Shown here: in pieces, positions 1 to 46,392 of the stretch | Layout: every line of letters begins with the position of its first letter | How positions within the stretch are numbered: the stretch's first letter is position 1 | Origin: an uncultured Verrucomicrobiota bacterium | Lineage (GTDB): Bacteria > Verrucomicrobiota > Kiritimatiellia > RFP12 > UBA3636 | NCBI GenBank assembly: GCA_946624575.1 | Contig: CAMOSH010000009.1 | Span: 1 to 46,392 of the forward strand | Direction of reading: 5' to 3' | DNA length: 46,392 nt | Translations under genes and position numbers: made by a program | Notes under the pieces: model-generated | Databases searched by the model: none | What the model was told of the DNA's origin: nothing | The model's input: only the letters and a program-made list of their open reading frames with translations

Positions 1-202
<202 letters not shown>

Positions 203-1219
203 ATGCACTTTCGAATGAAAAGACTTTTCTGGCTGCTGGTCCTGCTGCTGCTCGCGCTCTACGCAGGAGCGCATTTCGCGATCCGCCATGCACGCGTCAG
301 AGACATGGCGCTGCGCCGCCTTTCCGAGGCCACGGGCTACCGCGCCGAGGCGTCAGCGCTGCGCTTCACGCCGTGTCTCGCCCTGTCGGCCGAGAATTTC
401 CGGCTGTCCGACGCCTCCGGCGCGGTCTTTTCGGCGCCGTGGATACGCATCGGCCGCTCCTGCCGCGGCTGGCGCGTCCGCGCGGTCCGCTCGACTTTCC
501 GCGCGGTGCGGGGCGCCGGCGACGGGCTTTGGATCCCGTCACAGGCGACCGGAGCCGAAACCTGCCCCGGAGCTTGCGTCTTTCCGCGGATTTCAACGGC
601 TTTCGGCAAATTGCATTTCGACGTTTCAGACGCGGTTTTCACGTTTGACTCCGGCGATTGCACCAGGACTTTCGCCGGTGTCGCCTGGACGCGCCTGCCA
701 GTGCGAATCCCCGGGCATGGCGACGTGGTGCAAAACCGCCTGACATGGGCCAAAGGACCCATGACTTCGTCAGAAGACGCCGAAATCGCCGTTGGCGGCT
801 CCGACGAATGGTACGAACTGGACGGCTCCGTCGCTCGCTTCGAGAAGACCCTTCAAAAGACCCCAGCGGAACAAGCCGCGCACGCTTCGCCCGCAGAGCC
901 GGATGCCGCGCCCGCAGCACCTGCCGCGCCCGCTACTCAGGAAGTAGCGCCGGAAGTAGCGCCGGAAGTAGCGCCGGAAGTAGCGCCGGAAGCAGCGCCT
1001 GAAGCACCCGTTCCACCTGCCGCGCCCGCTACGCCTGAAGCAGTTCCTGAAGCACCCGTCCTGCCAGCCGCGACGGAAATCGCGCCTGAAGCAACGCCCG
1101 CCGCACCCGCCCCACCTGCCGCGCCTGCTACCACGGAAGTAGCGCCCGCTACGCCTGAAGCACCAGTCCCACCCGCCACACCCGCAGCGCCAGCCGCCCA
1201 GGAGGAATCCGCGCAATGA
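203..1219 (+). CDS. AsmA-like membrane-anchored protein with Pro/Ala-rich tail
   Basis: A 338-residue protein. A positively charged start is followed by one membrane segment at about residues 8-27 (rich in LLVLLLLALY). Residues ~30-220 then resemble the start of AsmA-type envelope proteins, where the anchor is followed by a segment mapping a sugar-like beta fold (for example SALRFTPCLALSAENFRLSD). The last ~110 residues are a Pro/Ala/Glu-rich low-complexity tail that could span the periplasm. The stop overlaps kdsB by 4 bases (ATGA), so the gene is translationally coupled to KDO synthesis and an outer-membrane role is plausible. The AsmA relationship is inferred from pattern only; the function is unknown. 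The start ATG at 203 follows GAGAAAACGAACC, a weak ribosome site. Confidence 0.65.
   Translation: MHFRMKRLFWLLVLLLLALYAGAHFAIRHARVRDMALRRLSEATGYRAEASALRFTPCLALSAENFRLSDASGAVFSAPWIRIGRSCRGWRVRAVRSTFRAVRGAGDGLWIPSQATGAETCPGACVFPRISTAFGKLHFDVSDAVFTFDSGDCTRTFAGVAWTRLPVRIPGHGDVVQNRLTWAKGPMTSSEDAEIAVGGSDEWYELDGSVARFEKTLQKTPAEQAAHASPAEPDAAPAAPAAPATQEVAPEVAPEVAPEVAPEAAPEAPVPPAAPATPEAVPEAPVLPAATEIAPEATPAAPAPPAAPATTEVAPATPEAPVPPATPAAPAAQEESAQ
941..1000 (+). repeat. 12-bp in-frame tandem repeat
   Basis: The unit GAAGTAGCGCCG occurs four times perfectly at 941-988, followed by a diverged copy at 989-1000. The period is a multiple of three, so copy-number change would only lengthen or shorten the Pro/Ala-rich tail (repeated E-V-A-P) of the overlapping protein. 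Confidence 0.85.
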
Positions 1220-1968
1220 GAACAATTGGCGTAATTCCTTCGCGCTACGGCTCGTCTCGTTTTCCCGGCAAGAGCCTGGCGCCGATTTGCGGCAAGCCGC
1301 TCGTGAGCTGGGTGGCCCGGGCCTGCCTGAAGGCGCGCGCCCTGGACGACGTTATCGTCGCCACTGACGACGAGCGCATAGCGGCCGCGGCGTCCGCCGC
1401 CGGCGTCCGCGCGGTCATGACCGACCCTGACCTGCCCAGCGGAACCGATCGCGTCGCGGCGGCGGCCGCCGCCGCTCCCGACGACATCGTCGTCAACATC
1501 CAGGGCGACGAGCCTCTGATCGACCCGGCTCTCATCGACTCCGTGGCGCTGAAGCTTCGCGACGACGCTTCCGGACGCTTTCAAATGGCCACCGCCTGCG
1601 CCCCGGTGCGCACTGTCGAGGAACTGGCCGCTCCAAGCGTCGTGAAGGTGGTGCTCGACCGCGACGACGCAGCACTGTATTTTTCGCGCCACCCCATTCC
1701 CTTCAGCCGCGACGCGGCGCCCGACCCTTCGTCCGGCCTGTGGCTTCGCCATGTCGGGATCTACGCTTACCGCGGAGATTTTCTCGCGCGGTTCGTGGCC
1801 GAGCCTCCATGCGTCCTGGAACAGACCGAAAAGCTCGAACAGCTGCGGGCCATGTGGCTTGGCGGGCGCATCGCCGTGGTGCGCGCCGCCGAACTCGGCG
1901 TCGGTGTCGACAGACCGGAGGACGTGCCGGTCGTGGAGGCGATCATGCGCGAAAGGGGGCTCGCATGA
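1216..1968 (+). CDS. kdsB: 3-deoxy-manno-octulosonate cytidylyltransferase
   Basis: Activates KDO with CTP to CMP-KDO for the inner core of LPS; a cytosolic enzyme. The 250-residue length is normal for KdsB. The N-terminal nucleotide-binding motif IPSRYGSSRFPGK (residues ~7-19) is intact. So are the metal-binding NIQGDEPLI motif near residue 95 and the downstream FSRHPIPFSR and HVGIYAYR motifs. It starts inside the stop of the upstream AsmA-like gene (ATGA) and its own stop overlaps the start of kdsA by 4 bases, so the two consecutive KDO steps are made from one message. Nothing looks broken. Confidence 0.97.
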   Translation: MRTIGVIPSRYGSSRFPGKSLAPICGKPLVSWVARACLKARALDDVIVATDDERIAAAASAAGVRAVMTDPDLPSGTDRVAAAAAAAPDDIVVNIQGDEPLIDPALIDSVALKLRDDASGRFQMATACAPVRTVEELAAPSVVKVVLDRDDAALYFSRHPIPFSRDAAPDPSSGLWLRHVGIYAYRGDFLARFVAEPPCVLEQTEKLEQLRAMWLGGRIAVVRAAELGVGVDRPEDVPVVEAIMRERGLA

Positions 1969-2885
1969 GCAAGGACGCCGCGCCCGGCGCAGCCCAGGGC
2001 GGAAACGGCGGCCGCGAACCGTCCGCCGCGGCGGCGCGGCGGGTTCGCGTCGTCACCGCCTGCGGTCCACGCCATTCGGTCTCCTGGGGTCCGGGCCGCC
2101 CTCTTGCATTCATGGCCGGACCTTGCGTGATAGAATCGCGCGAACACTGCCTCAAGCTCGCGCGCGCCCTCGCCGCCCTCGCGGAACGGTCCGGTCTGCA
2201 AATCGCGTTCAAGGCGTCGTTCGACAAGGCGAACCGCTCCTCGCTGCGCTCGTATCGCGGACCAGGGCTTGAACGAGGTCTAGAAATCCTGTCCGAGGTG
2301 CGCGGCGAGACTGGACTGCCAGTCGTCACGGACATCCACGAGCCGAACCAGGCCGGAATCGCCGCCGCCGCCGGAATCGACATCTTGCAGATTCCGGCCT
2401 TCCTGTGCCGGCAGACCGACCTGCTACTCGCGGCCGGCGAGACGGGGCGCGTCGTCAACGTGAAGAAAATGCAATGCCTTTCCCCGGAGGCCATGGGCGA
2501 AGTCGTCCGGAAGCTCGAAAGCACGGGCAACCGGAACATTCTCCTCACGGAACGCGGCGAGAGTTTCGGATACGGGAACCTCGTGGCCGACATGCGCAAC
2601 CTGATGGTCATGCGATCGTTCGGGTACCCTGTCGTCTTCGACGCCACGCACAGCGTCCAGCGCCCCGGGGCGCTCGGAGCTTCCTCCGGCGGCGACTCCA
2701 AGTGGGCTCCGGCGCTCGCGCGCGCCGCCGTTGCCACCGGAGCGTGCGACGGCGTTTTCCTCGAAACTCACGAACGACCAGAAAGAGCGCTCTCCGACGG
2801 ACCGAACTGCATCCGGTTCAACAAGGTGGGTTCGCTACTCGGGCAGCTCGTCTCGATCGACGAACTAGTGGGACGCAGGCCATGA
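1965..2885 (+). CDS. kdsA: 3-deoxy-8-phosphooctulonate synthase (KDO-8-P synthase)
   Basis: Condenses arabinose 5-phosphate with phosphoenolpyruvate to KDO-8-P. A 306-residue protein starting at the ATG that overlaps the kdsB stop. It carries about 45 extra N-terminal residues, Gly/Ala-rich, ahead of the usual start. Seen motifs are FMAGPCVIES, FKASFDKANRSS, VTDIHE, QIPAFLCRQTDLL, VNVKKMQCLSPE, DATHSVQ, and FLETHE before SDGPN. The Cys in AGPC, with the His, Glu and Asp of the last motifs, is the ligand set of metal-dependent KdsA (Aquifex type); the E. coli metal-independent type has Asn at that place. The stop overlaps pyrD by 4 bases. Confidence 0.96.
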   Translation: MSKDAAPGAAQGGNGGREPSAAAARRVRVVTACGPRHSVSWGPGRPLAFMAGPCVIESREHCLKLARALAALAERSGLQIAFKASFDKANRSSLRSYRGPGLERGLEILSEVRGETGLPVVTDIHEPNQAGIAAAAGIDILQIPAFLCRQTDLLLAAGETGRVVNVKKMQCLSPEAMGEVVRKLESTGNRNILLTERGESFGYGNLVADMRNLMVMRSFGYPVVFDATHSVQRPGALGASSGGDSKWAPALARAAVATGACDGVFLETHERPERALSDGPNCIRFNKVGSLLGQLVSIDELVGRRP

Positions 2886-3790
2886 GCATCGATCTTGCGG
2901 TGAATGTCGGCGGCCTGAAAATGGCCAATCCGGTCACAGTCGCGTCCGGAACGTACGGATACGGGCGCGAATACGCGGAGGAAATCGACCTGCGACTCCT
3001 TGGCGCCGTCACGTGCAAGGGAATATGCCTGGAAGCGGCGCCCGGCAACGAGCAGCCGCGCATCGCCGAGGTGAGGGCCGGGCTGCTCAACGCGATCGGG
3101 CTTCAGGGACCGGGAGTCAGGGCTTTCGTCCGCGACGCGCTTCCGTTTCTGGCCAAGCTTGGAGTTCCGGCAATCTGCAATGTATGGGGCAAGTCCGTCG
3201 GGGAATACGCCGAAGTCTCGCGCATCCTCTCTGACGCTGAAGGATGCTCCGCCATCGAGCTGAACGTTTCCTGCCCCAACGTCCACGGCGGCGGCGCGGC
3301 GTTCGGCACCGATCCCGCGACTCTCGCCGACGTCGTGCGCGCCGCGCGCGCCGCCACGCGCCTTCCGCTTTTCGTCAAGCTCGCCCCGAACGTGCCCGAC
3401 ATCGCGGTGTTCGCCCGGACGGCCGAGGCCGAGGGTGCGGATGCGCTTTGCGTGTCAAACACTATGCCAGCGATGCTGCTGGACATAGAGCGGCGCCGCC
3501 CGTTTCTCGCCAATGTGCAGGGTGGACTCTCCGGCCCGGCGCTTCACCCGATCGCCGTCCGTCTCGTGTGGCTGGTTTCGGCGGCGGTCTCGATTCCGGT
3601 CATCGGCATGGGTGGCATCGTCACGCCTGACGACGCGATCGAATTCCTTTGCGCCGGCGCATCCGCCGTTGCGGTGGGCACCGCCAATTTCGTCGATCCC
3701 AGGACGCCGCTGCGCGTGATCGACGGCATTCGCGACTACATGGCTCGCCACGGCTTCACTGCGGTCTCGCAAATCGCGATTCCGCATTGA
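2882..3790 (+). CDS. pyrD: dihydroorotate dehydrogenase, class 1B-like catalytic subunit
   Basis: Oxidises dihydroorotate to orotate in pyrimidine synthesis, using FMN. A 302-residue protein, typical for class 1. Motifs include VASGTYGYG near the N-terminus, NAIGLQGPGV, the catalytic loop ELNVSCPNVHGGG with Cys as the base (class 1 feature), FVKLAPNV, VSNTMPAM, GGLSGPALHPIA, PVIGMGGI, and the phosphate-binding end AGASAVAVGTANF. Class 1B normally pairs with a PyrK electron-transfer subunit; none is in this window. The 4-base overlap with kdsA places a pyrimidine gene in the KDO operon. KDO activation consumes CTP, which makes the pairing plausible. Confidence 0.95.
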   Translation: MSIDLAVNVGGLKMANPVTVASGTYGYGREYAEEIDLRLLGAVTCKGICLEAAPGNEQPRIAEVRAGLLNAIGLQGPGVRAFVRDALPFLAKLGVPAICNVWGKSVGEYAEVSRILSDAEGCSAIELNVSCPNVHGGGAAFGTDPATLADVVRAARAATRLPLFVKLAPNVPDIAVFARTAEAEGADALCVSNTMPAMLLDIERRRPFLANVQGGLSGPALHPIAVRLVWLVSAAVSIPVIGMGGIVTPDDAIEFLCAGASAVAVGTANFVDPRTPLRVIDGIRDYMARHGFTAVSQIAIPH

Positions 3791-3837
3791 AGCGAGCTTG
3801 AAGCGCAGTCGAGCGCGGCGTCCGAAGTCGGCAAATC

Positions 3838-3871
3838 GCGCGGGCCGGGGCCTGAATCCGCCGGCCAGCGC
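3838..3871. terminator. possible bidirectional hairpin terminator
   Basis: Between the convergent ends of pyrD and argS, an 11-base arm at 3838-3848 (GCGCGGGCCGG) pairs with 3861-3871 (CCGGCCAGCGC), 10 of 11 positions matching, with a 12-base loop. There is no clear U-run on either side, so termination is inferred mainly from position. The hairpin touches the argS stop codon. Confidence 0.4.
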
Positions 3872-5715
3872 TACATCCGGTCGGGGGCGTCGATTCCAAG
3901 CAACGCGAGGCCGCGCTTGAGCGTGGCGGCCACGGCCGCGCACAACCGCGCCCTGCCGTTGCGAATGCCGGGATCTTCCGCCTTCAGCACGGGAAGCCTC
4001 TGGTAGAAGGCGCTGTAGTCCTGCGCCAGCCCGTAGAGGAAATCCGCCAGCAGCGAAGGCTTGCACTTGGCGGCGGCGGCCCCGACGGCGTCGGGGTACG
4101 CGACAAGCCTGCGCAGGAGCCGCCGCTCAACGTCGTCGGTCGGAAGAAACTCGGCGTTGGCACGGTCTTCGCCGGGAAAAGCGGCGTCGAACTTCGCCAG
4201 GAGCGAGCGGATGCGCGCGTGGGCATACTGCAGATACGGTCCGGAATTGCCCTGAAGCGCGAAAACGGCCTCCCAGGAAAAACGTATCGTCGTGGCGGGA
4301 TCCGTCGCCAGGTCCGAATACTTCACGGCCCCGACGCCAATCTTCTCGGCAAGCGCGCCGGCGGCTGCGGCGTCCAGCTCCGGGTTCTTCTCCCGGACTA
4401 TCTCCAGGGCGCGCGCGTGGGCCTCGTCGAGCAGCTCCTTGAGCTTCGGCATGCCGCCCTGGCGCGTGGAGAACGGATGCCCGTCCTTGTCGGTGATGGT
4501 GCCGAAAGCGACGTGGACGAGTTCCGTCCCGGAAGGAACGAGCCCGAGCTTTTCGCTCACCAGGTACAGCTGCTTGAAATGCGGAATCTGGCGGTCGTCG
4601 GTCACGATCACGATTTTTTCCGGCGCGTACTCGCGGACGCGCGTGTCCATCGTCGCCAGGTCGGTCGTGTTGTAGTTGTAGCCGCCGTCCTCCTTGCGGA
4701 CGATGAAAATCCATTTGCCGTCCTCGCGCGCCGCGCTTTCGGCGTCCCCGCCGGCGAGGGCGGCGTCCACGGCAGCGCGGGACTGCTCGGCGAGCGCGGG
4801 ATCGAGTTCGCGGACGTCCACGACGATTGCGCCGCGGCTTTCCTTGGCGAGCCCCGCCTTTTCGAGGCGTTCCACGATGCCGGGAAGCTGCGGCTGGTAC
4901 CAGCTTTCGCCGCGTGTTGTGTCGAAGGAGATTCCAAGCCGTTGGTAGATTTCGTCGAACGTATGCTGCGACATCCGGATGAAATCCTGCCACAGCGCGC
5001 GGTTTTCGGGGTCGCCCTGCTGGAGCTTGACGGTTTCCAGGCGGCACGCCTCCATCCAGGCGGGGTCGGCCTTGGCGCGCGCGTAGCTTTCCTTGTAGAT
5101 ACGTTCGAGTTCGGGCACGGGATCGCGCGCGATTGCGTCCTTGTCTGCAAATTCGCGCCAGCCCTTGATGATAATGCCGAACTGGGTGCCCCAGTCGCCG
5201 ATGTGGTTGTCGCCGACAACGCGATAGCCCTGCGCCTTGAAAATCCCGACGAGCGCCCCGCCAATCACGGTGGAGCGGATGTGGCCGATGTGCATCGACT
5301 TGGCCACGTTCGGACTCGAATAGTCGAGTACCACTGTTTTCCCGGCGCCGGTCTGCGGGACGCCGCCGTTCACGGCGTCCTCGGCCGTCGCGAACGCGCG
5401 TTCCGCGAGAGCTTCCGGCTTGAGCGTGAGATTGAGGTATCCGGGACCAGCGACTTCGATTTTCTCCAGAATCCCGGGCAGCGGCAGCGCCGTGGCGGCC
5501 TTTTCGGCCACGGCGCGCGGCGGCATGTGCAGGCTGCGCGCGAGCTGAAGCGCGTCGGAACACTGCCAGTCGCCAAAGCCGGGCTTTGCGCTGGGAGTCA
5601 CGCGGCCGGCGGCCGCCGCTTCCGGCGAGTCGGGAAACGCCGCGCAAAAGCGCTCGCGGAGAAGAGCCGAAAGTTCGGTGGAAAGTGTCGTGATTGTCGA
5701 TGTCATCGAAAACAT
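3871..5715 (-). CDS. argS: arginyl-tRNA synthetase
   Basis: Charges tRNA-Arg in the cytosol. A 614-residue class I synthetase of normal length. The N-terminal Add1-type domain contains FGDWQCSDALQLAR. The catalytic signature is AKSMHIGHIRST (HIGH) at about residues 134-145. The family's degenerate KMSK counterpart is FSTRQGG near residue 417. The C-terminal DALR anticodon-binding domain starts around YLQYAHARIRSLLAKF. It follows the lptG-like gene by 28 bases on the same strand. Two in-frame ATG starts exist (5715 and 5706); the first is used here and the second is equally possible. Confidence 0.97.
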   Translation of the reverse strand: MFSMTSTITTLSTELSALLRERFCAAFPDSPEAAAAGRVTPSAKPGFGDWQCSDALQLARSLHMPPRAVAEKAATALPLPGILEKIEVAGPGYLNLTLKPEALAERAFATAEDAVNGGVPQTGAGKTVVLDYSSPNVAKSMHIGHIRSTVIGGALVGIFKAQGYRVVGDNHIGDWGTQFGIIIKGWREFADKDAIARDPVPELERIYKESYARAKADPAWMEACRLETVKLQQGDPENRALWQDFIRMSQHTFDEIYQRLGISFDTTRGESWYQPQLPGIVERLEKAGLAKESRGAIVVDVRELDPALAEQSRAAVDAALAGGDAESAAREDGKWIFIVRKEDGGYNYNTTDLATMDTRVREYAPEKIVIVTDDRQIPHFKQLYLVSEKLGLVPSGTELVHVAFGTITDKDGHPFSTRQGGMPKLKELLDEAHARALEIVREKNPELDAAAAGALAEKIGVGAVKYSDLATDPATTIRFSWEAVFALQGNSGPYLQYAHARIRSLLAKFDAAFPGEDRANAEFLPTDDVERRLLRRLVAYPDAVGAAAAKCKPSLLADFLYGLAQDYSAFYQRLPVLKAEDPGIRNGRARLCAAVAATLKRGLALLGIDAPDRM

Positions 5716-5743
5716 GCTGAAAACTTAACCTGAAAAAATTGTC

Positions 5744-6868
5744 TTACGTAAGCCGCCGGTACAAAACCATTCCTACCGCCAGGAACGCCGCGTTCGGAAG
5801 AAACGCGGCGGTGGCCGGCGGCACCCAGGAATGCTGCCCGCAATATGTCAACGCCAGTGTCACGGCGTAAAAACCGAAGAAAGTCCCAATCGCGGTCGCG
5901 ACCCCCTTGAATACGCTTTGCCGCCCGGTGGAAATCCCAGTGGGTATTGAAAAGAGCGTGATAACGAGACAAGTCCACGGCGAAGCGAGCCGGAACCAGA
6001 AGTCGAACCAGCGTTCCGATTCCGTCGAGGGCGAGCCGCCGCTCGGACGCAACACCCGCCACATGTCGGCTGCGGAAAGAAAGTCCCATTTGCGCGCGGC
6101 GGCGAGCATCTCCGCCGGCGTTTCCGGGAATTCTGGAAAGGGCATCGATTTCGGCAGCGGCGCCGTCTGGATCGCGGTGGCAGGAAGCTCCTCGCCGTCT
6201 ATGTCGTACGGTATGAGCGACGGATCGGTCAGCCACCACATGCCGTCAAGCCAGTCCGCGCGGGAGGCGCGCACGCCCCACACGTGCGCGCCGTTTTCGT
6301 CGCGCTTGATTTCCACCCCTTCCGTGAAATGCGACGCTCCTTCCAGCCCGGACATGTCCGCCTCGGCGATCGTCCAGGTGCGGTTGGCCCCGGCAGCCAG
6401 AAACACGTGGTTGCGGCGCGGAACGCTCCGCGCATCGGAAAATCCGCTTTCCTTGAGCCGCTCGGACCAGGCGCTCAATTCAGGAGTCACCCATTCCGAA
6501 AGCCCGAGCAGGGCGAGACTGATGGCGAACGCCGTCCCGAAGAACGGCAACGTCAGGCGATGAAAGGAAATGCCGCTGGCGCGCATCGCGGTCAGTTCGC
6601 TGTGCCGCGAAAGCTGCCACATCGAGTACAGCGTCGCCAGCATGCACGATGCCGGCACGAACCACGGCGAAAACTGGCATATCAGGCCGGCGTAGTACCG
6701 CAACACGTACGACCATCCGAGATCCGCGTCGAGAAAACGCGACAGGTGCCCGAAAAGGTCGAACAGGACGAATATCCCGTTGAACGCGACCAGGCACGCA
6801 ATGAGCGGTCCGAAGAACTGGCGCAGCAGATAGCGGGTGACTAGCAGCATTTTTCCGCGTGTTCGCAT
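5744..6868 (-). CDS. LptF/LptG (YjgP/YjgQ) family LPS export permease
   Basis: Inner-membrane permease of the type that, with LptB, extracts LPS and pushes it to the outer membrane. From this ATG it is about 374 residues. It has three N-terminal membrane segments (around residues 15-35, 50-72, 95-118). A large periplasmic beta-rich part follows, containing the WTIAEADMSG and WWLTDPS stretches, and then three C-terminal membrane segments. The order and spacing fit LptF/LptG. Only one family member is here, so F or G cannot be decided. Possible starts are GTG 6880, ATG 6868 and ATG 6850; the last directly precedes the conserved RYLLRQF. A promoter lies at 6955-6982 and argS follows 28 bases after the stop. 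Confidence 0.88.
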   Translation of the reverse strand: MRTRGKMLLVTRYLLRQFFGPLIACLVAFNGIFVLFDLFGHLSRFLDADLGWSYVLRYYAGLICQFSPWFVPASCMLATLYSMWQLSRHSELTAMRASGISFHRLTLPFFGTAFAISLALLGLSEWVTPELSAWSERLKESGFSDARSVPRRNHVFLAAGANRTWTIAEADMSGLEGASHFTEGVEIKRDENGAHVWGVRASRADWLDGMWWLTDPSLIPYDIDGEELPATAIQTAPLPKSMPFPEFPETPAEMLAAARKWDFLSAADMWRVLRPSGGSPSTESERWFDFWFRLASPWTCLVITLFSIPTGISTGRQSVFKGVATAIGTFFGFYAVTLALTYCGQHSWVPPATAAFLPNAAFLAVGMVLYRRLT

Positions 6869-6954
6869 TTCCGGCACCACGTCCGCCGAGGCGACGGCCT
6901 GCGGCGGACGCGTGGCGCGAAATGCGCTTCGATGGATTGCACGAGCGTCACGCT

Positions 6955-6982
6955 AGTGTATCGTCCGAAAAAAACATGGCAA
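6955..6982 (-). promoter_or_regulatory. sigma70-type promoter for lptG-like/argS
   Basis: On the minus strand, -35 TTGCCA (6977-6982), a 16-base spacer and -10 TACACT (6955-6960). Transcription would begin near 6948, about 80 bases before the lptG-like start. This is inferred from sequence match only. Confidence 0.5.
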
Positions 6983-7109
6983 TAGCCGCTGGACAGGTTT
7001 CGCCAGGCGAGGCGCTGCCAAAATGCGTAGCGGCCCTACGGTGCTTGGCAGCAACGAAGCATGGCGGAAGTTGGGCAAGGATGGTGCCATGGAGTTTGAG
7101 GACGCGACA

Positions 7110-7913
7110 CTAGAGTCCGAGCGTGCCCAGGTACTTGCGGCTGATGCCGTATTCGAGGAAGGGATCGCCAGTGGCGATCTGAGAATCCTGCTCGACGATG
7201 AAGTCCTTCACCCCGGCCTTACGGCAGGCCTTGACGAGCGTCGGCCAGTCGAGCGCACCTTCGCCGAGGGCGCGGAACTCCGGCCTGCGGCCGCCTTCCT
7301 CCGGCTGCCAGATGCCCCAGTCCTTGAGGTGAACCTGGTCCATGCGGCCGGCGACTTTCCGGATCCAGAGTTCGGGGTTGTAGCCGCCGCGCGCCACCCA
7401 GCCAAGGTCCAGTTCCGCCTGGATCGCCTTGGTACCGTCGTAGAGCATGTCCAGGAGCGTCTTTCCGCCCTTGCCGTTCTTCACGCCGAATTTCTGGAAC
7501 TCGAAGTCGTGGTTGTGGTACTGGACGATGATGCCCTCCTTGGCGAAACGCTTCGCATAGCCCTCGAATTCGCGGAAGAGCTTCTTCCAGTCGGCGAGCG
7601 TCTTCTGCTGGCTGGCGTCAAGCCAGGGAATCGCGACATAAGAAATCCCAAGGGCGCGGCAGTCGGCAACCACCTTCTTTTCATTCTCGCGAAACTGCGG
7701 CAGTCCGATGTGCGCACCGATCGGCTGGAGTCCGGCGTCGTCGCACATCTTCTTGATGTCGGACATGGGAATGTCGCCGCCAAAACCGGAAATCTGCACG
7801 TAGTCGTATCCGATTTTCTTTACGCGCTTCAGCGTCTTCGCCGCGTCTTCAGGGGTTTTCGTGAAGTTGTGGAAGCCGTACATCTGCGCGGCTACGCGAA
7901 TCTTATTGGCCAT
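7110..7913 (-). CDS. sugar phosphate isomerase/epimerase family protein (xylose isomerase-like TIM barrel)
   Basis: A 267-residue cytosolic-looking protein with no signal peptide. It fits the AP-endonuclease-2/xylose-isomerase-like superfamily, metal-dependent TIM barrels acting on sugars or inositol-like compounds. Visible barrel motifs are the N-terminal MYGFHNF, KIGYDYVQISG, PIGAHIG, ISYVAIPWL, VQYHNHDFEF (metal-binding His region), QAELDLGWV (Glu/Asp) and QVHLKDW (His/Asp), ending at FIVEQDS. The metal ligands expected at strand ends appear present, so it is probably active. The substrate cannot be read from the sequence. The ATG at 7913 has no clear ribosome site. It lies 114 bases after the HAD gene. 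Confidence 0.88.
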   Translation of the reverse strand: MANKIRVAAQMYGFHNFTKTPEDAAKTLKRVKKIGYDYVQISGFGGDIPMSDIKKMCDDAGLQPIGAHIGLPQFRENEKKVVADCRALGISYVAIPWLDASQQKTLADWKKLFREFEGYAKRFAKEGIIVQYHNHDFEFQKFGVKNGKGGKTLLDMLYDGTKAIQAELDLGWVARGGYNPELWIRKVAGRMDQVHLKDWGIWQPEEGGRRPEFRALGEGALDWPTLVKACRKAGVKDFIVEQDSQIATGDPFLEYGISRKYLGTLGL

Positions 7914-8027
7914 GACTATGGTTTTTCGTGGATTTTATTGCGCGGCGCACCACGCGCGGCGCGCGTCGATTCTCCCAGAACGCGCCACGAAATGCAACCC
8001 CGCGCGCGCGATGCCGCGCTGCCAAGG

Positions 8028-8720
8028 TCACCGCGCGACGGCCGCCAGTATCTCGGATGGCGAATCTACAATGCGGGCCCCGAACGTTTCCAGTTCCGTT
8101 CGCGGGCGGAAACCCCAGGAGCAGAGCAGCAGCGGGAGTCCCGCGGCGCGCGCGGTGTCGGCGTCCACGCCCGAGTCCCCGACGTAGAGCGCGTCCCCCG
8201 GCTCGACGCCAAGCGCCGCAAGCGCCGCAGCCGGCAATGCCGGATCGGGCTTGGGCGGCAGTCCGGCGTTGCCGCCGCGAACGACTTCGAACGCGCCCGG
8301 AAAGAAACGTTCCACCAGCGCGCGGGCCGCGTTTTCGTCCTTGTTGGTGACGACGCCGAGCTTCACTCCGCGCGCTCGAAGCGCCGCCAGCAGTTCCGCG
8401 ATTCCCGGATACGGCGCGGACCCCGCGGCAGCGTGAGCGGCGTAATGTTCGCGGAATTCAGCTAGAATGGACTCAAAGTCCGGACGCGCCGCGCCGCCGG
8501 CGACAGCGCGGGCGACAAGAAGACGCATCCCGTTGCCCACGAACGAGCGAACCTCTTCGGACGTGCGTTCGGGCTCGCCGTGCGCGCGCAGCACGGCGTT
8601 CACCGACGACGCCAGTCCCTGCAGCGTGTCAAGCAGGGTGCCGTCAAGATCGAACAGGACCGCGGCAGGAGCGCCTGCGGCGCGGACTTCGTTCGAGAAA
8701 AAAACGTTTTCCGTATTCAT
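8028..8720 (-). CDS. HAD-superfamily phosphatase, phosphoglycolate phosphatase-like
   Basis: A 230-residue soluble hydrolase. HAD motif I is LFDLDGTLLDT (residues ~20-30, two catalytic Asp). The alpha-helical cap follows with FVGNGMRLLVARAV, as in Gph and related enzymes. Motif II is VVTNKDE, motif III Lys lies in PPKPDP, and motif IV is YVGDSGVD. The best family match is Gph, which removes phosphate from 2-phosphoglycolate made during DNA repair. Several sugar-phosphate and PPi phosphatases look the same, so no symbol is given. It lies 53 bases after the glycosyltransferase on the same strand. Confidence 0.88.
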   Translation of the reverse strand: MNTENVFFSNEVRAAGAPAAVLFDLDGTLLDTLQGLASSVNAVLRAHGEPERTSEEVRSFVGNGMRLLVARAVAGGAARPDFESILAEFREHYAAHAAAGSAPYPGIAELLAALRARGVKLGVVTNKDENAARALVERFFPGAFEVVRGGNAGLPPKPDPALPAAALAALGVEPGDALYVGDSGVDADTARAAGLPLLLCSWGFRPRTELETFGARIVDSPSEILAAVAR

Positions 8721-8773
8721 CTTTGAATCGCCGGACTCGCATTATGAAAGGCGTGACCACCACGCGCGCCGCG

Positions 8774-9925
8774 TCAGACGACTGCGTTGCCACGCAGCAA
8801 CGAGCGGTAGACGCCGAGGGTTTCCGCGGCGCAACGTGCCCAGGTGTACGTCGCCGCGCGGGCGCGCCCCGCCGCGACTCGACGGGCACGTTCGGCGCTC
8901 CCCTCGCGCATGACGCGAAGCGCGGCGTCCGCCCATTCGTCGGCGTCGAACCCGGACAGCGTCACGGCGGCGTCTCCGAGAACTTCCGGCAGGGAGCCGC
9001 CCGTCGATGAAAGCACCGGACAGCCGCAGGCCATCGCCTCAAGCGGCGGGAAGCCGAACCCCTCGTACCAGGACGGTATCGCGAAAAGCGACGCCGCCGT
9101 GTACAGCGCGCGAAGCATGCCGTCGGGCACGAAACGGACGTAATGGAAGCGTCCCGGCCGGCGGCGGGCGGCCTCCTCGAAGCGCGCCATGATCGGCTCG
9201 CAACGCCAGCCCGGCGCCCCGGCGACCACCAGGTCGACGCCGCCTTCCGCATCGGCGAGTCTTTCCCAGAAATCAACGAGAAAGGGCAGGTTCTTGCGCG
9301 GCTCCACGGTGCCAAGGTCGAGAATGAACGGACGCTCCAGGCCGAGCCGGGCGCGCACCGCCGCGCATTCTTCGGGGGAAGCCGGAAAGAAATCGCCGGA
9401 TATTCCAAGCGGGATCGCCACGGTCTTGCCGCGCGCCGCGGGCACCAGCTCCTCGATTTCGCGTCTGGAGAACTCCGAATCGGCTATGACCGCATCTGCC
9501 GCCGCCGCGCTGCGCCCCGCGTATGCGTGCAGAAACGCACGGTTTCTGGCCTCGGCGAAGTCGGGATGCCGCTCGAAGCTCATGTCGTGGATCGTCACGA
9601 CGGTCTTGCCGGAACGCACGGGGCGCGACACGAAGTTCGTGAAGTGAAACACGTCGGCGCGCCCGGAAAACCAGTCCATCGGAGGAAACCGCAACCGAGT
9701 CCACGCCTTTTGCATGAGGGCGCCGGGCAGCAGCCTGAACGATCTAGCCATTGCGCCGGGCACGGGATCGCGCGGCGCCCGGTGCCTGAAATCGCAGTAG
9801 AAGACCCGGAGCGCCTCGTCCGGCCGGAGCGAACCTGCGACGCCGCGCGCAATTTCGCGCGTGTAGCGTCCTATCCCGGCGCCTTGCGCCACGGCGGGTT
9901 GGTAGTCAAGGCAGTATGTCGGCAT
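8774..9925 (-). CDS. family 4-like (GT-B) glycosyltransferase
   Basis: A 383-residue protein from the chosen ATG (MPTYCLDYQP). An upstream start at 10009 would lie inside miaB and add an unstructured Arg/Pro-rich segment, so it is rejected. The N-terminal GT-B half has the GIGRYTREIARG loop. The C-terminal donor half has ILDLGTVEPRKN, then YEGFGFPPLEAMACGCPVL (the E-x7-E motif) and GGSLPEVLGDAAV. Such retaining enzymes transfer a sugar from a nucleotide sugar to envelope glycans, LPS or small acceptors. The acceptor is unknown. It sits 49 bases after miaB in the long minus-strand run. Confidence 0.9.
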   Translation of the reverse strand: MPTYCLDYQPAVAQGAGIGRYTREIARGVAGSLRPDEALRVFYCDFRHRAPRDPVPGAMARSFRLLPGALMQKAWTRLRFPPMDWFSGRADVFHFTNFVSRPVRSGKTVVTIHDMSFERHPDFAEARNRAFLHAYAGRSAAAADAVIADSEFSRREIEELVPAARGKTVAIPLGISGDFFPASPEECAAVRARLGLERPFILDLGTVEPRKNLPFLVDFWERLADAEGGVDLVVAGAPGWRCEPIMARFEEAARRRPGRFHYVRFVPDGMLRALYTAASLFAIPSWYEGFGFPPLEAMACGCPVLSSTGGSLPEVLGDAAVTLSGFDADEWADAALRVMREGSAERARRVAAGRARAATYTWARCAAETLGVYRSLLRGNAVV

Positions 9926-9974
9926 GAGAAATGGAAATGCGGCGCACCGGCGGCGCGGCGGCGCGGCGGTGCGA

Positions 9975-11396
9975 CTATTCGGCGGGTTGGAGTTCCTGCG
10001 GTTCGACAACCGTTCCGTAGAGAGTCTGAGGCCGCGCGAGTTCGACTTTCACGCGAACAGACGTCCCAGCGGCAACGCCTGCCGGAGGCTCGAAGACTAC
10101 GATCTTGTTCTGGCCGGTGCGCCCGGACCAGCGCTCCGCGTTGCGCAGCGACGGTCCTTCGACGAGCACCTCCACGACGCGTCCCACCCAGCGCTCGTTA
10201 ATGCGCTGGCCGCGAGCGTCCTGGTCGGCCAGAAGCACGGCGTCGCGCCGCCGCTTTTCCTCGTCCGCGACGTCGTCGGGCAACTGCGCCGACGCGGTTC
10301 CCGGACGCGGCGAATACTTGAAGACGAACGCATTGTCGAAGCCGGCCTCCTCCATGGCGGAGCGCGTAAGTTCGAAGTCCTCGTCAGTTTCGCCGGGATA
10401 GCCGACTATGACGTCGGTCGTGATGGCGATGTCGGGGACGCCCTCGCGCAGGGCGCGCACTGCGGCCATGTAGCGCCCGCGGTCGTAGCCTCGGCGCATC
10501 GCGCGCAGGATTCGGTCCGACCCGCTCTGCATCGGCAGATGAAGGTGCGGGCAGACCTGCGGAATTTCGCGCATGGCCCGCACTAGCTCGGGCGTGACTC
10601 CAAGCGGATGCCCGGACGTGAACCTGATGCGCGTCAGCCCGGGTTCTTCGCGCGCGAGAAATTCCAGAAGACGCGGCAACGGCTCGGTGAATCCCATCGG
10701 GGAAGGAATGTCCTCCGGCCAGGAAAAGCCACCCGCCCTGCCGTAGCGCATCACGCTCTGGCCAAGCAGGCAGACGTCGCGTGCGCCGCGACGCACTTCC
10801 TCGCGCACCTCGGCCAGAATGTCGCGGGGATTGCGGCTTTCCTCGCTCCCGCGCACATGCGGCACGATGCAGTACGAGCATCGCTGATTGCAGCCGTAGA
10901 GAATTGTGACATAGGAACACGGCGGTCTGGAAACGGGATCGCCGACGGCGCACCGCGCCGCCGCGTTTTCACTTCTGGCGGCGGCGCGGTGCGCCGTCGC
11001 GCCCTCAGGATCGGGGCACCACAGCCCGGATTCCCCGGCGAGACAACGGTCAACCAGTTCCGGTATCCGATCGCCGGAGCGCGGCCCGACGGAAAACGAA
11101 AGCCCCGGAACGAGACCGAACACATTCTCGGCAAGTCTGTTGGCCATGCAGCCGGTGAGACCGACCACAAGCCCCGGACGCCGCCCGCTGCGCCTCGCGG
11201 CGCAAAGCAGCCCCAATTTTCCGAGAGCCTTGTCCTCCGCCTTCTCGCGCACGGAGCACGAATTCACAATCACGACGTCGGCGACGTCCTCGTCCGGCGC
11301 GTCGGCGAACCCGGCCGCACGCATGCGGCGCGCGGTCAGGTCCGAATCGCGGACGTTCATCTGGCACCCGTAGGTGTGAATCGAAAACGTCTTCAC
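9975..11396 (-). CDS. miaB: tRNA-2-methylthio-N6-dimethylallyladenosine synthase
   Basis: A radical-SAM methylthiotransferase acting on i6A37 of tRNA. Its 473 residues make it slightly long for the family. The N-terminal UPF0004 domain has its three cluster cysteines in YGCQMN, VNSCSVREKAEDKALG and GLTGCMANR. The radical-SAM cluster is CNQRCSYC (C-x3-C-x2-C) within ILYGCNQRCSYCIVPHVRG. The end is a TRAM RNA-binding domain (GQNKIVVFE to VKVELARPQTLYGTV). VREKAEDKALGKL favours MiaB over MtaB/RimO. Oddity: the linker between the first two domains carries extra Ala/Arg-rich residues encoded by a perfect 22-bp palindrome (10943-10999). The gene starts 27 bases after the giant PilX-like gene. Confidence 0.95.
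   Translation of the reverse strand: MKTFSIHTYGCQMNVRDSDLTARRMRAAGFADAPDEDVADVVIVNSCSVREKAEDKALGKLGLLCAARRSGRRPGLVVGLTGCMANRLAENVFGLVPGLSFSVGPRSGDRIPELVDRCLAGESGLWCPDPEGATAHRAAARSENAAARCAVGDPVSRPPCSYVTILYGCNQRCSYCIVPHVRGSEESRNPRDILAEVREEVRRGARDVCLLGQSVMRYGRAGGFSWPEDIPSPMGFTEPLPRLLEFLAREEPGLTRIRFTSGHPLGVTPELVRAMREIPQVCPHLHLPMQSGSDRILRAMRRGYDRGRYMAAVRALREGVPDIAITTDVIVGYPGETDEDFELTRSAMEEAGFDNAFVFKYSPRPGTASAQLPDDVADEEKRRRDAVLLADQDARGQRINERWVGRVVEVLVEGPSLRNAERWSGRTGQNKIVVFEPPAGVAAGTSVRVKVELARPQTLYGTVVEPQELQPAE
10943..10999. repeat. perfect 22-bp inverted repeat inside miaB
   Basis: The arms 10943-10964 and 10978-10999 are perfect reverse complements over 22 bases with a 13-base AT-richer loop (10965-10977). 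It lies in frame within miaB and encodes the segment from TAHRAAARSEN to AARCAV, in the linker just before the radical-SAM domain. It looks like an inserted REP/RPE-type palindrome. Confidence 0.85.
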
Positions 11397-11423
11397 CTGA
11401 CGATCGCCGTATCCGTGCGCGCG

Positions 11424-14400
11424 CTAGAACACGCGCACGGAGCGGATGTACCAGTTGTGGAACAGATACGTGTTCTGGCCCACGGCGGGGAAGGTGCCGT
11501 CCGCGCGTCGCGCGGGCTCCGGATCGCGCCACAGTTCAACCAGCGCGTGCGTGGTCGCGAGCGAATTGCCATCCGACGTGCTTTCCTCCTCGCCGAACTT
11601 CGGGGTGTACGCATCGGCGCGCACAAGGACCAGGAACGACTGCCCGCGTCCGGAAAACGCACCGGCGACGTTGGCGATCAGCGCCTCGCGATCGCCGTCG
11701 GAAACGATGCCCTGGAGGGAGGAATTCCCGTTCATGATTTCCTCGAGAACGGGATTCGCTAACGACTCCTCGCCATCGGGCTCGGAGAGCAGATCGGAAA
11801 GGCTTCTGACCATGGGCCACCCGTTGTTCGAGTACGGGCCGGAATCCATTTCCGTCGGCAAGGCGAACCTGTGCGAACCGTACCGTTGCGCCGCTTCGAC
11901 GGATGCGGTCTCAAACGCGTCGGCAATCGCGGCGGCCTGGCTTTCGTCGAGGCACCTGGGCTTTTGCGACGAAGACTGGGTGCGCGCCTGGTACTCGGCA
12001 CCGAGAAGCGCCGTGAAAATGGGATAGAGATTCGGAACGTAGCGGCTCATTGCGTCAAACGTCCGCCCGCTGCCGTGCGTCCAGGACACGGCGCGCGGCG
12101 CCTGGCTGTTGTTCCTGCCCTCCAGGTGGACGAGTGCCGGAGCGTTGAGGTTCACGGTGCCGTTGGTGACCGCCGGGTACGCCATTTTCACGCTTGAGCC
12201 GAACCCGCCGGACTTTTCAAGTGAATCGGCATTGATGTCTCCGGTCGAAGCGTTGATTTTCCCGGCATAGTCGATTTCCTGGGGCCAGCGCGCATCGTTC
12301 CAACCCGAAAAATAGTCGAAAACCGGATGGAAGTCAGAACGATACGTCGGATTCTGACCTCTGGAGTTCGCCGGACGGTAAGTGCGGAAAATCGACAGCG
12401 TTTCCATCGGGCCGCACATGACGGATCCCAGATCGGCGGGCGTCCGGAACACCGCATTTTCGCGCGACTCGTCGTCAAGATCCGAACTGCGTCGGCCGTT
12501 GTAGATCCGCGTCTTCACGAGTTCCGTCACGTCGGAATTGCTGTACGCCCAGAAGGACCCATCGGAGGAGTCCTTTATGTCGCCTCCGGGACTCTTCCAG
12601 CGGTGGGCGAAATCGGGGCGGCACGCATAAGTGTACGTCTTGTTGCCCGTGAGCCAGGACTTGGCGAGGGAAAGCGTTGGCGTCCCGCTGCCGCCGACTA
12701 TGTTGCCGATCAGGAACCGCTTCTGAAGCATGTTTCCAAGAGTCGCCACCGACAGGCCCGAATCGCTGTAGTTGTTTTTGGCGGCCTGCGGCCCCATAAG
12801 GTACTCGAACACGCCGGAATCGCGGTCGATCGAGCGAAGCAACGCCATGGGCACGTATTGGTCGTCTCCGGACTTTCCGGTCTCTTCGTCGTAGATGCGG
12901 CTGCCGTCGCTCAGGCAGATTCGGTTGTTGATCCACACCTGGGGCGAACCAGGCTCGTCGGGCCTGCCGCAAGGATAGTCGGATTGAATTCCGCCCTCGC
13001 TTTCATCGTTCGTCATGAGTGACGTCGTGTCAAACCCGAATTGCGGAACCGCGCAAATCGCCCAGCCCCAAGCCAGTTTTTCGACGGCTTCCGCCCTGTC
13101 GGCATTCCATGCGCGGATGTAGTCAAGGACGGACGACGTCGAGTCCCCCTGAAACTTGGAGTTGGAGCCATTTCCATTGCGATGCCAGGCACCGGCATCG
13201 AGGCGAAGCCACCACTTGCCGCGACCTGCGGAATCCAACGCCGGCGCGGGAACCTGCTGGATCGTCCTGCTGCCTTCCTTGATCGTCACTTTCATGCGGA
13301 CGGGAATGAACACGTCGTCCTCGTCGCTGCCCATCTCGGCGGCTGTCGGCGGATAGAATTCCAAATGCTGCAACGCCGAGGAAGACCAGGACACGGGATT
13401 GTTATTCGCATCGCGCACGACGTCGTTCGCCGAAGGCACGGAACTCGGCTGGCAGACGACGTAAAACTCTAAAGACCCGCCATTCATGTCGGAATCGACT
13501 TCAATGAAGCGATTGACCGGATTGCCGCTGCCGACCGACAGACCGCTCGCGGAGGCCGTCTTGGAATGGTATTGACCGGCACCCGTGCTGAACTGACTGG
13601 AGGGATTGACTACCGCAACGCCTCCCGGGCCAATTTGCACGGCATTTCCAACACCCCACTCCTGCTCGCCGTTGTCACCGTTGAGAAACGCGTCAAGAGT
13701 GTCGGCGGAGCCATCGCCGGCAACGGTGTTGCGCCTTGGGAAATCCGTCATGACATCCCAGTCCATTTGCATGGAATAGGACTTGCCTGCGAGCGCATTC
13801 TGCCAGCCGGGCACGTCGTTCTGGACGTTCGCCACCGCGCCGCAATGGATTTTGCCGTAATAGACCACGCGCCAATTCCTGAAATCTGTACCGTCAGGCC
13901 TAAGTCCCTGCACTGTCCCGCCTCCGGCACCGGCCGAGCGCTGAATGCTGTTCTGCCAGCCGTCGCTGCCCGAAAACGCCCAGTTTTTAGTTCCGGCGGC
14001 GCCATTCACGACAGTGTTGGTCTCGACCCTTTCCCACGTCACGTACGCATAGGCGTGGCTCAGAAGCGGAACTGGCTCCGTGACCGGATAGTTCAAATAG
14101 GCGGTGGACCCGGATGGCTCGGAGCCGGAAAGCGGCTTCGAGTCGGAGACCTCGAACGGATTTTCGTCGGGATCGGAGTTGGAAACGAGAACTCCGTCGG
14201 AGATGTTGTTCAGGGACGTCCACCAGGAGGTGCCGGAGGCCGCTCCGGACTGGAACGTGCCGGGAACGTTGTCGTCGTCGAGCGCGTCGAGCATGGCGAC
14301 GGTCGCGAGACGCGCCCTGGAAATCGAAAATTTTGCACTGGACTCCTTTTCAAAGAAGGTGAAGGCGTCCTTCTTGGAATCCTCGACGTCACCCCTGGCA

Positions 14401-15569
14401 AGGCCGGCGCTGATGCGCGAACGCGCGAAGACCTTGACCATCGCGGTCAGACAACGATTCGCGAACGCGCGCAACTCGGTGGCCGAATAATTGGAAAACT
14501 CCGCCGGAGTGGGAAGATGGACCTTTGGGCGGCCGTCGGGGTCGGAGCCTTCGAGCGCCGTCGAGAAGCCAGCGAAGGCGTCGGCCGGGAAGAAGGAGTT
14601 TTTGGTCGGGGAACCGGAATTCCAGCGCGTCGCCTTGCCGAACGAGGTCTTGGATCCCGGATAGAGCAGGTCGAGCACGGTGCCTCCGGAGGACGTGGCG
14701 CCGCCGAGCCAGAGAGAACTCTTGTTCTTGGTTTCGAGTTTGTTGCGGGCGTCGGCGAACGAAACGAATCCGCCACCATCGCGGCGGCCCTTCAGGAAAT
14801 TGTTGGCCTGGCCCGGCTGTATCTGGAATGGGACTTCCACGGTGTCGCCGGAGCCGTTCCAAGCGAACGACGCATTGCTGTTCGGGAGGACAAAGGAATG
14901 AGGATCGGAACCGTTGTTGTCGGCGCGCGGAGAGCCGTTGTTTCCGGCGGCGGCCTGGGAGTTCGCGTTGGTGCCGGCGAGGTTGATGTCGAGCAGGCCG
15001 GTCGTCGGCAGCGCGATGAACGCGTAGCGTCCGATGATCGAGTCGCCGCCCGGACGCCCGAAGTTGCCGTACATATTAATGCCGGTCGGGCGCTTGGACT
15101 TCGGGACGCTGGCCTTGACGGAGCCGTAAATCGGCGCCCAGTCGATCTTCGCGCTGCGGACAAGCGCGATCTGCGCGGGCGTGAGATAGCGCGAGAGTTC
15201 GTAAGTGAGGAGCTGCGCGCTTGGCTTTTCTCCGGCATCCAGCCTCTCCGACTGCATGAAGTCGTTGGTCTCGGTACTGGACGAAGTCAGATACGGCTCC
15301 TGCCAGAGAGGGACGGGCTGCGCGACGCTGGGATCGTCGAAGGACAGGTCGATGGCGTCGGTCACGCGCGCGATCGCGGTCGACAGCGCCTGGCGCGCAA
15401 CCATGCCGTTCTTGAGATTCGTCGTGCCGGCGTGTTCGGTTCGCATGAACGTGGTGAACGCGATGGACATCAGAGTCAGCACCGCGAGCATTCCCAGGAC
15501 GATGACAAGGGAGGAGCCGCCAACGCGCTCCGCGCCACGTCCGCTGCGTTCGGTCGAAATCTTGTTCAT
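11424..15569 (-). CDS. giant PilX/GspK-like type IV pilus-related protein (Verru_Chthon cassette A-like)
   Basis: A 1381-residue protein from ATG 15569 after a GGGGGATGAA stretch; an upstream frame start at 15725 would overlap the preceding pseudopilin gene. Residues ~17-41 form a hydrophobic helix preceded by Arg and Gly-Gly (GGSSLVIVLGMLAVLTLM). This is the pattern of PilX/GspK minor pilin tops, which lack the Glu at position 5. The remainder is a very large periplasmic or extracellular region rich in Ser, Asn, Gly and Asp with no second membrane segment. It ends in HNWYIRSVRVF. GspK is usually about 300 residues, so this is about four times longer. Size, N-terminus and pseudopilin neighbours match the description of Verru_Chthon cassette protein A, whose function is unknown. 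That assignment needs an HMM test. Confidence 0.8.
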   Translation of the reverse strand: MNKISTERSGRGAERVGGSSLVIVLGMLAVLTLMSIAFTTFMRTEHAGTTNLKNGMVARQALSTAIARVTDAIDLSFDDPSVAQPVPLWQEPYLTSSSTETNDFMQSERLDAGEKPSAQLLTYELSRYLTPAQIALVRSAKIDWAPIYGSVKASVPKSKRPTGINMYGNFGRPGGDSIIGRYAFIALPTTGLLDINLAGTNANSQAAAGNNGSPRADNNGSDPHSFVLPNSNASFAWNGSGDTVEVPFQIQPGQANNFLKGRRDGGGFVSFADARNKLETKNKSSLWLGGATSSGGTVLDLLYPGSKTSFGKATRWNSGSPTKNSFFPADAFAGFSTALEGSDPDGRPKVHLPTPAEFSNYSATELRAFANRCLTAMVKVFARSRISAGLARGDVEDSKKDAFTFFEKESSAKFSISRARLATVAMLDALDDDNVPGTFQSGAASGTSWWTSLNNISDGVLVSNSDPDENPFEVSDSKPLSGSEPSGSTAYLNYPVTEPVPLLSHAYAYVTWERVETNTVVNGAAGTKNWAFSGSDGWQNSIQRSAGAGGGTVQGLRPDGTDFRNWRVVYYGKIHCGAVANVQNDVPGWQNALAGKSYSMQMDWDVMTDFPRRNTVAGDGSADTLDAFLNGDNGEQEWGVGNAVQIGPGGVAVVNPSSQFSTGAGQYHSKTASASGLSVGSGNPVNRFIEVDSDMNGGSLEFYVVCQPSSVPSANDVVRDANNNPVSWSSSALQHLEFYPPTAAEMGSDEDDVFIPVRMKVTIKEGSRTIQQVPAPALDSAGRGKWWLRLDAGAWHRNGNGSNSKFQGDSTSSVLDYIRAWNADRAEAVEKLAWGWAICAVPQFGFDTTSLMTNDESEGGIQSDYPCGRPDEPGSPQVWINNRICLSDGSRIYDEETGKSGDDQYVPMALLRSIDRDSGVFEYLMGPQAAKNNYSDSGLSVATLGNMLQKRFLIGNIVGGSGTPTLSLAKSWLTGNKTYTYACRPDFAHRWKSPGGDIKDSSDGSFWAYSNSDVTELVKTRIYNGRRSSDLDDESRENAVFRTPADLGSVMCGPMETLSIFRTYRPANSRGQNPTYRSDFHPVFDYFSGWNDARWPQEIDYAGKINASTGDINADSLEKSGGFGSSVKMAYPAVTNGTVNLNAPALVHLEGRNNSQAPRAVSWTHGSGRTFDAMSRYVPNLYPIFTALLGAEYQARTQSSSQKPRCLDESQAAAIADAFETASVEAAQRYGSHRFALPTEMDSGPYSNNGWPMVRSLSDLLSEPDGEESLANPVLEEIMNGNSSLQGIVSDGDREALIANVAGAFSGRGQSFLVLVRADAYTPKFGEEESTSDGNSLATTHALVELWRDPEPARRADGTFPAVGQNTYLFHNWYIRSVRVF

Positions 15570-15591
15570 TTGCAGTTCATCCCCCGCCCGC

Positions 15592-16404
15592 TCACCAGGA
15601 ACGGATTGTCTTGGTGCCGTCTTCGGTGAAGACAAAAGCCACGGCGCTGGCGTAGATCGTCTCGTCGGCGCCGGTTTCGGTGTAGTCGCCGGGAACCTTG
15701 ATCTTGCCGTCGCCGTCGAAGTCAAGCATCACCTTCACGAGGCCGTGGTCCTTGCACTTTTCATTGTCCTGGAACGCCTTGCGCATGGCGTTGACGTGTT
15801 CGTCCCCGACGAGCTGCTTGCCCTCCTCCTCCTCAAGTTCGTTCGAGGACAGCGCGAGCTTCATGATGCGGTCGGCCCAGGGCGCGTAAAGCCCGATCGC
15901 CTTCTGCTCCGGAGTGCGCTCCAGCCGGATGTCCGGCGGATAGAAAAGCGAATTGGCCCCGCCCCTGATGTCATTGCGGGAAATCGTAGTGCCCTTCGTC
16001 ACGCCATTTCCGCTGGATGCGTATTTGACGCTGTACTTGGTGTCGGTGAAGAACGCGTTTTCGTCACCCTTCGGGCTTGGACGCACCGCGTTCCACCAGT
16101 TCAGGACGCAGCAGACGCCGGGCTGCATGTCGAACGGGGCGTCCTCTGTGACGGTGCCACCGCCGGTCAAAGCCGCGGACAGCAGGTCCTTCGACGGGAA
16201 GCGCTTGTTTTCCTGGGCGAGGATCTGCCACGCCTGGGCCGTCTGCACAACCAAATCCTTGGCCGCGGTGTCCATGGCCCGGGCGCGGGCGCGGAATACC
16301 GCGGGGAAAAGCAACCCCATCAGCAGCGCCAGGATGCCGATGACGGAGAGCATCTCCACAAGCGTGAAACCGGAGGAACGTTGCTTCTGAAAATCCATTT
16401 TCAT
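15592..16404 (-). CDS. pseudopilin (type II secretion/type IV pilin-like)
   Basis: A 270-residue protein with a class III prepilin signal. A short basic leader ends in Gly, then FTLVEMLSVIGILALLMGLLF with Glu at +5, the signature cut and N-methylated by prepilin peptidase. The helix runs to about residue 35 and continues as an amphipathic spine (FRARARAMDTAAKDLVVQTAQ). A globular domain follows with two Cys (GVCCVLNWW) and ends in TEDGTKTIRSW, similar to the end strand of GspG/GspH-type subunits. It starts 55 bases after the upstream pseudopilin stop, and the giant PilX-like gene starts 22 bases after it. No Shine-Dalgarno sequence is visible. Confidence 0.88.
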   Translation of the reverse strand: MKMDFQKQRSSGFTLVEMLSVIGILALLMGLLFPAVFRARARAMDTAAKDLVVQTAQAWQILAQENKRFPSKDLLSAALTGGGTVTEDAPFDMQPGVCCVLNWWNAVRPSPKGDENAFFTDTKYSVKYASSGNGVTKGTTISRNDIRGGANSLFYPPDIRLERTPEQKAIGLYAPWADRIMKLALSSNELEEEEGKQLVGDEHVNAMRKAFQDNEKCKDHGLVKVMLDFDGDGKIKVPGDYTETGADETIYASAVAFVFTEDGTKTIRSW

Positions 16405-16459
16405 GTTTTGGTAAAAAGGAGAATTTTACTGCCTGTGCGACGATTGGACAATCCGACGA

Positions 16460-17332
16460 TTACTTGATTTCGACGGATCCGTCCTGATTGACCTTGACCG
16501 TCGTCATGTTGGAATTGTCGGTGCCGTCGGCGATGCGGAACGTGCGCTGTTCGTCGACGCGACCGTCTGCAAGCACGTGGACCGCGCTCGCGCGGGCCTT
16601 CTTGGGATCGAAGTCGCCGTTGGAATCGTCCAAACCGTCGAAATAGTATCCTTTCGGGAGGGACTGCTCCGCCTGCACGACGACGCCATACTCATGACCG
16701 GCATCGAAATAACCGCTGCCAGAACCGAACGGCGGGTCCTTCGGGATGCCGAACACCCAGGCGCAGTCCTCGCTCGAATACCACGGCGGCCAGACGTAGT
16801 TCGACAGGACCTCGCCGTCCAGGTCGAACAGGTACATCCCCGAAAAGCCCTTGACGAACTCATCCGCGATTACCTTCTTCTCGGCGGCGGAAAGCCCGGA
16901 GTCGGTCGTCATGGCGGCGCCGGAGTCCTCCATGTCGGCGTAGGGATCGAGGATCCACAGGACGTTGTTCACCGGCTGCGTGTAGTACGACGGAGTTCTG
17001 CTGCCGGTGTCGGTTTCCAGCACAGTGCCTACCTTGCGGACGATGATGAACTTGTTCACGTCGGTGGGCCAGACCCAGAGATCCGTGCCGTCAACGCACG
17101 CCTGCTGGCGTGCAAGCTGCACGGCTCGCGAAAGCGTGTCCCCGGCGCTGGTTTCGGAAAGCGCCCGGAGGATGCCGGTGTAGCCGCCCACCGCCATGAC
17201 GGAGATGACGGCGATGACGCCGATCACGGCCAGCAGCTCGATGAGCGTAAAGCCGCGTTCGCCCTGACGCCCGCCGGGGCGCCGGGACTGCGGAAGCGGC
17301 GATTCCGTTTTCGTTTTGCGGAAGATTTGCAT
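16460..17332 (-). CDS. pseudopilin, GspH-like
   Basis: A 290-residue protein from ATG 17332 (MQIFRKTK). An earlier in-frame start would run into the previous gene and bury the prepilin signal 90 residues deep. The basic leader ends GERG, then FTLIELLAVIGVIAVISVM with Glu at +5. The spine segment AVQLARQQACVDGTDLWVW resembles GspH/FimT minor pseudopilins, where the helix is followed by a beta-rich head. The C-terminus is typical of the group (DSNMTTVKVNQDGSVEIK). A minor tip subunit is likely. Confidence 0.87.
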   Translation of the reverse strand: MQIFRKTKTESPLPQSRRPGGRQGERGFTLIELLAVIGVIAVISVMAVGGYTGILRALSETSAGDTLSRAVQLARQQACVDGTDLWVWPTDVNKFIIVRKVGTVLETDTGSRTPSYYTQPVNNVLWILDPYADMEDSGAAMTTDSGLSAAEKKVIADEFVKGFSGMYLFDLDGEVLSNYVWPPWYSSEDCAWVFGIPKDPPFGSGSGYFDAGHEYGVVVQAEQSLPKGYYFDGLDDSNGDFDPKKARASAVHVLADGRVDEQRTFRIADGTDNSNMTTVKVNQDGSVEIK

Positions 17333-17400
17333 TGGCGGAAAAGTGTTCTGGATTGCCCTGACGGCCCCGGCGCCGTCGCCGGAAGCGAAAAAGCCGCCCC

Positions 17401-18219
17401 CTAGTTCGTCTCGACTGAAACCGTGTTGTCGTTGAAATCGAACTTGATCGTGTACGGCTTGGCGCCCTCGACGCGGTCGCGGCGCCGGAACACGTACGGA
17501 TACTCGTTGGATTCGTAGAAGCTGCACGCGCTGCCCAAGTCGTGGGACTTGGCGTAATCGTCAGTCTTGTTGGGACATGTCTTCCCCGCGGCGAGCGCAC
17601 CGCAATGCGGGCACTTGTTGATGGAGGTCAGGAAAAGCAGGACTGGCTCGGTGCGCTTCGTAACCTGCCTCTCGGAGGCGTTGATGTCGTCGGAAAGCGC
17701 GGTTCCGGAATACGCCTGGTATGCGTCGACGGTATCGGTCGTCGGGTAGTCCTTTGCGGAAAGCCCGGTTTCGGTCGGCGTCACGAAGCCCTTTAGATCG
17801 AGATAGGTCTTCCTGGCGCCACCCGGAGCCTTGACGTCGAGGAGATTCTTCACGACTTCGTTGTTGTCTTCGTAAAACGAGACGGAGTAGTTGCGGCGAC
17901 CGGAAGCCTTGTCACTGCCGGCGACGGTCGCGCCGGAACCCTGCTGTTTCTCGATCTTGGAGATTTTCTCCTTGAGTATCTTCGCATCCACGGGCCACTT
18001 GTTGAAGTCGTGCCAATACTCGACGATAGCGGAGCGCAGGACTTCGGCGTTGTTCTCCGAACGCACTTTGGTGGCGGTCTTGTTGGCCTGGAGAATCGCG
18101 GTTCCAAGCAGTCCGGCCAGGACGCCTATGATCGCGATGACGAAGAGAAGTTCCACTAGCGTGAAGCCGGAGGAGACGAGAACTGCAACAGAATGGCGCT
18201 TTCGGAAAATATTGTACAT
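17401..18219 (-). CDS. pseudopilin with a CPHC...C zinc-ribbon-like motif
   Basis: A 272-residue protein from ATG 18219, with AAAGGTG five bases upstream as ribosome site. A TTG at 18234 inside the repeat is possible but less likely. The leader ends VSSG, then FTLVELLFVIAIIGVLAGLLG with Glu at +5. After the helix comes the GspG-like ENNAEVLRSAIVEYWHDFNKWPVD. Residues 203-215 read CPHC then eight residues then C, with another Cys at 232, a zinc-ribbon or disulfide-like cluster I have not met in pseudopilins. The end PYTIKFDFNDNTVSVETN is a typical last strand. The ribosome site is provided by the edge of a TTGAAAGG repeat array. Confidence 0.87.
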   Translation of the reverse strand: MYNIFRKRHSVAVLVSSGFTLVELLFVIAIIGVLAGLLGTAILQANKTATKVRSENNAEVLRSAIVEYWHDFNKWPVDAKILKEKISKIEKQQGSGATVAGSDKASGRRNYSVSFYEDNNEVVKNLLDVKAPGGARKTYLDLKGFVTPTETGLSAKDYPTTDTVDAYQAYSGTALSDDINASERQVTKRTEPVLLFLTSINKCPHCGALAAGKTCPNKTDDYAKSHDLGSACSFYESNEYPYVFRRRDRVEGAKPYTIKFDFNDNTVSVETN

Positions 18220-18226
18220 TTTCACA

Positions 18227-18266
18227 CCTTTCAACCTTTCAGCTTTTCAACTTTTCAACTTTTCAA
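18227..18266 (-). repeat. 8-bp tandem repeat array, five units
   Basis: Plus-strand units are CCTTTCAA, CCTTTCAG, CTTTTCAA, CTTTTCAA and CTTTTCAA; on the message strand they read TTGAAARG. The array lies between two pseudopilin genes, and its last unit forms the ribosome-binding AAAGG of the gene at 17401-18219. Related arrays are at 20505-20535 and 21554-21602. Confidence 0.9.
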
Positions 18267-18273
18267 CTGGCTC

Positions 18274-18771
18274 TCAGTACGTCTGCCAAGAGGCACCGGC
18301 GAGCGTCGGGAAAGAAATCACGGTCTCGTAGCAATCGGAGTCCTCCGCCTCCTCGACGCGGCTGACGTCGGCGACGTAAGGATGCCCCCATGGATCGAGG
18401 AACTGGCGGGTGCTCTCGTCGATGCGGTCCGGAGGCAGCTGCAGGAACGAAATCTTGCGGGAATTGTCGCCAAGAAGCGCCCCGATGTTGTTCTCGTCAA
18501 GCGCGGTTTCGCCATTGATGCCGTTGGGCCAGTCGTGATACGCGAGGAAATACGCGCGGAGCGCGGCGGCGATCTGCTGCGTCTCCGCCGTGGCGGTAGC
18601 GACGTATGCGCGCTGGCGAGCGGAAAACGCGGCCGACCCGACAAGCCCCATCAAAGTGGCGATTATGCCAACGACCGCCAGGATCTCAAGCAGCGTGAAG
18701 CCCCGGCGCGACGCAGCCGGAAATCCTCCGGACGCGCGTCCAGACTTTTTTTCAAAGTGCGACGATGTCAT
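18274..18771 (-). CDS. small pseudopilin, GspG-like
   Basis: A 165-residue protein, the shortest of the set and close to GspG major pseudopilin length. The leader ends SRRG, then FTLLEILAVVGIIATLMGLVG with Glu at +5. The spine contains TAETQQIAAALRAYFLAYHDWPNG. The head holds FLDPWGHPY, the Asp/Pro-Trp-Gly turn found near the calcium loop of GspG proteins. Its start overlaps the end of the upstream gene by 20 bases, so translation is probably coupled. It could be the major subunit; relative expression cannot be read from the sequence. Confidence 0.88.
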   Translation of the reverse strand: MTSSHFEKKSGRASGGFPAASRRGFTLLEILAVVGIIATLMGLVGSAAFSARQRAYVATATAETQQIAAALRAYFLAYHDWPNGINGETALDENNIGALLGDNSRKISFLQLPPDRIDESTRQFLDPWGHPYVADVSRVEEAEDSDCYETVISFPTLAGASWQTY

Positions 18772-19588
18772 CTTTCGTTTTTGACTCGGAGTCCTTGATT
18801 CCGTCGCGCCCGGTGGAATAGACGCGAAGGGAGGAAAATGCGCCGGACGGCCTGAGCGTCATGCGGAGCTTGACGCCGACGGGGGCGTCGCCGCCGTCGC
18901 TCCAGGCGACCTCGCCGACATCCACGGCGTTATACGGGCGACCGTCGAACGAGGAGCCCTTCGCCTCCACCGGCTCGATGGAGAACGATGCGTCAAAGCC
19001 GGTGCCGTTCGAGGAATCGCCATTGCCATTCCTGTAAAGGAACGACCTGCTGGAGGAACCTTTGGTCCATCTGCCGCTGGAATTGCGCTGAAGGGACGCC
19101 TCCTCGCGCTGCACCGAGGTGCCGAAGGAATAACGGATCCAGACGAACTCCCGGTCGGCGTTCGCCTCGTCGCGATGGCCGTCGTTCGGCTTGATGGCGA
19201 CAAATTCAAGCGAAGACCCCGAGATTTTGACGGGATCACTCTCGTTCGGGAAAAGCGCACGCATGTCGACGACCGAAGACAGATCGCGCGACAGTGCGCC
19301 GGCGACGCTGCGCAGCGCGGCCCCGCCGCTGGCACGACCGTAGCCGGCGTCCCAGGCGGACGACGCCTGAGTGAAAATCGAGCCAATCATCAGGACGACT
19401 ATCATCAGAATCGCGGTCGCGACCATGACTTCAAGAAGCGAGAATGCGGCACGCGCGGAGGACCTGGGTGGTGCGGCTTCCAGCCGCGCCACATCGCGCA
19501 ACGGCGAGGGCGCCGTCGCCACATCGCAAGACCGCCGCCCCTTTGGGGCGACGGGATGACGATGTTTTCGCAAAAGGTGGATTTTCAT
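18752..19588 (-). CDS. GspJ-like pseudopilin with long leader (Verru_Chthon cassette C-like)
   Basis: A 278-residue protein from ATG 19588; a GTG at 19603 is an alternative. The pilin helix AFSLLEVMVATAILMIVVLMIG begins only near residue 48, so the leader is 45-50 residues, far longer than normal. The residue before Phe is Ala rather than Gly; Glu at +5 is present. The following AGYGRASGGAALRSVAGALSRDLSS resembles GspJ and Verru_Chthon protein C, where a helix leads into a beta-rich head. The extra leader residues are encoded by a palindrome-rich insertion (19480-19555). The end overlaps the next gene by 20 bases. Confidence 0.82.
   Translation of the reverse strand: MKIHLLRKHRHPVAPKGRRSCDVATAPSPLRDVARLEAAPPRSSARAAFSLLEVMVATAILMIVVLMIGSIFTQASSAWDAGYGRASGGAALRSVAGALSRDLSSVVDMRALFPNESDPVKISGSSLEFVAIKPNDGHRDEANADREFVWIRYSFGTSVQREEASLQRNSSGRWTKGSSSRSFLYRNGNGDSSNGTGFDASFSIEPVEAKGSSFDGRPYNAVDVGEVAWSDGGDAPVGVKLRMTLRPSGAFSSLRVYSTGRDGIKDSESKTKDDIVAL
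19480..19555. repeat. palindrome cluster inside a pseudopilin leader
   Basis: Three short inverted repeats follow one another: GCGGCTTCCAGCCGC, then GGCGA with TCGCC around a GC core, then CGCCCCTTTGGGGCG. The motif GCCACATCGC recurs around them (19488-19498 and 19518-19527). The stretch encodes the unusual leader of the overlapping pseudopilin (RRSCDVATAPSPLRDVAR). It resembles REP-like or RPE-like insertions in composition and layout. Confidence 0.65.
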
Positions 19589-19622
19589 TTTGAAAAGGGG
19601 CACGGTCGGCCGTTGTCAGACG

Positions 19623-20480
19623 CTACGGCCTGTGAAGAAACGCGTATTCCTCGCTGAACACCGGATTTTCCACGTACGGCTGGGGAAACGCCTGTTCGGA
19701 GGAGACGACGGAAACGATGTAGCGACTCGGCAGGCGCATCGTCGAATTGTTGTTGGAATCCTCGTTGTTGTCGTCGTACGACACGGAGCCGTCTCCATTG
19801 TCGAGTATGGCGCGAACCGCAACGGCGTTGTTCCCGGAGGGGACTCCGGGAACATAGCCGCGCGAATCGCCGGAGGAGTCTGTTTCCTCTTCGGCTTCCC
19901 TCCAGCTGATCTGCCGAATCGCGCGCGCCTTGCGCTCGACCTTCACGATGCGTATCAGGAACTGGGGAGGAAGGACGAAATGGGCGCCGGTTTTCGGAAT
20001 GTCCGCGGCATCGCTTTCCCGACATACGAACTGTATCACTTCGTCGTTGTTGAACGCGCCCTTCACGGACGAGCGCGCTGATGCGTTGCCGCTGTCATCC
20101 CTCTCCATGGCGCATTCGCGAGCGCGAAGCGAAAAAGAGTCGTTCTTCGCGAATTCCTTGCAGTTGAACGGGCCGAGCTTGCTGTCGTAAAGATTGCTCT
20201 TCGGACTCTTGTCGCCGCCGCTGGCGACCTTCCACCACTCGTCAAAGTCCTCCCAGGTTTCCAGGTCGTCGATGGCCTTGACGTTGGCGGAAATCGATTC
20301 GAGGATGGCGGACGCGAACGCGGCCTGCGTGAGGTCGCTCCGAGAGTCCATGCTCTGGCGCAGGCCGACCGGAAAGAGCCCGAACACGGCGACGAGGCCG
20401 CCGCCGACTATGACGAGCGACATCATCACCTCGATAAGCGAGAAGCCTGACCGACGACTGATTGTGCGTAAGGAGCGCAT
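19623..20480 (-). CDS. GspI-like pseudopilin (Verru_Chthon cassette B-like)
   Basis: A 285-residue protein from ATG 20480 (MRSLRTISRRSG). The short basic leader ends in Gly, then FSLIEVMMSLVIVGGGLVAVF with Glu at +5. LFPVGLRQSMDSRSDLTQAAFASAILESI follows, the pattern of GspI/PilV minor pseudopilins and of Verru_Chthon cassette protein B. The head is rich in acidic residues and Asn (DDNNEDSNNN), suggesting calcium binding or flexible surface loops. It ends 19 bases before the GspJ-like gene, fitting the I-J-K order of type II secretion tip genes. Confidence 0.87.
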   Translation of the reverse strand: MRSLRTISRRSGFSLIEVMMSLVIVGGGLVAVFGLFPVGLRQSMDSRSDLTQAAFASAILESISANVKAIDDLETWEDFDEWWKVASGGDKSPKSNLYDSKLGPFNCKEFAKNDSFSLRARECAMERDDSGNASARSSVKGAFNNDEVIQFVCRESDAADIPKTGAHFVLPPQFLIRIVKVERKARAIRQISWREAEEETDSSGDSRGYVPGVPSGNNAVAVRAILDNGDGSVSYDDNNEDSNNNSTMRLPSRYIVSVVSSEQAFPQPYVENPVFSEEYAFLHRP

Positions 20481-20504
20481 TGTTGTTTTTGAAAAATGCC
20501 CTAG

Positions 20505-20535
20505 ATTCAACAATTCAACCTTCAAACCTTCAACC
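20505..20535 (-). repeat. degenerate TTGAA-type repeat array
   Basis: Between two pseudopilin genes, four imperfect units of ATTCAACC/TTCAAACC type lie on the plus strand (message strand GGTTGAA). It is a decayed relative of the cleaner 8-bp arrays at 18227-18266 and 21554-21602. Confidence 0.6.
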
Positions 20536-20538
20536 GAC

Positions 20539-21453
20539 CTACTCCTGGCCGGCGACGATGTCGTCGCGGGAATAGTCGATCTCCTTCTTCGCGCCGTTGA
20601 TCTCCTCCTCGACGACGCCGGTCTTTCCATCAGGGCCGTACGACCAGACCTTGAAAGTCTCGTACGGGGGGATCGACTGGTAGTGAAGGGAGTTTCCCCA
20701 GGCGTCGTAGACGGTGTAGATGCGGTTCGTGATTTCGGAAGCGCCTTCTCCTGTCGAATTTGCGCGGTACCGCACGTCGCGGGAGATGATACCCCAGTCC
20801 TCCACGCCAGAGTTGTCGAACTTGAGCTTGCCGCCGAGAATGGGGAGGATCCGGCGCACGGCCGCAAGATCGCGCTCCGTGTCGCCGGAGATTGCGCCGT
20901 CGACGAACTTGTTGTAGTTGACGTACTGGGACAAGGCGTTGCCCTTCGTGCGGGAGCCATTGCCATTCGCCTGGGCGGTGACGCCGGCGAACGTGTAGGG
21001 ATATCCGGAGAGGTCGTCTGAACCCGGAGCGTGCACGAACCCGTTGTAGCGCGGGAGGAAGAACGAGAGCAGGCCGAACGTGAACAGGCGCGTTTCGCGC
21101 CAGGCGACTTCCTTGCGCCTGTCCTTTGTACGTATGTTGCGCGCGAGGCCCTCGGACTCCGTATCGCCCATGCCGCCCACGGTGGCGTGTTCGAACTCGA
21201 ACGGCTGGGCCCCGCCCGGATAGAAACTCACGGGCGGGTATTTGCCGTAGATCGCCTTGAACTCCTCGCAGGCCGTGGCGACGCGCTCGACCTGGGCGCG
21301 CGTCTTCGAGATGTCGTTGTTGCGGCCGATCGCGCCGACCGTGCGCAGGGTCATGGCCGAGAGAATTACGATCACTAGCACGACCACGAGCATTTCGACG
21401 AGCGTGAAGCCGCGCGCGGCGGAGACTGATCTGGGCAAATTTGGGGCGTTCAT
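20539..21453 (-). CDS. pseudopilin, GspG-like (first pilin of the operon)
   Basis: A 304-residue protein. The leader ends SAARG, then FTLVEMLVVVLVIVILSAMTL with Glu at +5. The spine region has KTRAQVERVATACEEFKAIYGKYPP, close to GspG-type subunits where a helix leads to a YG-x-YP turn. The head contains VYDAWGNSLHY and KVWSYGPDGKTGVVEEE, the Trp-Gly-x-x-Tyr and SxGPDG loops that carry calcium ligands in GspG major pseudopilins. This is the best candidate for the major subunit, though about twice usual length because of an insert (residues ~70-200). It is the first gene after the GspF-like gene. Confidence 0.88.
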   Translation of the reverse strand: MNAPNLPRSVSAARGFTLVEMLVVVLVIVILSAMTLRTVGAIGRNNDISKTRAQVERVATACEEFKAIYGKYPPVSFYPGGAQPFEFEHATVGGMGDTESEGLARNIRTKDRRKEVAWRETRLFTFGLLSFFLPRYNGFVHAPGSDDLSGYPYTFAGVTAQANGNGSRTKGNALSQYVNYNKFVDGAISGDTERDLAAVRRILPILGGKLKFDNSGVEDWGIISRDVRYRANSTGEGASEITNRIYTVYDAWGNSLHYQSIPPYETFKVWSYGPDGKTGVVEEEINGAKKEIDYSRDDIVAGQE

Positions 21454-21553
21454 TGGAAATGAAAGTTTTTCAGACTGTTTTTACAGGATTTCACCAAGCA
21501 GAAGAGTTGAAAAACGAAAATTTGAAACTTGAAATCACTAATCCGCGATTAAA

Positions 21554-21602
21554 CCTTTCAACTTTTCAACCTTTCAACCTTTCAACTTTTCAACCTTTCA
21601 AC
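21554..21602 (-). repeat. 8-bp tandem repeat array, six units
   Basis: Six contiguous plus-strand units CYTTTCAA (CC, CT, CC, CC, CT, CC types) fill 21554-21601. On the message strand they read TTGAAAGG/TTGAAAAG. The array starts six bases after the stop of the GspF-like gene, about 100 bases before the first pseudopilin start. The rest of the 155-base gap is AT-richer than its surroundings and contains no gene. Confidence 0.92.
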
Positions 21603-21608
21603 GTGGGA

Positions 21609-22865
21609 CTACCCTGCCATCGAGCCGATGATCGCGGTGAGCGGCTGGAACATCGCGACGACGATCGTGCCGACGATCACGGCGAGCAAGACGATCATCA
21701 TGGGCTCGATGATCGACGTCATGGCGGACACGGCGTCGTCAACTTCGCCGTCGTACGTGTTGGCCACGCGGTTGAGCATGTCGGGAAGGGCGCCGGTTTC
21801 CTCGCCGACGTCCACCATCGAAACCACCATGGGCGGGAACTGACCGCTGGCTTCCATGGACGGAGTCATGTTGTCGCCCTCCTTCACCGCGTCGTGAATG
21901 CTCTGGTAGGCCTTGGCGATGATGGCGTTGCCAGAAGTGTCGCGCACGATGTCGAGAGCCTGGAGGACCGGAACGCCGCTCTGCATGAGGGTGCCGAGGG
22001 TGCGGGTGGTGCGGCCGATCGAGGACTTGCGAATCAGTGGACCGAAGCCCGGGGAATGCAGCTTGACGCGGTCGAAGAACAGCTGCCCGGCCGCGGTCTT
22101 GTTGAGCAGGCGGCAGAGCACGACCACGCAGACCACGGCGCCGGCGACCGGCACCATGTAGTTGGTGAAGTTGTGAGCGAGGTTCACGACGAACTGCGTG
22201 ATGGCCGGAAGCTTGGCGTTTTCGCCGAGCATGTCCTTGAAAAGCCCCTCGAACTTCGGAATGACCTTCACGAGAAGGACGCCGGTGAGCAGCAGGGCGA
22301 CCGCGAGAACCGCGATCGGGTAGGTCATGGCGGACTTGACCTTGCCCTTGATCTTCTGCTCCTTTTCTAGGAATTCGGCCAGGCGGGAAAGCGACTGCTC
22401 CAACGCGCCCGCAGCCTCGCCCGCCTTCGCCATGTTGATGTAAAGGTGGGAGAAGACCTTGGGGTACTGGGCGAGGGAATCAGAGAACGTGGCGCCGCTC
22501 TCGACCGACTCGCACATGCCCTGCAGGATGCGCCGCAGCGCCGGCGTGGCCGCCTGCTTGGCAAGGATGCGCAGGCCGCGCAGCAGCGGAAGGCCAGACT
22601 CGACGAGCGTCGCCAGCTGGCGCGTCAGGACCATCAGCTCCTTCGGCTTCACGCGCTTGCTCTGGAGGAACGACGGGAGCTTGAGCTCCAGGTTCATGCC
22701 GCCGCCCTTCTTCTTGCCGCCCTTCGCGCCTTGCGCGACGAGCTTGACGGGAACGAGGTTGTTCTGCTTGAGGACGAGCTCCGCCTCGGCCTGGTCGTTG
22801 GCTTCGACGAAGCCCGTCTGGTCCTTGCCGGAGGCGTTCTTGGCCAGATATTTGAATTTTTGCAT
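21609..22865 (-). CDS. GspF/PilC-type inner-membrane assembly protein
   Basis: The polytopic platform protein of type II secretion and type IV pilus machines, which links the cytoplasmic ATPase to the growing pseudopilus. A 418-residue protein, normal length. The N-terminus MQKFKYLAKNASGK with GFVEANDQAEAE is the usual family start. Two repeated T2SSF domains follow (around residues 90-210 and 285-410), each with a GLPLLRGLRIL or GVPVLQALDIV motif and a GEAAGALEQSL or GEETGALPDML motif. Three membrane segments lie near 190-215, 245-265 and 385-410. An upstream in-frame start at 23465 would run through the divergent promoter and is rejected. It is the first gene of the pseudopilin operon. Confidence 0.94.
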   Translation of the reverse strand: MQKFKYLAKNASGKDQTGFVEANDQAEAELVLKQNNLVPVKLVAQGAKGGKKKGGGMNLELKLPSFLQSKRVKPKELMVLTRQLATLVESGLPLLRGLRILAKQAATPALRRILQGMCESVESGATFSDSLAQYPKVFSHLYINMAKAGEAAGALEQSLSRLAEFLEKEQKIKGKVKSAMTYPIAVLAVALLLTGVLLVKVIPKFEGLFKDMLGENAKLPAITQFVVNLAHNFTNYMVPVAGAVVCVVVLCRLLNKTAAGQLFFDRVKLHSPGFGPLIRKSSIGRTTRTLGTLMQSGVPVLQALDIVRDTSGNAIIAKAYQSIHDAVKEGDNMTPSMEASGQFPPMVVSMVDVGEETGALPDMLNRVANTYDGEVDDAVSAMTSIIEPMMIVLLAVIVGTIVVAMFQPLTAIIGSMAG

Positions 22866-22922
22866 TGAAATCGGCCCCTGTGGGCGGGGTTTTGCTGGGT
22901 TTGTGCGCGGAATGCGGGGCAG

Positions 22923-22951
22923 ATTGTACACAAAACCCCCTTTTCGTGCAA
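22923..22951 (-). promoter_or_regulatory. sigma70-type promoter of the pseudopilin operon
   Basis: Minus strand: -35 TTGCAC (22946-22951), a 17-base spacer, -10 TACAAT (22923-22928) with a TG-rich extended -10. Transcription would start near 22916, leaving a ~50-base leader before the GspF-like gene. It is the strongest promoter match noted in the window. Confidence 0.65.
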
Positions 22952-22952
22952 C

Positions 22953-22981
22953 TTGCCCCGCCGCGCACGTTGTGCTAGCCT
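22953..22981 (+). promoter_or_regulatory. possible sigma70-type promoter of ettA
   Basis: Plus strand: -35 TTGCCC (22953-22958), a 17-base spacer, -10 TAGCCT (22976-22981). It sits back to back with the pseudopilin promoter, the two -35 boxes separated by one base. The -10 match is mediocre. Confidence 0.4.
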
Positions 22982-23030
22982 TGAACCCGTTCCACGCAAC
23001 ATCCACATTCTTGCCAAAAGATTCCAGCAA

Positions 23031-24701
23031 ATGGCCGGCGAATACGCGATCTCCCTGGTAAACGTCACAAAGCAGCACGGCGCCAAGACGGTGCTGGAGG
23101 ACGTAAATCTCTCGTTCTTCCACGGCGCCCACATCGGCGTTATCGGCGTCAACGGCTCCGGCAAGTCGTCGCTGCTCAGAATCCTCGCCCGCGAAGACCG
23201 CGAATTCATGGGGCAGTGCATCATTCCGGACTCCACCAAGATCGGCTATCTGCCCCAGGAGCCGCAGCTCGACCCGTCGAAGACTGTGGAGGAATGCGTC
23301 CGGGAGGGCGTCGCCGAGGCGCAGGCCAAACTGGAGCGCTACGACGAAATATGCGGGCTTCTCGGCGAAGTCACGGACGACGCGGAACTGGACCGGCTCA
23401 ACTCGGAGCTGGGCCGCCTGCAGGACGAAATCGACGAGCGCGGACTGTGGGAGCTCGACCACCACGTGGAGCTGGCGATGGAGTCGCTGCGGCTGCCGCC
23501 GGCCGACGCGCCCGTGGCGCCGCTCTCCGGCGGCGAACGCCGCCGCGTGGCGCTGGCGCGCCTTCTGCTCTCAAATCCCGACATCCTGCTGCTGGACGAG
23601 CCCACGAACCATCTCGACGCCGAATGCGTGGCCTGGCTGGAGGCGTACCTAAAGGCATTCAAGGGAACGCTGATCGTTGTCACGCACGACCGCTACTTCC
23701 TCTCCAACGTGACGGAGTGGATACTGGAGCTGGACGGCGGCCGCACCTATCCCTGGAAGGGCAACTACGAGGCGTGGCTGGAGCAGAAACAGGCGATGCT
23801 GGCCCGCCTGAAAAAGGAGAACGACTCGCGCCGCAAGCTGCTCGAAGGAGAACTGCAGTGGGTGCGCACGAATCCGTCGGGCCGGCACGCCAAGAGCCAG
23901 GCCCGCATCAAGCGCTACGAAGAGCTCGCCGCGCAGCAGGTGGACACGCGCGAGGAGGAGCTTCGCATCCGCATTCCGGCCGGCCCGCGCCTGGGCGACC
24001 TGGTGGTGCGCGCCCGCGACCTCAGGATGGGATTCGGGGACAAGCTTCTTTTCGAAAACCTGTCCTTCGACCTGCCGCGCGGCGGCATCGTCGGGGTGAT
24101 CGGCGGCAACGGCGCCGGCAAGACCACGCTCTTCAAGCTAATGACCGGCAAGGAAAAGCCACTGGGCGGCACGCTCGAAATCGGCCCCACCGTGGAAATA
24201 TCATACGTCGACCAGCTCCGCGACGCTCTCGATCCCGAACACACCGTCTACGAGGAAATCACCGGCGGCAACGAATACGTGGCCCTCGCCAAGAGCCTCA
24301 TGAACGGCCGCGCGTACTGCTCGCGCTTCAACTTCAAGGGCTCCGACCAGCAGAAAAAGGTCGGCACGCTCTCCGGCGGCGAACGCAACAGGGTGCACCT
24401 GGCGAAGCTGCTGCGCAGCGGCGGCAACCTGCTCCTGCTCGACGAGCCGACGAACGACCTGGACGTCGCGACGCTGCGCTCGCTCGAAGAGGGCCTGCAG
24501 GACTTCGGCGGCTGCGTGATGGTAGTGTCGCACGACCGCTACTTCCTGGACCGCGTCGCAACGCACATCCTCGCGTTCGAGGGAGACTCGAAGGTGACGT
24601 GGTTCGAAGGCTCCTGGAGCGAATACCACGAGGACCGCCGCAAGCGCTTCGGCGAAGCGGCGGACAAGCCGGCGCGCGTCCGCTTCAAGCCCGTTGGATA
24701 G
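23031..24701 (+). CDS. ettA: energy-dependent translational throttle protein (ABC-F ATPase)
   Basis: A 556-residue soluble ABC-F protein that binds the ribosomal E site and couples ATP level to the first peptide bond. The length matches EttA (about 555). Two ABC cassettes are present. The first has Walker A GVNGSGKSS near residue 45, signature PLSGGERRRVAL and Walker B ILLLDEPTNHLD. The linker has the GNYEAWLEQK and ELQWVRTNPSGRHAKSQARI features typical of the EttA subgroup. The second cassette has GGNGAGKTT, TLSGGERNRVHLA and LLLLDEPTNDLD. The start at ATG 23031 gives the family N-terminus. It overlaps the TTG alternative start of the next gene. Confidence 0.95.
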   Translation: MAGEYAISLVNVTKQHGAKTVLEDVNLSFFHGAHIGVIGVNGSGKSSLLRILAREDREFMGQCIIPDSTKIGYLPQEPQLDPSKTVEECVREGVAEAQAKLERYDEICGLLGEVTDDAELDRLNSELGRLQDEIDERGLWELDHHVELAMESLRLPPADAPVAPLSGGERRRVALARLLLSNPDILLLDEPTNHLDAECVAWLEAYLKAFKGTLIVVTHDRYFLSNVTEWILELDGGRTYPWKGNYEAWLEQKQAMLARLKKENDSRRKLLEGELQWVRTNPSGRHAKSQARIKRYEELAAQQVDTREEELRIRIPAGPRLGDLVVRARDLRMGFGDKLLFENLSFDLPRGGIVGVIGGNGAGKTTLFKLMTGKEKPLGGTLEIGPTVEISYVDQLRDALDPEHTVYEEITGGNEYVALAKSLMNGRAYCSRFNFKGSDQQKKVGTLSGGERNRVHLAKLLRSGGNLLLLDEPTNDLDVATLRSLEEGLQDFGGCVMVVSHDRYFLDRVATHILAFEGDSKVTWFEGSWSEYHEDRRKRFGEAADKPARVRFKPVG

Positions 24702-24714
24702 GATCGCGGAGACC

Positions 24715-25434
24715 ATGGCGGAACACGTGGCGAAAACGACGGCTTCGGAAAATCCGGGACCGTCAAGGATCGCGGAGGCCGCGCTTCTCTACGCGGGGCT
24801 GCCCGCGGTCCTGGCGTTCCTGCCAGGCTGGCTGGAGCGCAGGTGGGGAGTCGCCCGCATACCCTGGGTCGTGCCGACGCTTCTTGTGGCCGCCGGCGTG
24901 GCTTTCGCGGCGATGCGCCGCGCCGGGACGATGCGGCGCGGCGAGCTCTGGCAAGTTTCGGGCGTTTCGCGGCGCGACTGGGCCGCGATGCTCGCGCGCT
25001 TCGGCGCGGGGGCTTCGCTTCTCGCGGCGCTTCTGGCCGCGCTGAAGCCGGAGGCCCTGCTTTCCTTCCCGCGCGCCGCGCCGCGTTTCTGGCTTTTCGT
25101 CTGCGCGGCGTATCCCGCCCTGTCCGTGATTCCCCAGGGAATCCTCTACCGGGCGCTCTGGGAGAAGCGCTACGCGAAGGCGTTTCCGCCGCGCGCGTCG
25201 CTCGTGATCGGCGCGGCGCTCTTCGCCTGGGCGCACGTGGTTTTCCGCAACGTGCCCGCGTGCGCGTTCACGTTCGTCGGCGGACTCTTCTTCCTTTCGT
25301 CGTATCGCCGCACCGGCTCACTGCTCTTTTCCGCCGTCGAACACGCGCTCTACGGCGACTTCATCTTCACGATCGGCTGGGGGACGTTCTTCTACGAAGG
25401 GACCCAGGCCGCGCTCGCGACGGCGGCCGGCTGA
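24715..25434 (+). CDS. CPBP-family intramembrane protease-like protein with altered active site
   Basis: A 239-residue protein from ATG 24715, with GGAG three bases upstream; a TTG at 24694 overlapping ettA would add seven residues. Membrane segments lie roughly at residues 25-45, 50-68, 95-115, 125-142, 160-178, 182-200 and near the end. It follows the CPBP (Abi/Rce1-like) pattern: SVIPQGILYRALWEKRY, FAWAHVVFRN with its His, and SLLFSAVEHALYG. In active members the first motif has Glu before the ILYR-type residues. Here that position is Gly142 (codon GGA at 25138-25140), one base from GAA. It may therefore be inactive or non-proteolytic. Its partner is unknown. Confidence 0.78.
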   Translation: MAEHVAKTTASENPGPSRIAEAALLYAGLPAVLAFLPGWLERRWGVARIPWVVPTLLVAAGVAFAAMRRAGTMRRGELWQVSGVSRRDWAAMLARFGAGASLLAALLAALKPEALLSFPRAAPRFWLFVCAAYPALSVIPQGILYRALWEKRYAKAFPPRASLVIGAALFAWAHVVFRNVPACAFTFVGGLFFLSSYRRTGSLLFSAVEHALYGDFIFTIGWGTFFYEGTQAALATAAG

Positions 25435-25463
25435 CTCGACTGCTTCTTCCGAATCCAAACGAA

Positions 25464-28454
25464 ATGCCCGCGAAATCCAAGAGAGAACCGCCGCTGCGGA
25501 CCGACTTCATCCGCATACGAGGCGCCCGCCAGAACAACTTGCGCTCCGTGGACCTGGACATCCCCGTCGGCGGCTTCACCGTGGTCACGGGACTATCCGG
25601 TTCGGGAAAGAGTTCGCTCGTGTTCGACACCGTCTACGCCGAGGGGCAGCGCCGCTACGTGGAGACGTTCTCGCCGTACGCGCGCCAGTTTCTCGAACGG
25701 CTCCCGCCACCCGTCGTGGACTCCGTGGACGGCATCCCGCCGGCGATCGCGATCCGCCAGAGCAACCCCGTGCGCAATTCCCGCTCCACCGTGGCAACGA
25801 TGACGGAATTCCACGACCACGCAAAGCAGCTCTTCGCGTCGTGCGCGCTCCCGTTCTGCCCAAAATGCGGCAGGGAAATACGTCCGGCCACGCCGGACGG
25901 CGCCGCGCTCGAAACGCTGGCGCGCTTCCCCGAAGGCTCGCGGGTCGTGGTGCGCTTCGAGGTGCCGCTTCCGGAATCGGTCGCGGAAGCGGACGCCGGG
26001 GCGCTGCTCTCGTCGCAGGGATGGTCGCACTACAGGCTGACGGGCGACGGCCGCGTCATGATCGACGCCGACGCCGTGGTTCTCTCGGCAGCCAGGCGCG
26101 CCCGCCTGGCGGAGGCCTTCGAAAACGCATTTTCACGCGGCGGCGGCAGCGCCGCCGTGACGCTTCTTGGCCCCGGGAGGGAGGAGCTGGAATCCGTGGC
26201 GTTCGATTCGAGGCTGCGGTGCCCGGACTGCGGCATCCCGGTTGAAAAGCCGTCGCCGAACCTCTTTTCGTTCAACTCCCCGATCGGGGCGTGTCCGAAA
26301 TGCCGCGGCTTCGGCCGCGTAATCGGCGTCTCCGAGGCGCTCGTCATCCCGAATCCCGCGCTGTCGGTCGGACAGGGGTGCATAAAGCCGTTCCAGACTG
26401 AATCGTTCCGCGAAGTGCAGGAAATGCTCGTGCGCCGCGCGAAGCGGATCGGCTTCCCGCTCGACGTCCCTTGGGCCGACCTCGACCCGGAAAGGCGCAA
26501 ATGGGTCTGGGACGGAGAGACGGACGACTGGGAATCCGGCGAATGGCCCGGAGTCGCGAACTTCTTCAAATGGCTTGAGGGCCGCGCATACAAGCTGCAC
26601 GTGCGCGTCATGCTCTCGCGCTACCGCGAATACGCCCGCTGCCCGGATTGCGGCGGGGCGCGCGTTCGCCCGGCTGCGCTCGACTGGAAACTCGTCGCCG
26701 GCGGCAAGGCTCACACCATAGCATCGCTGCTGTCGCTGACCGTCTCCGACGCGCGGCGATTCCTCGAAGCCTTTCTCTCCGAAACCAAGGCCGGGACGCC
26801 GCGCGGGGACGCCGCGCGCGCGGTCCTCGAAAGCGCAATGCCGAGGCTGGGCTTCCTCGAAGAGGCCGGCGCCGGATACCTGGAGCTCGACCGGCAGTCG
26901 CGGACGCTCTCCGGCGGCGAAGCGCAGCGCATCGCACTCGTGACCGCGCTCGGCTCGAATCTCGTGGGAACGCTTTTCGTACTCGACGAACCGTCAACCG
27001 GACTGCATCCGCGCGACATCGACAGGCTGGTGTCCCTGCTGCGGCGCCTGCGCGACGCCGGCAACACGGTGCTCGTGGTGGAGCACGACCCGGCAGTCAT
27101 ACTTGCCGCTGACCGCGTGGTGGAACTCGGCCCCGGCCCCGGCGAACGCGGCGGCAACGTGGTGTTCGAGGGAACGGTCGCGGAGCTTCTCCGCAGCCCG
27201 GCGTCCGTCTCCGCGCCGTATCTTCGGAAGGAGGCGCGCGTCGCGACGCCGGCCGCGCGAAGCCGGAAACGCGGCACGGCCGCCATCGCGGCCGCCGAAA
27301 GCCCGGAGGAAATCGCCGAGCAGTCAGGATTTCTCGCGGCCGCCGAACCGGCATCGCCCACGATCGCCGGCACCGCAACGGCGGCAAAGACCGCCGCGGC
27401 GAAGACTGCGGTTGAGGGGCGGACTCTCAGGTTGCTTGGCGCATCGGAGCACAATCTTGCTGGAATCGACGTCGAGATTCCGCTGGGCCGCCTCGTAGTC
27501 GTCACCGGCGTCTCCGGATCCGGCAAGTCCACGCTCGTGTGCGACACTCTGCACCCAGCAGTGCGGCGCGCCCTCGGGCTGCCGGCGCCGGAATGCGGGG
27601 CATTTCGCGAACTGAAAGGCGCCGAGGCGCTCGGAGGCGTGGAACTCGTGGACCAGACTCCGATCGGCAAGAGCGCCAGGTCCACGCCCGCAAGCTTCAC
27701 GGGCGCGTTCGACGAAATCCGCAAGGCGTTCGCCTCGCTGCCGGAGGCCAAGGCTCGCGGCATAGGCATCGGCGACTTCAGCTTCAACTCCGGGCTCGGC
27801 CGCTGCCCGGTCTGCGAAGGCTCGGGGTTCGAACACGTCGAAATGCAGTTCCTCTCCGACGTCTACCTGCCGTGCGAGGCTTGCGGAGGCTCGCGGTACC
27901 GTCCGGAAACGCTCACGGTCAGGATTCCATGTCCCGACACCGGACGCGAACTTTCCATAGCGGACGCGCTGAACCTGACTGTCACGGAGGCGCTTGCGGC
28001 ATTCAGGGGCTACCCCGGAATCATCGCCGGTCTGGCGCCGCTGGCCGATTCGGGCCTTGGCTACCTACGGCTCGGCCAACCCGTGCCGACGCTTTCGGGC
28101 GGCGAGACCCAGCGTCTAAAACTGGCTGGATTCCTAGCGTCGCTGGACGCTAAGCAGGCCGCAGCCAACGAACTTCTAATGTTCGACGAACCCACGACGG
28201 GACTGCATTTCCGTGACGTCGAAGTGCTGCTTGGAGTGTTGCGACGGCTTGTAGGACGCGGCCATTCAATCGTCGTTGTCGAACACAATCTACAGGTCAT
28301 GCGCGCCGCCGACTGGATCATCGACCTCGGCCCCGAAGGCGGCGCCGGCGGCGGCAGGCTGGTCGCCGCCGGACCGCCGGCGCTCTTCGAAAGCGGCGCC
28401 GTCGCGGGGGCGACGGCCGACGCACTGTGCGGCCGGCGCCAGCATCCCGCCTAA
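25464..28454 (+). CDS. uvrA: UvrA family excinuclease ATPase
   Basis: DNA-damage recognition ATPase of nucleotide excision repair. A 996-residue protein from ATG 25464; the frame stays open upstream but overlaps the CPBP gene. The first ATPase has GLSGSGKSSL, the RRYVETFSPYARQFLE segment, TLSGGEAQRIAL and VLDEPSTGLHPRD. The second has GVSGSGKSTL, PIGKSARSTPASFTG, TLSGGETQRLKL and MFDEPTTGLH. Zinc-finger Cys pairs are at CPKCGREI, CPDCGIPV with CPKCRGFG, CPDCGGAR, and CPVCEGSG with CEACGGSR. The UvrB-interacting region is shorter than in E. coli. A ~60-residue Ala-rich linker (residues ~588-650) separates the halves, so it may belong to a divergent UvrA subclass. Confidence 0.92.
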   Translation: MPAKSKREPPLRTDFIRIRGARQNNLRSVDLDIPVGGFTVVTGLSGSGKSSLVFDTVYAEGQRRYVETFSPYARQFLERLPPPVVDSVDGIPPAIAIRQSNPVRNSRSTVATMTEFHDHAKQLFASCALPFCPKCGREIRPATPDGAALETLARFPEGSRVVVRFEVPLPESVAEADAGALLSSQGWSHYRLTGDGRVMIDADAVVLSAARRARLAEAFENAFSRGGGSAAVTLLGPGREELESVAFDSRLRCPDCGIPVEKPSPNLFSFNSPIGACPKCRGFGRVIGVSEALVIPNPALSVGQGCIKPFQTESFREVQEMLVRRAKRIGFPLDVPWADLDPERRKWVWDGETDDWESGEWPGVANFFKWLEGRAYKLHVRVMLSRYREYARCPDCGGARVRPAALDWKLVAGGKAHTIASLLSLTVSDARRFLEAFLSETKAGTPRGDAARAVLESAMPRLGFLEEAGAGYLELDRQSRTLSGGEAQRIALVTALGSNLVGTLFVLDEPSTGLHPRDIDRLVSLLRRLRDAGNTVLVVEHDPAVILAADRVVELGPGPGERGGNVVFEGTVAELLRSPASVSAPYLRKEARVATPAARSRKRGTAAIAAAESPEEIAEQSGFLAAAEPASPTIAGTATAAKTAAAKTAVEGRTLRLLGASEHNLAGIDVEIPLGRLVVVTGVSGSGKSTLVCDTLHPAVRRALGLPAPECGAFRELKGAEALGGVELVDQTPIGKSARSTPASFTGAFDEIRKAFASLPEAKARGIGIGDFSFNSGLGRCPVCEGSGFEHVEMQFLSDVYLPCEACGGSRYRPETLTVRIPCPDTGRELSIADALNLTVTEALAAFRGYPGIIAGLAPLADSGLGYLRLGQPVPTLSGGETQRLKLAGFLASLDAKQAAANELLMFDEPTTGLHFRDVEVLLGVLRRLVGRGHSIVVVEHNLQVMRAADWIIDLGPEGGAGGGRLVAAGPPALFESGAVAGATADALCGRRQHPA

Positions 28455-28496
28455 GCTGGCCCTGCGGACATTGCCATGGATTTTTCGGACGAGGTT

Positions 28497-29267
28497 CTAG
28501 AATTCCCAGTCCGAACGCCCGGAAAATGGATCTGACTGCGGTTCGGGACTCGCGTAGCGGCGCGACTCGCGATCCAGTTCGGCGACCGGCTCCATTCGGG
28601 AAGAAGGCGCCGGCTCGGGCACGGATTCAATCGCCGCCGGCGCGGGCTCCGGCACGGGCACGGATTCCGCCGCCGGCGCGGGCTCCGGCGCGGGCGCTGA
28701 CTTGGCGACGAGAGCCCATTCCACCACCTCGAATCGGTCAGCCACCAAAAGCACGGCCCGGACTCCGGCCGAATCAAGCCCGTTCAGGAACGCGCGCAAA
28801 AACGAGCGCATGGCGGCGGACGGCTCCTCCTTCGGAACTATCGCCGGGCGGCCGCCGACCGTGAAGAAAAGTCCTAGCGCACCGTCTTCCACCGGCCGCG
28901 CGTCAAGGACGGTCTTGAGTTCAGCCCACGACGTCGCAACGCTCCGCTCGCCGCATGGCGCAAAGCGCACGACTCCGTCCGCGGCAGCCTGGAACGCACC
29001 CGGAACGACGGAAAAGGCAACGTTCCGGGACGAAACGTCGGCGTCCACCCAGGCGGCCACTATGGTCTGGCCCTCCTGTATGGCGGCGGCGGGAATAGCG
29101 CGCGCCGAGGTGTCGATCGGCGACCAAGGCGCGGAGGCAAACGGATTGCCGGCGAACCGGGCCTTGGGTCCGGCGCATCCGGCGACCAGCAGCGCCTGCG
29201 CCGCACACACCGCGGCCAGCGCCGCGCAAAGTCCACGCTTTTTCCCTGTCATGTCGTCGGTTTTCAT
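28497..29267 (-). CDS. putative lipoprotein with Pro/Glu/Ala-rich tail
   Basis: A 256-residue protein from ATG 29267. The basic N-terminus TGKKRGLC and a hydrophobic stretch lead to the lipobox LLVAGC (Cys near residue 31), so it is probably lipid-anchored to a membrane. Residues ~45-175 form one domain I do not recognise, with TIVAAWVDADVSSRNVAF, a single Cys in FAPCGERS, and LNGLDSAGVRAVLLVADRFE. The last ~75 residues are a PEPAPAAESVP-type repeat and an acidic end. It starts 22 bases after the PSP1-domain gene and ends 42 bases from uvrA, convergent, without an obvious terminator. Confidence 0.78.
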   Translation of the reverse strand: MKTDDMTGKKRGLCAALAAVCAAQALLVAGCAGPKARFAGNPFASAPWSPIDTSARAIPAAAIQEGQTIVAAWVDADVSSRNVAFSVVPGAFQAAADGVVRFAPCGERSVATSWAELKTVLDARPVEDGALGLFFTVGGRPAIVPKEEPSAAMRSFLRAFLNGLDSAGVRAVLLVADRFEVVEWALVAKSAPAPEPAPAAESVPVPEPAPAAIESVPEPAPSSRMEPVAELDRESRRYASPEPQSDPFSGRSDWEF

Positions 29268-29289
29268 TTTGAAGTTGTCGGTTAGTGGG

Positions 29290-29901
29290 TCATTGAAAGT
29301 CCAGGCAGCAGCACGGACGATTGCAGATTCCGACGGCGGTGTCGCGGGAACGGGCCTTGGCCAAAAGGCTGTCCTCGGGATGGGCGATTCCAAGCGCGCA
29401 GCACAGGGGCCTGCCGCAGGAACCGACGCCGCCGGTCTCCGCCGCGATCTGGCGCGTCGGTTCCAGCCGTATGTCGAGAGCGCAGCGCAAATCGTCCGCC
29501 AGCATCTGGCGAAGCTCGCGCACGTCGGTCCGGGACTGGGGCGAAACGCGCAACACGAGCCGCTCGCGCCGCATCGACCAGCGCAGGCGCAGCACCGCGG
29601 GATCGCGCGTGTTCGCGACGAACCAGTCTAGGACCTTTTGCCTCACCGCGACCAGAGCCTCCGCGTTGCCGATCGCGCGTGCAGCCTCGGCGCGCGTCGC
29701 GAACGACACGAATTCGCACGGTTCGGAAGCAGGCGGCGGCACTTCGCGCTCCTCGACCCGGACAAAGCGCGCCGGATCGAGGAACCCGTCCTGCGAGCGA
29801 ACAATGCACAGCAGTCCTGGGGCAGGAGGATTCTTGAACGGAACCTGCGCGGCATGGGCCCGCGATCCGTCGTCAAGATTGAGTATCACGTAAAGCGACA
29901 T
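29290..29901 (-). CDS. PSP1 domain protein (RicT/YaaT-like)
   Basis: A 203-residue protein from ATG 29901 (MSLYVILNLDDG). A TTG at 29934 overlapping purN is less likely. The C-terminal half is the PSP1 domain: RERLVLRVSPQSRTDVRELRQML, then the hallmark ETGGVGSCGRPLCC, and a further Cys cluster ICNRPCCCLDF at the end. In Bacillus, RicT (YaaT) joins RicA and RicF in an iron-sulfur complex affecting RNA processing. The role outside Firmicutes is poorly known. The cysteines here could hold a cluster. It is 25 bases after purN in the same direction. Confidence 0.85.
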   Translation of the reverse strand: MSLYVILNLDDGSRAHAAQVPFKNPPAPGLLCIVRSQDGFLDPARFVRVEEREVPPPASEPCEFVSFATRAEAARAIGNAEALVAVRQKVLDWFVANTRDPAVLRLRWSMRRERLVLRVSPQSRTDVRELRQMLADDLRCALDIRLEPTRQIAAETGGVGSCGRPLCCALGIAHPEDSLLAKARSRDTAVGICNRPCCCLDFQ

Positions 29902-29926
29902 CGCCCCGAATTTCCGCAAAACACCG

Positions 29927-30580
29927 TCAGCCAACGATTTTCACGCGCCTGCCGCAAATGCGGAGACGCCCCGCCGCCAGCAACCTCAACGCCTCGGGAT
30001 ACGCAAGGTGCTCCTGCTCCTGGATCCGGGCGTGCAGGGTCTCCGGGGTGTCGCCGTCGAGCACCGGCACGGCACGCTGCACGATGATCGGACCGGTGTC
30101 GGTGCCGGCGTCGACGAAATGCACGGTGACTCCGGCAACCTTGGCTCCATAGTCGAGGGCCTGCTTCCAGGCTGCCACGCCGGGAAACGCTGGCAGCAGC
30201 GCCGGGTGGATGTTGAGAACGCGCCAGGGAAAAGCCGAAAGCAGCCCGCGCTTGACGATGCGCATGAAGCCGGCGAGAACGACCACCTGCGCCCCGCTTT
30301 CGCGCAACCGCGCGACATACCTGTCCTCCGCGGCACCCTCTAGCTTCGTCTTCCAGGGCGCCGGATCTATCCATTCGGCGGGAACGCCGGCCGCGCGCGC
30401 CCTGTCGAGGATTTTCGCGCCGGGCACGTCGGATATGCAACACGTCACGCGGGCGTCGAGGAATCCAGACGCAATGGCGTCGAGGATGGACTGCATGTTG
30501 GTGCCGGAACCGGATCCGAGCACTCCTATGCGCAGGGGTTGGGACTGCGGGGCGAAAGGGACTATCTCTTCTTCTTGCAT
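29927..30580 (-). CDS. purN: phosphoribosylglycinamide formyltransferase
   Basis: Transfers the formyl group from 10-formyl-THF to GAR in purine synthesis. A 217-residue protein from ATG 30580; a GTG at 30601 is possible. Motifs are IGVLGSGSGTNMQSIL (phosphoribosyl binding), VVVLAGFMRIV, catalytic VLNIHPALLPAFPG with Asn and His, and GVTVHFVDAGTDTGPII with the catalytic Asp. The protein looks complete. The remnant antitoxin frame upstream runs 19 bases into the start of this gene. Confidence 0.94.
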   Translation of the reverse strand: MQEEEIVPFAPQSQPLRIGVLGSGSGTNMQSILDAIASGFLDARVTCCISDVPGAKILDRARAAGVPAEWIDPAPWKTKLEGAAEDRYVARLRESGAQVVVLAGFMRIVKRGLLSAFPWRVLNIHPALLPAFPGVAAWKQALDYGAKVAGVTVHFVDAGTDTGPIIVQRAVPVLDGDTPETLHARIQEQEHLAYPEALRLLAAGRLRICGRRVKIVG

Positions 30581-30882
30581 TGCGAACGACGCGGCGCGCA
30601 CCGCGGCGCGTCGGGGAGAATTCTACCACAATCCCCCGTTCCCGAAAAGGTGGCGCGAATTGGCCCGGCGCCACTCGCCTGGCACGAGGCCGATGCGACG
30701 TCGAAGGACGAGCGACAGACATCCTTGACAAGAAGGAACGGCAGTCCTCCGACGTTGATCAACCATTGCAGAAAGGCGTTAAACGCCTCGGTCATCGTGA
30801 GTCCGCAGTCCGCGAACACCCGCTCGGCTTCATCCCGGATTCCGGGACTTACGCGAAATTGCACCGTGGCGGTTTTTGTGGG
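30562..30882 (-). pseudogene. RelB/DinJ-type antitoxin remnant
   Basis: On the minus strand the frame reads TKTATVQFRVSPGIRDEAER, then a GLTMTEAFNAFLQWL helix and GGLPF. This is the ribbon-helix-helix pattern of RelB/DinJ antitoxins. The expected ATG before TKTATVQF is CCC (30880-30882), preceded by a good AAAGGA site. The only start left is a GTG at 30864, which would cut the beta strand. After GGLPF (about 30736) the frame loses similarity and runs into purN. No toxin gene follows. The upstream TTGACA (30952-30957) with a weak TGTCAT -10 could be the old promoter. It may alternatively be a short active orphan using a rare start. Confidence 0.6.
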
Positions 30883-30961
30883 GCGTCTTTCCTTTGTGAC
30901 CTTGTCTTGCTACTGCGGGCCGGAATGACATGACAATGAATGTATGTGAGATGTCAATCAA

Positions 30962-33900
30962 TCATTCGCCGCGGACGACCTCGAAGTAGATCGTGCGCGC
31001 GGATTTCGGGATTGTAAAGCTGCCGTCGGGGTTCACGGGAAGTTCATCCCGGCGCTCGCCCGTTCGGGTCGATAGCGCATAGACCTTCATCGGTCCCGGC
31101 GAGGACGGAAACGACAGCGTCGCCTCCAGCGGTTCGGCCAGCACGGCGCGGCTCTTCTCCCAGCCGGGATCGACGATGGTGCGCCCCTGGATCACCGCCG
31201 CCTCGTTGCGCGAGTTGCCGACGAGGCAGACGAGGACGCGCCTCGCCCGCTCGACGGGCGTCGGCTCGGCGTCGAGGCTGGTGAGGGTGAGCGCGGCGAA
31301 GGTCTCCGGCGAGCGGACTTCGACGCCGGAGAGCGCTCGCCCGCCCCGCCCCATCGACGAGAGGTCGCCGACGGCGAACTTGCTGCGCGGCGTGTCCAGC
31401 AGGAACAGTCCGTCGCCAACGAACTTCCTCAGTTCGCCCGTGTCGCTTGCGAGGACGCCGTCCTCGACGCCTCCGACGCCAAGGCTCTTCGCGACGGCCT
31501 TGATTTCGTCCCACTCGCCGAGTCCCGGCTCGCGCTTCATCGGCCAGCGGGTTTCGTCCGGCTCGTCCGCGATTTCCGTGTAAACCCGGCCGAACAGGAA
31601 CATCCACGAGAGCTGCATCTGCCGCATCCGGAACGGATTGCCCATCTTCAGCAGCTCGTCCCGCGTGTGGCGCACGGTGATGACGTTCCCGGACGGGCGG
31701 ATGTCGCCGCGGCGGAAGGCGATCGCGCAGGGGACGGCAAGCCCCCACGTGCTCGGGTCCATCCCCGCGCCGCACGCGAAAATGCCCTCCAGCCCCCAGG
31801 TCCGGAAATGCTCCCAGTCGCCCCAGGTCATGGGCCCCTCGAAGGCGTAGAAGAGCGACATGTCCCATCCCTGGAGCGCCATCATCGCCGTGGTGAACGG
31901 CAGCCCCTCCGAGCGGTAGTCGTTCGGGTAGCAGAAGTTCCACTCTCCGAAGCAGTAGGGCTTGCCGGCGGGACGCGTCCAGGTCTGACCGAGGAACGGG
32001 ATGCCAGGCGAGGAGGTCCGCACGGCCGAGGCGTTGTCGTAGGGCGCGTTGAAGTAGGCGGGCACGTGCCCGACGTAGCCGTGGAGCCCGGCGAAGTCCA
32101 TGCCGTCGTCGATGGCGGTCGCCGCGTAGGCGTGCTGGACGATGTTGTTGCCGGTGACAAGCCCGCGGTAGCCGAGTTCGTCCCGCAGGAACGCGCGCTG
32201 CGCCTGCTGGTATTCGCGCTGGACGTCGGTCGCGAACCGGAGCCGGTCGGGATTGCCGACGTCGTCCGCGAGGGACTTGACCTCCGGGCGGCCCCGCGCC
32301 GCGTTCCACGCCCGCCACTGCCGGTCGAGCTCGTCGTAGAACTCCGGGTCGAGCATCTGGCACGGATTGCCGTTCATGACGGTGCAGAGGTCGGCCTCGT
32401 TCAGGATCTCGATGCAGGCGACCGTCGGGTCCTCGGCGTAGGAAAGCCCGGTATAGGGGTTTACGTGCCCGAAGAGCGCCCGCGCGTAGTCGCGCTCGCG
32501 CTCCCGGAACGCCGGCATGAACACCGGCGCCCAGTGGAGCCCCCTCCTGTAGGGCCACCGCCCGGCAAGCTCCGGAAAGGCAAGCTCGTCCTCCCAGTCG
32601 ATGTAAACGTAGATGCCGGACTTCTTCAGAACGGACACGAACCAGTCCATCCGGTCCTGGAGCTCGGGCAGGAACAGGCCGTCCCTGCCCATCTGGCGCC
32701 CCGGGTGGCAGCCGAACTTGTGGAACCGCACCATGTTGACGCCCTGCCGCTTGAGGTTGTCGGCGATTCCCTGCGCCAGGTCCTTCGGCGGCGACGAGGC
32801 GTTGGCGGCGAAGTTGACGCCCCAGACCGCCACCCGCTCACCGGGACGCCGCTCGAACTCGAGATGGTCCCCGACCGCGACGAGCCGCCCCCAGTCGCCG
32901 CAGGCGTGGCGGTCGAACGCCGCTTCCGACGCCGCCAGCGCGGCGGAGGCGTCGAGGGCCGTCCCCGCGGCGATCGTCTTTCCGGGCCCGCCCCACGAAA
33001 GCCCGCATGGATACCACGACGACGTATCGACGTCGTTGCGCGGCTTGTTCCGGAAGAGATCCTCCAACGCGCGGAACTGCCGGTCCGTGATCCGTTCCGC
33101 ATCGAGCGCTGTCACGCCCAGCACCATCGGGACGGCGCCGCCCTCCGGGTTGCCGATCGCCTTCACCCACGCGACCGTCTTCTCCGGCGACGGGTTCACC
33201 CAGCGGCTGTGGTGGAGCGCGAGCGAGGACGAGCTGTTCGCGCCCTCCCACGCGACGTAGCCGCGCGTCGGCTCGACGACGCCGTGCCAGTTGTTCACGT
33301 CCTCGCCCGTAATGACGGGGATTTCCGCGATCGAGCCGTCCGCATACCCCACGCGATACCGGAACGCGACGGAGCCGGGCGCACCGGCCCAGGCGACGGC
33401 GTGGAGGAAGTCGAGGCGGCGGATTTTCGCCCCGACGGGAATCTCGCCGGACTCCGCCGGGAAATACGTGCGCTCCCCGCCGGCAAGGACGATCGCGCGC
33501 GGTGCGACCCGGAGCGGCACGAAGCGGCTCCGCAGCTCCGCGCCGCCGGCGAGCGCCGAGAGGTCGTTGCGCCCCTGGTCGGTCCATCCGCCCTTGCGGT
33601 CGCCGTCGGTTTCGTCCGTTAGCCCCGTGTTCGCCGCGGCGGCGACGTCCAAGACGCGGAAGGCGCGGTGCGCGGCCTTCGTCCCCTTGAAGTTCATCGA
33701 CACCCTCCCCTTCCACGGCACAAGGCCCGTGTAGGGGACGCGGCAGCGGAATCGGAACCGGCCCGACCATTCGGCCGCGCGGAAATCCTCGAAGCACCAC
33801 TCGCCGTCGCTCCCCGCCACGGACGCCTCGATGCCGCCGAACAGGCCGCTCAGGCGGAAGACGCCGTCGGCGCCGGGACGCCGTGGCGGCTGCGGCGGCA

Positions 33901-34300
33901 GGTCGTCGAACGACTCGGGCGGCACCTCGATGCAGAGGTCGGCGACGGCCTCCTCGCCGCACGGCTTGAGATCAAGCGCCCATGTGACGGTGGACGAGCC
34001 GTCGCCCTGCGGTTCGAGGAACTTCTCGACTTCGACGAACCGCCCCCTCCACGACGCGCGCTGCCCCATCGCGTAGAGCTCGACCGACATGGGCACGTCG
34101 GTGTTCTCGATCTGCCGCGCGTAGTCCGGCGTTGAAATGGCGAGGATGTCGTTCCCGACCGTCAGCTTCCCGCCCTGCGAGAACTCCACGCGCCCGACTG
34201 CGGAAAACGCCGTCGACGCCGGCGCGTCCGCCGCATCGGCGGCGGACATGAAACGAGTGAGGATGGCAACGGCGACTGCGGCCCAAACGGATTTGCACAT
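30962..34300 (-). CDS. large secreted clan GH-A glycoside hydrolase
   Basis: A 1112-residue protein from ATG 34300, six bases after AAGGTG; a GTG at 34309 is the longer alternative. A signal peptide covers about residues 1-24 (ends MSAADA), so it is exported. Residues ~30-500 are a beta-rich accessory region. A TIM barrel follows from VAVWGVNFAAN, with GVNMVRFHKFG, the acid/base Glu635 in EILNEAD, GLHGYVGH, and the nucleophile Glu786 in CFGEWNF. The Asn-Glu and second Glu positions fit GH5/GH-A enzymes. The C-terminal ~200 residues look beta-sandwich-like. The substrate is unknown. It lies opposite the glycan-use operon and probably acts on the same polymer. Confidence 0.85.
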   Translation of the reverse strand: MCKSVWAAVAVAILTRFMSAADAADAPASTAFSAVGRVEFSQGGKLTVGNDILAISTPDYARQIENTDVPMSVELYAMGQRASWRGRFVEVEKFLEPQGDGSSTVTWALDLKPCGEEAVADLCIEVPPESFDDLPPQPPRRPGADGVFRLSGLFGGIEASVAGSDGEWCFEDFRAAEWSGRFRFRCRVPYTGLVPWKGRVSMNFKGTKAAHRAFRVLDVAAAANTGLTDETDGDRKGGWTDQGRNDLSALAGGAELRSRFVPLRVAPRAIVLAGGERTYFPAESGEIPVGAKIRRLDFLHAVAWAGAPGSVAFRYRVGYADGSIAEIPVITGEDVNNWHGVVEPTRGYVAWEGANSSSSLALHHSRWVNPSPEKTVAWVKAIGNPEGGAVPMVLGVTALDAERITDRQFRALEDLFRNKPRNDVDTSSWYPCGLSWGGPGKTIAAGTALDASAALAASEAAFDRHACGDWGRLVAVGDHLEFERRPGERVAVWGVNFAANASSPPKDLAQGIADNLKRQGVNMVRFHKFGCHPGRQMGRDGLFLPELQDRMDWFVSVLKKSGIYVYIDWEDELAFPELAGRWPYRRGLHWAPVFMPAFRERERDYARALFGHVNPYTGLSYAEDPTVACIEILNEADLCTVMNGNPCQMLDPEFYDELDRQWRAWNAARGRPEVKSLADDVGNPDRLRFATDVQREYQQAQRAFLRDELGYRGLVTGNNIVQHAYAATAIDDGMDFAGLHGYVGHVPAYFNAPYDNASAVRTSSPGIPFLGQTWTRPAGKPYCFGEWNFCYPNDYRSEGLPFTTAMMALQGWDMSLFYAFEGPMTWGDWEHFRTWGLEGIFACGAGMDPSTWGLAVPCAIAFRRGDIRPSGNVITVRHTRDELLKMGNPFRMRQMQLSWMFLFGRVYTEIADEPDETRWPMKREPGLGEWDEIKAVAKSLGVGGVEDGVLASDTGELRKFVGDGLFLLDTPRSKFAVGDLSSMGRGGRALSGVEVRSPETFAALTLTSLDAEPTPVERARRVLVCLVGNSRNEAAVIQGRTIVDPGWEKSRAVLAEPLEATLSFPSSPGPMKVYALSTRTGERRDELPVNPDGSFTIPKSARTIYFEVVRGE

Positions 34301-34526
34301 GGATGACACCTTGGCGTTGACGCGTTCATGATACCACGACGCCCATGCCTGACACGAACTTTTTGAATAAAAATTGATGTCACTACCGCATCAGGGAATC
34401 GCGGCCGCCGCCCCCCCGGCTTGTCCGAAAATGACATGGGTTCGCCCCGTTCCTGACATTCCGCCCCGCCGCGCGATGCGCTAGGATGCCCGGCGTCGTT
34501 TTCCCCGCCGCCGCCGTGGCGGTTGG
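34301..34526. other. intergenic region upstream of the large hydrolase
   Basis: No gene is visible. On the minus strand a -10-like TATCAT (34328-34333) lies about 28 bases before the hydrolase start, with no convincing -35 box, so an activator may be needed. The segment 34358-34382 is AT-rich against a GC-rich background. No clear terminator for the ATPase ending at 34527 was seen. Confidence 0.4.
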
Positions 34527-35714
34527 CTAGCGGAGGAGTTCGGCGGGATCGAGGGCAAGGAATTCGGCAAGGGGCATGCCTGCGGGGCCGACGATCAGCG
34601 AGGCGGCGGGGCGGAACCGGCGGCGGAACTCCGCGAGGCCGTCGGTCGAGGCTTCGGCGTTGGTCTTCACCTCGATCGCGGCGAGCCGTTCGCCGCGGCG
34701 CAGGACGTAGTCCACTTCGAGTTCGCCGTCGCGCCAGTAGAGGACGTCGAAGCCCTTGGCGAAGGACTGCGAGAGGAGATGGGCGCCCGCGGCGGATTCG
34801 ACGCACCGCCCCCACTCCTCCGGGTCGTCCACGGCGTCGGCGAAGGTCCGGCCGGAGGCGTAGTTGCGCAGGGCGCTGTTGTGGACCTGCATCTTCGGGA
34901 CGCTCGCACGGCGGCGGGCGGCATCGTTCGCGCACTTGCGGAGTCCGGCCAGGAGACCGCTCGCGTCGAGGAGTCCGAGATATCCCGAGAGCGTCGTCGT
35001 GTTGCCGGCGTCCTGCAGCGAGCCCATCATCTTGGTGAGCGAGAGTTCGCGCCCGGAATACGCGGCGCCGAGCTCGAGCGTCTGGCGCAGGAGCGCGGGC
35101 TTGGAGACCGGGGCGTCGACGAGGACGTCCTTGTTGATCGTCGCGTCGACGATCGACCCACCGACGTACTGCGCCCAGCGCTCGGGGTCGCCGACGAGGG
35201 CCGCCGCGCCCGGATACGCGCCGAACCAGACGTGCTTCTCGGGCGTCCACCCGAAGGCGTCGCGCATTTCGGGGAAGGTCCAGTGCGGCACCCGGATCTG
35301 CTCGAAGCGGCCCGCCATCGAGTCGGCGAGCCCGCGCTCGAGCAGCACGCGCGAGGAACCGCAGAGGACGACCTTGAGCGGAACGTCCGCGAACGAGTCC
35401 GCGTCCCATTCCTTCTTGACCGCCTCGCTCCAGCCGCGGATCTTCTGTATTTCGTCGATCACGAGCGTAAACGACGCGTGGCCGCCAGCGCGAAGTTGCG
35501 TCCGCGCCGATTCCCACGCGGTCCCGATCCATTCCAGGCCGCGGCCTGCGACGGCGTCCGCGCTGTGATAGGCGAACGGGACGCCCGCCGCCGCAAGGGC
35601 CTGCTTGAGCATCGTGGTCTTCCCGACCTGCCGCGGCCCCATCACGACCTGGACGAACCGGCGCGGCTCCTTCAGCCGCGCCACGATCTGCCTGACAAGC
35701 TGTCTTTCGTACAT
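34527..35714 (-). CDS. AAA+ ATPase with DUF4143 C-terminal domain
   Basis: A 395-residue cytosolic protein of the AAA_14/DUF4143 family, common in accessory DNA and of unclear function. Walker A is GPRQVGKTT (residues 26-34), Walker B is TLVIDEIQKI (~82-91), and sensor-like VVLCGSSRVLLERGLADSMAGRFE follows. The C-terminal DUF4143 part has a winged-helix-like segment (LQDAGNTTTLSGYLGLLDASGLL). It ends with a PD-(D/E)XK-like core: ELEVDYVLRRGERLAAIEVKT. The start at 35714 has AAGGAG six bases upstream. It has its own promoter (35767-35794) and is transcribed away from the GntR-type regulator. Confidence 0.92.
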   Translation of the reverse strand: MYERQLVRQIVARLKEPRRFVQVVMGPRQVGKTTMLKQALAAAGVPFAYHSADAVAGRGLEWIGTAWESARTQLRAGGHASFTLVIDEIQKIRGWSEAVKKEWDADSFADVPLKVVLCGSSRVLLERGLADSMAGRFEQIRVPHWTFPEMRDAFGWTPEKHVWFGAYPGAAALVGDPERWAQYVGGSIVDATINKDVLVDAPVSKPALLRQTLELGAAYSGRELSLTKMMGSLQDAGNTTTLSGYLGLLDASGLLAGLRKCANDAARRRASVPKMQVHNSALRNYASGRTFADAVDDPEEWGRCVESAAGAHLLSQSFAKGFDVLYWRDGELEVDYVLRRGERLAAIEVKTNAEASTDGLAEFRRRFRPAASLIVGPAGMPLAEFLALDPAELLR

Positions 35715-35766
35715 CGGAACTCCTTGACGTTGCGCAAGATGATTGTTTTACTCAATCCAGCGCGTA

Positions 35767-35794
35767 ATTTTACTCAACGATCAACGCAAGTCAA
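35767..35794 (-). promoter_or_regulatory. sigma70-type promoter of the DUF4143 ATPase, with direct repeats
   Basis: Minus strand: -35 TTGACT (35789-35794), a 16-base spacer, -10 TAAAAT (35767-35772). The motif TTGAGTAAAA occurs twice, once across the -10 box and once 22 bases further downstream. That is two helical turns, a spacing that could bind a repressor. Confidence 0.6.
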
Positions 35795-35844
35795 GCGAAA
35801 CGGGTCGAGCGGCTGGACATTCTTAATCGCGAAGTGTTGGTGCA

Positions 35845-35889
35845 GAAATGAACATTTCTCTTGACAATGGGTAGTTTTTGATGCAGAAT
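35845..35889 (+). promoter_or_regulatory. promoter and dyad upstream of the GntR/LacI-type regulator
   Basis: Plus strand: -35 TTGACA (35861-35866), a 17-base spacer, -10 CAGAAT (35884-35889). Two bases upstream of the -35 box lies the perfect dyad GAAATG-AA-CATTTC (35845-35858), a candidate operator for autoregulation. Transcription would begin about 40 bases before the regulator start. Confidence 0.6.
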
Positions 35890-35935
35890 TGACCGCGTTG
35901 TTTGCGATCAACCACTTTTCGACGCATCCCCTCCG

Positions 35936-37126
35936 ATGTCAGGAACAGAGAAAAACGAAGAAAACGGCCTGCCTCGCGAGTCGCCACGCTCGCGGGTTCT
36001 GCGATGGCTGGATCGTTCGCTTGCGTCCGGCGAATTTCCCCCGGGGCGCGAAATACCATCCGAACGTTCCATCGCCAAGTTGCTTGGCGTGGCGCCCAAC
36101 ACCGCCGCCGCCGCGATGGACGAAGCCGAGAGGCTCGGCCTCGCCGTGCGGCGCGAAGGCTCGTGCAAGCGCTACGCGGGCACATCGCGCAAGGGCGGCG
36201 GCGACTCGTTGGCGGCTTCCACCGTTTTCGTCCTGGCCGCAATGCCGACTTTCTCCGACCTCGCGTCCGCCCCCGGCTGGTCCGACGAGTTTCTGGCCCT
36301 TGATGTCGTGAGGCGGCTTACGCTTGCCGGACGTCTCGCCTCGCTGGTCAACACCCTTGCCATGCCCGAAGGCGGACTCGACGCAATCTTCAATGCGCGG
36401 CCCGGCGGAATGGCCGTGACGAGCGGAGTGAACGACGACCCGGTCGCCATGGAGGCGCTGGCCCGCTGCCGGGAGGCCGGCATCCCGGCAGCGGCATACG
36501 GCAACGCGCCGGAACTGCGCGCCTTCGACCGTGCCTACTCGGATCATCGCGCCGGCTCGCGCGACATCACGCGCTGGCTCCTCGCGAACGGCCGCCGCCG
36601 CATCGTGCCATTCTTCCCCTTTCCCCCGGAGAAGTTCTGGGAACGGGAACGCCTCGCCGGCTACGAGGAGGCCATGCACGAGGCGGGTCTGGAGCCGATG
36701 CCCTGCGTCGCGTTCGGCTCCGGCGACCTTGGACTCACGCAGACCGCCGAGACCTTCCGCCTCAACACGGCCCTTGCGCTTTCGGAACTCATGGCGTTGC
36801 GCCGGGAAGGCACCTGCCCCGATGCCATCCTCTGCCGCAACGACGACTGGACCAAGCCCGTGATCGCGGCCATCCGCGACCTAGGCCTCGTCCCCAATCG
36901 CGACATCCTCGTCGCCGGCTATGACAACATGGACAGCAAGGGAGGATTCGCCATGTTTGAATCCGCACACCCCGCCGTCACGGTCGACAAGCACAACGCG
37001 AAGTCCTCCGAAGACCTCGCGGAACTCGTCGTTGCCCGCATGGAGGGGAGGCTTCCAGCCGAACCCCAGGCGCGAATCCACAAACATGAACTCGTCGTTT
37101 TGAACAACCAAGGAGAACGCAAATGA
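35936..37126 (+). CDS. GntR-type DNA-binding/LacI-type sensor transcriptional regulator
   Basis: A 396-residue regulator. Residues ~15-75 form a GntR winged helix (SGEFPPGREIPSERSIAKLL, VAPNTAAAAMDEAERLGLAV). The rest is a periplasmic-binding-protein-like sugar sensor of the LacI/GalR type. It has FNARPGGMAVTSGVN, GIPAAAYGN, RRIVPFFPF, DAILCRNDDWTKPVIAAIRDLG and DILVAGYDN, ending in a typical effector-domain tail with NNQ. This layout matches AraR-like regulators, which release DNA on binding a sugar. It starts the operon holding the hydrolases, so it probably controls them. The stop overlaps a micro-ORF by 3 bases. There is no Shine-Dalgarno before ATG 35936. Confidence 0.9.
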   Translation: MSGTEKNEENGLPRESPRSRVLRWLDRSLASGEFPPGREIPSERSIAKLLGVAPNTAAAAMDEAERLGLAVRREGSCKRYAGTSRKGGGDSLAASTVFVLAAMPTFSDLASAPGWSDEFLALDVVRRLTLAGRLASLVNTLAMPEGGLDAIFNARPGGMAVTSGVNDDPVAMEALARCREAGIPAAAYGNAPELRAFDRAYSDHRAGSRDITRWLLANGRRRIVPFFPFPPEKFWERERLAGYEEAMHEAGLEPMPCVAFGSGDLGLTQTAETFRLNTALALSELMALRREGTCPDAILCRNDDWTKPVIAAIRDLGLVPNRDILVAGYDNMDSKGGFAMFESAHPAVTVDKHNAKSSEDLAELVVARMEGRLPAEPQARIHKHELVVLNNQGERK

Positions 37127-37182
37127 ACCCAACAACCTACGAGCATCCCCAAATCGCCGAAAAGGAGCAACACAACCAATGA
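37123..37182 (+). CDS. 19-residue micro-ORF between regulator and secreted protein
   Basis: The ATG overlaps the regulator stop (ATGA) and has a strong AAGGAGA seven bases upstream. Its own stop overlaps the next gene's ATG in the same way (ATGA at 37179-37182). The peptide MNPTTYEHPQIAEKEQHNQ is hydrophilic and has no recognisable domain. It may be a leader peptide or a coupling device. The alternative is that it is a passive spacer whose ribosome site serves the next gene. Confidence 0.4.
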   Translation: MNPTTYEHPQIAEKEQHNQ

Positions 37183-37853
37183 ATCTCCAACACCGCAAAA
37201 ATCGCGTCATTTTGGAGTCGCCTTTCATGGCCGTCCTCGCAGCCGCAATCGGCATGGTCTTGCAGCTTGAGGCCGGTGCCGCCGTCTCGGATCCGACGCT
37301 CATTCTCGCCAACGGCAACGAATCGCTGCTCTGGCACAGCGTCCTCACCGGCACATCGGTCGCCCGCTGGGACAAGCCCCGCACGGCGACGTCCGCCACG
37401 CTCACCATCGTCGGCGCCTACTGCCGCCAGACGTATGCCGGCCTCACGGGCGAGTCGTGCGAAATCTCCCTCCCGCCCGCCAACGGCGGCAAGGAGGACG
37501 TGTACACGCTCACGCTCGCGTTCGACGACGGCACCGTCCACACCGCCTACCTCGGCGCGGTGGACGGCCTCGCATCGGGCGGCACGTCCACGAGCCGCCG
37601 CATACGCACCGCAGGCTCGTCACACTGGGCGAACTTCAACGACTACGCGGCCATCGCGATCCCGGCCGGTGCCACCGCGCTCACGGTCAACGGCACCCCG
37701 CTGCCCGACCTTGACGGCTCCGCCGGCTGGCGTCTCGTCAAGTTCGACGGCACGCCCCAGTACAACCTCGCGATGACCGTCGCGGGCTCAGACTCCCCGC
37801 TCACCGCCACGCTCAACGGCTTCGCCGGAGGAACGGTCCTCTGCGTGCGGTAG
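37179..37853 (+). CDS. small secreted protein sharing a domain with the downstream hydrolase
   Basis: A 224-residue protein with a signal peptide over about residues 1-35 (hydrophobic MAVLAAAIGMVL, ending EAGAA). AAGGAG lies 11 bases before the ATG. The mature ~190 residues match the C-terminal part of the hydrolase at 39395-41635. Shared blocks are ESLLWH, VRWDKP or ARWDKP, ATSATLT, the TLTLAFD-x-GTV-x-TAYLGAV segment, GATALTVNG, and LDGSAGWR. I do not recognise this domain; it looks beta-rich. It could bind glycans or anchor proteins at the surface. Confidence 0.75.
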   Translation: MNLQHRKNRVILESPFMAVLAAAIGMVLQLEAGAAVSDPTLILANGNESLLWHSVLTGTSVARWDKPRTATSATLTIVGAYCRQTYAGLTGESCEISLPPANGGKEDVYTLTLAFDDGTVHTAYLGAVDGLASGGTSTSRRIRTAGSSHWANFNDYAAIAIPAGATALTVNGTPLPDLDGSAGWRLVKFDGTPQYNLAMTVAGSDSPLTATLNGFAGGTVLCVR

Positions 37854-37935
37854 GCGTCACTCGGAAGCCCCTCCCCAAAAACAAGCGCACAACAGCAAGA
37901 ACCTCTTCCCTCTCACCTCCAACCTCTTCCTTTCC

Positions 37936-39369
37936 ATGAAACTCTCCACTCTCATCACCCGTCTCTCGTCACTCGCCACCGCCGCGTTCGCGGCCGCCAC
38001 CGCATCCGCCGACCCGACCGTCGGCCAGGTCCTCGTCCACCAGCTATGGCCGTGGTCGCAGAACGTCAAGGTCGAATACACGCTCTCCGGCACCGACGGC
38101 GGTGCCTACGACGTCGATGTCAGCTGCTACGAGGCGGGCGTCGAAATCGCGGCCTCCAAAGTCAGATCCGCTCTCTGCGGCGGCGAGGGCTTCCACGGCG
38201 TCAAGGGCGACGGCATCCACACCTTCACGCTCGATCCGTCACAGCTTGTCGCCGAGGGCGCGACAGCGCTAGGCAACTTCACGGTGAGCATCACTGTCTC
38301 CGGCCCCGGCGACCCGCTCGCCAGCCGGCTCGAATACCGCGTCTTCGACCTCGAGACCGGCGCGGTCACCGACCTTACCCGCGGGGACATCTACGACCAC
38401 CCGGACCTCTACGGCTCCACGGTCTATACCAACTACGCCGACGTTTACTCCGGCTTCACGAAACCCTCCGACCTCCCCGCAGAGGACGTATTCATCGTCC
38501 CCGGCTTCAACACCGACGAGTTCAAGACGACGAAGCTCGTGATGAAGCGCATCCCCGCCGCCGAAAAGGAGTTCTGGATGGGGCCGAGCGACGGCGACCC
38601 GAATACCTTGGCCGCCGGTTCCTGGAGTGAACCCCGACTTGGCGAGAGCCGCTTCAAGGCGGTGCTTTCGCAGGACTACTTCATGTCCGTGTTCGAGCTT
38701 ACGCAGCGGCAATACGAACTCGTCGTCGGGGACAATCCCTCCTTCTTCACGAATCGCCAATACTACGCGACTCGCCCGCTGGAGTTCACGTCGCGCGACA
38801 CATTCACCGCCGCCGAAAGCGGTTTCCTCGCGAAGGCGACGGCTATGTTCGGCAAGACGTTCAACCTGCCGACCGAGGCGCAGTGGGAGTTCGCGGCCAA
38901 GGCAATGTACGACGGACCAGGCTATCCGAGCGGACTCGAAATCACGCAGGCGAATCTCGGCGTCATGGAGGGAGTCACCGCCAAACGCGGTCATAGCGGC
39001 TATCCCGATACTGGACGGAACGATGCGACAAACGTCGGCGGAACGTGGGACGTGGGGCGCGGCCAGCCCAATCCCTACGGCCTCTACAACATGTTCGGCA
39101 ACGTGAGCGAACGGATGTTGGACGCCTCCCACAAGGATCTTGCCACCAAATACGGTTGGACGGATGGCAGCCCGGCCGTCCGGGACCCCTACAACACCCA
39201 GTATCAACTTGCCTCCGGCCATGTCGTTTACAAGGGCGGGAACTACGCTTCGAACGTAGATGGCAACCAGAGAAGAAGCGCTTGGCGTGGATCAAGCTCA
39301 AAGACCGCCAGGGTTCTCAGCAGCACACATCCGCTTTGGGGCTTCCGCGTGATCTGCCCGATGGACTAA
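37936..39369 (+). CDS. secreted protein with FGE-sulfatase (SUMF1-like) domain, catalytic Cys pair not seen
   Basis: A 477-residue protein with a signal peptide (residues ~1-28, ending ATASA). Residues ~30-170 form a beta-rich N-terminal domain common in PVC relatives (VKVEYTLSGTDGGAYDVDV). Residues ~190-477 are FGE/SUMF1-like: FWMGPSDGD, MSVFELTQRQYELVVG, FNLPTEAQWEFAAKA, NPYGLYNMFGNVSE, GGNYASNVDGNQRRSAWR and a final GFRVICP. The paired cysteines that active formylglycine-generating enzymes use before the end are absent, so this is probably a binding or structural member of the C-type-lectin-like fold. Its last ~130 bases have unusual codon use. The start lies in a C/T-rich stretch without a Shine-Dalgarno. 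Confidence 0.85.
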   Translation: MKLSTLITRLSSLATAAFAAATASADPTVGQVLVHQLWPWSQNVKVEYTLSGTDGGAYDVDVSCYEAGVEIAASKVRSALCGGEGFHGVKGDGIHTFTLDPSQLVAEGATALGNFTVSITVSGPGDPLASRLEYRVFDLETGAVTDLTRGDIYDHPDLYGSTVYTNYADVYSGFTKPSDLPAEDVFIVPGFNTDEFKTTKLVMKRIPAAEKEFWMGPSDGDPNTLAAGSWSEPRLGESRFKAVLSQDYFMSVFELTQRQYELVVGDNPSFFTNRQYYATRPLEFTSRDTFTAAESGFLAKATAMFGKTFNLPTEAQWEFAAKAMYDGPGYPSGLEITQANLGVMEGVTAKRGHSGYPDTGRNDATNVGGTWDVGRGQPNPYGLYNMFGNVSERMLDASHKDLATKYGWTDGSPAVRDPYNTQYQLASGHVVYKGGNYASNVDGNQRRSAWRGSSSKTARVLSSTHPLWGFRVICPMD

Positions 39370-39394
39370 GGTCGGCACGATAGCGGAGTCGACA

Positions 39395-41635
39395 ATGACA
39401 ATCATGCGCCATCGGTTCTTCGTCCTTCCTCCTTTGTCCTTTGTCCTTGTGCTGGCGGTCGCCGTTGCGACCGCCAGCGCCGTGACGCCGATCACGCCCG
39501 GGGGAGTCTTCCGCGCCGGGCAGACGGCGTCGCTGCCCGTCGGCGCGACGGACGACGTCTGGCAGGTCGTGGACGACGCCGACTATCCGGAGGAAGCTGT
39601 CGAACTCGCTTCCGGCACGGTGGCGCAGGGGAAAACTCTGACGCTTCCGCACAAGGCGCTGAACGGACGCCTCGGAGCATTCCTCCTGCGTTCGTGGAGC
39701 CATGGCGGAACCACGACGAACAAGACGCGCTTTGCCTTCATCCCGCCTTGCGACGTGCGGCCCGTCCGCTGGGTCGGCACCAACTCCCAATACAACGACA
39801 AGTGCTGGGGCTACGCCGACGAGGCGATCACGGACGGTCTTCTCGACCTCGCCGCCGAGGCCGGCATTGGCATTTTCCGCGACGGCGCAAAGTGGAGCGA
39901 TTGCGAGGATGAGCAGGGCGTCTATTTCATGCCGGACGAGTTCGAGCATTTCGTCGATGCCCTCGTCGCGCGCGGCATGTCGCTTGACTACCTGCTCGTC
40001 TTCCGCAACCGCAGCGTCTATCCCGACAACCCGGTCGGTGCGCAGCCAGCGTCGGTTTTCGCGAACTGGGCTGCCTGGACGGCAAATCACTTCGCGGGCC
40101 GCGTCGATACCTACGACATCTACAACGAACCGTGGAACTTCTACTATTGGGACTGGTACACGAACGCGGTGGCCCATGTCACCGCCAAGACGGACCCCGG
40201 CTTTCTGCGCCACTTCGCGAACTTCACGCGCACGGTCGATGACGCGCTCCATGCAGTTGATCCGAATCTGCGAGTCGGCGTCGGGGGCGGCCCGGATTCG
40301 CGGACAATCCTCTCGGTGCTCGTCACCAACGGCGTCGCCCGGCCGCGCAACTTCGTGAGCATCCACCCCTACGGCGGCGGCTCCGTTCTGTATCCGGAGA
40401 AAGCAACGTGGCTGAAAGACGGCTTTGCCGAACTGAGGGGGCTTTTGGCGGCAAACGACGCGGAAGGAGCCGACATCGCCATCACCGAGGACGGATGGTC
40501 GAACTACAGGCCCGGCGAGGACATGGATGACGGCCGGCAGGCGAACTATTCCGAGCAAGCCGCCCGCATCGTGCGGATGTACCTCGTCGCGAATGCGGCC
40601 AATGCCGAGTTCACCTGCCAGTTCTGCTTCAAGGACGTCGACCACAACCGCTCGACCCGCACCTACAACTACGGCCTTCTCGACTACTGGGGCCACCCGA
40701 AACCCTCATACGCCGCTGTGGCGGCGATGACGCGCTTCATCGGCGATTCCGGGTTCACTGCCGAGTTGAGCGCCGACCAGGCGTCGTATCGCATCCAGCG
40801 CTTCGACCGCGCCGACGGCGTGACGAACTTCGTCGCCTGGAGCGTAGAGGGCGACCGGACGGTCACGATTTCGCAGGATGTTCGCAGCGCACTGCGCGGT
40901 GCCGTGGCCTACGACCTCTACGGGAACAAACTCGCCACGTCACCGCGCAACGGACAGAAGCTCAGCCTCACTGAAGCCCCCGTGTATTTCGTTAAGGGCT
41001 CGTCGGAATCGGGCGGCGGCGACTCCCCGTGGGGGCCGCCGTGGGCCATTGCCGCCACGTCGGAGCCGATGACGATCTACGCCAACGCGGCGGAGTCGCT
41101 ACTCTGGCACACGACCCCGTTCGGCGGGACGACGGTGCGCTGGGACAAGCCCGATGGTGCGACAAGCGCCACGCTCACGGTCACGGGCGACGGCTACTCG
41201 CGCACCTACGCGAACCTTGCGGGCGAATCGCGCGAGATCGCGCTTCCCGGCGGCGCGGCGACGACGGACGGCGAGGATGTCGTGACGCTCACGCTCGCCT
41301 TCGACAACGGAACCGTCCGCACGGCCTACCTCGGCGCGGTGACGGGGTATGGCACCGGCGGCACGGCCGCATCACCTGCGCCCAAAAACTCCGCCGCGCC
41401 GTCATGGGCGAAGTTCCGCGACAGGGCCGTCGTGGCGATTCCCTTTGGGGCGACGGCGCTCACGGTCAACGGCGAACCGCTGCCCGGTCTCGACGGCTCC
41501 GCCGGATGGCGCTCGATCCACCGCATGCGCGGCGTCGCGGACTACGACCTCGCCATGACGGTGGAGGGAGAGGCGGAGCCGCTGCTCACCACCCTCTCCG
41601 CCAAGGCATACAACACCTTGCTCATTCTGCAATGA
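39395..41635 (+). CDS. secreted clan GH-A glycoside hydrolase with shared C-terminal domain
   Basis: A 746-residue protein with a signal peptide (residues ~1-28); ATG 39395 and 39404 are both possible. The catalytic TIM barrel spans about residues 110-480. It has VRWVGTNSQYNDKCWGYA, GIGIFRDGAKW, the acid/base Glu245 in YDIYNEPW, FVSIHPYGGG, the nucleophile Glu365 in AITEDGWS, and YNYGLLDYWGHPKPSYAAV. This is a GH39/GH5-like pattern in which both catalytic Glu are kept. A beta domain follows, then from ~550 the ~190-residue domain also found alone at 37179-37853. Its stop overlaps the next hydrolase start by 4 bases (ATGA). Confidence 0.87.
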   Translation: MTIMRHRFFVLPPLSFVLVLAVAVATASAVTPITPGGVFRAGQTASLPVGATDDVWQVVDDADYPEEAVELASGTVAQGKTLTLPHKALNGRLGAFLLRSWSHGGTTTNKTRFAFIPPCDVRPVRWVGTNSQYNDKCWGYADEAITDGLLDLAAEAGIGIFRDGAKWSDCEDEQGVYFMPDEFEHFVDALVARGMSLDYLLVFRNRSVYPDNPVGAQPASVFANWAAWTANHFAGRVDTYDIYNEPWNFYYWDWYTNAVAHVTAKTDPGFLRHFANFTRTVDDALHAVDPNLRVGVGGGPDSRTILSVLVTNGVARPRNFVSIHPYGGGSVLYPEKATWLKDGFAELRGLLAANDAEGADIAITEDGWSNYRPGEDMDDGRQANYSEQAARIVRMYLVANAANAEFTCQFCFKDVDHNRSTRTYNYGLLDYWGHPKPSYAAVAAMTRFIGDSGFTAELSADQASYRIQRFDRADGVTNFVAWSVEGDRTVTISQDVRSALRGAVAYDLYGNKLATSPRNGQKLSLTEAPVYFVKGSSESGGGDSPWGPPWAIAATSEPMTIYANAAESLLWHTTPFGGTTVRWDKPDGATSATLTVTGDGYSRTYANLAGESREIALPGGAATTDGEDVVTLTLAFDNGTVRTAYLGAVTGYGTGGTAASPAPKNSAAPSWAKFRDRAVVAIPFGATALTVNGEPLPGLDGSAGWRSIHRMRGVADYDLAMTVEGEAEPLLTTLSAKAYNTLLILQ

Positions 41636-44013
41636 CAGAAAAAAAACGCCCCCTCGCCGCCCCCCTTCTTCCCGTCGCCGCGCTTGCCGTCGCCGCGGCA
41701 ATTCCCACTCTGGCCGCGCCGGAAGTCACGGTGCGCATGGGCGCGTTTCCGGAGAACGAGACGCCCGCGTTCACGCAAGGCGAAGTCGTGGAGGTCGCGG
41801 TGTCGAACGCGAGCGGGCGAGCAATCTCCGGCGCGACGCTCTGCGTCGCGCGCTGGGACGGACGTTTCATGGAAACGTCCCTACCGAACCCCGGTAGGGA
41901 CGCGCCCACGGCGCGTCCGCAACCTTCCTGGTTCCCCGGCGAAGTCCGCCGCTTCTCCCTGCCCACGGCCGACCTCGCACCCGACGGCTACGTCCTCACG
42001 GTGGAGGCCGACGGCAAGGCGCTCTCCGCCCCGCGCACCTTCGGCGTCTTCGCGCCCTACCGCCCGCGTTACCTCTACGGCATCGGCAACGGGATGATCT
42101 GCGAGTTCTGGCCGGGACATTCCCTCTGCGGCCCCACCAACGCCTTCGAGGCGCGGGATCTCAACCCTGTCGCGATTGGCGCGGCCGACCCCTTCGAAGC
42201 GGCCATCGTCGGCGCGCCGCAGAACGTCCATTGCGGTGTTGACTATCCATCGCCTTCCAAAGAGCCTGACGTGAACACCCCGGACGGCAGGCACCTGCAC
42301 TTCTTCACCCCGGCGGGACGCGAGGAACTCATGCGCCGTGCCCGTCTCTTTGGCGAGCGCGCCGCCCGCAACCCGCAGTGGGCGACCGCCAAGCTCATGA
42401 ACGAGATGTTCTACCTCAACCGCGGCGACTTCTGCCCCGACAAGTGGGCCGACGCCGACTTTCGCGCCTGGCTGCAAAAACGCTACGGCGGCGACCTCGC
42501 GCGCCTCAACGCCGCGTGGGGGACGTCACTCGCCTCGTGGGACGAGGTTGCGCAGCCCATCTCCGTCTCGGCCGGGAGCGGGCAGGAGGCGAAGACCGGA
42601 AGCGAGGTCGTCGACTGGATGGCTGCCATGGGCAAGTTCACGCCCGAATCCAAGGCGATGATAAGGCGCAACCCGGCGCAGTCACTGGACTGGTTCCGCT
42701 GGCGCGCCGCGTCGGTGTGCAAGGTGTACGGCAACTACATCGCCGAGGCGAAGCGCGCAGCGCCGGCCGCGCACATCCTCTACGGCAACAACTACCCGTG
42801 GCCGGACTTCTTCGCCCACATTGTCTGGCCGCAGTGGCGCTCGCACGACATCATCATGCTCGACTTGCAGTATGTCTGCGGCTTCCCGAAAACCCTCGGC
42901 ACGAACGAGGAGATGATCGACATCCTCGAGGCGGCGGAGTCCATCGGGCGCGGCAAGCCAATCTGGGGGCGCGAAGTCTATTACCAGCCGCGCTACCCCG
43001 GCGAAGTCGCGGCACTGCAAAACTGGGCCATGGCCGCGCACGGCATGGACGTTGCGCTCGTCTTCGCATGGAAGCCCTACGCCGACACCGGGCGCGAGAT
43101 ATTCAAGACTGGCCCGCACTCCTGGGAAAGGCCCGGATCGCCGCCGATGTGGTTCATGATCGACGCAGACGGCACACGGCTTCCCGGCTATCACGCGTTC
43201 AGGCGCTCCGCCGGGGAAATCGCTTCGCTTCATGGTCGCATCGACATGCGCAAACTGGAGCGAATCTCCGGCGAAACCGCCCTCTACTGGGCGACGGACA
43301 CTTCAGCCTACATCATGTACCAGACCTTCGACCGGCCCTACGAAAGCGCCATTTCACAGACGCGCACGGCCCTTACGGCAGGGTTGCGCTACAGAGGCGC
43401 GCGTGTCGAGCTGTTCGACGACGAGACGATTGGCGAAATCGACCCGAAGCGATTCCCGGTATGTGTCGTGCCGCCGTCGCCGGTCGTCTCGGACGACGCG
43501 CTTGCCGCGCTTCGCGACTACGCCGCCGCCGGCGGGCGGCTCGTCCTCTTCGAGCCTTTCAACACGCTTGACGTCAACCTGCGCAAGAAAGGCGCCGCCG
43601 CAGGCGCGGCCGGGTGGAAGGGCGACGTGCGCATGGTCGGCGACTACCCCGGACGCTACGATGCGCACCCGCACGAGCCGGAGTCCTACGCGCGGTGGTT
43701 CGACGGCTTCGTGCGCGACGCGGGCATTCCGCGCAGCGCCTGGTGGGAAAACGACGCGCCGTATGCGGCGGGCGAAGAAAAGCTGGTGCCGGGCGAAGGC
43801 CGTCCCGTGGTCGAGGTGGTCGTCCGTCGCCATGCCGCGACGGGCCGCAGCTACGCCTTCGTCCTGAATAAGGGCGGGGCCGGGGAAGGCGCACTCTGCG
43901 GACCCGACTTCAGCGGCGCGAAGCTTGTCGACTCCCTCACTGGCGAAGAGGTCGAACCGCACTTCGCCCTCCCCGCCTTCGGCTACCGCGTCCTTGAAAT
44001 CCTCCCCATGTGA
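41632..44013 (+). CDS. secreted GH42-like beta-galactosidase-type hydrolase
   Basis: A 793-residue protein from the ATG overlapping the previous stop; the frame is open upstream but lies within that gene. An Ala-rich signal peptide covers about residues 1-28. The barrel has the GH42-type acid/base Glu258 in AKLMNEMFYLNRGDFCPD. The family's CP-x-KW-x-DADFRAWLQKRYGGDLARLNAAWGT-like segment follows, then the nucleophile Glu448 in WGREVYY and MDVALVFAWKPY. A flavodoxin-like trimerisation-type region (residues ~560-700) includes LRDYAAAGGRLVLFE. The end is a beta domain closing with FGYRVLEILPM. Active GH42 enzymes hydrolyse beta-galactosides. Four hairpins interrupt the coding DNA near residues 67-95. 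Confidence 0.86.
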   Translation: MTEKKRPLAAPLLPVAALAVAAAIPTLAAPEVTVRMGAFPENETPAFTQGEVVEVAVSNASGRAISGATLCVARWDGRFMETSLPNPGRDAPTARPQPSWFPGEVRRFSLPTADLAPDGYVLTVEADGKALSAPRTFGVFAPYRPRYLYGIGNGMICEFWPGHSLCGPTNAFEARDLNPVAIGAADPFEAAIVGAPQNVHCGVDYPSPSKEPDVNTPDGRHLHFFTPAGREELMRRARLFGERAARNPQWATAKLMNEMFYLNRGDFCPDKWADADFRAWLQKRYGGDLARLNAAWGTSLASWDEVAQPISVSAGSGQEAKTGSEVVDWMAAMGKFTPESKAMIRRNPAQSLDWFRWRAASVCKVYGNYIAEAKRAAPAAHILYGNNYPWPDFFAHIVWPQWRSHDIIMLDLQYVCGFPKTLGTNEEMIDILEAAESIGRGKPIWGREVYYQPRYPGEVAALQNWAMAAHGMDVALVFAWKPYADTGREIFKTGPHSWERPGSPPMWFMIDADGTRLPGYHAFRRSAGEIASLHGRIDMRKLERISGETALYWATDTSAYIMYQTFDRPYESAISQTRTALTAGLRYRGARVELFDDETIGEIDPKRFPVCVVPPSPVVSDDALAALRDYAAAGGRLVLFEPFNTLDVNLRKKGAAAGAAGWKGDVRMVGDYPGRYDAHPHEPESYARWFDGFVRDAGIPRSAWWENDAPYAAGEEKLVPGEGRPVVEVVVRRHAATGRSYAFVLNKGGAGEGALCGPDFSGAKLVDSLTGEEVEPHFALPAFGYRVLEILPM
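41831..41917. repeat. four consecutive perfect inverted repeats inside a hydrolase gene
   Basis: Hairpins follow head to tail. GCGCGACGC/GCGTCGCGC is at 41831-41851, GACGTTTC/GAAACGTC at 41861-41879, GTCCCTACCG/CGGTAGGGAC at 41877-41901, and GACGCGCC/GGCGCGTC at 41899-41917. Loops are 3-5 bases and all arms are perfect. The last two resemble a REP-like unit and encode NPGRDAPTARPQPS in the hydrolase N-terminal region. Confidence 0.8.
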
Positions 44014-44180
44014 ACCCCGCGCTCCGCTTTCCTGCGCAACGGCCGATGCCGAAACGCTCTACTAAGGATGCTCAACGACCGTCCCATGCGGTGTCCGGGC
44101 TGGCGGACGCCCTGGGAAGCGTTCCTGCGGCTGCTCTCGCGCTCCCCGCCCCGGTCTGCGGCATAGAGAGCGCACGTCGG

Positions 44181-44259
44181 CCTGTCCGCGAGGGCTGGCT
44201 CCGCCTCGCCGCTTCGCGGCGCCCCTTCGGGGACGGCTTCGCCCGCCCTCGCGGACAGG
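44181..44259. repeat. 15-bp inverted repeat enclosing small hairpins
   Basis: The arms 44181-44195 (CCTGTCCGCGAGGGC) and 44245-44259 are perfect complements. The 49-base interior folds into up to four small hairpins: GGCTCCGCC, GCCGCTTCGCGGC, CCCCTTCGGGG with a UUCG loop, and GGCTTCGCC. It would form a branched structure as RNA or DNA. Function is unknown; an RNA gene or a mobile palindromic element are both possible. Confidence 0.7.
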
Positions 44260-44320
44260 TGCGCCCCGAACGGGGGGCCGCCGCACCCCGTCGCGCCCGC
44301 CACCGGCACCGAAAACGGCC

Positions 44321-44349
44321 TTGAACCCGGTCCCGGGATGTGGTAGTCT
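44321..44349 (+). promoter_or_regulatory. promoter-like sequence in the non-coding stretch
   Basis: TTGAAC (44321-44326), a 17-base spacer and TAGTCT (44344-44349). No gene lies directly downstream, so it may drive a small RNA or be a chance match. Confidence 0.3.
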
Positions 44350-44563
44350 CTCCCTTGTCCGCAAGGAAGCCCCGGCGGATGCTGGCTACGCAGCGGATGT
44401 TGCGCTGGCTAGTTGATGTCGGGAGGTAATTACGAACCATGAACCTTTCGTTTTCAGGTCGTTAAGGCCCTGCGCCCGGACTGGTGACGCGCGCGGCGCT
44501 TTGCGTCGCCGGCGGCGCCCTCCTCGCCTTGGGTAATTGCGGGGTCTGTCTCCGGATGGATTG

Positions 44564-44625
44564 AAACCATTCCATGTATTGATATGGAATGGTTTGATCT
44601 TTTCCATATCGACGTATGGAATGGT
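44564..44625 (+). promoter_or_regulatory. double dyad operator upstream of the DUF4143 ATPase
   Basis: A perfect 12-base inverted repeat AAACCATTCCAT (44564-44575)/ATGGAATGGTTT (44584-44595) has an 8-base loop. It is followed by a second dyad TTCCATA/TATGGAA (44602-44621), whose right half repeats ATGGAATGGT (44616-44625). The second dyad ends just before the -35 box, so a bound protein would control the promoter. Confidence 0.75.
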
Positions 44626-44626
44626 G

Positions 44627-44655
44627 TTGACTTTCACGCGGCGATGCGGTAGCAT
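44627..44655 (+). promoter_or_regulatory. sigma70-type promoter giving a nearly leaderless message
   Basis: -35 TTGACT (44627-44632), a 17-base spacer, -10 TAGCAT (44650-44655). The ATPase start codon is at 44666, only ten bases after the -10 box, so transcription should start within about five bases of the ATG. No ribosome site is possible. Confidence 0.65.
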
Positions 44656-44665
44656 TCTCGTTGCA

Positions 44666-45868
44666 ATGAATGACATTCCACGCCTATATGAGGACATCGT
44701 CCGCCGCCATTTGAGCCGCGACAGGCAGATGATTTTCATCTCCGGCCCCCGCCAGGTTGGAAAGACCACGCTTTGCGAAGGCATATCGACTCTCCATTTG
44801 AATTGGGACAACGCATCCCATCGTGCGATTATCCTTGGCGGAGAGGAAAAGATCGCCGACTTCGCAGGACTTGACCGCGCACGCGCCGAACCGCCCGTCC
44901 TGGTTCTGGACGAGCTGCACCACTTCAACGGGTGGAAGCGGCTCCTGAAAGGCTTTTTTGACGTTTACGGGAAGCGCGTCCGCGTCATTGTGACCGGCTC
45001 GGCGCGGCTCGACGTCTTCAAAAAAAGCGGGGACAGCCTCATGGGGCGCTATTTCCCATACCGCATGCATCCGCTCTCGGTCGGCGAACTTCTTCGGCCC
45101 GTTCAGCCGGATGGCGTCATTTTGCCGCCGGCAAGGCCCGGAAGCGACATTTGGGACGCATTGCTGCGGCTTGGCGGATTTCCGGAGCCGTTCGCGAAAG
45201 GAGATGCCGCTTTTCTCGCTCGCTGGCACAGGCTGCGCTTTGAACAGCTCGTCCGCGAGGACATCCGCAGGGACACGGCCATCCGCGAACTCGATCAGAT
45301 GGAGTCCATGGCCCGGATCCTTGCCACCCGCTCCGGCGAGCAGCTCGTCTGGTCTTCGCTCGGAGCCGAAGTCCAGGTCGGTGAAATCACCGCCCGCAAT
45401 TGGACGTCCGTGCTGGAATCGTTTTTCTTTGGCTTCCGCGTCAGGCCTTGGGCGCGCGACATTGCCGGCGCGCTCCGCAAGACGCCGAAATGGTATCTCC
45501 GCGACTGGTCGCGCATCCGCGATCCCGGGAAACGGAACGAAACGATGCTGGCCTGCCATTTGCTCAAGGCCGCGCAGCTCTGGACGGATCTTGGGCTGGG
45601 GGAATTTGAACTGTTCTACGTCCGCGACAAACGCGGGAAGACGGAGGTCGATTTCCTCCTGTCAAAGGACGGCGAACCATGGCTAGTGGCTGAATGCAAG
45701 AGCGGCGACGCAAAGGTCTCCCCATCGCTCCGGACGGTGCAAAACGCCACGCGGGCACCGCATGCCTTCCAGGTCGTTTTCTCCCTGCCATACGAGGAAC
45801 TGGACTGCTTTGCGCTCGACGGCCCCTTCGCCGTGCCTGCGCAGACGCTCCTTTCTCAATTGCCGTAA
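44666..45868 (+). CDS. AAA+ ATPase with DUF4143-like nuclease-fold C-terminus
   Basis: A 400-residue protein from ATG 44666. An upstream in-frame ATG at 44537 would run through the operator and promoter and is rejected. Walker A is GPRQVGKTT (residues 27-35), Walker B is PVLVLDELHHF (~82-92), then VIVTGSARLDVFKKSGDSLMGRYF. The middle has the winged-helix-like region (ILATRSGEQLVWSSLGAEVQ). It ends with a PD-(D/E)XK-like core: GKTEVDFLLSKDGEP then LVAECKSGD. It belongs to the same broad family as the ATPase at 34527-35714 but is clearly diverged. It is a stand-alone gene flanked by GGGACAGAC-type repeats, and the ATPase is possibly autoregulated. Confidence 0.92.
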   Translation: MNDIPRLYEDIVRRHLSRDRQMIFISGPRQVGKTTLCEGISTLHLNWDNASHRAIILGGEEKIADFAGLDRARAEPPVLVLDELHHFNGWKRLLKGFFDVYGKRVRVIVTGSARLDVFKKSGDSLMGRYFPYRMHPLSVGELLRPVQPDGVILPPARPGSDIWDALLRLGGFPEPFAKGDAAFLARWHRLRFEQLVREDIRRDTAIRELDQMESMARILATRSGEQLVWSSLGAEVQVGEITARNWTSVLESFFFGFRVRPWARDIAGALRKTPKWYLRDWSRIRDPGKRNETMLACHLLKAAQLWTDLGLGEFELFYVRDKRGKTEVDFLLSKDGEPWLVAECKSGDAKVSPSLRTVQNATRAPHAFQVVFSLPYEELDCFALDGPFAVPAQTLLSQLP

Positions 45869-45930
45869 AGAGAAGGGCACAAGGCAACCGGCAGGATCAG
45901 GGTCCGGCGCCAACGGAGGCTGTTTCGGAG

Positions 45931-46092
45931 TCTGTCCCCGTGGGTTTCAGAGCCAGCGGCGGGGACAGACCTCGGTGGAGCCAGCGGAGCCAGGAGCCAG
46001 CGGGGACAGACCTCGGCGGGGAGCCCGGGAGCCAGCGGGGACAGAGCCAGCGGGGACAGAGCCAGCGGGGACAGACCTCGGCGGGGAGCCCG
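45931..46092. repeat. GGGACAGAC-type repeat array
   Basis: It opens with the inverted pair TCTGTCCCCG (45931-45940)/CGGGGACAGA (45960-45969). Units of AGCCAGCGGGGACAG follow at 45995, 46030, 46045 and 46060. The last three are in exact 15-base tandem. Two units are extended by ACCTCGGCGGGGAGCCCG. A related GGGGTCTGTCTCCG lies at 44541-44554, before the ATPase gene. Confidence 0.85.
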
Positions 46093-46173
46093 AAACAGGG
46101 CGAGGCCGAACCGGGCCGGCATGTTCCTTCTGATTCCGGGCAAACTGCCGAATATTAGCAGAATGTCCTCCTG

Positions 46174-46201
46174 AAAATGTCGCCTGACAGGCGACATTTT
46201 T
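46174..46201. terminator. strong hairpin with T-run
   Basis: The arms AAAATGTCGCC (46174-46184) and GGCGACATTTT (46190-46200) are perfect, with loop TGACA and a following T. The symmetrical A/T ends would let it work on both strands as an intrinsic terminator. It lies about 300 bases after the ATPase gene. Confidence 0.65.
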
Positions 46202-46392
46202 CGGTTTCGTTTCCGGCATTCTTTACGCCGTGCGAGGGACAGCCCCCCCCCGCCGCCGCCCCCATATCCGGGGGCGGACACGGCAAACCGGCCCCCCAAC
46301 GCGGGCGCAATCAGCAAACCGCCCCCCAACGCGGGGGCAGACAACCAACACGAGGGACAGACCCATGCGAACAGCAAGAACCATCGCCGACG
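46202..46392. repeat. palindromic and tandem GC-rich repeats at the window end
   Basis: No gene is visible. CGCCCCC/GGGGGCG flanks ATATCC at 46257-46276. Two near-identical copies of GCAAACCG(G)CCCCCCAACGCGGGSGCA stand at 46283-46309 and 46314-46339 with a 31-base period. GAGGGACAG occurs at about 46234 and GAGGGACAGACCC at about 46352, further members of the neighbouring repeat family. Confidence 0.7.

Follow-up and report, generated by a model that had tools for sequence, protein, structure and literature searches.

We identified a perfect palindrome within the coding sequence of miaB in a 46,392-nt stretch of DNA (the window) from an uncultured Verrucomicrobiota bacterium. In all likelihood it represents the in-frame insertion of a small, nonautonomous, RAYT-associated REP-like repeat, with a second arm generated by fold-back copying. 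The host open reading frame (Table 1) matched the MiaB family TIGR01574 at 385.9 bits, against a cutoff of 355.3. The two 22-nt arms (10943 to 10964 and 10978 to 10999) are complementary at all 22 positions, as the initial annotation had claimed. They enclose a 13-nt loop. The whole spans 57 nt, or 19 codons, and the encoded residues of the 473-amino-acid protein fall in the linker between the UPF0004 (residues 4 to 98) and Radical_SAM (165 to 344) domains, so that the earlier description of about 19 extra residues ahead of the radical-SAM domain agrees with the domain limits and the codon count. In an alignment to the solved MiaB 7mjv, the palindrome-coded stretch lies within the gapped part. 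Folded as RNA, the coding strand of the palindrome yields -60.8 kcal/mol (z score of -7.1).

Table 1. Features of the miaB palindrome and their positions in the window
Feature	Position	Strand	Evidence
miaB gene, tRNA ms2i6A methylthiotransferase; GTG start; 473 aa	9975-11396	-	ORF; TIGR01574; UPF0004, Radical_SAM, TRAM
Perfect 22-bp palindrome, 13-nt loop; codes for ATAHRAAARSENAAARCAV, MiaB residues 133-151	10943-10999	.	
Full 36-nt REP-like copy in miaB: head GTTTTCACTTCTG (10965-10977), 10-bp stem, GGT loop, stem	10965-11000	+	Covariance model R1, 64.1 bits
Inverted second copy of the hairpin, headless	10943-10963	-	R1, 28.1 bits, model positions 15-35

The palindrome had also been judged to lie beyond chance. 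In 446,392 sampled bases of its own genome (the window together with the first 20 kb of 20 contigs), no other perfect inverted repeat has arms longer than 15 nt and a loop of at most 60 nt, and the longest perfect arm in a first-order Markov control was 13 nt, which bears this judgment out. A second-order control for a GC-richer sister genome produced one arm of 18 nt, and length alone is therefore not our main argument.

A search of the genome for the arm sequence found that it recurs elsewhere. A 16-mer with up to three mismatches hit 52 places (the reversed pattern hit 28), and its top hits share both a head and a hairpin; searching with the surrounding DNA recovered partial copies on contigs C38, C16 and C48. 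The dispersed element measures 36 nt and consists of a 13-nt T-rich head, GTTTTCACTTCTG, followed by a 10-nt arm, a 3-nt loop and a second 10-nt arm. In miaB, one full copy stands beside an inverted, headless hairpin, and the two hairpins match exactly across the 22-nt arm (10943 to 10964). The miaB copy is part of the covariance model R1, so its match in Table 1 arises by construction and the case for a family depends on the remaining copies. The model finds seven full copies in the genome, each with an E value below 1e-11 and all seven included in the model, together with a weaker candidate at C38:20959 (24 bits).

A gapless alignment of 13 distinct copies from four genomes preserves the same head-arm-loop-arm layout throughout. 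Of its 130 stem cells, 99.2% are paired, a figure favored by the hairpin filter with which the rows were chosen (a headed copy without a hairpin, at C48:13020, was dropped), and slid versions of the alignment pair at 32 to 71%. Five of the 10 stem pairs have changed on both sides. Such two-sided changes occupy 23 of the 130 cells, against a shuffle mean of 9.0, and none of 500 shuffles reached as high a count; stem position 4 retains a G-T pair in 11 of the 13 copies. We rejected an intrinsic terminator, given that the T run comes ahead of the hairpin on the same strand. Rfam returned sub-threshold matches only, mostly to miRNAs, which we took as chance. An element spread broadly across the order was likewise rejected: the exact 16-mer occurs in only 5 of 161 genomes, and in one of these (G066) it lacks the hairpin.

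At a limit of E ≤ 1e-4, the element matched at least 8 of the 345 genomes of the class; 20 candidates per genome were scored, and match counts are hence lower bounds. Within the genus there are at least seven matches in the window's own genome, four in G001, seven in G003, three in G004 and four in G006. Another family contributes at least 16 in G023 and at least one in G032. One weak match lies in G269. Nine inverted pairs were found in five genomes (G000, G003, G004, G006 and G023), and outward-facing doublets are a common layout of the family.

The element keeps company with RAYT-like genes. One such gene lies next to copies in G003:C173, where they occur on one side only, and another sits between two copy clusters in G023:C21; the two are 76% identical. 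A third, in G032:C100 (74%), is bordered by a doublet, hairpin-CAGAATTTAAAC...GTTTAAGTTCTGA-hairpin, in which the layout is retained but the head differs. The G003:C173 protein possesses an HUH motif and the tyrosine expected of the family, which we take to be represented by MPDHVHMML and YIDYNPLKW, respectively. The best family for all three cognates was the NCBIfam REP-associated tyrosine transposase NF047646, at 52.3, 58.8 and 54.8 bits (below its cutoff of 80), while Y1_Tnp scored 19.8 to 24.9 bits against a cutoff of 23 (23.2 for G003:C173). We count the weakness of both family matches against our explanation.

This cognate clade is present in 3 of the 345 genomes, all three being among the at least eight with element matches. 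The next RAYT relatives in the 345 genomes are at most 44% identical, apart from two short pieces at 45 to 47%. RAYTs from two families share 74 to 76% identity and lack close relatives in the rest of the class, which on sequence grounds suggests that the clade may have moved by horizontal transfer. No RAYT of the cognate clade was found in the assembly of the window's own genome, which instead has five RAYT-like paralogs at 38 to 43% identity; these were rejected as cognates, none of the five having an R1 match above 14 bits nearby. The copies in this genome look orphaned, or else their cognate RAYT lies in the unassembled part (the assembly is 92% complete). The missing RAYT, together with the lack of GTAG, the tag of classical RAYT-linked REPs, and a copy number (seven) that is low for a REP, also counts against our explanation. 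Separately, a hairpin that differs from the element (L317:1760-1782 and L319:3151-3173) is identical in G000 and G001 and lies beside the RAYT-like genes C82 and C73; it is a candidate second REP family. The G000:C82 gene scored 39.0 bits against NF047646 (cutoff of 80).

How might a perfect palindrome have arisen from such an element? Presumably, the element spread through a single-stranded DNA hairpin recognized by a RAYT-type HUH transposase, and one copy would have entered the miaB linker. Its hairpin would then have been copied, inverted, alongside, most likely by fold-back (template-switch) synthesis, to give the perfect 22-bp palindrome, with a total of 57 nt that would have kept the miaB frame. 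The copy may persist because it sits in a variable linker between two domains, where it would be neutral for MiaB. The palindromic element of the initial annotation thus corresponds to a real dispersed element, but the perfect palindrome is more than that element, since the hairpin is present a second time, identical and inverted.

One alternative concerns the final step. An ordinary inverted doublet (REPIN) may have inserted in miaB and later lost the head and spacer of its left unit, so that two hairpins were left around a single head, an account that differs from ours in the last step only. Outward-facing doublets are indeed common in the family. However, the hairpins of the seven equal-length inverted pairs share only 11 to 19 of 23 letters, whereas those in miaB are identical over 22, so that a collapsed doublet would need homogenization as well as deletion; we regard it as rather unlikely. 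The identity over 22 nt and the headless left hairpin favor fold-back copying of the right hairpin over a standard doublet, a preference drawn from one case.

In the MiaB proteins of relatives, the linker varies in length and sequence, and in 29 other aligned loci the window's insertion was found in none (L031 is cut off before most of the linker). A further set of 80 MiaB loci from named public genomes, which shares some genomes with the 29, had no perfect arm longer than 10 nt at the linker in 76 cases, and the remaining four carry palindromes unrelated to the window's. R1 found no match at miaB in 48 loci (the 29 aligned and 19 of the 80), its best match there being 18 bits and away from miaB. 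The idea that the stretch is a conserved MiaB segment whose palindromic coding is fortuitous has in its favor that the stretch is translated in frame, but it is refuted by the absence of the segment from the 29 aligned relatives (one truncated there) and by the 76 of 80 other loci that lack such an arm. In contrast, the earlier claim of a palindromic element tolerated in frame within miaB is upheld by the other genomic copies, the absence from relatives' MiaB and the linker position. In two close species, imperfect GGTCGCAC/GACCGTGCG repeats, some 90 nt in all, are inserted in frame in the miaB linker (L018 and L032).

Four sister species carry perfect arms in the same linker: 17 nt in G002 (L016), 20 in G007 (L017), 28 in G008 (L032) and 27 in G010 (L014). 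In each, the right arm consists of the codons preceding the radical-SAM motif and the left arm is its inverse. We rejected the possibility that these are the same REP-like element, as R1 has no match at their miaB; nor did these four genomes yield any match to the element among the 20 candidates scored per genome. Between sister species other than the pair G007-G008, the right arms differ at four to six places, and nearly all of these differences have a counterpart in the left arm (4 of 4, 5 of 6, 4 of 4, 6 of 6 and 4 of 5 in the five pairs). G007 and G008 have no right-arm difference and one left-only difference. The mirrored changes could result from template-switch homogenization or from selection on the hairpin. 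As an observation apart, samples of G007 and G010 (e.g., L207, L208 and L187) contain many palindromes with common GTGGCGGGGT arms, and none of this kind occurs among the long palindromes of the window's own-genome sample.

These sister palindromes, whose right arm consists of conserved codons of the gene itself, lend some credit to a purely local inverted duplication, in which template switching inside miaB would have built the window's palindrome with no mobile element. We consider this improbable: the window's head and hairpin recur at unrelated loci of its own genome, and the sister palindromes are unrelated to it in sequence. A broader proposal, which we advance tentatively and at somewhat less than even chances, is that the MiaB linker of this genus is a recurrent site where copying within the molecule builds palindromes and keeps them perfect, from a REP-like insert in the window and from the gene's own codons in the four sisters, with silent changes in the conserved arm becoming amino-acid changes in the other. 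If this is true, hairpin copying would repeatedly supply a bacterial housekeeping gene with new protein sequence.

It is very improbable that the palindrome is an artifact of metagenome assembly; the genome is fragmented (288 contigs) and the window begins with a poly-G/poly-C tract, but the same element is found in other genomes, where its arms are compensatory, and it leaves reading frames intact. The tract itself, long poly-G and then poly-C at the contig start (20 to 168), is probably an assembly artifact.

REPs are named for their extragenic position. Here, a continuous coding frame, with the same best frame on both sides, runs through 22 of 37 tested copies; these 37, of at least 43 matches, were assessed with a codon model trained on the window's own genome, leaving out five of the G023:C21 cluster and the G269 match. 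The copy at G023:C21:12404 was flagged as continuous too, yet its downstream flank contains a stop. In the window's own genome, six of seven copies pass the codon-model test and all seven lie within open reading frames, the seventh (C8) near the end of a frame whose G006 counterpart is a GH39-type glycoside hydrolase. Predicted genes make up 78% of the training sample, and thus there is no excess of copies in genes; the element is merely not kept out. Besides miaB, the hosts include an FAD-binding oxidoreductase (two copies) and a frame joining phosphomannomutase and GNAT, with copies between the domains. The latter is a single predicted 690-amino-acid frame (L357:2938-5010, in G000:C48) with REP-like copies at the junction. 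Phosphomannomutase and GNAT are separate in relatives, with stops within the match in 7 of 10 other genomes; of the other three, two have a match that runs to the end of a contig, and in the third the match is a 42% paralog. Seven genomes show GNAT as a match of its own, abutting in G001, G004 and G006.

The initial annotation likened the palindrome to the RPE elements of Rickettsia. The likeness holds for how it works, in that both are palindromic inserts that keep the frame and make a protein longer; by kinship, the element is nearer REP/REPIN repeats, since RAYT-like genes adjoin it in two genomes and a related doublet accompanies a third RAYT of the clade. As REPs, RAYTs and REPINs are defined in PMC2817692 and PMC3116915, the element resembles them in its hairpin with an unpaired head, its paired-arm variation, its inverted doublets and its copies flanking a RAYT-like gene. 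Unlike them, it has no GT(A/G)G head (GTAG is found in 0 of 13 rows, the head being GTTTTCACTTCTG), has few copies (seven in its own genome) and has most tested copies (22 of 37) in reading frames; REPs, by contrast, are in their great majority extragenic (PMC2817692). Intragenic GTAG and CGTC REPs are described in PMC3733652, mostly from Opitutus terrae (Verrucomicrobia) and Rickettsia conorii; they code for extra residues, often as dimers of 20 to 30 amino acids, and their hosts include RNA-modification genes. Our element likewise lies within an ORF and codes for extra residues, but it has neither tag as an unpaired end (CGTC appears in some copies, but only as part of the 3' stem) and its host group is Kiritimatiellae. 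Unlike the CGTC repeats, which include RPE-4/6 and which PMC3733652 gives as a group without transposase association, it has RAYT neighbors. As the tag test fails for both known superfamilies, we call the element REP-like. Perfect coding inverted repeats and arm homogenization are also on record for the coding palindromes of Nematomorpha mitochondria (PMC6649704) and for yeast genes homogenized by template switch (PMC8604942). These come closest to the sister-species miaB palindromes, but they concern other organisms and are not dispersed elements. We found no literature on RAYTs in Kiritimatiellae within a limited collection and set of terms.

In-frame REPs were thus already known, and what is new here is a RAYT-associated family from Kiritimatiellae that has no tag. 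One genome has seven of its copies, all in reading frames, with one set placed where two genes, separate in relatives, meet. Small hairpin repeats can write new stretches of protein, in this case 19 amino acids in a loose MiaB linker. Single REPs, doublets and perfect palindromes form a natural series for asking how RAYT elements enter coding DNA and how proteins absorb them, and the same series addresses whether hairpin copying makes new protein segments.

Follow-up and report, generated by a model that had tools for sequence, protein, structure and literature searches.

What reads the two inverted repeats that stand directly in front of a DUF4143 ATPase gene in the window (the whole 46,392-nucleotide stretch of DNA analysed here), and what do they control? 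The region is very probably an autogenous operator-promoter that is read by the DUF4143 protein itself. The elements concerned are as follows.

44566 to 44593, no strand: dyad 1, half-sites ACCATTCCAT (44566-44575) and ATGGAATGGT (44584-44593) around an 8-bp gap, 28 bp overall
44598 to 44625, no strand: dyad 2, with a degenerate half-site on the left, TCTTTTCCAT (44598-44607), and a perfect one on the right, ATGGAATGGT (44616-44625)
44627 to 44632, plus strand: -35 box TTGACT, one base 3′ of dyad 2, from a promoter scan
44650 to 44655, plus strand: -10 box TAGCAT, after a 17-bp spacer, from a promoter scan
44666 to 45868, plus strand: AAA_14-DUF4143 ATPase gene, 400 amino acids, a PADLOC PDC-S01 candidate

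The initial annotation had placed two dyads just upstream of a -35/-10 pair, and this arrangement was borne out. It had also counted three copies of a repeat within the two dyads. Three exact copies of ATGGAATGGT are indeed present in the window (44566-44575 on the minus strand, 44584-44593 and 44616-44625 on the plus strand), but a fourth, degenerate half-site that retains only TTCCAT brings the number of half-sites to four. When one mismatch was allowed, six matches to ATGGAATGGT were obtained in the window against 1.0 expected, and six were reached in none of 100 shuffles. Dyad 1 has the form AAACCATTCCAT-N8-ATGGAATGGTTT with perfect 12-bp arms; one arm of dyad 2 is perfect and the other is shorter (TTCCAT, 44602-44607), and the complementarity of its 24-bp composite repeat amounts to 83%. 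Each dyad covers 28 bp (10-8-10), and the dyad period is 32 bp, or about three helical turns. A search for CCATTCCAT-N8-ATGGAATGG with up to three mismatches returned only these two dyads from the whole 3.95-Mb genome. Among the 11 genomes of the genus that were searched, the operator occurs in only three, those with an orthologue of at least 83% identity, and in each of them its coordinates lie just upstream of the orthologue gene. A global regulator with a regulon was also considered and was rejected because the operator is unique in the genome.

TTGACT-17-TAGCAT is the sole promoter-like match in a scan of positions 44300-46392, and both boxes are near consensus. The ATG at 44666 follows the -10 box at exactly 10 nt, as had been claimed, and this start codon is aligned across homologues. 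By inference from the promoter position alone, the ATPase gene is predicted to be leaderless, with a transcript start at or within a few nucleotides of the ATG.

The initial annotation had named the absence of the dyads from homologous loci as an outcome that would speak against an operator, and the search found them across phyla. A contig search gave 80 relative loci (46-99% identity), mostly from metagenome-assembled genomes (MAGs), and further loci were taken from whole genomes; the relatives belong to Kiritimatiellae, Lentisphaerae, Opitutae, Armatimonadota, Acidobacteria, Gammaproteobacteria, Planctomycetota, FCPU426, Spirochaetia and other groups. Dyads precede the ATG in nearly all of these loci. 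The best arm-10 palindrome score was 8.4 in 78 homologue upstream regions, whereas dinucleotide shuffles gave 6.53 (z ~24); the peak that stood out most was at a period of 32 bp (13.7 vs 10.4). When 85 non-redundant loci were aligned by EM, the half-site had strong outer bases ACCA (ACCA...TGGT) and variable inner bases; most of these homologues carry two dyads at the 32-bp period together with a predicted leaderless promoter. These comparisons show that the architecture is conserved and that the operator is linked to the gene.

The placement of the dyads was counted in the 74 best-scoring of the 85 aligned loci and falls into two groups. In 50 of the 74, dyad 2 ends 2-8 nt 5′ of the ATG, and the promoter is formed by a TTGAC where the two dyads join and by an ATAAT-like element within the right arm of dyad 2. 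In 22 loci of a Kiritimatiellae type, one of which is that of the window, the dyads are shifted upstream by one period, so that dyad 2 ends 36-40 nt 5′ of the ATG and the -35 box follows directly. With either placement, transcription is expected to start at the ATG or close to it. Some homologues (L080, L131, L130 and L042) have no clear paired site in this register. Tandem ATPase gene pairs were also observed (L033, L034, L111 at G100:C96:48354-50924, and L180/L198 at G678:C68), with copies approximately 71% and 67% identical to the window gene and an operator-like site upstream of each copy. The distribution of the gene is patchy. No close relatives were found in viral contigs; relatives in phage records are only 23-26% identical, and plasmid relatives reach up to 43%.

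An extension of the operator to all DUF4143 proteins was tried and rejected. Among divergent subfamilies, upstream dyads were detected in 11 of 31 at p≤0.05, compared with 9 of 78 control ORFs, and are therefore enriched yet far from universal, which restricts the claim to a clade of approximately 40-100% identity and several paralogues. In DUF4143 paralogues of the window's own genome (L008, L009, L012 and L018), the ATG is preceded by strong dyads whose sequences are unrelated, for example TCGTGCAAATGG...CCATTTGCACGA and GTGAAAATCCGAA...TTCGGATTTTCAC, and these dyads suggest that private operators exist in further DUF4143 subfamilies. The genome holds 23 DUF4143 genes. A second, divergent DUF4143 ATPase gene within the window (34662-35696, minus strand) has no obvious upstream dyad.

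The protein combines an ATPase with a candidate DNA-reading domain, and its parts are encoded as follows.

44723 to 45094, plus strand: AAA_14 ATPase domain, residues 20-143, with invariant G27/G32/K33/T34 and D82/E83
45290 to 45448, plus strand: winged helix-turn-helix (wHTH) within DUF4143, residues 209-261, AlphaFold model, pLDDT 93.4
45383 to 45421, plus strand: recognition helix, residues 240-252 (E240, I241, R244 and N245 at its start), holding the top covarying columns for the inner operator bases
45524 to 45778, plus strand: putative C-terminal PD-(D/E)XK-like segment with invariant E292, D329, E343 and K345, model

Pfam assigns PF13173 (AAA_14) at 80.7 bits (cut-off 27) and PF13635 (DUF4143) at 72.3 bits (cut-off 28.1). 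The Walker A and B motifs are intact, with G27, G32, K33, T34, D82 and E83 invariant in 45 homologues. In the AlphaFold model, the wHTH is built from helices 209-220, 229-235 and 240-252 and a wing strand at 256-261; from these helix limits, residues 240, 241, 244 and 245 open the recognition helix. E292, D329, E343 and K345 are invariant among homologues and are located on an alpha/beta C-terminal domain in the same model. This domain appears to be PD-(D/E)XK-like, the superfamily assignment being the one given for PDC-S01 in PMC12988326. Since the Walker motifs and the E292/D329/E343/K345 set are kept, the protein is plausibly an ATP-driven nuclease that would need dosage control. Foldseek returned only matches of the AAA+ class (clamp loaders, RuvB and Orc1/Cdc6) at a low TM of ~0.3, which is read as a fold class only, and a sequence search found no relative of known structure.

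The inner operator bases covary with the recognition helix of the ATPase. Approximately 400 protein columns were compared with operator positions, and overall identity was regressed out over 2701 pairs. Residue 240 is the top column both for operator positions 5-8 (r 0.51) and for positions 7-11 (r 0.52), with runner-up columns at r 0.22 and 0.37, respectively; the leading columns include 241, 245, 239 and 230, and the covarying residues fall within 'SSLGAEVQVGEITARNWTSVLE'. As a control, the conserved outer positions 1-4 did not indicate any helix column (best r 0.30). The associations can be stated residue by residue. E or D at 240 goes with C8 (22/24 vs 4/50 otherwise), V240 with T7 (20/23 vs 6/51) and P240 with A7 (12/12 vs 14/62), while K241 accompanies G9-G10 in 10 of 10 cases, N241 accompanies GC at 9-10, and R245 is found with G11 in 35 of 37 cases compared with 0 of 37 otherwise. 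Exceptions to this code occur: among the E240 proteins, several whose residue 241 is K or T have CT, not CC. A contrast is also seen within one genome: the window gene has E240 and an operator with ATTCC, whereas a 47% identical paralogue on C161 has P240 and the operator AAAATCGA.

Shared ancestry could produce such associations. In nearest-neighbour prediction of the operator, the helix alone had no advantage over the remainder of the protein taken as a whole (4.50 vs 4.42), indicating that phylogeny alone carries signal, and tree-based tests were therefore used. Independence was rejected by Pagel tests for which the tree had been computed with the wHTH columns left out (p 2.7e-3 to 1.3e-7), and column 240 ranked first of 284 in 37 independent closest pairs (p 1e-4). 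The four helix residues predicted the operator at 4.50, compared with at most 3.89 for any of 1000 random four-column sets. The main associations recurred in another non-redundant sample, which comprised 31 genes, 26 of them with the site in register, and prediction from the helix beat the average operator in all 26. Phylogenetic confounding is reduced, not removed. Because the inner operator bases track its recognition helix, the ATPase most likely binds its own operator through the internal wHTH, as judged from these sequence comparisons. The initial annotation had left the choice of binder between the protein itself and an unlinked repressor; the covariation clearly favours the former and speaks against the latter.

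On this basis, the DUF4143 protein would bind the four half-sites through the recognition helix that starts at residue 240, most likely as dimers on two dyads that lie three helical turns apart on one face of the DNA. The bound protein would block, or at least gate, the adjoining promoter, from which the transcript would start at or next to the ATG. Self-repression would then most likely hold the ATPase at a low level, by direct occlusion in the larger group of loci and by proximity in the group of the window, and release might be brought about by the ATP state or by an invader-linked signal. The protein itself would be a nuclease effector that is kept scarce. We infer the oligomeric state, the release, the effector role and also the sign, which is read as repression because the dyads overlap the promoter; dyad 2 lies over it in the larger group only, and in the window's own group the dyads are upstream of the -35 box.

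The sign could also be the opposite, in that the ATPase binds its own dyads to activate the promoter and thereby forms a positive feedback switch. In 22 of the 74 loci, that of the window among them, the dyads are situated just 5′ of the -35 box, a position compatible with activation. In 50 of the 74, however, dyad 2 covers both the -35 and -10 elements, which fits occlusion, and the promoter boxes are already near consensus; activation is accordingly regarded as improbable. A regulator encoded elsewhere that controls the ATPase gene by binding to the dyads would be in keeping with the many separate repressors that act on dyad operators. It is very improbable, given that the inner bases follow the ATPase helix in two samples, also after tree correction, and that the operator travels with the gene across phyla, with no second site in the genome and no shared neighbour. 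In a set of 2313 ORFs on either side of 85 homologues, recurrence in more than two loci was confined to other AAA_14/DUF4143-type ATPases, and none of the 85 loci had a conserved neighbouring ORF of at least 60 amino acids as a candidate regulator or partner. Since nothing is shared except ATPase paralogues, a repressor is unlikely to be encoded by a neighbouring or an unlinked gene.

The dyads might, moreover, be target or recombination sites of the ATPase-nuclease, as part of a selfish or mobile gene, and have no regulatory role. The invariant PD-(D/E)XK-like residues, the patchy distribution and the existence of tandem duplicates are in line with this possibility. The register of the dyads to the promoter and ATG is nevertheless fixed in nearly all loci, and no further copy of the operator exists in the genome, the region downstream of the gene included, so that target sites are a highly unlikely explanation. 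Finally, the inverted repeats are almost certainly not a transcription terminator or an RNA hairpin belonging to the gene upstream. The dyad 1 hairpin is detected by a terminator scan and also by an Rfam miRNA match (Rfam gave only sub-threshold hairpin matches at the dyad), but this hairpin is a consequence of dyad symmetry, its stem is followed only by a broken T run, the dyads overlap the promoter in other loci, and covariation with a protein helix would be left unexplained.

The autogenous operator-promoter can be compared with known systems. Antitoxins and the C proteins of restriction-modification systems are gene-linked DNA binders that act on dyads beside their own promoter, with little or no leader, and DnaA is an AAA+ DNA-binding protein that regulates its own gene. 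The locus resembles toxin-antitoxin and C-protein control in having a gene-linked binder on dyads next to its own promoter, but in this case the ATPase/nuclease itself contains the DNA-binding domain, with no separate antitoxin or C protein, and the two linked genes of a toxin-antitoxin system were not found across the 85 loci. With Orc1/Cdc6, the protein shares the AAA+ fold class and the order of an ATPase followed by a DNA-reading domain; it differs in its short AAA_14 domain, its wHTH inside DUF4143 and its PD-(D/E)XK-like end. RptR-type repressors of phage-defence islands likewise control defence genes through DNA binding, although RptR is a dedicated repressor (PMC12255303), whereas the window locus would show self-control by a candidate effector.

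The suggestion that this is a defence gene is compatible with a match to the PADLOC profile PDLC04790 (PDC-S01) over residues 4-395 (143.7 bits, E 1.6e-42), which confers candidate status only. PDC-S01, an AAA ATPase fused to PD-(D/E)XK, corresponds to the window gene in its whole-protein profile, one-gene unit, patchy distribution and many paralogues. According to PMC12988326, it ranks fourth in frequency among defence (candidate) systems of prokaryotes and is experimentally unvalidated; the passages on PDC-S01 in the literature searched describe no regulation, operator or recognition code, unlike the locus in the window. The Thermus thermophilus gene TT_RS11170 on pTT27 matches PDC-S01 (E 5e-109), and at this locus (L231, 13854-15120) a perfect dyad with 6-bp arms, TGAATG-N5-CATTCA, lies over TATCAT, a putative -10 element, a few nucleotides before the ATG. 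From its expected place on pTT27, the annotation points to TT_RS11170 being TT_P0211, which is up 6.6-fold with a plasmid present in an Argonaute-positive Thermus strain (PMC4406477). This single Thermus case hints that foreign DNA induces a PDC-S01-type gene. A possible, if doubtful, generalization would make the PDC-S01/DUF4143 ATPases a very large class of self-gated systems, each consisting of a single gene. In these, one and the same wHTH would silence the gene at its private operator and take part in sensing or targeting invader DNA, foreign DNA or another signal would free or induce the effector, and diversification of helix and operator would insulate paralogues from one another.

Autoregulated defence-type genes are already known as a general kind. 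The literature searched contains almost nothing on DUF4143, a name that a single paper there uses, and no account was found in it of a DUF4143/PDC-S01 ATPase whose internal wHTH reads the operator of its own gene, conserved across phyla and with a predictive code. The family thus gains a predicted activity, the sequence-specific binding of its own promoter, and the residue-to-base code predicts the operator of an unseen member, so that binding, induction and defence become directly testable. It also suggests separate switches for 23 such genes in one genome.

Two further elements were observed near the gene. On its 3′ side, at 45940-46080, short tandem repeats of the GGGGACAGA(CC/GCC) type were seen by eye. 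On its 5′ side, at 44320-44423, a promoter TTGAAC-17-TAGTCT precedes a compact leader that appears to be structured, CCCCGGCGGATGCTGGCTACGCAGCGG...GCGCTGGCTAGTTGATGTCGGG. This leader had no Rfam match and was not found in the sampled genomes outside the genus; its MFE z was -3.1 for the window copy and -0.2 for another copy. Within genomes of the genus, it is present in at least 12 copies, each before a different sequence, and it is possibly an unnamed genus-specific leader RNA.
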